DNA of 43,640 nucleotides from Muribaculaceae bacterium Zag1. Lineage in GTDB: Bacteria > Bacteroidota > Bacteroidia > Bacteroidales > Muribaculaceae. Of this stretch, positions 1 through 43,640 are shown in pieces; within the stretch, counting starts at the first letter, position 1; each line of letters begins with the position of its first letter. A program made the translations under genes and the position numbers. The notes beneath the pieces were generated by a model that had not been told where the DNA came from, made no database searches, and worked only from the letters and a program-made list of their open reading frames with translations. Location of the stretch: assembly GCA_002633115.1 (NCBI GenBank), contig NWBJ01000062.1, positions 1 to 43,640 on the forward strand, given 5' to 3'.

Positions 1-2
1 AC

Positions 3-143
3 ACTAACTTCTACAGAACCAAAGAGCTTTTTCAGAGCGCCATCAAAAAGTTCTTTGACCGAATAGGCGACTATAAGGCAGAGTTGGAGTCCCTTCTGAC
101 TCTCAGATTCAGTTTGGTCAATTCGCAATATATTTCGCTTTAA
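3..143 (+). mobile_element. IS630-like transposase, C-terminal fragment
   Basis: The third forward frame is open from the window edge to a TAA at 141-143, giving 46 residues. Their pattern (FYRTKELFQSAIKKFF, then DYKAELESLLTLRFSLV) resembles the extreme C-terminus of IS630-family DDE transposases, where a segment of the form F-x-FF-x(3)-YxxEL-x-SLLT-x-F-x-L/I closes the protein. Only the tail lies in the window, so the catalytic residues cannot be checked. The element would be transcribed rightward and end between about 143 and 151, directly against the truncated GLUG gene. The family call is from memory of this tail pattern. Confidence 0.65.
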
Positions 144-150
144 CTATTAA

Positions 151-2349
151 TACAACGACCTGAGTTTTGATTTCTACGATAATTCCGACCAGCCGGTTTA
201 CTTCATCGGCTATGAAAATTACCTCACCTCGACTGATGATTTCCAGACCGACCTGCATGTATTCGACTGGGACGGTAACCTGCTCGCTACAATTGTTGAG
301 AATGCTACCGACTTCATATCTATGAGCGATGTCGAGGGCTACGAGACACAGTTCTGCTTCTACCTCGAAGACGAAGACGTTTTCCGCTTTGTGGATGTGC
401 CATCATGCGAGACAGTGGCTGAAATCCCCACCCTGATTGAAGGCGCAACTTATATCTCAACCTCGATTGACCGTATCGCTGAGGGACGCACCTATAGCTA
501 CGTTTCTTCGCTCAATACTGCTGATGTTGACGCTGACAACAATGCTCTCCACCGCCTGGCATGGTTTGACAAGAATGGCAACTTCGTGCGCTATGAATAT
601 ATCAATGTCGGCTCAGACGTGACTTTGGCGCAAGTGTATGTTGACCAAGTCGCTTTTGACCCCTACCTCTTCAATACTGACTCAAAGCGCGAATACCTCT
701 TCCTGGTTAAGGTTCTCGATGATCCCAACTCTTCATCTTCGGCTACCAGCGAGTATCTGCGCCTCTACAACGAGGATGGCGATATACTGCTCTCACAGGG
801 TCCCGACACTGAGACTGGTGCAAAACTCAGCTCTATCTATCTGCAAAATGCTGGCACCTCGCTTGCCAAGCTGATGGTAATTTACTATCAAAGCTCGACC
901 GACTCGTTCTATGCCAACCATTTCGCTCTGCCCCTCTCGCGCTTTGCTGGCGGTGATGGCACCTCAGAAAATCCCTACCATCTGGCTACTGCTGGCGATG
1001 TGATGCAAATCAATTCAGCTCCGGGCGCTCACTATGTGGTCGACTGCGACATCGACTTTGACTACTATGTATGGGGTGGCAATGATTGCACCTTCACCGG
1101 CTCAATCGATGGCCAAGGCTACGCTATCGAGAATATGCGTCTCACTGGTACTGGTCTGGTATCCAATATGTTCAGCGGAGCGTCAATCAAGAATCTTTAC
1201 ATCGTGGACTCAGAGCATACTGGCGAAGGCGGCGGTTTTGTTGCCGGATATATGGGTGGTAGCACCAGTGGCCCAACCCGCATCGACAATGTGCATGTCA
1301 AGAATTGCGTGGCTGAGAGTTCAACCTACCAACCCTTTGGCGCTATCGCTGGCAGTCTGACAGTGTATTCGCAAATCAACGATTGCTCAGCCACCGGGGT
1401 TGACTTCAATATCAGCGGTGATTCACAAGTTGGCGGCATCGTAGGCGAGATGAGATCAAGCGCAAGTGTCAGCAATTGCTATGTGACCGGCACAATCGCA
1501 GGCAACGTTGTCGGCGGTATCACCGGTGGCACTCTCTCTGAGGATGAGAACATCGTCAATTGCCATGTTGACGCTGCTGTGATCGGCGGCTCCTGCGCTG
1601 GCGGCATCGTTGGCGACTGCGCTCGCTCAAGCGTAAAATTCTGCTATGTCGAGGGCAGTGTCGAGGCAAATGGCGATTCCAAGGCACAGGCTGGCGGCAT
1701 CGCCGGATACATCAACACTTACTATGAGGGCGTAACCTCAAAGTCAACCCACATCGGCAATTGCATCGTAGCCGCTGAGAGCATTACCGCCAATCCCGAT
1801 GCTCCTACCTCAATCGCTCACCGCATTGCTGGCAGCACATCTTACGACCGGCCTGAAATCGATTGGGATCATGTGACTTCAGACATGGAATATGCCGATT
1901 ATCCTCATCTCGATCCAGTGGTTGAGGCTTACTTTGGCGACAACTACGCTATCGGCCTCGCACTCATCGACGGCACAGTTGAGGACGCAACCACTACCAC
2001 CGAGGGCAAGACTATTGCCATCGAGGATTTGGAATCGCATGTGACATCTACTGGCTGGGCCCTTGGCGAAGATTCAAGCAATCCATGGAAGGTGCTCGCC
2101 GAAGGCATGGCTCTTTACTATGAGGATGCTGTCAACGACTTCTCTGGCATCGTGAGCGCAGTAGCTCCCGCTAACAAGGCCATCACCTTTGATGGCACAA
2201 CCATCAAGGCCGAGGGTCAATTTGCTGTATACAATACCTCGGGCATGCTCGTGCTCAAGGGCAATGGCGAGGCCAACGCCTCACAGCTTGGCAAGGGCAT
2301 CTACATCGTAGCTGCTGCCAACTCTACCCTCAAGATCGTGATTCGATAA
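151..2349 (+). pseudogene. 5'-truncated GLUG-repeat surface protein with T9SS tail
   Basis: The frame is open and protein-like from 151, just after the transposase stop, but has no ATG until 322; the first ATG is therefore probably an internal Met. The residues before and after it (HVFDWDGNLLATI, AWFDKNGNFVRYEYI) look like blades of a beta-propeller of the kind found in Bacteroidales surface proteins. From roughly 640 codons before the end there are repeated glycine-rich GLUG-type units (GGIVGEM, GGITGG, GGIVGDC, GGIAGY), which form a beta-helix-like adhesin region. The last ~60 residues (FAVYNTSGMLVLKG, then LGKGIYIV) match a type A T9SS sorting domain. The intact protein would be exported and anchored at the surface. 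The signal peptide and start lie beyond the IS insertion, so it is probably inactive. It converges on the DUF445 gene with 2 bases between stops. Confidence 0.75.
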
Positions 2350-2351
2350 GG

Positions 2352-3287
2352 TTACACAAAGGCATTAATAGTGCCCATAATCGTTCCCAACAGGGCTCCG
2401 AGCCAGATAATGGCTCGGAGCTCTTTGTTCATTACCGAGAATATGAGCTTTTCGGTTTCTGCCATATTCATCTCATTGATGCGGCTCTCGATGATGGCCG
2501 GGATATTGATGGTAGCGAGGATTTTGGGCAGTTGCTCAGTTATGAGCTTGCGGTACATGTTGACCACGGCATCGCACAGCTGCTGCAATTGTTCATCTTT
2601 GCCAGCGAGCAATTCCTTGACTGGAGTATCGGCCAGTTTGGTCACTTCCTTGTCCAACAATCCCCCGATGATCTCTTGTCCTCGGTCGCGCAGCAATTGG
2701 TTGATGTTTTTTGACAGGAAGCTGCGAGCCGGAGCTTGCATCAGGTCGGCTATTTGTCCCCACACTTTCTTGCCTATCAGCCCCGACAGAGGCACAGCCA
2801 ATCCATCGATTCTCAATTTGGCCGACATGTGGGCCACCACGGCATCGGCTATCTGGTCGCCCAAGCGAGAATCGCTCAAGCGCGTGCCTACCTGAGCCGC
2901 CAATTCATCCTTGATATTCGCGATTGCCGCATCAGCCTCTTCAGGTGTTAGGTAGTGTGCCAAGAATTCCCTGACAGTCTCGTCATTGGCCTTTTGCTGG
3001 GCCACAAAGCTCTCGATGCCCTGCCTTACTTTCTCAACCATTTCGGGCGATAACAGATTCTTTTCGAGCACTTCTTGGTTCATCAGGTTATCGCTGATGG
3101 CCGTGCCGAGCGAGATGGCAATTCGGCCCTTCTCTTTTGGTATGATTCCCGGAGTAAAGGGTATCCTCCAGCCAAAAATGTATTTAGCCTTGTAAGGCCT
3201 AAAGAGCATGCGTATGGCCAGGGCATTGGTGATATACCCAATCACTCCGCCCACCAAGGGCCCAAATATAAATTCCAAATTCACCAT
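2352..3287 (-). CDS. DUF445 family membrane protein
   Basis: A 311-residue protein of the DUF445 (YheB-like) family. The N-terminus holds a hydrophobic segment and the family signature around GGVIGYITNALAIRMLFRP, followed by FTPGIIPKEKGRIA. The middle is a long helical region rich in charged residues, and the C-terminus is a second hydrophobic segment (IIWLGALLGTIMGTINAF), so both ends lie in the inner membrane. The biochemical function of the family is unknown. The final coding bases contain a strong hairpin (2393-2423) that may end the transcript arriving from the opposite direction. Upstream, 7-base repeats start within 10 bases of the start codon. Confidence 0.9.
   Translation of the reverse strand: MVNLEFIFGPLVGGVIGYITNALAIRMLFRPYKAKYIFGWRIPFTPGIIPKEKGRIAISLGTAISDNLMNQEVLEKNLLSPEMVEKVRQGIESFVAQQKANDETVREFLAHYLTPEEADAAIANIKDELAAQVGTRLSDSRLGDQIADAVVAHMSAKLRIDGLAVPLSGLIGKKVWGQIADLMQAPARSFLSKNINQLLRDRGQEIIGGLLDKEVTKLADTPVKELLAGKDEQLQQLCDAVVNMYRKLITEQLPKILATINIPAIIESRINEMNMAETEKLIFSVMNKELRAIIWLGALLGTIMGTINAFV
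2393..2423 (+). terminator. Hairpin inside the 3' end of the DUF445 gene
   Basis: GCTCCGAGCC (2395-2404) pairs perfectly with GGCTCGGAGC (2412-2421) around a 7-base loop; a G-U and a G-C pair extend the stem to 12. On the + strand it is followed by TCTTTG, so it could end transcription of the rightward GLUG gene 44 bases after its stop, within codons for the conserved DUF445 C-terminus. Confidence 0.5.
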
Positions 3288-3296
3288 AATAATAAG

Positions 3297-3324
3297 GATA
3301 AAGTATAAGTTATAAGTGATAAGG
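3297..3324. repeat. Heptamer repeat tract, family B (GATAAGT type)
   Basis: About four 7-base units related to TGATAAG lie 10 bases upstream of the DUF445 start codon (minus-strand gene). The same unit recurs at 4486-4555 and, as complement, at 28402-28512 and 36478-36498. Confidence 0.75.
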
Positions 3325-3343
3325 TGGGCTGACGCACACTAAT

Positions 3344-3427
3344 CATTTTTCATTCTTCATTTTTCATTCTTCATTTTTCATTCTTCATTTTTCATTCTTC
3401 ATTTTTCATTCTTCATTTTTCATTCTT
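3344..3427. repeat. Six perfect copies of a 14-base repeat, family A
   Basis: The unit CATTTTTCATTCTT occurs six times without a mismatch; it is itself two diverged 7-base units. It separates the divergent DUF445 and metF genes and lies just upstream of the metF promoter. Related tracts occur at 5371-5463, 34751-34785 and 35768-35872. Not CRISPR: there are no spacers. Confidence 0.9.
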
Positions 3428-3457
3428 CACTATTTCTTAACTCTTGGTGTCGGTTTT

Positions 3458-3489
3458 TTGTTGAATTTCAGAAAAAATTCGTAACTTTG
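3458..3489 (+). promoter_or_regulatory. Promoter of metF
   Basis: The Bacteroidota -7 core TAACTTTG is at 3482-3489. TTG at 3458-3460 or 3461-3463 supplies the -33 element at 21 or 18 bases. The start codon follows 76 bases downstream of the core. Confidence 0.75.
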
Positions 3490-3509
3490 CACTAAGGTTT
3501 CCAACTATA

Positions 3510-3565
3510 CCCAAAAGCCAAACACTTATATCCAAAAGCCAAACACTAAAAACCAAAAACTGACA
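3510..3565. repeat. Heptamer repeat tract, family C, ending at the metF start codon
   Basis: Eight consecutive 7-base units, mostly of the form nCCAAAn (CCCAAAA, GCCAAAC, TCCAAAA and so on), run in exact register from 3510 to 3565; the metF ATG is at 3566. This is the metF 5' untranslated region. Confidence 0.8.
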
Positions 3566-4486
3566 ATGGCTGATTTTTCATTTGAAATTCTTCCTCCTCT
3601 CAAAGGCAACAGCATATATCGAGTTTTCGATGTAATCGACTCGTTGCGCGAGTTTGATCCCAAATATGTGAATATAACTACCCACCACAGCGAATATGTG
3701 CTTAAGGAGAATCCCGATGGCAGCCTTCGACGCATCAACATCCTCAAGCGTCCCGGCACTGTGGCCATCGCCGGAGCAATCCAAGGCAAATACGGCATCA
3801 AGGCCGTGCCTCACATAATTTGCAAGGGATTCACCAAGGAAGAGACTGAGTATGCGCTGCTCGACCTCAACTTCCTCGGCGTAACCAACCTGTTCCTGCT
3901 GCGCGGCGATTCTAAAAACCTGGAAATTCCCAAGGGAACCGAATCGCAATATCACGAGCACGCTACCGATTTGCAAGAGCAGGTCAACCAGTTCAATCGC
4001 GGCATAGGCCTCGACGATATGCGCATCGAGGGCATCGACACGCCTTTCACCTACGGCATGGCTTGCTATCCCGAGAAGCACGAAGAGGCCCCGAACACGG
4101 CATCCGATTTGCGCTATGCCAAGCAAAAGGTTGACGCTGGCGCATCTTACCTGGTGACTCAGATGTTCTTTGACAATCAGAAATATTTCGACTTTGTAGA
4201 GCGTTGTCACGAAATCGGCATCAGCGTGCCCATCATTCCCGGCATCAAGCCCATCGTGCTCAAGAATCAGCTCAATGTGCTGCCGCGCGTCTTCCATATA
4301 GACCTGCCCGAGGAACTCTCGCACGAACTCGAGAAATGCACCAACAACCAAGAGGCTAAAGAGGTAGGACGCGAATGGTGCGTCAAGCAATGCAAGGAAC
4401 TCATTGCAGCCGGGGTGCCGTCGCTGCATTTCTACAGCTACCTCGCAGCCGATATCATCAAACAAGTAGCCAAGGAGGTATTCTAA
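3566..4486 (+). CDS. metF: 5,10-methylenetetrahydrofolate reductase
   Basis: A 306-residue FAD-dependent TIM-barrel enzyme that reduces methylene-THF to methyl-THF for methionine synthesis. Seen in the sequence: the N-terminal FEILPP signature with the family's catalytic Glu at residue 7, VPHIICKG around residues 81-88, and LRGD at 112-115 for flavin/folate contacts. Length is normal for bacterial MetF. The start at 3566 is fixed by the promoter at 3482-3489 and by the N-terminal FEILPP motif. It is followed by a 109-base spacer of heptamer repeats before the Cof-type phosphatase gene, so co-transcription is possible. No methionine riboswitch is recognisable in the short leader. Confidence 0.97.
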   Translation: MADFSFEILPPLKGNSIYRVFDVIDSLREFDPKYVNITTHHSEYVLKENPDGSLRRINILKRPGTVAIAGAIQGKYGIKAVPHIICKGFTKEETEYALLDLNFLGVTNLFLLRGDSKNLEIPKGTESQYHEHATDLQEQVNQFNRGIGLDDMRIEGIDTPFTYGMACYPEKHEEAPNTASDLRYAKQKVDAGASYLVTQMFFDNQKYFDFVERCHEIGISVPIIPGIKPIVLKNQLNVLPRVFHIDLPEELSHELEKCTNNQEAKEVGREWCVKQCKELIAAGVPSLHFYSYLAADIIKQVAKEVF

Positions 4487-4595
4487 AGGATAAGGTATAA
4501 AGGATAAGTGATAAAGGATAAGTGATAAAGGATAAGTTATAAAGGATAAGTGATAAGGTAGGTCCAAAAGCCAAAGACCAAACACCAAAGACCAG
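4486..4595. repeat. Heptamer tracts B and C between metF and the HAD gene
   Basis: Five 14-base units (AAGGATAAGTGATA with one- or two-base variants) occupy 4486-4555, beginning on the last base of the metF stop codon. They pass into family C units (TCCAAAA, GCCAAAG, ACCAAAC, ACCAAAG) at 4563-4590, five bases before the next ATG. All units keep a 7-base period. Confidence 0.85.
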
Positions 4596-5381
4596 ATGAA
4601 GGCATTGTTTTTTGATATTGATGGTACATTGGTGAGTTTTAAGACTCATCAGATTCCTGAGTCGGCTGTCGATGCTATCAGCCGCGCCCATCAGGCTGGA
4701 AATAAGATATTCATTTCTACAGGACGCCCAAAGGCGATAATCACCAATCTCGGCGCCCTCGAGAGCCGAGGCCTGATTGATGGCTACATTACGATGAATG
4801 GAGCATATTGTCTGGCCGATGGCAAAGTGCTGTACAAGAGCGCAATACCCGAGGCTGATGCGCGATTTATCAGCGAATATTGCGAATCTCATGGCTACCC
4901 GTGCATCTTTGTCGGTGAGGAGTCTATGACCATTGCTGGCGACAGTCCGCTATCACGTCGCATATTCGCCAAGGACCTCAACGCTCCGCTTATCCCACGC
5001 ACCTTCTATGACTGGCCTCTGCGCCATCCTCTGTTTCAGATTACTCCATTCTTTACCGAGAAAGAGCAACCTGATATCGAGGTTGGTATGCCCGGCTGCG
5101 AGTTTGGCCGTTGGCATCCGGCATTTGTTGATATCACAGCCAAGGGCAACACCAAGGCTCACGGCATCGATATTCTGCTCTCGCATTTCGACATTCCACT
5201 CGAGGATTCTGTAGCCTTTGGCGATGGCGGCAATGACATACCGATGCTTCGCCATGCTGGCATAGGGGTAGCCATGGGCAATGCCTCACCCCAAGTAAAA
5301 GAGGCAGCCACCATGGTGACCGCCTCAGTTGATGACAATGGCATCGCAGATGCAATCGATTTGTTAATGAAAAATGAATAA
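4596..5381 (+). CDS. Cof-type HAD-IIB family phosphatase
   Basis: A 261-residue cytosolic haloacid-dehalogenase phosphatase of the IIB (Cof) class, probably acting on a sugar phosphate, nucleotide or cofactor phosphate. Motif I FFDIDGTLV gives the nucleophile Asp7 and acid/base Asp9; motif II is ISTGRP; motif III is the Lys of KGNTKAHGID; motif IV is FGDGGNDIPML. The alpha/beta cap lies between motifs II and III. The final residues (MKNE) and stop codon are already written in family A heptamer repeat, so the extreme C-terminus is repeat-derived. The substrate cannot be deduced. Converges on htpG. Confidence 0.93.
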   Translation: MKALFFDIDGTLVSFKTHQIPESAVDAISRAHQAGNKIFISTGRPKAIITNLGALESRGLIDGYITMNGAYCLADGKVLYKSAIPEADARFISEYCESHGYPCIFVGEESMTIAGDSPLSRRIFAKDLNAPLIPRTFYDWPLRHPLFQITPFFTEKEQPDIEVGMPGCEFGRWHPAFVDITAKGNTKAHGIDILLSHFDIPLEDSVAFGDGGNDIPMLRHAGIGVAMGNASPQVKEAATMVTASVDDNGIADAIDLLMKNE

Positions 5382-5463
5382 TGAATAATGAATAATGAAT
5401 AATGGCCATCCGGCTGAATCCGGATGGCCATTTTTCATTATTCATTCTTCATTTTTCATTAAA
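5364..5463. repeat. Family A heptamers flanking a bidirectional terminator
   Basis: ATAATGA-type 7-base units run from about 5371 to 5400, then a perfect hairpin, then complementary TTCATTC/TTTTCAT units to 5463. The tract supplies the end of the Cof-type gene on one side and the last codons and stop of htpG on the other. Confidence 0.85.
5401..5432. terminator. Bidirectional terminator between the HAD gene and htpG
   Basis: AATGGCCATCCGG (5401-5413) and CCGGATGGCCATT (5420-5432) form a perfect 13-bp stem with a 6-base loop. The adjoining A/T-rich repeats extend the stem and give T-runs on both strands, so it can serve both convergent genes. Confidence 0.85.
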
Positions 5464-7516
5464 GAAGTTTGACTGAGCGTTTGATGAAGTCAGAGAGCTG
5501 TTCGCCCTTGAGCAGACCGTTGCCGAGGAGAGCGAGGTCAAGCAGTTGTTTAACCACCGGTTGCTTGGCAGCGTATTCGCTGATGGTGGTTTCTTCCTGA
5601 GTGCGCAGTTCACCGACCTTTCTTTCAAGGTCTGAAACATGCTGATCTTCTTCGGCCGAGAGTTTGCCATCCTTGGCGGCCGAGCGGATATCCGAGACTT
5701 TCTTATTGGCCTCGTCAACCATATTGGCAAGAGGTTCGATATCCTTGCCGATAGCCTCGACTGCCTCGTTGCGAATCTTGACAATCAGCGGGTGCTCGGT
5801 GTTGACCACGATATTGTAGCTGTCGGGCAGGTCGCCATAGAAGCTCATGCCAGGCTGCAACTGTGCCATCTCCTTCATACGGCGCATGTACTCATTCTGA
5901 GTAATCACGATAGGCATGGCAGTAGGCTTGAGGGCCTCGAATGTCACGAGGAAGTTTGCCTTGTCGACTGTCGGGAGTTGCGAACGGAAGACAGTGGTCA
6001 GTATGTTTCTCTGCAGCGGGGTCAGGTCGACAGTCTTGGCATTGTCCTTGCGGATCAAGTTCTCAATAATATCGCTATCTACGCGCACAAGCTGGGTCTT
6101 CTGCAGTTTCTGCTCAAGCAGTCCGATAAACGGAGCATCGAGTTGACCATCCATCAGCAGCACATTGTAGCCATGCTCGTTGGCATTGTTGATATAGGTG
6201 TATTGGTCTACAGGGTTGGTAGCGTACAGATAGATGATGTTGCCATCCTTGTCAGTCTGCTCCGGCTCGACCAATGCCTTGTATTCATCCAGGGTATAGT
6301 ATTTGCCTTGGGTGTCCTTGAGAAGCACGAATTTCATGGCAGCATCGCAGAATTTCTCATTGCTCAGCATGCCGTATTCGATAAACAGCTTGATGTCGTC
6401 CCACTTGGCCTCATAGTCGGCGCGGTCGTTCTTGAAGATTTCTTCCAGACGGTCGGCCACCTTCTTGGTGATGTAGGTCGATATCTTCTTGACAGCCGTA
6501 TCTGACTGCAAGTAGCTACGCGACACGTTCAGCGGGATGTCGGGCGAGTCAATCACACCCTGAAGCAGCATCATGAACTCAGGCACTACGCCCTCGACAG
6601 AATCGGTGACGAACACCTGGTTGCAATACAGCTGGATGCGGTTTTTGGTCAGTTCGAGATTGCTGTGGATCTTCGGGAAGAACAGTATGCCTGTCAGGGT
6701 GAAAGGATAGTCAACATTAAGATGGATCCAGAACATTGGGTCATCTTGCCCCGGATACAATTCGTGATAGAAATTCAGATAGTCGTCCTTGGTGAGTTCC
6801 GACGGTTTCTTCATCCACTGCGGTTCGGTGCTGTTGATGATTTTGTCGCGATCGGTGTCGACCATCTTGCCGTCCTTCCACTCTTGCTCCTTGCCAGAGA
6901 TTACGGGTACGGGCAGGAAGCGGCAATATTTCTTCAGCAGAGCATCGACAGTGGGCTGCTCCAGGAATTGGAGGTTGTCATCATCGATGTAAAGGATGAT
7001 GTCGGTGCCGCGCTCTTTGCGGTCGCCCTCAGTGAGTGTGAACTCAGGCGAACCATCGCACTCCCACTTGACTGGGGTTGCGCCTTCTTGGTACGAGAGG
7101 GTATTGATGACAACCTTCTTGGCCACCATAAAGGCTGAATAGAATCCCAGGCCGAAGTGGCCTATGATCGAATTTGCAGTGTCTTTGTATTTCTCCAGAA
7201 ACTCCTCAGCACCTGAGAATGCGATCTGGTTGATGTATTTGTCAATGTCTTCGGCAGTCATACCAATGCCTCGGTCGCTCACAGTCAGAGTCTTGGCATC
7301 TTTGTCGATGCTTACGCGCACATCGAGTGTGCCAAGGTCGCCCTTGTAGTCGCCAAATGTTGAGAGGGTGCGGATTTTCTGTGTTGCGTCTACAGCGTTG
7401 GATACCAACTCGCGCAGGAAGATTTCATGGTCACTGTAGAGGAATTTCTTGATTACCGGGAAGATGTTTTCGGTTGTTACACCGATCTTTCCCACTTTCT
7501 TTTTTTCTAAATCCAT
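5459..7516 (-). CDS. htpG: Molecular chaperone HtpG (Hsp90)
   Basis: A 685-residue ATP-dependent cytosolic Hsp90 chaperone. The N-terminal GHKL ATPase domain shows FLRELVSNAVDA (catalytic Glu36, Asn40), DRGIGMT, and the lid GHFGLGFYSAFMV. The middle domain carries NLELTKNRIQLY and DIPLNVSRSYLQ. The C-terminal third is charged and dimerising. Length is typical of Bacteroidota HtpG, somewhat longer than that of E. coli. It is a single-gene unit: it converges on the Cof-type gene and is separated from the porE-like gene by a terminator. A 13-base palindrome at 7566-7578 lies 50 bases upstream of the start and could be a regulatory site; no clear promoter core was found. Confidence 0.98.
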   Translation of the reverse strand: MDLEKKKVGKIGVTTENIFPVIKKFLYSDHEIFLRELVSNAVDATQKIRTLSTFGDYKGDLGTLDVRVSIDKDAKTLTVSDRGIGMTAEDIDKYINQIAFSGAEEFLEKYKDTANSIIGHFGLGFYSAFMVAKKVVINTLSYQEGATPVKWECDGSPEFTLTEGDRKERGTDIILYIDDDNLQFLEQPTVDALLKKYCRFLPVPVISGKEQEWKDGKMVDTDRDKIINSTEPQWMKKPSELTKDDYLNFYHELYPGQDDPMFWIHLNVDYPFTLTGILFFPKIHSNLELTKNRIQLYCNQVFVTDSVEGVVPEFMMLLQGVIDSPDIPLNVSRSYLQSDTAVKKISTYITKKVADRLEEIFKNDRADYEAKWDDIKLFIEYGMLSNEKFCDAAMKFVLLKDTQGKYYTLDEYKALVEPEQTDKDGNIIYLYATNPVDQYTYINNANEHGYNVLLMDGQLDAPFIGLLEQKLQKTQLVRVDSDIIENLIRKDNAKTVDLTPLQRNILTTVFRSQLPTVDKANFLVTFEALKPTAMPIVITQNEYMRRMKEMAQLQPGMSFYGDLPDSYNIVVNTEHPLIVKIRNEAVEAIGKDIEPLANMVDEANKKVSDIRSAAKDGKLSAEEDQHVSDLERKVGELRTQEETTISEYAAKQPVVKQLLDLALLGNGLLKGEQLSDFIKRSVKLL

Positions 7517-7565
7517 CGTATATGAGGTTTGTTGGTTAGTTACCTAATTTATGTTCTTAGCTATC

Positions 7566-7578
7566 GGGCATAATGCCC
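7566..7578. promoter_or_regulatory. 13-base palindrome upstream of htpG
   Basis: GGGCATAATGCCC is a perfect inverted repeat around one base, in the upstream region of htpG. It could be an operator or chance; it does not match the CIRCE heat-shock element. Confidence 0.25.
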
Positions 7579-7671
7579 CATTATTCTAATAACAAATAAC
7601 ACAAATCTTATGCCAATTTGCCTCACTGACATATTGTCACATTTCCAAATTTTTAACTCTTCTCAGATGGC

Positions 7672-7703
7672 AAAAAGAGAGGGACGCGACTGAGCCGCGC
7701 CCC
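7672..7703 (-). terminator. Terminator of the porE-like gene
   Basis: Read on the minus strand, GGGGCGCG (7703-7696) pairs with CGCGTCCC (7688-7681), with one G-U pair and a 7-base loop. It is followed by TCTCTTTTT, 10 bases after the stop codon. Confidence 0.75.
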
Positions 7704-7712
7704 CGATATGGT

Positions 7713-9692
7713 TTAATACATTTGGTAGTCGATGGATAGCACTTGAAATTCTGTGCGTCGGTTGATCTGGTCTGCTTCGTCTTGCAATTCTTCGGGAAGG
7801 CCCAGCACATATTCCTCGTTAAGAAGCGTCCCTTCGGGGAAATCTGGATGCTCCCTGGCCAACTTTTTAGTGATAGTCTTGGGCCGCGACTTGCCATATC
7901 CCTGCGACTGCAAGCGGTCAGGACTGATGCCCACGGCAATCAGATAATCGATTACCGACTGGGCGCGACGACCCGACAAGTTGATATTGTATTCCTCAGA
8001 ACCATGGCGGTCGGTGTGCGAGGCCATCTCGATGGTAACATTGGGGTTGTCGCGCAGCACCTGAGCCAGCTCGTCAAGCGCGGTCTTTGATTCGGGTCGC
8101 AAGGTGGCCTTGTCAAAGTCGTAGAAGATGTTGTCAACCACCACTGGCTTGTTGATCGAGGCGAGGATAAAGTCAATGCCGTATTCGGCATCAACCTCGG
8201 TAGTGTCGCTGGTAAATTCCTGGCGCGAATTGAGATAACCCTTGGCTCCAGCCAGCATCACATAGCTCACGCCTCGGTCGAGGGGGAAGGAGAACGACCC
8301 ATCGTTCTTTGCCACCTGCTTTTGGTTGCTGCCATCGTTGCCGATGATGCGGATTACGGCATTGGGCACTGGCTCCTCGTCCTTGTCAAGCACCCAGCCT
8401 GAAATGAGGATATTCAAGTCGGGAAGTTCAAAGCTGAAGATATGGTCATAGCCGCGAGCATCGCCGCGATTGCTTGAGAAGAATCCCGACTCACCCTCGC
8501 CAAAGGTGATGCCGAAATCATCTGCCGGTGAGTTGATAGGGAGGCCCATATTAGTGACATTCCAACCGCCAGATTTGGTGAATTCGGCGCGATAGATATC
8601 CAAGCCTCCGTATCCCGGTCTGCCATTTGACGAGAAATAGAGCAACGAGTCGGTGCGCACGTAAGGGAAAACCTCATCGCCAGGGGTGTTGATCCATTCG
8701 CCCAGGTTTTCAAGGCTGCCTCCGCGTTCTTTCAGGTTGATGCGCCAGATATCCTTGCCGCCGCTGCCGCCGGGCATGTCTGACGAGAAATACAGCCATT
8801 GCCCATCGGGCGACACTGCCGGATGGCCATAGGATGATATGGTGTCGGCTGTGATTTCAAATTTCACTGGGGCGCTCCATTGGGCATCGCTGCGCTGCGA
8901 GGTGTAAATCTCGACTGCGGTATTGGAGTTGGGTTCACGCCTTGCGCGTGTCAGATACATGGTGCTCCCATCTGGTGAGAATGAAATCGCTCCCTCATCG
9001 GCATCAGTGTTCAGTTCGCCTTCTACTGCTTGTGGTCTTTGCCATTCGCCTTTCTCGTTCTTACGGATTACCCAAATGTCGCCCTTTTTCATGCCGGTGA
9101 TCTCGCTCTTGTGGTCGCCAGTTACTTTTTCGTTGGTGGTGGTGAAATAGAGCTGGTCAAGACTCTTGTCGAAATACATAGGACAGAAATCGGCGCGACG
9201 CGAATTTACGAGCTTAAAGTTCTTTACCACATATCGCGTCGACGGATTCTTGGCTGCGGCTATCCTGACTCCAGCCAGCCCGTCTTGGGCCAGTTGATTG
9301 TCAGGGTCGTAGGTCAGAAATTCCTCATATTCCTTGATGGCTGCGGCATACTTGCCATCGGCGTGGAGGGTTTGCGCTAAGCGCAGATGGATGATCGAGT
9401 CGGTCTGGCCATAGCGCAGAGCATTCTGATAAGCCGCCGAGGCTCTTGCGTTCTGCGAGAGCATACGGTGGCATTCGGCCATCTTGTAGGCGACCTCGCC
9501 GCGCAAGGCGCGTTCTTCTTTCTTGGTGAGCTTATTGTAAACTTTGCGATAGGTCTTTGAGGCATCGAAGTATTCGCCTCGGGCCATCTGCTCGTTGGCG
9601 GTCGAGAGCTTGGCTCCGCCGCACGACGAAGCTGCATACGCCAACACGACGCACGCAACCACCTTTATGATAATTTTCGAGAAAGCTTTCAT
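7713..9692 (-). CDS. porE: PorE-like lipoprotein (TPR, propeller, CRD, OmpA)
   Basis: A 659-residue outer-membrane lipoprotein. The signal peptide ends in a lipobox at Cys24 (YAASSC). Domains in order: TPR-like helices (about 30-150), a PD40/WD40-type propeller (about 170-420; repeated SPDG, YFSS and YFTTTN blades), a carboxypeptidase-regulatory-like fold (about 440-520), and an OmpA peptidoglycan-binding domain (about 535-655; FDKATLRPESK, SHTDRHGS, NLSGRRAQSV). This order and length match PorE of the type IX secretion system, which ties the trans-envelope complex to peptidoglycan. Generic OmpA proteins of this build exist outside the T9SS, so the symbol is likely rather than certain. The T9SS tail on the GLUG protein in the same window supports the system being present. 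Confidence 0.8.
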   Translation of the reverse strand: MKAFSKIIIKVVACVVLAYAASSCGGAKLSTANEQMARGEYFDASKTYRKVYNKLTKKEERALRGEVAYKMAECHRMLSQNARASAAYQNALRYGQTDSIIHLRLAQTLHADGKYAAAIKEYEEFLTYDPDNQLAQDGLAGVRIAAAKNPSTRYVVKNFKLVNSRRADFCPMYFDKSLDQLYFTTTNEKVTGDHKSEITGMKKGDIWVIRKNEKGEWQRPQAVEGELNTDADEGAISFSPDGSTMYLTRARREPNSNTAVEIYTSQRSDAQWSAPVKFEITADTISSYGHPAVSPDGQWLYFSSDMPGGSGGKDIWRINLKERGGSLENLGEWINTPGDEVFPYVRTDSLLYFSSNGRPGYGGLDIYRAEFTKSGGWNVTNMGLPINSPADDFGITFGEGESGFFSSNRGDARGYDHIFSFELPDLNILISGWVLDKDEEPVPNAVIRIIGNDGSNQKQVAKNDGSFSFPLDRGVSYVMLAGAKGYLNSRQEFTSDTTEVDAEYGIDFILASINKPVVVDNIFYDFDKATLRPESKTALDELAQVLRDNPNVTIEMASHTDRHGSEEYNINLSGRRAQSVIDYLIAVGISPDRLQSQGYGKSRPKTITKKLAREHPDFPEGTLLNEEYVLGLPEELQDEADQINRRTEFQVLSIDYQMY

Positions 9693-9823
9693 TACAATGA
9701 TTTAACGAATAAATTACATGGATATTTTATCCGTAAGGTAAAAACCACGTATTACCACTGGGATCAGAAATTATAAAACCACGGATTACACGGATTACAC
9801 GGATTGCCACAAAGACCATAATT

Positions 9824-9900
9824 TAAAACCACGGATTACACGGATTGCACGGATTGCCATCCGGATGGTATCCGTGTAATCCGTGCAATCCGTGGTTTTA
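9824..9900. repeat. Long hairpin, family D (ACGGATTACACGGATT type)
   Basis: A left arm of 31 bases starting at 9824 and a right arm ending at 9900 are complementary apart from two positions. Each arm holds three 9-base units (CACGGATTA/G), and the loop contains CCATCCGGATGG. Extra direct copies lie at 9774-9806. The 260-base gap between the porE-like gene and rsgA holds little else. Confidence 0.85.
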
Positions 9901-9952
9901 TTGATATACCATGGTTTTATTGAAATACCGTGGTTTTAAATGGATTCTGTGG

Positions 9953-10888
9953 TTACTTGCGGTATTTGTCTTCGGTGCTATCTTCGAGGATGCTGAGGTA
10001 CGAGGCATAGCGCGACTGAGCGATGCGGGCATCCTCTACGGCCCGGCGCACTGCGCAACCGGGTTCGTGAGTATGGGTGCAGTTGTTGAAGCGACAATTT
10101 TCTGACTCCTTGAAAATCTCCGGAAAGTAATGCCCCACCTCTGCTCGGTCAAAGTCGATGGTGCCAAAGCCTCGGATACCGGGGGTGTCGATAATCGAAC
10201 CACCTTCGGGCAAGTGAAAAAGTTCGGAGAACGTTGTGGTATGCATGCCTTGGTCATGCGCAACTGATATTTCGGCAGTGCGCAAGTCGAGACCTGGAAT
10301 CAGGTCATTAATCAGAGTGGACTTTCCCACCCCGGAATTGCCTGAGAATAGGGTCACCTTGTCTTTGAGCATCTCGCTCAATTGCTCCAAGCCAACACCG
10401 GTACGAGCAGAAATCAGTACCACAGGATAACCGATCGAACGATAAAGATAAGCGAATGCTTCGAGGTATTCTTGTCCCTCCTCGTCATCGAGCAGGTCAA
10501 TCTTGTTGATGGCGATTATTGGCGGCACGCTGTATGCTTCAGCAGTGGCGAGGAAACGGTCAACAAATGTAGTCGAGGTGGTGGGATGTACCAAGGTCAC
10601 CACCAGCAGGGCTTGGTCCAGGTTTGCGGCTATGATATGGGCTTCCTTTGACAGGTTGCTTGCGCGGCGTATGATATAGTTGCGGCGAGGGGCAATCTTG
10701 GTGATATAGGCCACGCCGTCAGGACCGGGAGCGCCAATTGTCACATTGTCGCCCACAGCCACAGGGTTGGTGGTGCGGATGCCTTTGATGCGAAAGTTGC
10801 CCTTCACCTTGCACGGCACCAGCTCGCCCGTCTCGGTCTCCACCACATAGTGCGACCCTGTATTCCTTATCACTTTGCCTTGGACCAT
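9953..10888 (-). CDS. rsgA: Ribosome small subunit-dependent GTPase A
   Basis: A 311-residue circularly permuted GTPase that checks late maturation of the 30S subunit. Seen: N-terminal OB-fold (residues 1-70), the permuted order with G4 NKID at 128-131 before the P-loop GNSGVGKST at 183-191, then DTPGIRGFG (G3), and a C-terminal zinc knuckle with the Cys/His spacing of [16 protein letters not shown]. Length is normal. The upstream ATP-grasp gene runs in the same direction with a gap of 78 bases, so the two may share a transcript. Confidence 0.97.
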
Positions 10889-10966
10889 AAGTACATAAGA
10901 TTCATAAGGACATAAAATATTATCTCCTCAAGTCAACCTTGGGGTGACCTGAGACAATCATTTTCA

Positions 10967-12085
10967 TTATACAGAAACAAGAAAATCGAAGTCGGGGTTC
11001 GGTGGTACGAGATTTAAAATTCCAGAGGCGAGGCAATTATCCGATGCCTGGTATTCGCTCGGAGTGAAATGGCCACCATTTTTCTGTACCATTAGGGTGC
11101 CTTCCGCTCCCTCCGGCAAGAGGCTCTCAGACAGGCGAATGGCAACCCAGCCCATAGTCATGCGCAAATTCACCTCGACGAGAGGGTCAATCAGCCCATC
11201 TTTTGTGGCAAGCATATCCACTCCCAAGATGCCCGAGTAATGAGAGCCATATATCTTTTCGATTTCTTGCGTCAAAAGGCTTGCGGCTCGGTCGAGAGCG
11301 CCCAAATCGCAATGGACCCCTACTCGCTCGATGCGTTTTTGTTCGCTCGCCAAGAGATTGCCGGAATAGGCGCCCTTGTCATCTGTCAAGAAAACCGAGG
11401 TGCCGAGGCATTGGCATTTTCCATCTTTCAGCTCAAAAATCTTGGCGAAATCAATGGCTTTGTCATAAGCTGGTTCAATTGATACGCACCCTTGTGCGCG
11501 GATGCCATCTTCAACTACCTTCCAGGCACTCTTTTCGCCTGCGATGGCTGAATTTACCACGCCCCGACCGCTGCTCGACCATGGCAGCTTGACAATCCAA
11601 GCTGCGCCGATAGCATCAACCGCTGCTTTGGCTTCCTCTATACTGTAGCAAGTGGTACCGTAATTGCTCACCAATCCAGTGATGCCGGATTCAGTGAGAA
11701 CTTGCCTTATTGGGTCCGAGGAATAACGAGCAGAGAGACGCCTATGCTCAGCAAGCCACTGGTCTGTGGGCAGAGCGTCGGCCGGGAAGCCTTCGGTAAG
11801 GAAGTTGCGGCGCGAGGCGAGGGACCAGCCCCAAGGCTGAGGAGTAAGCGAGAAGTCTTGATGATCAAAGATGTCTGTACCGAGCCCGAAATCGTGCTGC
11901 ATCTGCTCGAGCCATCGAGCATTCACGCCATAGCACAGCACTCGGTCGCCTGGCCGTCCGTACCACAGAGGCATCAAAGCCCCCGCTTGGCGCAACTTGC
12001 GAGCCGGCGCCGGCGCAGTGTAATTGTCCACGCCCATGGCCAGCGCCACATCATTTTCCGGATTAAACAACAGACACTTAGACAT
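10967..12085 (-). CDS. ATP-grasp-like protein of unknown substrate
   Basis: A 372-residue cytosolic protein not recognised by name. It starts with FNPENDVALAMG, a segment suggesting a Rossmann-like pre-ATP-grasp domain. The second half has ATP-grasp hallmarks: a Lys in WIVKLPWSSSGRGV for the phosphate-binding strand and loop (about 160-175), an acidic EPAYDK segment, and a C-terminal LVEVNLRMTMG (about 310-320) resembling the metal-binding E-x-N-x-R element. ATP-grasp enzymes join a carboxylate to an amine or thiol through an acyl-phosphate. The neighbours (rsgA, lptD) say nothing about the substrate. The fold assignment comes from motifs only. Confidence 0.6.
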   Translation of the reverse strand: MSKCLLFNPENDVALAMGVDNYTAPAPARKLRQAGALMPLWYGRPGDRVLCYGVNARWLEQMQHDFGLGTDIFDHQDFSLTPQPWGWSLASRRNFLTEGFPADALPTDQWLAEHRRLSARYSSDPIRQVLTESGITGLVSNYGTTCYSIEEAKAAVDAIGAAWIVKLPWSSSGRGVVNSAIAGEKSAWKVVEDGIRAQGCVSIEPAYDKAIDFAKIFELKDGKCQCLGTSVFLTDDKGAYSGNLLASEQKRIERVGVHCDLGALDRAASLLTQEIEKIYGSHYSGILGVDMLATKDGLIDPLVEVNLRMTMGWVAIRLSESLLPEGAEGTLMVQKNGGHFTPSEYQASDNCLASGILNLVPPNPDFDFLVSV

Positions 12086-12153
12086 CTATCTAGATATTTA
12101 TTTCAATAAAACCACGGATTTCACGGATTACACGGATTGCCATTAGAATCGAT

Positions 12154-12240
12154 AATGTAAAAACCACGGATTGCACGGATTGCACGGATTGCCATCCGGA
12201 TGGAATCCGTGTAATCCGTGCAATCCGTGGTTTTTACATT
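12154..12240. repeat. Long hairpin, family D, second copy
   Basis: Arms of 37 bases (12154-12190 and 12204-12240) are complementary with a single mismatch, around a loop containing CCATCCGGATGG. A partial direct copy lies at 12107-12141. It sits just after the lptD stop and between two minus-strand genes, consistent with a 3'-end hairpin for lptD. Confidence 0.88.
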
Positions 12241-12246
12241 AAATTC

Positions 12247-15228
12247 CTAGTACCAGGAGACGCCGTTGGAGAGCGATGAGCGCTTGTCATACTTGAAGTC
12301 GCTGAGCAGTGCCGACTTGACGGCTATGTGGAAGTTATAGCTCTTGTAAGGTCCAACGGGTACAAACGAGGCGGTCATTGTGAAGCAGTGCAAGTCGCGC
12401 GAGATATTGCAATTCATGTATGACAGCTTGTGCGTGTCAAAGTTGTAGCTCGCCGAGAACGAGAAGTTCCAGTTGGGCGTGGGCGTAATATTGCCCGAGA
12501 AGCTCAGATTTTGAGTAATCTTTGAGTTATACTCGAGTTTCTCGTAGTTGAACGACCCATAGCTGTAATTAATCGAGTAGTTAACCGACAGGTTCCATGG
12601 AATGCTCCATGCCATGTAGCCATCGCTGCCAATCTCGGGCTCTTCCTTGGTCTTACGATTGCGCTTTTTGTTGGACTGCTGGTTTATGTCGGCGCCCATT
12701 TCATCGTCCAAGCCCTCGGTGCCATCTGGGGAATTATCCCCTTTCTTATTCTTGTCCTTATCCTTGTCATCGCCGCCTCCAAACCATTTCTTGAAGGTGT
12801 CGTTGTTGAACGAATAAGAAAATGACGTACCCGTTGATTTCAGTTTGCCATAACCCTTACCCTGAGATATGCGCAGCTTATTCACCTTCACCGGGTTGCC
12901 CGATGAGTTGAGCGCATAAGTGTAGACATCCCAAGTCGCACTCAGGTTGAGGTTGAATCCCTTGGTGAGGCGCAAGAGCATCGTTGTGCTAAGATCGGAG
13001 AATCGCAACGAGTCGGCCGCGAAGTTGTAACTCTGCGACAGGGTCAAGTTCTCAATAAGCGATATCTTTTTCTCACCTGTCGAGTCTCGGTCACTTCGCA
13101 CCTTCATCTCCAGGTTGTTGGCCAGCGACACGCTCACCGACCCAGTCTTGCCTTGGCCCGGCACGCCGTAGAGGGTGTTGGGGAACATTGAATACTTGGT
13201 CTTCGTCACCGTGCCATCTGTCAGGGGCTTCTCATAGCTGCCATAGTAGCCAAAGAAGGGCGAACTGAAGTCAGGCGAAGCCGTGAAAGATATGGTTGGG
13301 GTGAGGACGTGGCGAATCATCTTGACCTTGTTGCCGAGGAATGGCAGCGGCTGGAAGAAACCGTAAATCTTGGTATCCATTGACACTGATGATGAGAAAT
13401 CCCACACATTATAGAAATTGTATGTGGTATCCATCACCTCGATGCCCTGGTCAACATCCCAATGGCGCTTTACCTTGGTGGTGTACATGCGGTCGGTAAG
13501 ACTGATCGACGGCGTAATATTGATGTATTTGAATACATTGAACGTAGCTGAGATAGGCACTGAGTGCTTCATGCCATTGCGCCAGTCCTTGATAAGGGAT
13601 TTCTTGAAGAACTCATTCTGCTGGGCAGTCAGCGAGTTTTGGAACTGGCCAGAATATGAAAGCTTGATCTTCTCATACCATTTGGCATCTCCTACAGCCT
13701 TCTTGCGCTTGAATGGATAGGTTTGGCTCATCGTCACTGTGAAGTTAGGGAACGACACCGTGAGCGTAGAGTCCTGGGTGCGCTGGCTGAGGCTCATAGT
13801 GCTCGACACCGACCACTTGGAATTAGGTATCTTATAGGTCATGTTGATGGTTGAACTCTTGGTGCTCTCTGTGAAAGCGCTCGAATAGTAAGATGCCAGA
13901 TTGTTGCGCGAATAACCGCTTGTAGTGAAGTTCACACTGGCCGAGAGGGTCATATTGGGGTTGGCCTTGGAATCCTGCGAGTGGCTCCACAGCACCTGGA
14001 AGTTGGTCTGTGCCGAATAGTCTGCGCTGCCCTTCTCACCATAGATGGTCTTGAGGTAAGAGATGTTGAAGCTGCCGCTGTATTTGTAGCGCTTGACATA
14101 GCTTGACTGCGCTCTGGCACCCCAAGAGCCCTTGGTGTAGATTTCGCCAGTAAGGGCCAAGTCGATATTGTCGCTGATGGCGAAATAGTAACCGCCATCG
14201 CTCAGATAGAAGCCGCGAGTATAATCGTCGCCAAAAGTCGGCACGATAATGCCCGAACTATAACTATCAGTGAAGGGGAAGAATCCGAAAGGCACAGCCA
14301 GGGGCAATGGCAAACCGGCAAGCACCATATAGGCTGGACCAGTCACCACATTCTTGCCAGGAACAACCTTGGCCTTGGTGAGCTGGAAATAGAAGTGAGG
14401 GCACTCGTGATTGTCGCAAGTCGAGTAGGTGCCGTTGGCGGTGTAAAAGTTGCCATCGGCATCCTTCTTTGTGGTGCCTCCCGACAGATAACCCTCGCCT
14501 TGTTGGGTCACAACGTTGGTGATGAATCCCTTCTTGGTCTTAAAGTTATACTCCATCGTTTGCGATTCATACTCAGTGCCTTTCTCAGTAAAAATTGGTT
14601 TGCCTATCACATTGCCAACCGAGTCGAGGGTACCCACGGCAAACACCGTGCTATTGGGCAGGCACATCTCGATATTGTCAGCTGTAAGCTTGATATCACC
14701 ATAGTCGACCTTGCTATCACCATACATCATGGCTGAGTCACGGCGTATCATGATCATAGAGTCGGCAGATGAGAACACTACCTGGGCATCAAGGTCAACC
14801 TTCTCTTTGCGCATCTTCGACGGTCCTCTGACCGTGCCGGGGCGTGGTATCTCCTTGCTCATGGGTATTGTTGAGGCCAAGCTGTCGCCTACAGCGCTCC
14901 TGAGGCTATCTATTAATAAGGAGTCGGGCACGAATGGCAGCGTAGCCAAGGTGTCAGCCTCCAATTCGCCAAATAGCACAGAATCGGCAGCCGCGTAGAG
15001 TGAATCTTTCTCAAAATCGGGAAGTGATGAACCAAACACGCTGTCAGCCATCGCATCGTCGACAGCAGAGGTATCGACCCTGGCCAACCCTCTCACTCCG
15101 GCTTGCGGCACAGAAGGGTCGACAAAGACACCCCTCTGACCTTTGCCAGAAGTAGAACATGAAACGAAGGCAGGCCCCAAAATGGTGATCGCCACAAGGG
15201 CCAATATGTATAGCAGAATGGTTCTCAA
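12247..15228 (-). CDS. lptD: LPS-assembly protein LptD
   Basis: A 993-residue outer-membrane protein that inserts lipopolysaccharide into the outer leaflet. The N-terminal third carries the OstA/LptA-like beta-jellyroll (SADSMIMIRRDSAMMYGDSK, later DNIEMCLPNST and GTEYESQTMEYN). This is followed by the LptD core with GLPLPLAVPFGFFPF and a long series of alternating beta strands ending in aromatic Tyr, as in outer-membrane barrels. No ATG is available: the frame opens with TTG at 15228 (upstream CTG possible) before a hydrophobic signal. That signal ends FVSC at residue 24, which looks like a lipobox, unlike classical LptD. A linker of Lys/Asp/Asn near residue 800 is low-complexity. The promoter candidate is at 15312-15319. 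The partner lptE is not in the window. Confidence 0.92.
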   Translation of the reverse strand: MRTILLYILALVAITILGPAFVSCSTSGKGQRGVFVDPSVPQAGVRGLARVDTSAVDDAMADSVFGSSLPDFEKDSLYAAADSVLFGELEADTLATLPFVPDSLLIDSLRSAVGDSLASTIPMSKEIPRPGTVRGPSKMRKEKVDLDAQVVFSSADSMIMIRRDSAMMYGDSKVDYGDIKLTADNIEMCLPNSTVFAVGTLDSVGNVIGKPIFTEKGTEYESQTMEYNFKTKKGFITNVVTQQGEGYLSGGTTKKDADGNFYTANGTYSTCDNHECPHFYFQLTKAKVVPGKNVVTGPAYMVLAGLPLPLAVPFGFFPFTDSYSSGIIVPTFGDDYTRGFYLSDGGYYFAISDNIDLALTGEIYTKGSWGARAQSSYVKRYKYSGSFNISYLKTIYGEKGSADYSAQTNFQVLWSHSQDSKANPNMTLSASVNFTTSGYSRNNLASYYSSAFTESTKSSTINMTYKIPNSKWSVSSTMSLSQRTQDSTLTVSFPNFTVTMSQTYPFKRKKAVGDAKWYEKIKLSYSGQFQNSLTAQQNEFFKKSLIKDWRNGMKHSVPISATFNVFKYINITPSISLTDRMYTTKVKRHWDVDQGIEVMDTTYNFYNVWDFSSSVSMDTKIYGFFQPLPFLGNKVKMIRHVLTPTISFTASPDFSSPFFGYYGSYEKPLTDGTVTKTKYSMFPNTLYGVPGQGKTGSVSVSLANNLEMKVRSDRDSTGEKKISLIENLTLSQSYNFAADSLRFSDLSTTMLLRLTKGFNLNLSATWDVYTYALNSSGNPVKVNKLRISQGKGYGKLKSTGTSFSYSFNNDTFKKWFGGGDDKDKDKNKKGDNSPDGTEGLDDEMGADINQQSNKKRNRKTKEEPEIGSDGYMAWSIPWNLSVNYSINYSYGSFNYEKLEYNSKITQNLSFSGNITPTPNWNFSFSASYNFDTHKLSYMNCNISRDLHCFTMTASFVPVGPYKSYNFHIAVKSALLSDFKYDKRSSLSNGVSWY

Positions 15229-15311
15229 GCTGCGTACAGGTGTCAGTCTTTTTTATTCAACAGAGGGAGACAACCGGGCATTTAGCCCTCTCCCTATTGG
15301 GTTTGTGAGCA

Positions 15312-15319
15312 CAAAATTA
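15312..15319 (-). promoter_or_regulatory. Candidate lptD promoter core
   Basis: The minus strand reads TAATTTTG here, 84 bases before the lptD start. A TTG lies 17 bases further upstream (15339-15337), slightly closer than usual for the Bacteroidota -33 element. Confidence 0.45.
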
Positions 15320-15489
15320 CAAAAAATTTTCTTACTCAACCCCCTATTCATAGATTTTTTACTCATTTAACAATGGCATAAACCACATAATCCATTGACA
15401 TTCACTAAAATAAACAAATTATGATTAAAGAGAATCTTATCCGAGCCATCTGATTTTATCACAAAGTTGCAACAAAATATGTTCTAAAT

Positions 15490-15530
15490 TTATGTTTTAA
15501 AACATAATTCAAAAACATTTCCTAACTTTG
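15490..15530 (+). promoter_or_regulatory. Palindrome and promoter of the 38-residue ORF unit
   Basis: A perfect 18-base palindrome, TTATGTTTTAAAACATAA, occupies 15490-15507 and is followed by the promoter core TAACTTTG at 15523-15530. The palindrome covers the place where the -33 element should be and no TTG is seen there, so it may be an operator or an activator site. Confidence 0.6.
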
Positions 15531-15599
15531 CAGTGTTATTTAATCAGAAAGTTCCAGAGGGAACGTGAAAATGATGTCTAACCAAAAAATTTCAAGACT

Positions 15600-15716
15600 A
15601 TGTTTCAACATCTGACTAAAGAGATCAAACACGCTTTCGAGTGGTACTGCGAACAAGCTGCCGACCTTTACGTATGGTCGCCCAAACCCCTTGAACACGA
15701 CGCTCGCAAGCACTGA
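15600..15716 (+). CDS. Small protein of 38 residues, unknown
   Basis: A 38-residue ORF (starts MFQHLTKEIKHAF, ends HDARKH) with an amphipathic, aromatic-rich first half (FEWYCEQAADLYVW) and no membrane segment. It sits in a complete small transcription unit: promoter core at 15523-15530, a leader hairpin GTTCC-AGAG-GGAAC at 15551-15564, a 14-residue upstream ORF at 15571-15615 overlapping its start in another frame, and a terminator at 15773-15810. The tidy unit argues that the transcript is real; whether the peptide or the RNA is the product is unclear. I do not recognise a family. Confidence 0.5.
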   Translation: MFQHLTKEIKHAFEWYCEQAADLYVWSPKPLEHDARKH

Positions 15717-15722
15717 GGGATT

Positions 15723-15739
15723 GAGGATCCAGGATCCTC
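15723..15739. other. 17-base inverted repeat after the small ORF
   Basis: GAGGATCC and GGATCCTC flank a single A, giving 8-bp arms. It lies between the small ORF stop and the terminator; it could be a processing or protein-binding site. Confidence 0.35.
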
Positions 15740-15772
15740 CCTATCCTAAGACACACAAGTATTTCACTTTTA

Positions 15773-15810
15773 AAGCGTGGGCCAAGACGGGTCCGCGTTT
15801 ATTTGTTTTT
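15773..15810 (+). terminator. Terminator of the small transcription unit
   Basis: AAGCGTGGGCC (15773-15783) pairs with GGTCCGCGTTT (15790-15800) in an 11-bp stem with three G-U pairs and a 6-base loop, followed by ATTTGTTTTT. Confidence 0.75.
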
Positions 15811-15880
15811 AAGCCTCTGCTCCGAACAATTCACGCCTCACCACTTTTATAAAAGTAACAACCATATAAAACAAAAGATT

Positions 15881-16618
15881 ATGGAAAAGACAGTGGTGAT
15901 AGGCGATATTCACGGCAAAGACTTGTGGAAAGCCATTATAGATAAGGAAAAACCCTCACGGGTGATTTTCTTGGGCGATTACGTATCGACCCATGGGACT
16001 GAATCAGCTACTGCTCAACTCGAGAATCTGGTTGAGATACTTGATTACAAAGAGAGCCACGACTGCATAATGCTGCGCGGCAACCACGACTTGCAGCACC
16101 TGGGCTATGCCTGGGCCGCTTGTTCGCAATGGGACCCTCAGGTTTACGCTGGAATGTACGAACTCAAAGAGCGATTTCTGCGCGATACCCAATGGGTGTA
16201 TTCAATGCGTGTCGGCAACAAGGATTTCATTTTCTCCCACGCTGGCATCAGCGAGGTATGGCTGCGCGACAGCCTTGGCATCACCTTACCCACGCCCGGA
16301 TGGGTGGATATGGTCAATTCGCTGCCCCCAAGCGAATTGTTCGGATTCATACCCAACAACCGCTTTGACACCTCGGGCGACAGCGTAACCCAATCGCCGG
16401 TATGGATTCGTCCTTTCTCACTTATGAAGTGCATGCCCCGGGGATACAACCAGGTCGTTGGCCACACGCCATGCGTAAAGCAATGTTTCAATATGCGCAC
16501 TACCCTTGGCACCGGCTGGATGGGCCATCCCGACACCGACCTGTGGATTGGCGATGGCCTGGATCGTCGCAGTTATCTCGTGATCACCAAGGGCGAAGTG
16601 ATAGAAAAGAAAATATAA
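15881..16618 (+). CDS. Metallophosphoesterase (PPP-like)
   Basis: A 245-residue calcineurin-type phosphoesterase. The two-metal site is visible: GDIHG (Asp9, His11), GDYVS (Asp33), RGNHD (Asn68, His69), FSHAG near residue 122 and GHTP near 202. These match the serine/threonine-phosphatase-like (PPP) branch, though the usual GDYVDRG reads GDYVSTH. I chose the ATG at 15881 because GDIHG follows at once; a longer frame from 15803 would overlap the preceding terminator. The gene abuts the GSCFA gene with no gap (TAA then ATG), so the pair is an operon. The substrate is unknown. Confidence 0.88.
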   Translation: MEKTVVIGDIHGKDLWKAIIDKEKPSRVIFLGDYVSTHGTESATAQLENLVEILDYKESHDCIMLRGNHDLQHLGYAWAACSQWDPQVYAGMYELKERFLRDTQWVYSMRVGNKDFIFSHAGISEVWLRDSLGITLPTPGWVDMVNSLPPSELFGFIPNNRFDTSGDSVTQSPVWIRPFSLMKCMPRGYNQVVGHTPCVKQCFNMRTTLGTGWMGHPDTDLWIGDGLDRRSYLVITKGEVIEKKI

Positions 16619-17494
16619 ATGGAATTCAGAACACCCATCTCGATTGAGCCAGTTCCATTCCAGATCAGCCACACTGACCGGATTGTGATGCTCGGCTCAT
16701 GTTTCACCGACAATGTCGGCTCGATGCTCGAGCGCGACGGTTTTGATGTCATCCACAACCCTATGGGCCCTCTCTACAACCCGGCATCCATCGCCAAGGC
16801 TGTAAAGAGGGCCTTGCGCAATCCCCATTACTCGATGGCCGACCTCATCAAGGATGTCGCCGGGGGTTGGCACTGCTTGGATTTCGCATCGCGATACTCC
16901 GAAGCCGATGCCGACCGCCTAATCGAGCGGTTGAATGCCGACATCGGTGCCCTATCAGACAATCTGCGCAATGCCACAGTTGCCGTCATCACCCTTGGCA
17001 CATCTTGGGTGTATCTGCGCGACAAGGAGGTGGTTGGCAACTGCCACAAATTTCCGGCCTCGGTCTTCACGCGTCGCATGCTGTCACTCGAGGAGACGCG
17101 CACCCATCTGCAGATGATCCTCTACTCGCTCATGCCAGTGGTCAAGCATGTAATCTTCACGGTGAGCCCCATCCGCCATCTGGCCGATGGCTTCCATGCC
17201 AATCAGCTGAGCAAGTCTAATCTGATGATTGCGCTGCGCGACCTAAAGGTAGCCGCATCGGCTACTACTGACTATACATTTGTATATTTCCCAGCCTACG
17301 AGATAATGATGGACGACCTCAGGGATTACCGTTTCTACGCCCCAGACATGACCCATCCATCAGAGGTGGCTGTACAATATATCTATGAGAAGTTCCAAGA
17401 AACTTTCTTCTCCCCAGCCACCAAATCAGAAGCCTTAGTGCGCCGCAAAGCCTACCTCCGCTCCCAGCATCGCCCCATTCTACCCAATCCTTAG
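16619..17494 (+). CDS. GSCFA domain protein
   Basis: A 291-residue protein whose N-terminus holds the family signature GSCFTDNVG (residues 24-32), followed by NPMGPLYNPASIAKAV. The GSCFA family is an SGNH/GDSL-hydrolase-like group common in Bacteroidota; a plausible job is hydrolysis of ester or acetyl groups on glycans, but no substrate is established. Later segments (VITLGTSWVY, TVSPIRHLADGF, FPAYEIMMDDLRDYRFYAPDMTHPS) fit the SGNH core, with Asp and His of DMTHPS as candidate catalytic partners. Its start codon directly follows the stop of the phosphoesterase, so the two are translated from one message. Confidence 0.9.
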   Translation: MEFRTPISIEPVPFQISHTDRIVMLGSCFTDNVGSMLERDGFDVIHNPMGPLYNPASIAKAVKRALRNPHYSMADLIKDVAGGWHCLDFASRYSEADADRLIERLNADIGALSDNLRNATVAVITLGTSWVYLRDKEVVGNCHKFPASVFTRRMLSLEETRTHLQMILYSLMPVVKHVIFTVSPIRHLADGFHANQLSKSNLMIALRDLKVAASATTDYTFVYFPAYEIMMDDLRDYRFYAPDMTHPSEVAVQYIYEKFQETFFSPATKSEALVRRKAYLRSQHRPILPNP

Positions 17495-17553
17495 ATAAAG
17501 GTTATCCTTATCTTTATAAGTTGAGGGTTAATTAAGTTTCATTCTTGAATGTA

Positions 17554-17737
17554 CCCGGATGGCTACCCCGTAGGGGTTATTTCATCTAGCATATAGGTTA
17601 ACACCCGGATGGCTACCCCGTAGGGGTTGTTTCATTCTAGTGTTCAGAAGGTTAGTGAAACAACCCCTACGGGGAGGAGGGGGAGGGGTATGCGCCCATA
17701 GCTAGATGAAATAACCCCTACGGGGTAGCCATCCGGG
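17554..17737. repeat. Inverted-repeat cluster, family E (CCCCGTAGGGG hairpins)
   Basis: A 37-base segment at 17554-17590 recurs as a perfect reverse complement at 17701-17737. Inside lie a second direct copy (17604-17640) and its shorter complement (about 17656-17674). Each copy contains its own small hairpin, ACCCC-GTA-GGGGT, and carries CCGGATGGCTACC. The whole could fold as a nested cruciform. It lies between the GSCFA gene and the oxalate cluster and probably acts as a 3'-end structure or is a mobile repeat. Confidence 0.88.
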
Positions 17738-17998
17738 CGACCTCCATATTTAACTATTGACCCATTACTTACTATAGGGTGTATCATTATCGTTATACAA
17801 TATTGTAAGAGGGATGAACAGAGCCAAAGTAAAATTTAAAATATTTAAAAACAAAGGTCTTAGTAGGATAAACTTTTTTCAACTATTTTATGTTGAATGT
17901 ATATCTGACCATCAGCAATTTGCTATGGTTTGGGTTGATGATATCTTTCATCCAAAACAACGTTCAACATCTCTAACCAAAATTCAATCCTACAGACA
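17738..17998 (+). other. AT-rich leader upstream of frc, with possible short ORF
   Basis: This 260-base stretch precedes the oxalate genes. I found no TAnnTTTG promoter core in it. A 62-codon ORF at 17814-18002 overlaps the frc start by the ATGA arrangement, which would allow translational coupling, but its composition does not look convincingly coding. The region may hold a regulated or atypical promoter. Confidence 0.3.
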
Positions 17999-19288
17999 AT
18001 GAGCACATCCCCACTCAAAGGCATCAAGGTGGTTGACCTCACCGAGGTGCAGTCCGGCCCTTCGTGCACTCAAATGCTGGCATGGCTTGGCGCCGATGTA
18101 ATCAAAGTAGAACGCCCCGGCGTAGGCGATGCAACTCGTAAAGAGCTCCAGTACGACCCCAAACTCCCCAGCTACTATTTCTTACAACTCAACAGTGACA
18201 AGAAGTCAATCACACTCGACCTGAAGAGCCCCGGTGGAAAAGAAATCCTCACCAAGCTCATCAAGGGCGCCGATATGTTTATTGAGAATTTCCACCCGGG
18301 AGCTGCCGATAAGCTGGGATTCTCATGGGAAGCTGTACATGCCATCAACCCTAAGTGCATCTATGGCACTATCAAGGGATTCCCCCTATCTTCTAGATTT
18401 AAGGATCTCAAAGCCTACGAGCCTATTGCCCAAGTGACTGGCGCTGCTGCCACCACAACTGGTTGGTATGAAGGCCCCAACAACTTCCCCACTCAAAGCG
18501 GTGCTGCTCTTGGTGATTCCAACACCGGTATGCATCTGCTAATAGGTCTCTTGGCTGCATTGCAACTACGCAACCAGACTGGCGAAGGCACTTATGTATA
18601 TCAATCCATGCACAATGCTTGCCTCAACCTATGCCGCATCAAAACACGCGACCAACTCACCCTGGACAAAATTGGATATCTCACCCAATATCCACAGTAT
18701 CCCAATGGCAAATTCGGTGACACTGTGCCTCGTGCTGGCAACATCGAAGGTGGCGGTGTGCTTGGTTGGACCTACAAGTGCAAGAACTGGGAGACAGATG
18801 ACAATGACTACGTATATGTCATCCTCCAACGCGGTGAAAAAGACTTTGAGAAAGCTTGCAAGGCCCTCGGCTTTGAGGATTGGCTCACCAATCCCGACTT
18901 CGCCACAGCTGATGCTCGCGACCGCCACAAACAACAAGTGTGGGCTCGCATTCAAGAGTTCTGCATCACCAAGTCGAAATATGAGGTGACAGAAATCTTG
19001 GGTCCAGCCGGTGTGCCTTGCGGCCCAGTGATTACTACAAAAGAGCTTATGACTGACCAAAGCCTCTATGATGGCAACACCTTGGTGAAGATTAACCAAG
19101 GAGGCGGTACAGGCGAATTTGTCACCGTGGGCTGCCCATTCACCATCAGCGGTTATACTCCAACATACGGGCCATGCCCCGAACTCGGCGGCGACACCGA
19201 CAAGATTCTACGCGATCTGGGATATACCGATGAGCAAATCGCTGAGTTTGCCAAGAGTGGAGCTACAACTAATAGCGCTGAAGGATAA
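17999..19288 (+). CDS. frc: Formyl-CoA:oxalate CoA-transferase
   Basis: A 429-residue class III CoA-transferase that moves CoA from formyl-CoA to oxalate, giving oxalyl-CoA and formate. Recognised by VQSGPSCTQMLAWLGADVIKVE at the N-terminus (Gln18), WYEGPNNFPTQSGAALGDS with the catalytic Asp at 173, and GWTYKCKNWETD in the second half, all close to the Oxalobacter enzyme as I remember it. The glycine loop that closes over the active site reads EGGGVLGW, where the Oxalobacter enzyme has Gln-Pro after the glycines. Length is normal. The gene directly below is oxc, so the oxalyl-CoA cycle is complete. A 14-bp hairpin follows the stop. Confidence 0.95.
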   Translation: MSTSPLKGIKVVDLTEVQSGPSCTQMLAWLGADVIKVERPGVGDATRKELQYDPKLPSYYFLQLNSDKKSITLDLKSPGGKEILTKLIKGADMFIENFHPGAADKLGFSWEAVHAINPKCIYGTIKGFPLSSRFKDLKAYEPIAQVTGAAATTTGWYEGPNNFPTQSGAALGDSNTGMHLLIGLLAALQLRNQTGEGTYVYQSMHNACLNLCRIKTRDQLTLDKIGYLTQYPQYPNGKFGDTVPRAGNIEGGGVLGWTYKCKNWETDDNDYVYVILQRGEKDFEKACKALGFEDWLTNPDFATADARDRHKQQVWARIQEFCITKSKYEVTEILGPAGVPCGPVITTKELMTDQSLYDGNTLVKINQGGGTGEFVTVGCPFTISGYTPTYGPCPELGGDTDKILRDLGYTDEQIAEFAKSGATTNSAEG

Positions 19289-19301
19289 TCCTACCCAATA
19301 C

Positions 19302-19337
19302 AAGCGGTTGCGCTACCAGTAATTAGCGCAACCGCTT
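19302..19337 (+). terminator. Hairpin between frc and oxc
   Basis: AAGCGGTTGCGCTA (19302-19315) and TAGCGCAACCGCTT (19324-19337) form a perfect 14-bp stem with an 8-base loop, followed only by ACCTTTTCC. The weak T-run suggests partial termination or a processing/stabilising structure inside the operon. Confidence 0.7.
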
Positions 19338-19381
19338 ACCTTTTCCTAATCCTAAATATCTCATTTTATACAAAGTTAAGA

Positions 19382-21121
19382 ATGGCAACACCTAATAATA
19401 CTAACCCTAACCCCGCTGCTGCGCCATCCCCTAAGACTGATTTGACAGGTATGCATCTTCTGGCCAATGCACTTAAGGAGAATGGAGTAGAAGTGGTATT
19501 TGGTTTGGTCGGAATCCCAGTCACCGAGGTGGCATACTGTCTGCAGTTGGTTGGCATCAGATTCATAGGATTCAGATTTGAGCAACAAGCCGGTATGGCT
19601 GCTGCCACCTACGGTTACCTAACAAAAAAGCCAGGTATCCTCCTTACTGTAAGCTCTATGGGCTTTCTCAATGGACTGACTGCCACCACGAATGCAACAG
19701 TCAATTGCTATCCAATGATCCAAATATCGGGTTCCAGCGACCGCGCCGCAGTCGACTTGGAGCAAGGGACTTATGAGGGACTTGACCAACTCAATATAGC
19801 CAAACCGTTGGTAAAAGCTGCATATAGAGTAAACCGTACTGAAGATATCCCTACTGGTGTGGCTCGTGCACTAAGAGCCGCTCTAAGCGGGCGCCCTGGC
19901 GGTGTGTACTTAGACATGACTGTTCCGGCTTTGGGCGGCATTATGAGCAAAGAGGAGGCTGCTAAAATCACTTACAAGGTGGTTGACCCTGCCCCTAAAC
20001 AATATCCTTCGCAACAAGCCGTAGACCGCGCAATGGAGTTGTTGGCAACAGCTAAAAAGCCTGTGATCGTGCTTGGCAAAGGCGCAGCCTATTCTCAAAA
20101 CGATGACTTGATTAAGGAATGGGTTGAAAAGACTCAAATTCCTTATTATCCAATGTCCATGGCCAAGGGATTGCTGCCTGACAATCATCCACTGTCAGCT
20201 CTTTCGGCTCGTTCTATGATCATGGAGCAAGCTGACGTAGTAATCCTCTTGGGTGCTCGTCTCAATTGGCTCCTTTCACGTGGCCACGGTAAGTGGAACC
20301 CTGACAACAAGTATATTCAACTTGATATTGATCCAGAGGAAATAGATTGCAATCGTCCAATCGCAGCCCCAGTAATTGGCGACATAGGTGCCTCTCTTGA
20401 GATGATGCTGGCAGCCCTGCCAAAATATCCTCTGGCTGACCACAGCGCTTGGGTAAAAGAGATACAAGAAAAGAGCAAGGAAGCTAATGCTTGGATGCAA
20501 TCCAAATTGGCTCCATCGCCCGAGCCAATGGACCATTGGGATGCATTGCGCGCCGCAAAGAAAGTGCTGGAATCCCATCCCGACGTATTGTTGGTCAACG
20601 AGGGGGCCAACACCCTTGACGACTGCCGCGATGCCATTGATTTCTTCCAGCCTCGCAAGCGCATTGATTGCGCTACTTGGGCCATTATGGGAATGGGCGC
20701 CGGCAGTGCTATTGGAGCGGCCATAGCCACTGGCAAACCTGTGGTGACAATTCAGGGCGATTCAGCCTTTGGATTCTCAGGCATGGATGTAGCCACGATG
20801 TGTCGCTTCAAGCTCCCCATTACCGTTTGCGTATTCAACAACGGTGGCATCTACAACAACATTGGCGTGAACCCATCACATAATGGCGATCCAGCCCCAA
20901 CCACTCTTGATCTTAATGCCCATTACGAGAAAATCATGGAGGCATTCGGTGGCAAAGGTACATACGTCACCACTCCGGAGGAGTATGAGGCAGCCTTAGA
21001 GGCTGGTATCGCCTCGGGTGAGCCTAATCTGATTTGCGTCCAACTCGCTGGCAATGCTGGCAAAGAGAGTGGGCACATTGGGTACCTTAATCCTCAGACT
21101 TTGATTGATTTCACGGTTTGA
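19382..21121 (+). CDS. oxc: Oxalyl-CoA decarboxylase
   Basis: A 579-residue thiamine-diphosphate enzyme that converts oxalyl-CoA to formyl-CoA and CO2; formyl-CoA returns to Frc. Seen: the cofactor-activating Glu67 in FRFEQQAG, GSSDRAAVDLEQGTYEGLDQ (substrate region), IVLGKGAAYSQ, GARLNWLLSRGHGKW, VNEGANTLDD, and the ThDP/Mg site GDSAFGFSG (Asp460) to NNGGIY (about 487-492). These are the family landmarks rather than those of generic acetolactate synthases. The C-terminal lid reads ESGHIGYLNP, where Oxalobacter has Arg in place of His. An N-terminal Pro/Ala/Asn stretch of about 20 residues precedes the fold. Cytosolic, proton-consuming. Confidence 0.96.
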   Translation: MATPNNTNPNPAAAPSPKTDLTGMHLLANALKENGVEVVFGLVGIPVTEVAYCLQLVGIRFIGFRFEQQAGMAAATYGYLTKKPGILLTVSSMGFLNGLTATTNATVNCYPMIQISGSSDRAAVDLEQGTYEGLDQLNIAKPLVKAAYRVNRTEDIPTGVARALRAALSGRPGGVYLDMTVPALGGIMSKEEAAKITYKVVDPAPKQYPSQQAVDRAMELLATAKKPVIVLGKGAAYSQNDDLIKEWVEKTQIPYYPMSMAKGLLPDNHPLSALSARSMIMEQADVVILLGARLNWLLSRGHGKWNPDNKYIQLDIDPEEIDCNRPIAAPVIGDIGASLEMMLAALPKYPLADHSAWVKEIQEKSKEANAWMQSKLAPSPEPMDHWDALRAAKKVLESHPDVLLVNEGANTLDDCRDAIDFFQPRKRIDCATWAIMGMGAGSAIGAAIATGKPVVTIQGDSAFGFSGMDVATMCRFKLPITVCVFNNGGIYNNIGVNPSHNGDPAPTTLDLNAHYEKIMEAFGGKGTYVTTPEEYEAALEAGIASGEPNLICVQLAGNAGKESGHIGYLNPQTLIDFTV

Positions 21122-21132
21122 CATCCTCATAC

Positions 21133-21165
21133 GGGAATCTCCCAATTTCTGTTTGGGAGATTCCC
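21133..21165 (+). terminator. Hairpin between oxc and the AEC gene
   Basis: GGGAATCTCCCA (21133-21144) and TGGGAGATTCCC (21154-21165) form a perfect 12-bp stem with a 9-base loop. There is no T-run, so it looks more like an mRNA-stabilising or attenuating element than a full terminator. Confidence 0.6.
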
Positions 21166-21211
21166 TACTCCACTCATCAACTCCTAAAATTCAACTTAAA
21201 ACTATTTGTTT

Positions 21212-22219
21212 ATGACACACGGAATGGACATGGGCCATATCATCATCTATGCTATTGTGCCCATTATAGTAGTCATGGGAGCAGGGTTCATTGCGGGAAA
21301 GAAAGGCGCTTTTGATGGTTCATCGTCAAAAATTCTCAACAAGGTTGTGCTTGATTTCGCCCTCCCTGCTGCCCTGTTCATATCAATTGTCACGGTCAAA
21401 CCCGATGAATTGCTTAAGTACGTGAAGTTGTCAGTAATCTCATTAGTGGTGATTATGGCATGCTTCATGGCTGTATATTATATTTATCGATATTGGTTTA
21501 AAGCTGGAGCTGCCAATGCAGCAGTTATGGCTCTTATTAGTGGTTCTCCTACCATTGGATTCCTTGGTTTTGCGGTTTTGGAGCCTATATTCGATGCTAC
21601 CGTTGGTCTGCCCGCTGTTGCGTTGGTAGTTGCTATCGTAGGCATTGTGGTCAATGCTGTAGGCATCCCCGTAGGCTTGTCCCTGCTTAACTCGGCCGAT
21701 GCCGAGATGGCCGCAAAGAGAAATGGAGGCAAAAAGCCCTCATTCTGGGGGCCAGTGATTCACGCTCTGGCACAACCTGTGGCCTGGGCTCCTATATTGG
21801 CAGTGGTGATGGTGTGCGTAGGATTCAATTGGCCAGAGGATTTGAGCCCGTCATTTGACCTCATAAAGAAAGCTAACGCCTCAGTAGCCGTGTTTGCAGC
21901 TGGTATCACCTTGTCGAGCGTTAAAGTCACTATCGATTGGCAAGCAATCTGCGGTTCGATCCTCAAACTTATAGTAATGCCTTTGCTGCTATTGGTGGTA
22001 GGAATAATCTTCAAGATGGACTATTGGAATTTGCAGATGCTGGTAGTGGCCGGTGTTCTCCCCCCAGCATTCTCAGGCATCATTATCGCCGATGAATATT
22101 CTACTTATGTAGCAAGAGGCACCTCATCCCTAGCCTTATCAGTCATCCTATTCATGGGATTTTGCCCATTGTGGATATGGATTACCGATGTATGCGCTCA
22201 CCACTTCTTGCCTATGTGA
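21212..22219 (+). CDS. AEC family transporter, candidate oxalate/formate carrier
   Basis: A 335-residue membrane protein of the auxin efflux carrier family, with about ten hydrophobic segments in two halves and a polar central loop (NSADAEMAAKRNGGKK). Family features seen: an N-terminal KILNKVVLDFALPAALF and ALISGSPTIGFLGFAVL, and a C-terminal AGVLPPAFSGIIIADEYST. I prefer the ATG at 21212 over a TTG six bases earlier. AEC members include malonate and other dicarboxylate carriers. Placed between oxc and PFOR, it is the natural candidate for oxalate uptake or oxalate/formate exchange, replacing the unrelated OxlT of Oxalobacter. The substrate is inferred from context only. Confidence 0.88.
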   Translation: MTHGMDMGHIIIYAIVPIIVVMGAGFIAGKKGAFDGSSSKILNKVVLDFALPAALFISIVTVKPDELLKYVKLSVISLVVIMACFMAVYYIYRYWFKAGAANAAVMALISGSPTIGFLGFAVLEPIFDATVGLPAVALVVAIVGIVVNAVGIPVGLSLLNSADAEMAAKRNGGKKPSFWGPVIHALAQPVAWAPILAVVMVCVGFNWPEDLSPSFDLIKKANASVAVFAAGITLSSVKVTIDWQAICGSILKLIVMPLLLLVVGIIFKMDYWNLQMLVVAGVLPPAFSGIIIADEYSTYVARGTSSLALSVILFMGFCPLWIWITDVCAHHFLPM

Positions 22220-22254
22220 GGATTAAAATGTTTAGCCGTTAATTTCCGCCTACT

Positions 22255-25200
22255 ATGTTAAAGATAATGGACGGCTGCGAAGCGGCCACCTATGTTGCCT
22301 ACGCCCTTAGCGACGTAGGCACTATTTATCCTATTACTCCTATAGCCGAGATGGGACAACTCGCTCAGCGATGGGGGCTCATCGAGGGTCGACGCAATCT
22401 TATGGGCCAAACCATGGATGTACGCGAGATGGAAAGCGAATTAGGCGCAGCGGGTGCTACGCATGGCGCTGCTGCAGCTGGTGCCTTGGCCACTACATTT
22501 ACTTGCTCCCAGGGATTATTGCTGATGATACCCAACATGTACAAAATAGCGGGCGAGCAATTGCCTGCGGTGTTTCATGTGGGAACACGATCTATTGCCA
22601 GCCACGCACTGAGTATCTTTGGCGATCATCAAGATGTAATGGCATGTCGCGCCACCGGTTTTGCCTTTTTAGCCTCGGCCACTGTGCAAGAGACCATGGA
22701 TCTTGCATTAGTTGCCCATTTGGCCGCAATAGACGGGAGTCTCCCCATAGTGCATTTTATGGATGGTTGGCGCACCAGCAATGAATACGCCACTATTGAC
22801 ACCATCCCTTATGAAACTATGGCTACTTTGGTTAATTGGGATAAGGTAAAAGCTATTAGGAAACGTGGCCTAAACCCTGAACGCCCCATAGCGAGAGGCT
22901 CAGCGCAAAATCCAGGGGTGTATTTTCAAAATCGCGAAGCATGCAATCCACTTTATAACGACTTCCCTGCTATCGTGCAGAATGCAATGGATAGGGTTGG
23001 GAAAGCCATTGGTCGCTCTTATCATTTGGTGGATTATTATGGAGCCCCCGATGCCGAAAGGGTAATAGTAGTGATGGGTTCAGCTGCTGAGGTCTGCAAA
23101 GAAGCTTTAAACCATAAAGAGGGAGAGAAAGTTGGAGTAATTCAGGTGCGACTTTTCCAGCCTTTCCCTACTAAGCAATTGATTGATGCGCTGCCAAAGG
23201 CAGTAAAACGAATAGCTGTGCTAGATCGGACAAAAGAACCCGGTGCCATAGCCGAACCTTTATGCCTATCTGTCACAGCTGCTGTGCATCGCAGCGGCCA
23301 AGACATAAAGGTGATTGGTGGACGATATGGGTTGTCGAGCAAGAATTTTGATTCATCGATGGCTTGGGCTGTTTGGGACTACCTCAACCAAGCCGAACCG
23401 AAAGATGAATTCACTGTTGGCATTGACGATGATGTGACCCACTTGTCAATACCCATACAACCTCTGCCCATCACTACTCCAGAGACTTACAATGCCGTCT
23501 TTTATGGCATGGGGGCCGATGGCACTGTTGGAGGCGTAAAATTGGCAGCTCATATAGCGAGCCAGTCTGCTGGCCTTTATGCTCAGGCATACTTTAACTA
23601 CTCTGCCAAAAAGAGCGGAGGATACACTCTATCGCAACTGCGATTAGGCCATCACCCAATATCTACGCTTTATGACATTGAACGCGCCCATCTGGTGAGT
23701 TGCAACAAGGCTACCTACATCTATCGTTTTGATGTCTTGTCGACTCTGCTTCCCGAAGGAATCTTTCTCCTAAACTGTCCTTGGGATTTGGATACCCTTA
23801 GGTACAAATTACCTAATGCGATGAAAAAGCGTCTAAAGGAGCTCAATGCTAAGATGTATACCATCGATGCAGATGCTATTTCTATGGCAGTTGGGTTGGA
23901 TGTGCGTATCAACATGGTGATGATTACAGCGTTTCTCAACCTCTGTAATGTTCTCAATCTAAATAAATGTCGTGAGGAATTATTGACTTTAGTTAGAAAA
24001 ACATATATGCACGAGGGGGGCACTGTTGTCGATTCCAACATCAAGGCAATTGAGGAAGCTATCTCAGCTCTCAAAGAAATAGATGTTGATTCATTAGCTC
24101 CCAACTTGCCTCAGTCGCTGCCTCAACCCGAATCCATATCCAATGGTATGCCTCCGACCTCGGAGGCAACTATAGAATTTGTCGACAAGGTAGCCCGCAA
24201 TTGCTTTGAGCTCCTGGGCGACAAATTGCCCGTATCGGCTTTTGCTCCCGATGGAGAGGTGCCTCCTGGCACAACGGCTTTCGAGAAGAGGCGAATAGCC
24301 CAAAAAGTCCCTGTGTGGGATCCGCAAAAATGCGTAACTTGCACAGAATGTTCGCTTGTCTGCGCCCACGCAGCCATTAGGCCCATCCTGATGGACGAAG
24401 CCGAAGCCGCTGCAGCTCCCTTTGAATCTATTACCCCAAAAGACGGCTTGCAAGGATACAGGTTCAGAATTCAAGTTTTCGCAGAGGATTGCACAGGGTG
24501 TGGGTCTTGCGCCAATATCTGTCCTGGGCATGCCTTGGATATGCAACCGGCTCAACCTCAATGGGAAGAACAGCGACCAAATGTTGATTATGCTTGCAAA
24601 CATGTCAGTTGGAAAGGCGGCATCGAGGAAAGATTCTCGGTGCGTGGCTCTCAACTCTACCAACCTCTCTTGCAATTTTCTGGAGCATGTGGTGGCTGTG
24701 GTGAGACCCCTTACGTTAAACTCCTTACCCAATTGTTTGGCGAAAGGATGATCATAGCCAATGCTACAGGTTGCTCTTCTATCTGGGGACTTTCGTACCC
24801 AAGCAACCCATATTGCTGCAATGCCCAAGGTCAGGGGCCAGCATGGGCCAATTCTTTGTTTGAGGATAATGCCGAGTATGGGTATGGAATGGCTGTGGCA
24901 GTAGAGCAACAACGCTCTCGGCTTAAACAGTGCGCTCAATACATTGCCAGTTCACCTGACTCTGCTTCTCAAATCGCAGAGGCCGCAAAAGACTGGATAG
25001 CGAGCTATGATGACCCGGAGGCAGGCCGGTTGTTAGGTAATAGATTAACTGAAATGATATCTAAATCCGGTTCTAATCTTTCAGCCGAGGAGAAGGCGAT
25101 TGTAGATAACTCTGACCTGCTCGGGTCTAAAAGCATTTGGGCAATCGGAGGCGATGGTTGGGCTTATGATATAGGGTATGCTGGGCTTGACCATGTGCTG

Positions 25201-25782
25201 GCAACTAACCAAAACATCAATGTCTTGGTGCTTGACAACGAATGTTATTCTAATACTGGCGGACAGACATCAAAAGCCACTCCCCTTGGAGCGGTAGCCA
25301 AATACTCGCCTCTGGGCAAACGTGCCTTGAAGAAAGATTTGGCGCGAATCTTAACAGCCTATACTCATATATATGTGGCGCAAGTAGCTCTCGGAGCGAA
25401 TTATGACCAGACAATCCGCGCTTTCCGTGAGGCAGAGAGTTATAATGGCCCGTCTATAGTAGTGGCTTATTGTCCCTGCATTGAGCATGGAATCCGTAAA
25501 GGCATGGGTGATTCTATCATCGAGGAGAGAAAGGCGGTAATGTGTGGTTATTGGAATTTGTTCCGTTATGACCCTCGACGCCTGGCTCAAGGATTAGACC
25601 CATTCCAAGAAGACGCTCCCGCACCTCTCGCTGCAGATTTTGCACCATTCCTCGATGGAGAGGACCGCTACGCTGATCTAAAAATGTTAGACCCTGCCGA
25701 GGCTGAATTGCTGCGTCCAGCCCTGCGCAAACACCTATATTCTATCTATCGCCTTACTGATTTGCGCTCTCGTCAATCTTAA
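22255..25782 (+). CDS. nifJ: Pyruvate:ferredoxin (flavodoxin) oxidoreductase, single chain
   Basis: A 1175-residue homodimeric-type PFOR: pyruvate plus CoA to acetyl-CoA, CO2 and reduced ferredoxin, reversible. Domain order is normal. YPITP at 25-29 holds the conserved Thr28, though the usual following SSPM reads IAEM. IFGDHQDVM and ALNPERP-type segments (here GLNPERP) lie in the first half. Two [4Fe-4S] motifs start near Cys693 (CVTCTECSLVC) and Cys746 (CTGCGSCANIC). The proximal-cluster CGGCGE comes next. The ThDP site SNTGGQ is near 999, and the C-terminal CPCIEHGI closes the pattern. All cluster cysteines appear present. It follows the AEC gene by 35 bases with no hairpin, so it is likely co-transcribed with the oxalate genes. 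A related 2-oxoacid specificity cannot be excluded. Confidence 0.94.
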   Translation: MLKIMDGCEAATYVAYALSDVGTIYPITPIAEMGQLAQRWGLIEGRRNLMGQTMDVREMESELGAAGATHGAAAAGALATTFTCSQGLLLMIPNMYKIAGEQLPAVFHVGTRSIASHALSIFGDHQDVMACRATGFAFLASATVQETMDLALVAHLAAIDGSLPIVHFMDGWRTSNEYATIDTIPYETMATLVNWDKVKAIRKRGLNPERPIARGSAQNPGVYFQNREACNPLYNDFPAIVQNAMDRVGKAIGRSYHLVDYYGAPDAERVIVVMGSAAEVCKEALNHKEGEKVGVIQVRLFQPFPTKQLIDALPKAVKRIAVLDRTKEPGAIAEPLCLSVTAAVHRSGQDIKVIGGRYGLSSKNFDSSMAWAVWDYLNQAEPKDEFTVGIDDDVTHLSIPIQPLPITTPETYNAVFYGMGADGTVGGVKLAAHIASQSAGLYAQAYFNYSAKKSGGYTLSQLRLGHHPISTLYDIERAHLVSCNKATYIYRFDVLSTLLPEGIFLLNCPWDLDTLRYKLPNAMKKRLKELNAKMYTIDADAISMAVGLDVRINMVMITAFLNLCNVLNLNKCREELLTLVRKTYMHEGGTVVDSNIKAIEEAISALKEIDVDSLAPNLPQSLPQPESISNGMPPTSEATIEFVDKVARNCFELLGDKLPVSAFAPDGEVPPGTTAFEKRRIAQKVPVWDPQKCVTCTECSLVCAHAAIRPILMDEAEAAAAPFESITPKDGLQGYRFRIQVFAEDCTGCGSCANICPGHALDMQPAQPQWEEQRPNVDYACKHVSWKGGIEERFSVRGSQLYQPLLQFSGACGGCGETPYVKLLTQLFGERMIIANATGCSSIWGLSYPSNPYCCNAQGQGPAWANSLFEDNAEYGYGMAVAVEQQRSRLKQCAQYIASSPDSASQIAEAAKDWIASYDDPEAGRLLGNRLTEMISKSGSNLSAEEKAIVDNSDLLGSKSIWAIGGDGWAYDIGYAGLDHVLATNQNINVLVLDNECYSNTGGQTSKATPLGAVAKYSPLGKRALKKDLARILTAYTHIYVAQVALGANYDQTIRAFREAESYNGPSIVVAYCPCIEHGIRKGMGDSIIEERKAVMCGYWNLFRYDPRRLAQGLDPFQEDAPAPLAADFAPFLDGEDRYADLKMLDPAEAELLRPALRKHLYSIYRLTDLRSRQS

Positions 25783-25875
25783 GGAATAACCATATAATCA
25801 GTCACCTTTTTCCGACTCTCTCGGTGATGAAAAGTCTAAATAATGTACTCTGTAGATAAATTTTTCTTAAAATAT

Positions 25876-25906
25876 TTGGAAAACAAAACTTAATCCGTTA
25901 ACTTTG
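25876..25906 (+). promoter_or_regulatory. Promoter of the candidate non-coding RNA
   Basis: TTG at 25876-25878 and TAACTTTG at 25899-25906 are separated by 20 bases, the standard Bacteroidota -33/-7 arrangement. Transcription should begin near 25912. Confidence 0.75.
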
Positions 25907-25909
25907 CGT

Positions 25910-26196
25910 TAGATTTACAAAAGCGACAAGAGAGCCGCTTACAAGCGAGCCCAAAGATACGACCACACCAAAGCGATTGGGAAACTCGTCAATTATTACA
26001 TCCAATTCCGAGACAAGCTCGGTCAACCAATGGCGGGCCCCAGCCCGCTCCTTTGGGAGCGTGGTGCCGGCATTGCCGGCCAGGCGGATTACAAAGGTTG
26101 GCTAGCACTCAAATCTTGTCTTTCCGGAGTTTCATCGCATCCTTTGGTGTGGCTACCATACGAGCCGGAAGCCCAATCAGGCTTCCGGCTTTTTTA
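25910..26196 (+). ncRNA. Candidate structured RNA of about 285 bases
   Basis: Between a well-formed promoter and a strong terminator there is no ORF with a convincing start. Consecutive hairpins are visible: CCGAG/CTCGG (26008-26022), GCGGGC/GCCCGC (26033-26048), GCTCC/GGAGC (26047-26060) and GCCGGC/GCCGGC (26066-26080). It does not show the tmRNA tag, RNase P core or SRP loop motifs that I can recognise. One frame (from about 25920 to 26030) looks mildly protein-like but follows a TAG and lacks ATG, so a decayed gene is the alternative. It may be a free small RNA. Confidence 0.5.
26163..26196 (+). terminator. Strong intrinsic terminator
   Basis: AGCCGGAAGCC (26163-26173) pairs perfectly with GGCTTCCGGCT (26180-26190) around CAATCA, followed by TTTTTA. 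It ends the candidate RNA unit and isolates ftsE from it. Confidence 0.92.
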
Positions 26197-26223
26197 TAGT
26201 GCGCCACCTCTATTGGCCCAATG

Positions 26224-26326
26224 GCAGTGCGTAGCACGTCTTTTGTCTGTTTACCCCACATGGAGTGCGTAGCACGTAATGTGGGGTCAAGAATATCGCC
26301 CTGCTATGAATATGAGTGCGTAGCAC
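26224..26326. repeat. Three GTGCGTAGCAC hairpins upstream of ftsE
   Basis: AGTGCGTAGCACG occurs at about 26226, 26264 and 26313; each folds as GTGC-GTA-GCAC. The middle copy is enclosed by CCCCACAT (26254-26261) and ATGTGGGG (26279-26286), making a longer hairpin. The copies lie between the terminator and the ftsE start, with nothing else recognisable in the 175 bases. Confidence 0.75.
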
Positions 26327-26371
26327 GGCTCTCAAGAACGTATCAACAAATACTCTATATCCTTTTTGCCT

Positions 26372-27037
26372 ATGGCGAATATCATAGAATACCATAACGT
26401 AGAGCTGCGACGCAAAGAGCTCACCGTGCTCAAGGATGTGAATTTCAGCATCGAGCACGGCCAATTTGTGTACCTCATAGGCAAAGTAGGCTCAGGCAAG
26501 AGCACTCTGCTCAAGTCGATCTACGCCGACACTCCCATAAACGAGGGCGAAGCCCAAGTGCTCGACTACGACCTCGCCTCGATCAAGCGCCGACAGGTAC
26601 CCTACCTCAGGCGCCAGATCGGGTTTGTGTTCCAGGACTTCCAGCTCCTCTCTGACCGCAATGTCTATGCAAACCTCGAATTTGTGCTCAACGCCACTGG
26701 TTGGAAACGCAAAGCCGAAAAGGAAGAACGCATCGAGCAAGTGCTCAAGGCCGTGGGCATGGAGAAGAAATTCTACAAGATGCCACACGAACTCTCGGGG
26801 GGCGAACAGCAACGCATCGCCATAGCCCGCGCCCTGCTCAACAAGCCAAAACTCATCCTGGCCGACGAGCCTACTGGCAATCTTGACCCACATACAAGCG
26901 AACAAATCATGGCTCGCCTTTACGACATCGCTCTCAAAGGCACCACTGTGATGCTCGCCACTCATAACCTGTCGTTCCTGCCCGTGTTTGAGGGCACGGT
27001 ACTTAAATGTGAAAAGAAACGTCTTATAATGGAATAA
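26372..27037 (+). CDS. ftsE: Cell division ATP-binding protein FtsE
   Basis: A 221-residue ABC ATPase of the FtsE/LolD class. Seen: Walker [10 protein letters not shown] (37-45), Q-loop in FVFQDFQLL, signature LSGGEQQR (about 142-149), Walker [13 protein letters not shown], and H-loop ATHN. FtsE works with membrane protein FtsX to control peptidoglycan hydrolases at the septum. The start at ATG 26372 gives the usual N-terminus; a TTG six bases earlier is less likely. ftsX is not next to it, which is common in Bacteroidota. The downstream dacB, two bases after the stop, also acts on peptidoglycan, supporting a cell-wall operon. Confidence 0.88.
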
Positions 27038-27039
27038 AT

Positions 27040-28380
27040 ATGCGCCAACATCTACTCTTTTACCTCCTCCTGCTACTGCTCCCGCTCAATGCACTCTCTC
27101 AGACTCGCCTCGGATTCGAGGGCGAAGAATCAGCCTCGGTAGGCATCTATGTCAAAAATCTCTCAACCGGCCAAGTCGTGGCCTGGAACGACACCGCTCG
27201 CGCTCTGGCTCCAGCCAGCATCATGAAGTCGGTAACCTGCGCCGCTGCCATCTATTCGCTCGGCGACAAGTTCAACTTCATCACCCCCGTCTACCTCGAG
27301 GGCCAAGCCGAAGACAACTCATCCCACTGGGATGGCAACCTGGTGGTGCGCAGTTGCGGCGACCCGACGATCGACAGCGAACTCTTTAAGGACCGCACCG
27401 CTTTCAGCACCGAAATCGTCAATGCCCTCAAGAGCCTGGGCATCAAGTCAATCTCGGGCAAAATTATCATACGCCAACCCATGCTCGACCAGGGATGGCT
27501 GCCAGGATGGCAAATCGACGATGTGCCTTGGCCCTACGGAGCTGGCCTATTCGGTTTCAACTATCGCGACAATTACTACTCGCTCTGGCCAGCCACTGGC
27601 GAGACAAAGCCTTATGTGCCTGACCTAAAGATTACCCTGCAGTACAAAAAGGGCAGCACTGACTTGGCTCGCGGAGTGTTCTCCGACAATCTCATCGTCT
27701 ACGGTTCTGACCTTAAGAATCCCAAATGGAAAGTGAATGTGTCGATGAATGACCCTGCTCGCGTTTTTACTTACGAACTAACTCAAAAACTCAGCGCCGC
27801 TGGCATCAAGCTGTCGGATAAGGATGTCAAGCCCGATGCTGGCAAAGAGTTGCTCGTGGTTGAGCATTACTCGCCCAACGCCACAGCTATGCTGCGCAAG
27901 ATGATGCACGAGAGCCATAACCTGTATGCCGAGGGATTCCTGCGCGCTCTCGCTCCGGGCGAATCGCGCGAAAAGGCTATTCTGGCCGAGGCTCGTCTGT
28001 TGCAAGAAATGGGCGTATTCACTGGCGGCAACCGCGTGTGCGACGGCAGCGGCCTGTCGCGTGCCAATCGCTTGCAACCGCGCTTTATCGCCGATGTGCT
28101 CGAGGCTGCAGCCCTTGGCGAAAGAGGTAGCGCTTTTGTTTCGACCTTCCCACGCGCTGGCAAGGAAGGCACAGTGCGAAACCTGCTGGCTAAGACCTCG
28201 ATGGCTGGCCGCTTCGCTCTCAAGAGCGGCAGCATGAGCGGCGTGCAGTGCTATGCCGGCTTTAAGCTCGATGCCAATGGCAAACCGACACACACTGTGG
28301 TTATCATGGTCAACAGTTTCTTCTGCCCTCGCGCCCAAGTCCGTGCCTCAATCGAGAAACTCCTCCTCGACATCAAATAA
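27040..28380 (+). CDS. dacB: D-alanyl-D-alanine carboxypeptidase/endopeptidase (PBP4 type)
   Basis: A 446-residue periplasmic class C penicillin-binding protein that trims or cleaves peptidoglycan cross-links. An N-terminal signal peptide (LLFYLLLLLLPLNALS, cleaved near residue 20) precedes the serine-peptidase S13 motifs: SIMK with nucleophile Ser60 and Lys63, SHN at about 292-294, and KSG at about 395-397. The long insertion between the first and second motif is the domain typical of PBP4. Length is normal. Two bases separate it from ftsE, so they share an operon. It is followed by a heptamer repeat tract. Confidence 0.95.
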   Translation: MRQHLLFYLLLLLLPLNALSQTRLGFEGEESASVGIYVKNLSTGQVVAWNDTARALAPASIMKSVTCAAAIYSLGDKFNFITPVYLEGQAEDNSSHWDGNLVVRSCGDPTIDSELFKDRTAFSTEIVNALKSLGIKSISGKIIIRQPMLDQGWLPGWQIDDVPWPYGAGLFGFNYRDNYYSLWPATGETKPYVPDLKITLQYKKGSTDLARGVFSDNLIVYGSDLKNPKWKVNVSMNDPARVFTYELTQKLSAAGIKLSDKDVKPDAGKELLVVEHYSPNATAMLRKMMHESHNLYAEGFLRALAPGESREKAILAEARLLQEMGVFTGGNRVCDGSGLSRANRLQPRFIADVLEAAALGERGSAFVSTFPRAGKEGTVRNLLAKTSMAGRFALKSGSMSGVQCYAGFKLDANGKPTHTVVIMVNSFFCPRAQVRASIEKLLLDIK

Positions 28381-28401
28381 TCAGGTCGGCACCTTTTACT
28401 C

Positions 28402-28512
28402 ATTACTTATCACTTATTACTCATTACTTAATCCTGCGTTAGCCACCTTATCACTTATCCCTTATCCCTTATCCCTTATACTTTATCACTTATCCCTTAT
28501 ACTTTATCCTTA
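28402..28512. repeat. Heptamer repeat tract, family B complement
   Basis: About thirteen 7-base units of the ATCACTT/ATCCCTT/ATTACTT type in two blocks (28402-28429 and 28450-28512), separated by about 20 other bases. The tract ends five bases before the start codon at 28518. Confidence 0.85.
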
Positions 28513-28517
28513 CTCCC

Positions 28518-29168
28518 ATGGATCTCCTAAGATTAGTATTAGAAATAGAGGGCTGTCTGCGCGTGCTGCAAGCGCGCGATGATGAGGCAGCCAAAACCTT
28601 GCTCTTAGAAAAAATCGACCTACTCAAATCAGAGGCCGATGCCCTATATGCACCTTGCGCCCAAGAGTTCACCCCTCAGATGCAAGAGGCCATCGACCTG
28701 ATGATCCCCCAAATAGAACCAGAGCCACAAATCGAGCCAGAGACTGAGCCAGAGCCACAACCCGAGCCTGCGCCAGAGCCCCAGCAGGTCGATAATATCG
28801 ATAATCTCGATACTATCGATAATATCGACAATGCCGTGACAATCGAGCCTGCCCCCTTGAACATCCCGGTTGCTAATCTCGATAAATCAGACCCCGATAC
28901 TACCATCCGCATCGAGGATGTAATCTCTAATCGCGAGCTCAGCGACTTCACCAAGGCATTCACAATCAATGACAAATTCCGCTTCTCGCGCGAACTCTTT
29001 GGCAACAGCCAGGTGCAATTTACCGAGACTGTCAATCTGGTCAGCGCCATGGAATCGCTCGACGAGGCTTACGACTATTTCCTCAACGATCTCGGTTGGG
29101 ATGCCGACAATGAAACGGTAAGCGAATTTCTCGGCCTCGTGGCCAACCACTTCAATGCTTTAGGATGA
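28518..29168 (+). CDS. Acidic protein of unknown function upstream of rsmI
   Basis: A 216-residue protein in three parts: a helical N-terminus (1-60, LLRLVLEIEGCLRVLQARD), a low-complexity Glu-Pro-Gln stretch with IDN repeats (about 67-105), and a folded C-terminus (about 130-216) with NDKFRFSRELFGNS, which I associate with uncharacterised Bacteroidota proteins. No catalytic motif, signal peptide or membrane segment. Its stop overlaps the rsmI start by ATGA, so the two genes are translationally coupled. The repeat tract immediately upstream and a 9-base coding minisatellite at 28791-28832 make the gene length-variable in principle. Confidence 0.75.
   Translation: MDLLRLVLEIEGCLRVLQARDDEAAKTLLLEKIDLLKSEADALYAPCAQEFTPQMQEAIDLMIPQIEPEPQIEPETEPEPQPEPAPEPQQVDNIDNLDTIDNIDNAVTIEPAPLNIPVANLDKSDPDTTIRIEDVISNRELSDFTKAFTINDKFRFSRELFGNSQVQFTETVNLVSAMESLDEAYDYFLNDLGWDADNETVSEFLGLVANHFNALG
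28791..28832 (+). repeat. 9-base coding minisatellite
   Basis: Four to five units of GATAATATC with single-base changes encode repeated Asp-Asn-Ile/Leu in the linker of the unknown acidic protein. As the unit is a multiple of three, copy changes keep the frame. Confidence 0.75.
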
Positions 29169-29881
29169 GCGGAAAACTATACATAGTGCCCACCCCGGTG
29201 GGCAATCTGGCCGACATGGCTCCCCGAGCAATCGAGGTGCTGAAGCAAGCCAATCTGATTCTGGCCGAGGATACTCGCACCAGCGCCGTGCTGATGCAAA
29301 AATTCGGCATCAGCACTCCCATGGCAAGCCATCATAAATACAATGAGCACGACACGGTTGGCCAAATACTGGACCGCATCGAGGCTGGCGACACAATCGC
29401 GTTGGTGTCTGATGCCGGCACGCCGGGAATCTCGGATCCCGGCTTCCTGCTCTCCCGCGAATGCCGCCGTCGCGACATCCCGGTTGAAACGCTCCCGGGC
29501 CCTACGGCCTTTGTGCCAGCTTTGGTCAACTCGGGACTGCCCTGTGACAGATTTGTATTTGAGGGCTTTCTACCCCAGAAAAAAGGACGCGCCTCGCGCA
29601 TCCAAGCCCTTGCCGAAGATGACCGCACATTTATTATCTACGAATCACCGCTGAGACTTGCTAAGACGCTACAGCAACTGGCCGAGGCTTGCGGCCCAGA
29701 GCGCGAAGCAGCAGTGTCAAGAGAGATTTCTAAACTACACGATACAACCCATCGAGGTACCCTGGGGGAACTCGCTCAATATTTCAGTCAGAACCAACCG
29801 AGAGGAGAGATTGTTATTGTGGTGGAGGGAAAAACTGAAAAAGGTCCCCGCCAACACGTCAACAAGTATAAAGAAGCTTAA
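29165..29881 (+). CDS. rsmI: 16S rRNA (cytidine(1402)-2'-O)-methyltransferase
   Basis: A 238-residue SAM-dependent methyltransferase of the tetrapyrrole-methylase fold that modifies the ribosomal P site at C1402. Seen: LYIVPTPVGNLADMAPRAI at the N-terminus, LAEDTRTS, SHHKYNEHD, LVSDAGTPGISDPGF, and ETLPGPTAFVPALVNSGLP, all signatures of RsmI. The C-terminal extension found in some longer homologues is absent. The ATG overlaps the stop of the unknown acidic gene. It is followed by a lipoprotein gene 10 bases on. Confidence 0.97.
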   Translation: MSGKLYIVPTPVGNLADMAPRAIEVLKQANLILAEDTRTSAVLMQKFGISTPMASHHKYNEHDTVGQILDRIEAGDTIALVSDAGTPGISDPGFLLSRECRRRDIPVETLPGPTAFVPALVNSGLPCDRFVFEGFLPQKKGRASRIQALAEDDRTFIIYESPLRLAKTLQQLAEACGPEREAAVSREISKLHDTTHRGTLGELAQYFSQNQPRGEIVIVVEGKTEKGPRQHVNKYKEA

Positions 29882-29891
29882 CTTTCGTAGC

Positions 29892-30764
29892 ATGAAAAAA
29901 TTTTGGATAATCGCTTTGGGCACTCTCGCAATCGTGGGGTGCACCAATCAGAAGGACAAAGAAGACGCTGAAAACGCCAAGGCTCTCGCCGCAGCTACAC
30001 ATGCCGAGCTTGTACAGGCAGTGCAAGAACGCGACCAGCTGATTAATCTGATTAATGACATTACCACCACGACCAACCAAATCAAGGAGATGGAGGAGAT
30101 CGTGTCAATCAATGTCGGCAATGGAGAGTCAAATTCGCAACAAGCCCAAATCACCAACGACCTCGAAGCTATCAAGGCCACCCTGGCACAGCGTCGGCAG
30201 AAGCTCGAGCAACTGGAGGCTGACTTGAAAAGTTCAAAGACTAAGAATTCCAAGCTGCTGTCAACTATCGAGAATCTGAAACTGCAAGTGAGCAGCCAAG
30301 CAGCCGAAATCGAACAACTCCAGGCTCGCCTCAGCAGCGCCAATGAGGAGATTGCGTCTCTGCGCTCGCGCAACGATACTCTAATCACCCAGGTGCAGTC
30401 GGTTTCGATGCAAAAGGATTCTGTCCAGACGATTGTAAATCAGCAAGAGATTCAGCTCAATGCCTGCTACTATGCCATCGGCAGCAAGAACGAACTCAAG
30501 GAGAACAATATCATCGAGGGCGGCGGATTCCTGCGCAAGCAGAAGATCATGGCTGGCGACTTCGACAAGGATTTCTTCATCCAAGGCGACAAGCGCACCC
30601 TGCGCTCCATCCCGTTGCACTCGCACAAAGCTAAGGTGTTGACAAAATATCAGCCGTCGACATCCTACGAAATCGTTGATGTCAACGGCCAAAAAGTTCT
30701 CAATATCCTCGACCCTGACGAGTTCTGGGGAGTATCTAATTATTTAGTGGTTCAAATCGATTGA
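29892..30764 (+). CDS. Coiled-coil lipoprotein of unknown function
   Basis: A 290-residue lipoprotein with signal peptide and lipobox (IVGC, Cys17), followed by long helical coiled coil (about 25-185, rich in Glu, Gln, Ala and Leu). It ends in a globular domain (about 190-290) with NACYYAIGSKNEL, GGFLRKQKIM, IPLHSHKAKVL and DPDEFWGVSNYLVVQID. Similar C-terminal domains occur in unannotated Bacteroidota lipoproteins; no activity is known to me. I chose the ATG at 29892 because it gives the signal peptide; the frame extends further upstream inside rsmI. The last 21 bases overlap the convergent S1/P1 nuclease gene. Confidence 0.85.
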   Translation: MKKFWIIALGTLAIVGCTNQKDKEDAENAKALAAATHAELVQAVQERDQLINLINDITTTTNQIKEMEEIVSINVGNGESNSQQAQITNDLEAIKATLAQRRQKLEQLEADLKSSKTKNSKLLSTIENLKLQVSSQAAEIEQLQARLSSANEEIASLRSRNDTLITQVQSVSMQKDSVQTIVNQQEIQLNACYYAIGSKNELKENNIIEGGGFLRKQKIMAGDFDKDFFIQGDKRTLRSIPLHSHKAKVLTKYQPSTSYEIVDVNGQKVLNILDPDEFWGVSNYLVVQID

Positions 30765-31580
30765 TTCAAACTGAGGGGCCAGATTAATCATATCTTGTAC
30801 CCTCACATCTTGGTCGAAGATGAAATTCAGCACACTGGCCAAGCGCAAGCCTCCCTTAAGGAATTGCTGCTCAATCAGAGGAGTCCAGTCTGCGATATAG
30901 TCATAAGATATTTTAGTTCCTTCGGGCGTGGCGGCATACACAAGGTCGGCAAGTCCGAAGGTTTCTTTTCCCCAAGCGTCAAAGCTGCCGGCCACAATCA
31001 CGTCTTCCTCTTCGGGGGTCAGGCGGTCGAGCTGCTGTTGCCACTCGGTGTAGCTCCACTTATGGCCGCTCTCCACCAGGTCGGTATCCCACACTGAGTG
31101 AAGGTTGGTGTCCTTGTTGAAAAATTTCACCTTTACGGTGTTGCCCCCCAGGTCGCTGAGATGGCCCATGTGGAGGGGCTGGTGCAAGTCACCCATCAGG
31201 TGAGCAATCATCTTGATGGCCAGAGCCGACTGCTCCTGGGTGAGGGTGTCGCTCATCAGAGCCAACATCTGCTCCTCGAGGGCGCGCACGATGTCGCCGT
31301 CGGGATGATGGTGGGCATCTTCGTAAGCCTCGCCAGCGTCAATGTTCTTGTAATGCCAAGTCTTGCTATAGGCATATTCTGGCGTATGGCTGGCATTGTC
31401 GAGCCAGTTGGCCCAGTAGACCAGTGACTGTCCGCCGAGAATTGAATCCACGGCATGTTTTGTGGCGGGAGTCAGATGTTGTTCGGCTATGTACGCCGTA
31501 GTGTCGTGGCCTTTCTGGCCCCAAGCGTTGGCCAATAAGGCACAGCTTGCGACAACTCCCAATAGTAAAATTTTCTTCAT
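30744..31580 (-). CDS. S1/P1-type nuclease, secreted
   Basis: A 278-residue zinc-dependent nuclease of the S1/P1 family. Signal peptide residues 1-19 end ANA, leaving Trp20 as the mature N-terminus, as the family needs for zinc binding. Further ligands are visible: His25 in GQKGH, the Asp of NWLDN, the histidines of MIAHLMGDLHQPLHMGH, and the Asp of SVWDTDL. It would degrade single-stranded nucleic acids in the periplasm or outside the cell. The start at 31580 places the signal peptide correctly; an in-frame ATG 21 bases upstream arises from a tandem duplication. Its 3' end overlaps the convergent lipoprotein gene by 21 bases. nadE lies upstream in the same direction. Confidence 0.93.
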   Translation of the reverse strand: MKKILLLGVVASCALLANAWGQKGHDTTAYIAEQHLTPATKHAVDSILGGQSLVYWANWLDNASHTPEYAYSKTWHYKNIDAGEAYEDAHHHPDGDIVRALEEQMLALMSDTLTQEQSALAIKMIAHLMGDLHQPLHMGHLSDLGGNTVKVKFFNKDTNLHSVWDTDLVESGHKWSYTEWQQQLDRLTPEEEDVIVAGSFDAWGKETFGLADLVYAATPEGTKISYDYIADWTPLIEQQFLKGGLRLASVLNFIFDQDVRVQDMINLAPQFESIDLNH

Positions 31581-31619
31581 ATTGTCTATTATTTTTTTCA
31601 TATTGTCTATTATTTTTAA
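31578..31619. repeat. 21-base tandem duplication at the nuclease start
   Basis: Two copies of a 21-base unit (CATATTGTCTATTATTTTTT plus one base; 31578-31598 and 31599-31619) differ at two positions. Each carries one ATG on the minus strand in the same frame, giving MKKIIDN followed by MKKILLL. Confidence 0.85.
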
Positions 31620-31644
31620 TGTAAGGAGGGAAATTTGCTGGGTT

Positions 31645-33603
31645 TTAGCGAGGAGGCTGGATTTCGTCAATCTCTTTCAGCCAGAGGGTCACAGCGGCAT
31701 CGCTCGGCATGCGCCAGTCGCCGCGAGGCGAGAGGCAAACCGAACCAACCTTTGGCCCGTCGGGCAGGCAGGAGCGCTTGAATTGCTGGGCGAAGAATCG
31801 GCGATAGAATACCCGCAGCCATTTCAGTATTGTCTTGGCATCGAATTGGTCCTCAAAAGCTTTGACCGCCAAGTAATATACTCGCGCCGGGGAGAATCCG
31901 TAGCGCAGCATATAATAGAGGAAGAAATCATGCAATTCGTAAGGACCTACCAGGTCTTCGGTCTTCTGGGTGATGTTGCCCTTCTCATCGGCCGGAATCA
32001 ATTCGGGACTTATAGGCGTGTCGATGATATCGAGCAGGGTGTGTCGGCAATTTTCATCCTGGGTCTCGGTGGCGAAATAGCGCACCAGATGTTTTACCAG
32101 GGTCTTTGGAACCCCGGCGTTTACGCCGTACATCGACATGTGGTCGCCATTGTAGGTTGCCCAACCGAGAGCCAGTTCCGATAGGTCGCCCGTGCCGAGC
32201 ACGATGCCTCCAACCTGGTTGGCGACATCCATCAAGATTTGGGTGCGCTCGCGAGCCTGGGAGTTTTCGTAAGTCACATCCTTGACTGCTGGATCATGGT
32301 CGATGTCGATGAAATGCCGCTCCACAGCCTTGCTGATTGATATTTCTCGCGAAGTCACTCCGAGTTCTTCCATCAGTCGGGTAGCATTGCCCTTGGTGCG
32401 CTTAGTGGTACCGAATCCGGGCATGGTGATGCCAATAATGCCCTTGCGATCGAGGCCCAAGCGGTCATAAGCCTTGCAAGCCACAAGCAAGGCGAGAGTG
32501 GAATCTAGTCCGCCTGAAATGCCTACAACCAGTGTCTTGCATTTTATGAAGTCGAGGCGCCGAGCCAATCCGGCCGCCTGTATGTTGATAATCTCATCGC
32601 ATCTCTCGGCCATAGCAGCATCTGTCGGGGGAACAAATGGCTGCGGGTCGATGCGGCGCATCAGTTCGGGGGCGCCCTTGCGTTTCTGCTGCTCGGTGAG
32701 GCTTGCCATGATCAGATAGTCGCCATGCAGGTTGCGGCGAGCGCAGTCGGCAAAGGTGCCATTGTGCATGCGGTCGCGCTCGATGGCATAGACATCGATG
32801 TCGGCAATCACATATTGCGGATGGTTTTGCCAGCGCTTGTTAGCCTCAAGCATGGTGCCGTTTTCAGCGATGAATGCCTTGCCATCAAATACCAAGTCAG
32901 TAGATGATTCGCCATAACCAGCTGAGGAATAGACATATCCGGCAATGCAGCGAGCCGACTGCTGCAGGATCAGGCTGCGCAGATACTGGTATTTGCCAAT
33001 CAGATCGTCTGAGGCCGAAAGATTGACTATCACTTGTGCCCCGGCCATAGCCAGATTGCAGCTTGGCGGAATCGGCGCCCATAGGTCCTCGCATATCTCG
33101 ATGCCGACCTTCACGCCATCGATTTCGGCCATGGAGTCGGTCGAGAGGAACCCCGGTCCGTCTTGCAGATTGATAGTCTCTTCACGGTCGGCAGCGCTGT
33201 TCCACCAGCGCTTCTCATAAAATTCGTTGTAATTAGGCACATACGTCTTTGGCACAATTGCCAAGATGCTGCCGCCGCATATCATCACCGCACAGTTGTA
33301 GAGGGCTCCATCGCAATATAGCGGAGCACCGACAACAAAGGCTGGCCAATGCTCGTTCTTTGAATATTCGACCAATTTGTCAATCTGAGCGCGAGCACTC
33401 TTGAGCAATGCTTGATTGTGGAATAGGTCGGCGCATGTGTAGGCTGTGATACACATCTCAGGGAAAACAGCCAATTGCACGCCTTGCTTTGCCACCTGGT
33501 CGAGCATGTCAACAATGGCACGTCGGTTGCCCTCGCAATCGGCCACCTCCACTCTCGGCACACACGCCGCTACTCTAAAAAAACCGCTGTCTCTTCTATC
33601 CAT
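31645..33603 (-). CDS. nadE: Glutamine-dependent NAD+ synthetase
   Basis: A 652-residue two-domain enzyme that makes NAD+ from deamido-NAD+, ATP and glutamine. The N-terminal nitrilase-type glutaminase domain has the catalytic triad Glu49 (FPEM), Lys119 (VPKTY) and Cys171 (IEICEDLW). The C-terminal synthetase domain carries the pyrophosphatase loop SGGLDS (363-368) and GTGDLSELALGWATYNGDH. Length fits the long, ammonia-channelling form. A promoter core reading TAATTTTG lies at 33647-33640 on this strand, about 37 bases ahead of the start. It is followed by the nuclease gene. Confidence 0.97.
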   Translation of the reverse strand: MDRRDSGFFRVAACVPRVEVADCEGNRRAIVDMLDQVAKQGVQLAVFPEMCITAYTCADLFHNQALLKSARAQIDKLVEYSKNEHWPAFVVGAPLYCDGALYNCAVMICGGSILAIVPKTYVPNYNEFYEKRWWNSAADREETINLQDGPGFLSTDSMAEIDGVKVGIEICEDLWAPIPPSCNLAMAGAQVIVNLSASDDLIGKYQYLRSLILQQSARCIAGYVYSSAGYGESSTDLVFDGKAFIAENGTMLEANKRWQNHPQYVIADIDVYAIERDRMHNGTFADCARRNLHGDYLIMASLTEQQKRKGAPELMRRIDPQPFVPPTDAAMAERCDEIINIQAAGLARRLDFIKCKTLVVGISGGLDSTLALLVACKAYDRLGLDRKGIIGITMPGFGTTKRTKGNATRLMEELGVTSREISISKAVERHFIDIDHDPAVKDVTYENSQARERTQILMDVANQVGGIVLGTGDLSELALGWATYNGDHMSMYGVNAGVPKTLVKHLVRYFATETQDENCRHTLLDIIDTPISPELIPADEKGNITQKTEDLVGPYELHDFFLYYMLRYGFSPARVYYLAVKAFEDQFDAKTILKWLRVFYRRFFAQQFKRSCLPDGPKVGSVCLSPRGDWRMPSDAAVTLWLKEIDEIQPPR

Positions 33604-33639
33604 TTTCAGATTTTTGGGTTCTTGCTATTTTTTGGATGT

Positions 33640-33647
33640 CAAAATTA
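33640..33647 (-). promoter_or_regulatory. Candidate nadE promoter core
   Basis: The minus strand reads TAATTTTG here, with the nadE ATG 36 bases further on. No TTG is found at the ideal -33 distance. Confidence 0.45.
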
Positions 33648-33690
33648 GCAATAATTTTTGACATATTCTCTCTCAATTCTCAGAAATTTC

Positions 33691-34638
33691 TTATTTGGCT
33701 GGTTTTGGCGCTTGGGGCTGGGCAGTCGCCGGAGCCTTAGGCTTGCGGCGTTCGGCTATCTCCATCAGGTAGATTGAGGCTACGATCAGGATGAAGGAGA
33801 AGACTTGCCACCAGCTGAACACATCCTGCTTGAGGATGTAGCTCGCCACGGCTGTGATAATCAGGTTGAGGTAGCCGTAGACGGCAACCACCGTGGCCTT
33901 GAGGTATTTGACTGCCGCATAGAAAAATATGTAGCCCAGAGTCGTAGAGCAAAGCAGCACGAAATACAGCACCAGCATCGGGTCGGAGAATAGACCGGTG
34001 CGCCATATCGGCATATCCAGACCCCAGATGCATACCATTATTATTGATGGGATGGCTGCGCCGAGAAACACCCATTTGAGTGTGGCCATCGGCTTGGCGT
34101 TTTGCAATGCCCTGTGCGACCATACGATGTAGATGCTGAACAGGATTGAGGCCAGCAGGGCGAAGAGGTCGCCCTTGACCGGGTCGGTAGCTTGGCCATG
34201 GCTATGCTCAAAGAATATGCAGAGCGAGGCTCCGGCAAGCCCTAAAGCCAAGCCTCCGTATTTCATCCAAGTCCCTTTCTCTCCAAGAAATATAATCGAC
34301 ATCACGAAAACCCACACCGGATCGATATTCATAATCAGCGTCACCGGGATTGGCGAGGTGTAGGTGAGGGCCAAGTTGAGCACCACTATGTAGAAAAAGA
34401 ACACGAAGCATCCGAGACTCAGCAGCGACAGTTTTTGCTTGGTGGTGAATTTCTGTCGCGCCCCCTCGTAGAATATCGAGATGGTCCAGAACGAGAACGC
34501 GCCCCACAGGATGCGCAGCGCGGCCAAGCCGCGAGCATCGACATAGCGAGGTTGGAGATATCGGATACAGTTGTAGTCTAAGCCGTAGGTCAGCTTAGAA
34601 GCGAGCATGTTGAGGTTTCCCTTGAGCAGATTTCCCAT
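33691..34638 (-). CDS. EamA/DMT family transporter
   Basis: A 315-residue inner-membrane protein with about ten hydrophobic segments in two EamA repeats (first about 45-135, second about 160-290), the build of drug/metabolite transporters. Recognisable segments are LALTYTSPIPVTLIMNIDPVWV at the end of the first repeat and YFVLLCSTTLGYIFFYAAVKYLKATVVAVYGYLNLIITAV in the second (two adjacent stretches). The C-terminal tail is a Pro/Ala/Lys stretch facing the cytosol. The substrate is unknown; the family exports amino acids and small metabolites. It is divergent from glycerate kinase. Confidence 0.88.
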   Translation of the reverse strand: MGNLLKGNLNMLASKLTYGLDYNCIRYLQPRYVDARGLAALRILWGAFSFWTISIFYEGARQKFTTKQKLSLLSLGCFVFFFYIVVLNLALTYTSPIPVTLIMNIDPVWVFVMSIIFLGEKGTWMKYGGLALGLAGASLCIFFEHSHGQATDPVKGDLFALLASILFSIYIVWSHRALQNAKPMATLKWVFLGAAIPSIIMVCIWGLDMPIWRTGLFSDPMLVLYFVLLCSTTLGYIFFYAAVKYLKATVVAVYGYLNLIITAVASYILKQDVFSWWQVFSFILIVASIYLMEIAERRKPKAPATAQPQAPKPAK

Positions 34639-34750
34639 AATTCTATAACGTAGTTGTTACCCAATTAAAACATTTTCACCATGTATATAGTTGATTTTTT
34701 GAACAATTTCCCCTCCTCCCTCCTTATCTTTTAAACATCCTCCCAGTTAT

Positions 34751-34785
34751 TTTTCACTTTTCATTTTTCACTTTTCATTTTAAAT
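34751..34785. repeat. Family A heptamers upstream of glycerate kinase
   Basis: TTTTCAC and TTTTCAT alternate twice, then a degenerate TTTAAAT, in 7-base register from 34751 to 34785, four bases before the ATG at 34790. Confidence 0.75.
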
Positions 34786-34789
34786 TATC

Positions 34790-35770
34790 ATGATTCTCGT
34801 AGCTCCTGACAAATTCAAAGGCACTCTCTCCGCTCGACAAGCAGCCAACATCATTGCCGAAGCCTTTCCTCCTGGCACTTGCGTCAAGGCTCCAATGGCC
34901 GATGGCGGCGAGGGCACTGCATCAATCATCGCTTCTAATTGGGGTTGGCAGGTCAGAGACGGATACTATGTCGACCGCAAAGAACGCACAGCCGTCATAG
35001 ACAGTAGCGCCGTAATTGGCTTACCCAAGTGCGTAGAGTGCCGCGACATACTGCGCGCCTCTTCGGCTCCGCTCGGAATCAAGGTGAGGGAGATTCTTAA
35101 GGGAGGCTGCGAAAAGGTGATAATCGGCATCGGGGGCACGGGATGCTGCGACGGAGGCTTGGGATTTCTGCAAGGGCTCGGCATTGACAAATACCGCACC
35201 TATCAGGACAAGATTCTTGGTCTGAGCGATGTGGCTGTGCCATTGGTACCGGGCCGCGATGTGCCTGACTCTAAATTGTTGGACACTCCATCGGCGCTGA
35301 TGTTTGCGCCGCAAAAGGGAGCCACTGCGCTTGATCTGCCGTTGCTGTATCGCCGCTTGCTGTTGGTGCAACAAGAATACGGGCACGGACGAACCTCTCC
35401 TTTTGATGGGGCGGGAGGCGGACTTGGTTTTGCCATCGCTTCGGTAATAGGAGCGGAGTGCGTACCGGGCGCGCAATATGTGATTGAGAATTATGACATA
35501 AAATGGGATGACATTGATTTCGTGATCACTGGCGAGGGCCGCATCGACGACCAGACCCTACAAGGCAAGGTGGTAGATACCGTGGCCCGCGCAGCAGCCG
35601 AACATGGAGTGCCATGCATCGCCATCGGCGGAACGGTCCAACCGGGATTCTCATCCCCACTCTATGCCACCATAGCCGCCGACCAATTCTTCCCCGACAT
35701 GGAATTAGACGCAGACACGGCTGCCCATCGCCTCAGCGCAGCAGCAGCCAGCATCAGAAACGAATTATAA
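34790..35770 (+). CDS. glxK: Glycerate kinase (type 2 family)
   Basis: A 326-residue kinase phosphorylating D-glycerate to 2- or 3-phosphoglycerate. Seen: APDKFKGTLSARQAANII at the N-terminus, APMADGGEGT, IIGIGGTGCCDGG, FAPQKGA, GAGGGLGFA, and VITGEGRIDDQTLQGK, all hallmarks of the GarK/GlxK family. It is clearly shorter than E. coli GlxK (about 380), with the substrate-domain segment between ADGGEGT and GIGG compact. Glycerate can come from glyoxylate or serine breakdown; a tie to the oxalate cluster 9 kb away is not shown. Heptamer repeats flank it on both sides. Confidence 0.88.
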   Translation: MILVAPDKFKGTLSARQAANIIAEAFPPGTCVKAPMADGGEGTASIIASNWGWQVRDGYYVDRKERTAVIDSSAVIGLPKCVECRDILRASSAPLGIKVREILKGGCEKVIIGIGGTGCCDGGLGFLQGLGIDKYRTYQDKILGLSDVAVPLVPGRDVPDSKLLDTPSALMFAPQKGATALDLPLLYRRLLLVQQEYGHGRTSPFDGAGGGLGFAIASVIGAECVPGAQYVIENYDIKWDDIDFVITGEGRIDDQTLQGKVVDTVARAAAEHGVPCIAIGGTVQPGFSSPLYATIAADQFFPDMELDADTAAHRLSAAAASIRNEL

Positions 35771-35872
35771 TGAAAAATGAAAAATGAAAAATGAAAAATC
35801 CCGTTAGCGAGGACTTTTCATTCTTCATTTTTCATTCTTCATTTTTCATTCTTCATTTTTCATTCTTCATTT
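35768..35872. repeat. Family A heptamers as inverted arms between convergent genes
   Basis: AAAATGA units (35774-35794 and beyond) and complementary TTCATTC/TTCATTT units (to 35872) flank a short unique core containing CCCGTTAGCGAGGA. The arms can pair, forming a long A/T-rich hairpin that may terminate both convergent genes. Confidence 0.82.
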
Positions 35873-36413
35873 ATTGGTCGAGTGGGTTTGGTTCATCGGG
35901 ATGGGTGTACCAGCGGGAGTAAAGCAGATAGTTGTGAGCTATCTTTTGGTTGATTTCCTTACTTTGCTCTGGGTTGACCATCTTGACGAATTTGGCTGGT
36001 GCTCCAGCCCACAATTCGTTGGGACCAATCTTGGTGCGTGACAGCACCACCGAACCGGCAGCCACCAGAGCTCCCTCGCCCACCTCGGCATCGTCCATTA
36101 CCACGGCTCCCATGCCGATTAGGGCATAGTCATGTATCTTGGCTCCGTGGATGGTCACATTGTGGCCTATCGAGACATCATTGCCAATCTCGATGGTCGA
36201 TTTCTTAAACAGGGTGTGCAGCACCGAGCCATCCTGGATATTCACTCGGTCGCCAATCTTGATCCAGTTTACATCGCCACGGAGCACCGTATTGAACCAT
36301 ACGCTGCACTCCTCGCCGATGACTACATCGCCAACCACTGTGGCGTTTTCTGCCAGGAAAGTATCCTTTCCGATCACGGGTGTCTTGCCTCTCAGAGGCA
36401 TTATCAATGCCAT
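35871..36413 (-). CDS. Gamma-carbonic anhydrase-like hexapeptide protein
   Basis: A 180-residue left-handed beta-helix protein built of hexapeptide repeats. Zinc-ligand-type histidines appear in the pattern LHTLFKK, SIGHNVTIHGAKIHD, and the family element GMGAVVMDDAEVG follows. This matches the YrdA/PaaY/gamma-CA group; bacterial members may hydrate CO2, though activity is often undetectable. With PFOR and oxalate decarboxylation releasing CO2 in the same organism, a CO2/bicarbonate role is possible but not shown. Family C heptamers lie just upstream of its start. Confidence 0.92.
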   Translation of the reverse strand: MALIMPLRGKTPVIGKDTFLAENATVVGDVVIGEECSVWFNTVLRGDVNWIKIGDRVNIQDGSVLHTLFKKSTIEIGNDVSIGHNVTIHGAKIHDYALIGMGAVVMDDAEVGEGALVAAGSVVLSRTKIGPNELWAGAPAKFVKMVNPEQSKEINQKIAHNYLLYSRWYTHPDEPNPLDQ

Positions 36414-36422
36414 AATTCTATG

Positions 36423-36450
36423 TTTTTAGTCCTTGGCTTTTAGCTTTTAG
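36423..36450. repeat. Family C heptamers upstream of the gamma-CA gene
   Basis: On the minus strand the units CTAAAAG, CTAAAAG, CCAAGGA and CTAAAAA run in 7-base register to 9 bases before the start codon at 36413. Confidence 0.7.
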
Positions 36451-36477
36451 AAAAATTACCCAGCCTTGAGCCTCGCT

Positions 36478-36498
36478 ATTACTTATTACTTATTACTT
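36478..36498. repeat. Family B heptamers at the pepP stop codon
   Basis: Three exact copies of ATTACTT; the pepP stop codon (36493-36495 on the minus strand) lies within the last unit. Confidence 0.75.
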
Positions 36499-38277
36499 GT
36501 TAATTGGGGCGGTTTTGGCCTCGAGCCATGCGCGCTCGGCATCGTTGAGGAGGGGCGATACGCGACGATAGACCTCGGCGTGGTAATCATTGACCCACTT
36601 GATTTCGTCATCGCTCATGATCTCGGTCTCAAACAGCTCGCGGTCAAATGGGAAGAGGGTCAAGGTCTCAAATTTGAGGAATTCACCAAATTCTGTAGTC
36701 ATGGCCTTGACGGTCAGCACCAGGTTCTCGCAGCGCACACCGTGGATATTCTCGCGATAGAGTCCCGGTTCGTTGCTGGTGATCATGCCCTCCATCAATG
36801 GAATCGGTGTATTGTTGAGGCGTATGGTCTGCGGCCCCTCATGCACATTCAGGAAATGTCCTACGCCATGGCCGGTGCCGTGGAGGTAAGCCAGTCCTTC
36901 TTTCCAGAGGAATTGGCGAGCCAGCACGTCGAGCTGGGCACCGCGAGTGTCAACTGGGAATACTGCATCGCCGAGGGCGATGTGGCCCTTCATCACCAGG
37001 GTGAAGTCATGCTTCTCTTGCTGGGTCGGCGTGCCGAGCGCCACGGTGCGTGTGATGTCGGTGGTGCCATCGAGGTATTGGGCCCCTGAGTCAACCAGCA
37101 ACAGGCCGTTGGGCTCGAGCGTAGCATCGGTCTCTACTGTAGGCTCGTAATGCACGATCGCTCCGTGAGGACCGTAACCGATGATGCTGCCAAAACTCTC
37201 GTCAAAGAAATTCTTCATCTCGCTGCGGTATTTCACCAGCAGGCGGTCTACATCGAGTTCGGTGATCTTCTCGCCTTTGGCCAGGGCATCCTCAATGGCC
37301 ATGAAGGCGCGCACCAGTGCGGCTCCGTCGCGCTCCATAGCAGCGCGGATGCCGGCGATCTGGGTCTCATTCTTCACGCCCTTGGGCACTGCCACGGCCG
37401 ATGCGCCCATCACTGCGCGGTCGCCGAGGGCCTCGGTCAGGGTAGTCGAGGTGCGAGCTTCCTCAATCAACACTTTCTTATCGGGGAGCTGGGCGATGAA
37501 TTCTTTGACCTTGGCGTAGGGATATACATCAACGCCTTGCGATTTCAGGTACTCTGCTACCTCAGGGGTGATTTTGTCTTCATCAACGAGCAGGGTGCTT
37601 CCCTCTGGAGCGACATATAGGTATGATGTAGTCACGGGATTGTACTTGACATCCTTGCACCTTATATTAAGGGCCCAGGCAATCTCGTCGAGCGGCGAGA
37701 TGAAGGCAGCCTCAGCATCCTGGCGCTTGGCGTCAGCGAGGATGCGAGCCAGTTTGCTCTTGGCGCTCTCGCCAGCGTATTCCTCGGCGTGAACGAATAC
37801 TTTGTCTTTGGGCAGCGTAGGGCGGTCAGGCCATATCTCATCGATTACGTCAAAGTCTGTGACGAATTTCAAGCCATGCTTCTCAAATGCCTTGCGCATT
37901 GCCTGGGCTTGCTGGGCCGAGAATAGCATGCCGTCTACGCCGACTTTCATTCCGGGCTTCAGATTCTGGATCAAATAGTCCTCAATCGAGGGGGTACCAG
38001 CTATGCCGTCCTTCATCATCTCGACCTCGGTGCCATCGAGTTGCTGGGCAGCTTGTATGAAATAGCGCGAGTCGGTCCAGAGCAGGGCCTTGTCGGCTGT
38101 GACGACAAGTGTACCGGCCGAACCAGTGAAACCGCTCAGCCATCGGCGCACCTGCCAGTGGTCGGCTATATATTCGCTTTGGTGGGGGTCGGTCTGGGGG
38201 ATGATCGCGGCATCCACTCCGGCAGCCTGCATCTGCTGGCGCAGCTCAGCTATGCGCTGTGAAATCTCTTGTTTCAT
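36493..38277 (-). CDS. pepP: Aminopeptidase P family protein (Xaa-Pro)
   Basis: A 594-residue cytosolic M24 metallopeptidase that removes an N-terminal residue before proline. Two creatinase-like N-terminal domains (1-310) precede the catalytic pita-bread fold. The dinuclear metal ligands are visible: Asp in LLVDSGAQYLDGTTD (two), His in HGTGHGVGHFLNVHEGP, and Glu residues in TSNEPGLY and VRCENLVL. The last ~60 residues are the C-terminal M24 extension found in the long aminopeptidase P group. A promoter core TAACTTTG lies at 38307-38300 on this strand, close to the start. It is divergent from the restriction-modification operon. Confidence 0.95.
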   Translation of the reverse strand: MKQEISQRIAELRQQMQAAGVDAAIIPQTDPHQSEYIADHWQVRRWLSGFTGSAGTLVVTADKALLWTDSRYFIQAAQQLDGTEVEMMKDGIAGTPSIEDYLIQNLKPGMKVGVDGMLFSAQQAQAMRKAFEKHGLKFVTDFDVIDEIWPDRPTLPKDKVFVHAEEYAGESAKSKLARILADAKRQDAEAAFISPLDEIAWALNIRCKDVKYNPVTTSYLYVAPEGSTLLVDEDKITPEVAEYLKSQGVDVYPYAKVKEFIAQLPDKKVLIEEARTSTTLTEALGDRAVMGASAVAVPKGVKNETQIAGIRAAMERDGAALVRAFMAIEDALAKGEKITELDVDRLLVKYRSEMKNFFDESFGSIIGYGPHGAIVHYEPTVETDATLEPNGLLLVDSGAQYLDGTTDITRTVALGTPTQQEKHDFTLVMKGHIALGDAVFPVDTRGAQLDVLARQFLWKEGLAYLHGTGHGVGHFLNVHEGPQTIRLNNTPIPLMEGMITSNEPGLYRENIHGVRCENLVLTVKAMTTEFGEFLKFETLTLFPFDRELFETEIMSDDEIKWVNDYHAEVYRRVSPLLNDAERAWLEAKTAPINK

Positions 38278-38299
38278 TATGGTATTATTTTTAATGAGG

Positions 38300-38307
38300 C
38301 AAAGTTA
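38300..38307 (-). promoter_or_regulatory. Candidate pepP promoter core
   Basis: The minus strand reads TAACTTTG here, 22 bases before the ATG at 38277. No TTG is found at the -33 distance. Confidence 0.5.
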
Positions 38308-38329
38308 AAAATTTTTTCCATAAGTTTCG

Positions 38330-38399
38330 TAACTTTGCAATAGAAATTGTACAATAACATTCAAGAATTAGACAATCTCAGAAATTTTCCGTAATTTTG
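38330..38399 (+). promoter_or_regulatory. Two promoter cores for the restriction-modification operon
   Basis: TAACTTTG at 38330-38337 and TAATTTTG at 38392-38399 both precede the first methyltransferase gene; the second lies 22 bases before its ATG. Neither has an ideal -33 TTG. Two starts could give staged or autoregulated expression. Confidence 0.5.
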
Positions 38400-38421
38400 C
38401 CTAATCTAAAAGAGACATATA

Positions 38422-39456
38422 ATGCGCCAATATACTATAATAGATTTATTCTGCGGATGTGGTGGCCTTTCCTTAGGATTTGAGAGAGCCGGCTACAATG
38501 TAGCCCTTGCCATAGACGCGTGGCAAGATGCTCTTGAGACCTATAAGCGCAACCGACATTCTGACCATACTCTTAGAGCCGACTTGACGACCCTATCACC
38601 TAAAGATGTTCTGAATAGAATCAATGACAATAAAATAGACGTAATCATCGGAGGGCCCCCATGCCAAGGTTTTTCAGTAGCAGGTAAAAGAATCGTAGAG
38701 GATGAACGAAATACTCTCTATAAATCTTTCGTAGCATTTGTAGAGTATTTTCATCCTCGAGCATTCGTAATGGAGAATGTCCCCAATATTCTATCTATGG
38801 GTAATGGGATAGTCAGGGATCAAATTCTTAGGGATTTCCAAGCTCTGGGATATACCATTAATTATAAAGTAATGATGGCCTCGGATTATGGAGTACCTCA
38901 GAATCGCAGACGAGCGGTATTCGTGGGATTAAAAACCAATGAGTTGTTTAAATTTCCTGAGCCTCTAACTACCCCTAAGGTTACTTCGTATGAGGCCCTA
39001 TCTGATTTAACTGAAGGAACACTCAGGGAAGGAGACGAATATCCTACTTCTCCCACCTCAGATTACCAAGCATTGATGCGAGAAAACTCTACAAAGGTTT
39101 ATAACCATGAGATTACTCTCCATAATCAGCAGACCAAGGATATCATTGCCTTAGTACCGGATGGAGGTAATTATAAAGATTTGCCTCAAGAGCTTCAAGA
39201 GACGCGCAGAGTGCATATCGCTTGGACTCGGTTAAACAGCCAGCGACCAAGTTTTACCATCGATTGTGGCCATCGCCACCATTTCCATTACAAATGGAAT
39301 AGAGTGCCCACAGTGAGAGAATGCGCTAGAATACAATCATTCCCAGATGATTTTATCTTCACCCAGTCTCGTACTAGCCAATATAAACAGGTGGGCAATG
39401 CAGTACCTCCTCTTATGGCCCAAGCTATCGCCACACAACTATTGAAATATCTATGA
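38422..39456 (+). CDS. DNA cytosine-C5 methyltransferase (first)
   Basis: A 344-residue type II cytosine-C5 methyltransferase. Motif I DLFCGCGGLSLGFERAG binds SAM; motif IV GGPPCQGFS has catalytic Cys81; motif VI is ENV (118-120); motif VIII is QNRRRAVFVG; motif IX is RECARIQSFPDDF; motif X is QVGNAVPP. The target-recognition domain, between VIII and IX (about 180-285), contains SDYQALMREN and DGGNYKDLP. The recognition site cannot be deduced. Its stop overlaps the nuclease gene start (ATGA at 39453-39456). Base composition is visibly more AT-rich than the neighbouring core genes, in line with horizontal acquisition. Confidence 0.95.
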   Translation: MRQYTIIDLFCGCGGLSLGFERAGYNVALAIDAWQDALETYKRNRHSDHTLRADLTTLSPKDVLNRINDNKIDVIIGGPPCQGFSVAGKRIVEDERNTLYKSFVAFVEYFHPRAFVMENVPNILSMGNGIVRDQILRDFQALGYTINYKVMMASDYGVPQNRRRAVFVGLKTNELFKFPEPLTTPKVTSYEALSDLTEGTLREGDEYPTSPTSDYQALMRENSTKVYNHEITLHNQQTKDIIALVPDGGNYKDLPQELQETRRVHIAWTRLNSQRPSFTIDCGHRHHFHYKWNRVPTVRECARIQSFPDDFIFTQSRTSQYKQVGNAVPPLMAQAIATQLLKYL

Positions 39457-40928
39457 TTAAATTCTATAAGATACCCGATGAATACTTTCAGCGTATTCAT
39501 TTCGTCAGGCCACGATTCAAAAGCAACATCGAGAATGTGCTTTTGTATATGGCCAATGAGTGTTGTAAAATAGAAGATTGTCAATGTGAGGAATACAAAG
39601 AACGTATTACTAAAGCTATACGTATGTTCCCAGGCAATCTCACAGTGACGGATAAGACGATTTCCAATTGGCGAACCGAGATTCCAGCCCTATTTGCCTT
39701 CTATGAAGAAGACAAAGCCACTGGGATAACTAAGACATCTAAAAGTGCCCATTTCCTCCATGACTATCAGGACTTGACACAGTTTTTTAGATTTTTCTTA
39801 AGCACCTTCCAACTCCCTGGTGGCCATCTAAAGGCTAAAGATAATCTTGAATTAATCCAACGAGGAGTAAAGTTCAAGCCCGCTCGCTATATCGTAAATG
39901 TGTTGCTCGAAGGCAATGCCTTATTGTCAGAGAGTGGGAGTGAAAAAGAAATGTCTCTCTCTGCTGAAGAGGCTACCTATTGCATTCTCAATGACCTAAG
40001 AGTAACTACGGGTAAAAGAAGCCCACGCAAAACAGCCGAGTTAATCCTAAAGAATAGAAAAGAGAAGCTCAAATATCGTAACCCAAAAGATGAGCAAACA
40101 TTCAGCCTAAAAGGTACTCCTCGCACCAAGGGAGATGTGACTCGATATGCAGCTGACATATTAGACTATATGGAGATAGCTTCTCTATTGCAAAAGGAGA
40201 ATAGATACTACTATTTAGCTCCCAATCAAGAGAAATCTATTAAAGCCTTAGCCTCAGAATCCACCTATTTTACAGGTTATGATTCTCTCTACATTGACCC
40301 TAATCTCAACATCAAGCAAGTGGCTGACAAAGAGATTGACTGGTTTCAATATGTAAACGAAAATCTGAATCCAGACAAATTTAAAACAGATGTCACTACT
40401 CTCATATCAAGCGGTGAAACCATAGCAGTAATCATAGAGGAAAGGATTAAAGAAATAGTGACTTCTGAGGATACCACTAAAAAAGATGTAGGCAACATCG
40501 GAGAAACTTTAGTCCATGGTCATGAGATAGCCCGGTTGCAAATAGCAGGGTACCCGGATTTAGCTAAGTTAGTCCAAATAGTAGATAGCCCCTCTTACCA
40601 CCCTGGATTCGATATCGATAGTTTCGAGGGTGATGAGAAAGCTATACATAGGTATATAGAGGTCAAGACCACTATCAGCAAACAAAAGCTTCAAATCTTT
40701 AGCTTCCACATGTCGCCCAATGAATGGAGCGTAGCCGAAACTCATAGAAATCATTACTATGTGTATCGACTGACGTTGAGTGCTAAGGACAAGGTCCTCT
40801 ATATACTAAAGAATCCTGTGGGCCTATATAAAACTGACAAAATAGAGGCTTCGCCTCGCAACGGGATGGAAATAACATTTGATGCAACGAAATTTAAAAC
40901 AACTGAGTTATTGACATGCGCAAACTAA
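39453..40928 (+). CDS. Restriction endonuclease with C-terminal DUF3883-like domain
   Basis: A 491-residue protein between two methyltransferase genes. The C-terminal domain (about 340-480) has a PD-(D/E)xK pattern: Glu in NIGETLVHGHE, Asp in PGFDIDS, and IEVKTT with Glu403 and Lys405, then NEWSVAETHRNHYYVYRL. This resembles DUF3883 (NO VEIN C-terminal) nucleases. The N-terminal two thirds have no family I recognise; a helical region around residues 65-130 with TISNWRTEIPALFAFYEED may bind DNA. It starts on the stop of the first methyltransferase and overlaps the second by 13 bases, so all three are translationally coupled. It is most simply the restriction partner. Confidence 0.8.
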   Translation: MIKFYKIPDEYFQRIHFVRPRFKSNIENVLLYMANECCKIEDCQCEEYKERITKAIRMFPGNLTVTDKTISNWRTEIPALFAFYEEDKATGITKTSKSAHFLHDYQDLTQFFRFFLSTFQLPGGHLKAKDNLELIQRGVKFKPARYIVNVLLEGNALLSESGSEKEMSLSAEEATYCILNDLRVTTGKRSPRKTAELILKNRKEKLKYRNPKDEQTFSLKGTPRTKGDVTRYAADILDYMEIASLLQKENRYYYLAPNQEKSIKALASESTYFTGYDSLYIDPNLNIKQVADKEIDWFQYVNENLNPDKFKTDVTTLISSGETIAVIIEERIKEIVTSEDTTKKDVGNIGETLVHGHEIARLQIAGYPDLAKLVQIVDSPSYHPGFDIDSFEGDEKAIHRYIEVKTTISKQKLQIFSFHMSPNEWSVAETHRNHYYVYRLTLSAKDKVLYILKNPVGLYKTDKIEASPRNGMEITFDATKFKTTELLTCAN

Positions 40929-42361
40929 AAGTATTGTCACTGTTTTGTGGATGCGGAGGCATGGATCTGGGGATGCTCGGAGGTTTTGAATATCTGGGTC
41001 ATCCCTACCCGGAGCACCCTTTTGAGATTGTCAAGGCCTATGACAACGATCCCTATTGTACTAAAATATACGATGAGAATTTCTCTCATAAATGCGATGT
41101 GGCTGATGTGAGAGAGATAGAAATCTCTAACCTACCTGATATTGACATATTGATAGGTGGATTCCCCTGCCAGTCATTTTCTATATCTGCCCAAAACCCT
41201 CCGAGATTAGGTTATAAGGACGAGCGTGGCATGCTATTCTTTGAGATGGTAAAAATCTTAAAAGAAAAACAACCTCGATTCTTCATTGCCGAAAATGTCA
41301 AAGGCCTCCTATCAGCCAACAAGGGCCAAGCATTCCCCATGATAATCAAAGAATTTGAGGGAGCAGGATATCACGTCAAATTTAAGCTCTTAAACGCTTC
41401 TGAATATGGAGTGCCTCAAAAGAGAGAAAGAGTAATAATAGTAGGGTGTAGAGAGTCTAAAGATTTTGAGAACTATAGATTCCCTGCTCCCACCACTCGT
41501 TTCAATAAAGTCCCACTTTCTAAAGTTATCAATCCTGAGGATAATCTGAATGAAAGACTTTTCTTTAGTGAAAGAGCTGTCGCAGGCATGCTATTGGTAC
41601 GAGATAAGATGAACAAGGGAAGAGTACAAAATTTAGATGAGCCTTGTAATACCATTAGTTCTCATTTGGCTAAAGTCAGTTTAAATTCAACTGATCCTGT
41701 ATTATTGTTTGAGAATCGTTATCGTAGATTTTCGAGCACAGAGTGTGCCCGCATTCAGTCTTTCCCAGAAGATTTCAAATGGGGTTCCGTTTCGGAAGCT
41801 AAACAACTCAAAGCCATTGGTAATGCCGTACCTCCTGTGATGATGTGGCATATTGCGAAATCTCTCAGTGAAATACTTAATGCCAAAGAAAAGCCCCATG
41901 TCGATCATGTATCCACAGACTTTGATTGGCCTCAAGAGCGAATGGTTCAACTTACGCTATTCGAACCAGAAATTCTTTATATAACTTCTCTCAACAGAGA
42001 GAAACTTCTTCTTGGCTCTTGTAGGCAAGGTACCATTGAGTGGATAAAAAACAATCAATTGTACAACTATCCTATAACGGACCAAGAGCTCCAAGACCAC
42101 CCAGAACTTTTAGATGTAAAAAAAATCATCATTTTACATAAAAACAAAATGGTCGGATTCTATAATGTCCTTGATGTAGATGTGGTACTTAAACCAGAAT
42201 TGATTGGCTATGGTTATCCAATCAAAAGTTCAAAAAGATCTATGGAGTCAAAATATATTCTTTTCACCCTTTCTCCAGAGCCTCAATTAGACAAAGATAT
42301 TCCTTGGTATACCTTTTCACCCATTATAGGAAAAGGCTTAATTAGTCCTTCTAACGCTTAG
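40916..42361 (+). CDS. DNA cytosine-C5 methyltransferase (second, extended)
   Basis: A 481-residue cytosine-C5 methyltransferase with motifs I (SLFCGCGGMDLGM), IV (GGFPCQSFS, Cys85), VI (ENV, 126-128), VIII (QKRERVIIVG), IX (TECARIQSFPEDF) and X (AIGNAVPP, about 302-309). These fit in the first 330 residues. A further ~150 residues (about 332-481) follow, starting VDHVSTDFDWPQERM and containing LYITSLNREKLLLGSCRQG and KNKMVGFYNVLDV. This extension is not part of the family core; its shape vaguely recalls PUA/EVE-type base-reading domains, which is speculation. Overlap with the nuclease gene is 13 bases. Confidence 0.93.
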   Translation: MRKLKVLSLFCGCGGMDLGMLGGFEYLGHPYPEHPFEIVKAYDNDPYCTKIYDENFSHKCDVADVREIEISNLPDIDILIGGFPCQSFSISAQNPPRLGYKDERGMLFFEMVKILKEKQPRFFIAENVKGLLSANKGQAFPMIIKEFEGAGYHVKFKLLNASEYGVPQKRERVIIVGCRESKDFENYRFPAPTTRFNKVPLSKVINPEDNLNERLFFSERAVAGMLLVRDKMNKGRVQNLDEPCNTISSHLAKVSLNSTDPVLLFENRYRRFSSTECARIQSFPEDFKWGSVSEAKQLKAIGNAVPPVMMWHIAKSLSEILNAKEKPHVDHVSTDFDWPQERMVQLTLFEPEILYITSLNREKLLLGSCRQGTIEWIKNNQLYNYPITDQELQDHPELLDVKKIIILHKNKMVGFYNVLDVDVVLKPELIGYGYPIKSSKRSMESKYILFTLSPEPQLDKDIPWYTFSPIIGKGLISPSNA

Positions 42362-42365
42362 GATA

Positions 42366-43571
42366 ATGACAACAATTAATCCAAAATTCCCTATTCGTAG
42401 GCGCATCTGCATCGCCACTAGCACCAGAGCAGACTGGGGCTTGCTATACCCATTAGCCAAAGCATTAAGACAAACCGATGGTGTAGAGGTGCAGATTTTG
42501 GCGACGAATATGCATTTGATGGAGGAGTATGGGATGACGGTGAGGGAGATTGAGGAGGCTGGGTTTGAGGTCAGCGCACGGGTGAGGATGAGGTGCGAGG
42601 ATGAGACGGCCAGAGCCAGGGTGAAGGCTATGGCGCAGTGCATGGAGGGATGCGCCGAGGAATTGCCAAGGCTGCAGCCCGATATATTGGTGGTGCTGGG
42701 CGATAGGTATGAGATGCTGGCAGTGGCATCAACTGCGGCAGTGCTGGGAATACCCATAGCGCACATCGCCGGAGGCGAAACCAGCGAGGGAGCCATCGAC
42801 GACCGACTAAGGCATGCAATCACCCAATTGTCGACACTGCATTTCACAGCGGCAGAGCCCTATCGGGAGCGCGTGGCGCAGATGCTTGGCACCGACAAGA
42901 ATGTCTACAACTGCGGAGCACTCGGCGTGTGGAATATCGCCAACCAGCCGCTGATGAGCATCGAGGAGTTGAGCCAGTCGCTCGGCTTTGAGCTGGAGGC
43001 TGGCAAATACTTCGTAGCGACTTTCCATCCCGCAACCCTCGACACCGGAGCCACGCCAGCCCATCGATGCCAAGCCATGCTTGATGCTCTTGACAGATGT
43101 CCCGATTACAAGGTCATACTCACCTATCCTAATAACGACACCGGCAGCGAGGAGATAATACAAGCCATAAACCAATGGGCGCAATCGCGTCCGCGAGTAC
43201 TGCTCATCAAGTCGCTGGGCATGATACGATATCTGTCGGCAGCCAAGAATGCTGCCGCAGTAATAGGCAACTCATCGAGCGGAATCGTCGAGGTGCCCTC
43301 GCTCGGAGTGCCCACCATCGACATCGGCATACGCCAAAAAGGGCGCCTCTGCGGCCCCTCGGTGCTGCATTGCGGCGACACCTCCGACGACATCGCCAAT
43401 ACCATCGCTACCGCCCTCTCCCCACAGCACCAAGCCCTCTCCCACCTCAAACAAAACCCCTACCACCACCCAGAAACCGTTACTCAGATTACCAACCATC
43501 TTCTAACATTCAACTCAGAATATTCCAAAAACCACGGATTACACGGATTACACGGATACCATCCGGCTTGA
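42366..43571 (+). CDS. neuC: UDP-N-acetylglucosamine 2-epimerase (hydrolysing)
   Basis: A 401-residue cytosolic enzyme giving N-acetylmannosamine from UDP-GlcNAc, the first step to sialic-acid-like surface sugars. Seen: ATSTRADWGLLYPLAKAL (N-terminus), VVLGDRYEMLAVA, IAHIAGGETSEGAIDDRLRHAITQLSTLHF, FHPATLD, and IGNSSSGIVEVPSLGVPTIDIGIRQKGR. These match the NeuC type rather than the non-hydrolysing WecB type. It starts 4 bases after the second methyltransferase, so it may be read from that operon. The final ~15 residues (KNHGLHGLHGYHPA) are encoded by the left arm of a perfect inverted repeat and are not part of the family core. No neuB lies in the window. Confidence 0.92.
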   Translation: MTTINPKFPIRRRICIATSTRADWGLLYPLAKALRQTDGVEVQILATNMHLMEEYGMTVREIEEAGFEVSARVRMRCEDETARARVKAMAQCMEGCAEELPRLQPDILVVLGDRYEMLAVASTAAVLGIPIAHIAGGETSEGAIDDRLRHAITQLSTLHFTAAEPYRERVAQMLGTDKNVYNCGALGVWNIANQPLMSIEELSQSLGFELEAGKYFVATFHPATLDTGATPAHRCQAMLDALDRCPDYKVILTYPNNDTGSEEIIQAINQWAQSRPRVLLIKSLGMIRYLSAAKNAAAVIGNSSSGIVEVPSLGVPTIDIGIRQKGRLCGPSVLHCGDTSDDIANTIATALSPQHQALSHLKQNPYHHPETVTQITNHLLTFNSEYSKNHGLHGLHGYHPA

Positions 43572-43626
43572 ATCAATAAGCGTATCCAAAATCCGTGTAA
43601 TCCGTGTAATCCGTGGTTTTTGGAAT
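43522..43626. repeat. Perfect 36-base inverted repeat, family D, overlapping neuC
   Basis: Arms 43522-43557 and 43591-43626 are exactly complementary, each made of ACGGATTACACGGATT-type units flanked by ATTCCAAAAACC. The loop of 33 bases holds CCATCCGG and the neuC stop codon. The structure would serve as the 3' end of the neuC message. Confidence 0.9.
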
Positions 43627-43640
43627 TTACCGACAATCCG

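Follow-up and report, generated by a model that had tools for sequence, protein, structure and literature searches.

The window, by which we mean the whole analysed stretch of 43,640 nucleotides of contig NWBJ01000062.1 of Muribaculaceae bacterium Zag1, carries on its plus strand an oxalate operon followed by a second pyruvate:ferredoxin oxidoreductase (PFOR), here called PFOR2. We think it probable that the four genes frc, oxc, AEC carrier and PFOR2 constitute one oxalate-catabolism module, with PFOR2 as its dedicated isoenzyme rather than an enzyme of general metabolism. The open reading frames of frc, oxc, a YfdV-like carrier of the AEC type and a full-length PFOR all lie on the plus strand and contain the expected motifs, and the features of the locus are the following:

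17999-19288, + strand: frc, formyl-CoA:oxalate CoA-transferase, 429 aa (TIGR03253; 52% identity with E. coli Frc)
19302..19337, + strand: 14-bp hairpin in the frc-oxc gap (pattern match)
19382-21121, + strand: oxc, oxalyl-CoA decarboxylase, a ThDP enzyme, 579 aa (TIGR03254, NF006721; 54% identity with E. coli Oxc)
21133..21165, + strand: 13-bp hairpin in the oxc-AEC gap (sequence and stem search)
21206-22219, + strand: AEC-family YfdV-like carrier, 337 aa (PF03547; NF007384 below cut-off)
22255-25782, + strand: PFOR2, predicted single-chain pyruvate:ferredoxin oxidoreductase paralogue, 1175 aa (TIGR02176, clade, residues, co-occurrence with oxc)
26162..26191, + strand: terminator-like stem with 12 pairs and a T run (pattern match only)

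The gaps between the genes measure 93 (frc-oxc), 84 (oxc-AEC) and 35 bases (AEC-PFOR2), and the terminator-like stem lies ~380 bases downstream of PFOR2. The carrier frame opens with a TTG at 21206, and translation may instead begin at an in-frame ATG at 21212. Long hairpins also occur in the frc-oxc gap of some other genomes, where they differ in sequence; the intergenic hairpins were rejected as a conserved element, as strong stems in several genomes have different sequences and some genomes possess none. A preliminary description of this DNA had claimed the same-strand arrangement of four genes, and all four frames were found in place. Its interpretation as an oxalate-catabolism cluster, i.e. 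a type II (Frc/Oxc) module with a carrier gene in a Bacteroidales genome, is supported, and so is its attachment of the PFOR, which belongs with the oxalate module.

The removal of oxalate by gut bacteria matters for kidney stones, and oxalate degradation in Muribaculaceae, a family that dominates the mouse gut (PMC6381624), is known already from genomes and metaproteomes. Among 30 S24-7 (Muribaculaceae) genomes, Ormerod 2016 (PMC4936053) reports frc/oxc in 19, each time next to a permease gene; both oxalate KOs are listed as family-specific in a figure legend by Lagkouvardos 2019 (PMC6381624); and a study of 2017 (PMC5348496) records Bacteroidetes Frc and Oxc in the mouse metaproteome. In view of these three reports, the earlier expectation that the cluster would enlarge the known range of oxalate consumers in the gut is not supported. 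The oxalate operon is real, and operons of this type had been described in the family before, while the oxalate-linked PFOR2 paralogue is the part that we did not find in print: our literature search yielded no paper tying a PFOR to an frc/oxc operon.

The Frc of the window reaches 572.8 bits against TIGR03253 (equivalog cut-off 504.2), and its Oxc 796.1 bits against TIGR03254 (equivalog cut-off 739.4) and 827.9 bits against NF006721 (cut-off 557); their best PDB matches are solved Frc/YfdW chains and oxalyl-CoA decarboxylases, respectively, and the matches to solved structures span almost the entire proteins. A position of the two proteins outside the characterised clades had been named beforehand as a finding that would speak against the oxalate interpretation, and in the partial check made here both fall inside curated equivalog families. 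The residues singled out at that time, Frc D173 as well as Oxc E67 and GDSAFGFSG, were recovered by alignment with E. coli; we take D173 to be the catalytic Asp of Frc and E67 to be the ThDP Glu of Oxc. In the Bacteroidales alignments with E. coli, whose 43 rows represent 42 genomes with one counted twice, D173 and E67 are each invariant (43/43), and GDSAFGFSG varies at one position, with S in 41 rows and T in the other 2. The glycine-rich loop of Frc, presumably an active-site loop with the sequence GGGGQ, is altered: the protein of the window reads EGGGVLG in place of GGGGQPG and hence lacks GGGGQ. The form EG[GS]GVLG occurs in 41 of the 43 Bacteroidales Frc sequences, with E250, V254 and L255 in all 43, and each of the four solved Frc chains compared has GGGGQPG. 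The TIGR03253 equivalog model is passed despite this altered loop. A horizontal origin of the window's operon was also considered: in trees rooted on the two oxc-bearing genomes of another family (G225 and G328) the proteins of the window lie inside the Muribaculaceae clade, in which Oxc is the first branch, with weak support (0.795); the Oxc and Frc gene trees agree poorly.

The carrier finds its best match in the YfdV model NF007384, at 278.3 bits and below the cut-off of 404, which among relatives with the same gene order is reached by L120 (404.9 bits) and missed by L089 (323.2 bits). It passes PF03547 (147.5 bits), is 46% identical to E. coli YfdV across 313 residues, and is presumed to be an oxalate importer or an oxalate/formate exchanger. 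Two further candidate partners were rejected. No protein of the window's genome lies over the NF008511 cut-off of 522 for the priming enzyme YfdE, the sole match being Frc with 151.4 bits; likewise, no formate transporter (PF01226) was found in this genome, and that family is only loosely associated with oxc.

Matches to oxc were found in 86 of the 149 genomes of the family, versus 2 of 387 elsewhere in Bacteroidales; the TIGR03254 cut-off is passed by 42 of the 86 family matches, and the rest, three of them partial genes, lie below it. Wherever one locus spans all three genes (42 genomes, of which 40 are among the 86 oxc-bearing genomes of the family and 2 belong to another family), frc, oxc and the AEC gene follow each other in the same order on the same strand, and a constancy of 42/42 argues against chance. 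The conserved order frc-oxc-AEC-nifJ proposed in the preliminary description therefore holds for its first three members and only partly for the fourth, since PFOR2 directly follows the AEC gene in 25 of the 86 oxc-bearing family genomes; in 1 further genome a single opposite-strand gene separates the two, 16 genomes have PFOR2 at another place, and 44 yielded no PFOR2. Among named genomes, at least 584 relatives of oxc were confirmed, and the best 80, many of whose loci ended early at contig ends, were examined for AEC and PFOR neighbours. Three of these 80 have an AEC match, all with Bacteroidales titles (L160-L162), and two have a PFOR match, namely Bacteroides sp. UBA7335 (L160), in which frc-oxc-AEC is directly followed by a PFOR within the PFOR2 clade, and a Paraburkholderia (L172), in which the PFOR is ~5 kb from oxc and nearer to ordinary PFOR. 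Bacteroides sp. SIG135 (G537, L162) possesses frc-oxc-AEC, and its genome yielded no PFOR match.

PFOR2 itself is a distinct paralogue. It scores 1485.2 bits against TIGR02176 (cut-off 911.35) over residues 2-1159 of 1175, and is 48% identical to the second, housekeeping PFOR of the same genome (at G000:C86; 1940.8 bits). In a tree of 73 PFORs (45 PFOR2 and 28 others, with the Moorella and Desulfovibrio enzymes left out) the PFOR2 sequences form one clade with a support of 1.0, have longer branches than housekeeping PFOR and display 17 signature positions. In the same 45 + 28 alignment, PFOR2 of the window keeps the Thr of YPITP, the Arg, the Glu, NATGCSSI, GDG and YSNTGGQ. R112, E62, C840, D967 and N1000 are identical in 45/45 PFOR2, and T28, the Thr of YPITP, is kept in 39/45, with S in the remaining sequences; these six positions we take to be catalytic or substrate residues. 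Similarly, L119 and I121 are kept in 45/45 and I843 in 42/45, at positions that in Desulfovibrio PFOR presumably line the pocket for the methyl group of pyruvate. Because the catalytic and substrate residues of PFOR are kept, PFOR2 most likely acts on pyruvate. We consider it most likely to be an isoenzyme of pyruvate:ferredoxin oxidoreductase that serves oxalate-degrading cells specifically. An identity as oxalate oxidoreductase was rejected, with 84.5 bits against NF045791 (cut-off 500), 65.3 against NF045792 (cut-off 590), and a T in the YPITP of PFOR2 where that enzyme has the R of YPIRP.

Across the family, PFOR2 is carried by 42 of the 86 genomes with oxc and by none of the 63 without (hypergeometric P 2.9e-13), an association that persists when stratified within genus (P 4e-5); the P values assume independent genomes or, at most, strata by genus, and relatedness within genera remains in them. 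Counted by genus, PFOR2 is present in 14 of the 18 that have oxc and in none of the 12 that lack it. The 16 copies that do not sit beside oxalate genes are likewise all in oxc-bearing genomes (P 7.9e-5). Outside the family, PFOR2 was found in 3 of 387 genomes, all of one genus (G225, G328 and G483) and each time directly behind the AEC gene, and G225 and G328 hold the only oxc matches among these 387. No oxc match was found in G483; this genome is 71% complete and its contig begins within the AEC gene, so oxc is likely to have been on a lost contig. In G073 (99% complete) and G147 (83%), PFOR2 is the sole PFOR found. As a control, formate/nitrite transporters, whose prevalence is similar to that of oxc, are present in 56/86 genomes with oxc and 25/63 without. 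Within the oxc-bearing genomes, PFOR2 accompanies such a transporter in 34/56 cases and occurs in 8/30 genomes without one (P 0.003), and it may therefore follow other traits, too. No obvious motif shared between the upstream regions of frc and of lone PFOR2 genes was seen by eye in 15 PFOR2 and 20 of 43 frc stretches.

As judged from the families to which the proteins belong, the AEC/YfdV-like carrier would let oxalate into the cell, probably exchanging it for formate; Frc would move CoA from formyl-CoA to oxalate with release of formate, and Oxc would convert oxalyl-CoA to formyl-CoA and CO2, consuming a proton. PFOR2 would oxidise pyruvate, or make it in reverse, as the isoenzyme of oxalate-loaded cells. 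Two reasons for a separate isoenzyme seem the most plausible: the housekeeping PFOR may be impeded by oxalate, a mimic of pyruvate, or a high flux of CoA and CO2 through Frc and Oxc may call for extra turnover of acetyl-CoA and ferredoxin.

Accordingly, the preferred explanation could take either of two forms, each of them tentative. If imported oxalate inhibits the housekeeping PFOR, an insensitive PFOR2 would allow pyruvate oxidation to continue, and we regard it as a possibility, though a doubtful one, that PFOR2 is such an oxalate-proof copy travelling with the pathway, like a drug-insensitive copy of a target. Oxalate inhibits several pyruvate enzymes, and this form is consistent with the co-occurrence of PFOR2 with oxc wherever the gene sits, with G073 and G147, where it is the only PFOR found, and with residues that differ beside the kept catalytic ones (G34, E60, G110, W844, A846, C997). 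However, our literature search found no report of oxalate inhibiting PFOR, and the concentration of PFOR2-specific residues near the active site (5/17, versus 55/347 conserved shared positions) is not significant (P 0.13), in a test whose active-site stretches were chosen after the alignment had been inspected. Moreover, the 44 oxc-bearing genomes that manage without PFOR2 indicate that the oxalate pathway does not need it. Alternatively, PFOR2 might without any special tolerance supply acetyl-CoA and reduced ferredoxin, or run in reverse as a pyruvate synthase on CO2 from Oxc, a form that we hold about as tentatively. An acetyl-CoA-making enzyme would here take the place that yfdE has after the carrier in E. 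coli, and the substrate residues of PFOR2 are those of PFOR. Against this form, the genome has no YfdE over the cut-off, and the housekeeping PFOR could do the same job, so that a paralogue would not be needed.

Two other readings depart further from the preferred one, and both are unlikely. PFOR2 could be a superfluous PFOR that is merely carried along with the operon and plays no role in oxalate metabolism, since neighbouring copies would come and go jointly even without a function, and about half of the oxc-bearing genomes (44/86) lack it; against this stand the 16 copies which, away from the operon, are still confined to oxc-bearing genomes, and the recurrence of the same neighbourhood in a second family. 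A little less probable still is a changed substrate, with PFOR2 converting glyoxylate to formyl-CoA and CO2, running in reverse, or using oxalate as the Moorella oxalate oxidoreductase does. Frc takes its CoA from formyl-CoA, and a glyoxylate-using PFOR2 would therefore prime the cycle; the longer branches and own signature residues of the clade would also suit a new specificity. The putative methyl-pocket positions are nevertheless kept, the Thr of YPITP is T or S and never the Arg of oxalate oxidoreductase, and the NF045791 score is far below its cut-off. The specific proposal that PFOR2 interconverts formyl-CoA plus CO2 with glyoxylate, linking oxalate carbon to ferredoxin and biomass, seems to us very improbable.

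If PFOR2 belongs to the module, as we prefer to read it, the oxalate pathway extends into pyruvate and ferredoxin metabolism, oxalate-degrading Bacteroidales would gain in PFOR2 a second marker, and one would have a concrete ground to ask whether oxalate poisons PFOR. The link likewise offers a testable answer to the question why one cell keeps two PFORs.

Among known systems, the yfdXWUVE genes of E. coli have the same frc-oxc-AEC carrier (frc-oxc-yfdV) order on one strand, and their proteins are 52, 54 and 46% identical to Frc, Oxc and the carrier of the window; after the carrier, however, a PFOR is found here and yfdE, for an acetyl-CoA:oxalate CoA-transferase, in E. coli. The S24-7 gene pair (PMC4936053) likewise comprises frc, oxc and an adjacent permease and comes from the same bacterial order, with no PFOR mentioned in the available part of that text, and is probably the same locus as that of the window. 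In the Frc/Oxc pathway of Oxalobacter formigenes both enzymes belong to the same families, and Oxalobacter chains are among the PDB matches (2c31 and 2vjq, which we take to be from this organism). OxlT of O. formigenes is an MFS antiporter, while the carrier of the window is of the AEC type, and the glycine loop of Frc differs as well. The oxalate oxidoreductase of Moorella (5c4i) is in the same superfamily as PFOR2 but has separate subunits and YPIRP, whereas PFOR2 is a single chain with YPITP. Finally, the single-chain PFORs 6cin, 1b0p and 7plm, presumably from Moorella and Desulfovibrio, match PFOR2 over nearly its whole length and share its motifs, and the PFOR2 clade stands apart from the PFORs of Bacteroidales, E. 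coli and Paraburkholderia and goes with oxc.

Four genes on one strand, followed by a terminator-like stem, make up the oxalate locus of the window:

17999-19288, + strand, frc (formyl-CoA:oxalate CoA-transferase), passes the NCBIfam equivalog cut-off
19382-21121, + strand, oxc (oxalyl-CoA decarboxylase), passes the NCBIfam equivalog cut-off
21206-22219, + strand, AEC-family carrier, nearest model YfdV, score under that model's cut-off
22255-25782, + strand, single-chain pyruvate:ferredoxin oxidoreductase (PFOR2), passes TIGR02176
26162-26191, + strand, terminator-like stem downstream of PFOR2 (pattern match)

The gaps frc/oxc, oxc/AEC and AEC/PFOR measure 93, 84 and 35 bases, and the top solved-structure matches of the respective proteins are Frc/YfdW, oxalyl-CoA decarboxylases and single-chain PFORs. 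The preliminary description had claimed a complete oxalate cluster in a Bacteroidales genome, and the gene order together with the equivalog cut-offs passed by Frc and Oxc confirms it; the residues it named in both enzymes are likewise correct in alignment with E. coli. Long hairpins occur at 19302-19337 in the frc-oxc gap and at 21133-21165 in the oxc-AEC gap, and in some other genomes the same gaps hold hairpins of equal length and differing sequence. A little upstream of frc there are four copies of a REP-like repeat, CTACCCCGTAGGGGTTRTTTCAT (17563-17585 and 17613-17635 on the + strand, 17655-17677 and 17706-17728 on the - strand), three exact and one with three mismatches. With at most two mismatches the genome contains 97 + 97 matches vs 0 for a reversed control pattern; the copies often form inverted pairs about 94 bases apart, and the repeat has the look of a Bacteroidales REPIN-type family.

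The cluster had also been taken to widen the set of gut oxalate consumers, but it is not new, because frc and oxc of Muribaculaceae are already on record in genomes, metaproteomes and metagenomes. Of 30 S24-7 genomes, 19 are reported to have frc and oxc, a permease adjoins oxc in each of these 19, and the oxalate function is termed rare in Bacteroidales (Ormerod 2016, PMC4936053); both genes are listed as family-specific functions (Lagkouvardos 2019, PMC6381624); Frc and Oxc from Bacteroidetes were detected by mouse gut metaproteomics (PMC5348496); and human metagenomes contain Muribaculaceae oxc (PMC8062136). Two further papers again attribute oxalate genes to Muribaculaceae or Muribaculum (PMC10258309, PMC12045624), and another, pointing the other way, describes the oxalate transporter-frc-oxc pathway as nearly confined to Pseudomonadota among 152 human-stool genomes (PMC12188714). 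The distribution of oxc in our survey of the order fits the published one: 86 of 149 family genomes have a match (E up to 1e-100; 42 of the 86 score above the TIGR03254 cut-off, and three matches, at contig ends, are incomplete genes), as do 2 of 387 genomes from other families. This fit is our ground for taking the family to be Muribaculaceae. The oxalate module itself is thus ordinary and known. The new element is PFOR2, a well-supported partner of the module; the PFOR had rightly been mentioned with the cluster, though not as the main point.

The genome of the window (G000; 4.46 Mb, 137 contigs, 99.97% complete) carries two full-length PFORs that share 48% identity and score 1484.8 bits (window) and 1940.8 bits (contig 86) against TIGR02176. 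With the window PFOR as query, the matches listed from the 149 family genomes form two well-parted groups, an upper one of 41 copies with at least 1365 bits and at least 55% identity and a lower one with, among the matches listed, at most 1161 bits and 49% identity. Twenty genomes were searched again, 16 family members whose matches were missing, fragmentary or supernumerary and four genomes of the other family; this gained one internally gapped PFOR2 in G096, which brings the family to 42 PFOR2 genomes. The G096 copy (G096:C11:374956-378213) lacks an internal stretch and shares its contig with oxc, some 145 kb away. A tree built from 73 PFORs places the 45 PFOR2 in a single clade (support 1.0), inside which the copies from G225, G328, G483 and Bacteroides sp. 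UBA7335 split from those of the family, and the Bacteroidales housekeeping PFORs cluster with one another. PFOR2 is the only PFOR found in G073 (99% complete; G073:C47, locus L143) and in G147 (83%).

Within the family, PFOR2 was found in 42 of the 86 genomes with oxc vs none of the 63 without, among which fragmentary genomes could conceal PFOR2 pieces (hypergeometric P 2.9e-13), an association seen also when stratified within genus (P 4e-5) and for the 16 copies apart from the operon taken alone (P 7.9e-5), all P values being those of a sample of related genomes. At the level of genera, PFOR2 is present in 14 of 18 with oxc vs 0 of 12 others. In five fragmentary genomes without oxc that were rechecked, the pieces seem to belong to a single ordinary PFOR that has been split. 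PFOR2 comes straight after AEC and shares its strand in 25 of the 42 genomes (in two of these, G143 and G002, a contig break falls inside oxc, and AEC and PFOR2 lie on the second contig), is separated from AEC by a single opposite-strand gene in one (G115), and is sited elsewhere in 16, the neighbours of 15 examined copies being varied and the 16th, in G096, being placed from coordinates only. No PFOR2 was found in 44 of the 86 oxc-carrying family genomes. Formate/nitrite transporters, examined as a control, occur in 56 of 86 genomes with oxc vs 25 of 63 without, none being found in G000; among oxc-carrying genomes PFOR2 is commoner with such a transporter (34/56) than without (8/30; P 0.003).

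Outside the family, PFOR2 occurs in three of the 387 genomes, all of one genus. Two of them (G225, G328) possess frc-oxc-AEC-PFOR2 and are the sole two of the 387 with an oxc match; in the third (G483, 71% complete) oxc was not found, and its contig starts inside AEC, immediately ahead of PFOR2. Another member of that genus, G417, carries just an ordinary PFOR and is absent from the list of oxc matches. In Bacteroides sp. SIG135 (genome G537, locus L162) frc-oxc-AEC is present, and no PFOR was found in that genome.

PFOR2 is most likely, judging by its residues and distribution, a pyruvate:ferredoxin oxidoreductase isoenzyme serving oxalate-degrading cells. All 45 PFOR2 agree at the positions equivalent to the catalytic Arg and Glu and throughout the stretches NATGCSS, GDG and YSNTGGQ, and at the YPITP Thr 39 have T and six have S; catalytic and substrate roles are those we presume from Desulfovibrio PFOR. 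Seventeen positions consistently separate PFOR2 from 28 other PFORs, some of them adjoining catalytic residues, where enrichment is not significant (P 0.13). Such an isoenzyme could be needed where ordinary PFOR is inhibited by oxalate or where there is extra demand for acetyl-CoA and ferredoxin. Among the open-licence papers searched, which is weak evidence of absence, we found none on a link between PFOR and an oxalate operon and no report of PFOR inhibition by oxalate; what came up was a root-microbiome paper (PMC5863371) for the former and a review of CO2 enzymes (PMC10176493) for the latter.

Further downstream, 38422-42361 is a probable restriction-modification locus:

38422, C5 cytosine methylase
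39453, BpuJI-like endonuclease with NOV_C domain
40916, further ORF that clusters with the methylase by BLAST

Oxalate oxidoreductase has YPIRP where PFOR2 reads YPITP; the window PFOR2 has Asn995, as do the solved multi-subunit PFOR and oxalate oxidoreductase at that site, and the other 44 PFOR2 have Thr. In the Frc loop of residues 247-257, which we take to be part of the active site, E250, V254 and L255 are present in 43 of 43 aligned Bacteroidales Frc, in a place where the solved Frc chains compared read GGGGQP; the alignment points to a lineage-wide change among these Bacteroidales proteins. No YfdE over the cut-off was found in G000. The frc-oxc-AEC order of the window is that of frc-oxc-yfdV in E. 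coli K-12, and in E. coli the place in the operon corresponding to PFOR2 is occupied by the enzyme YfdE.
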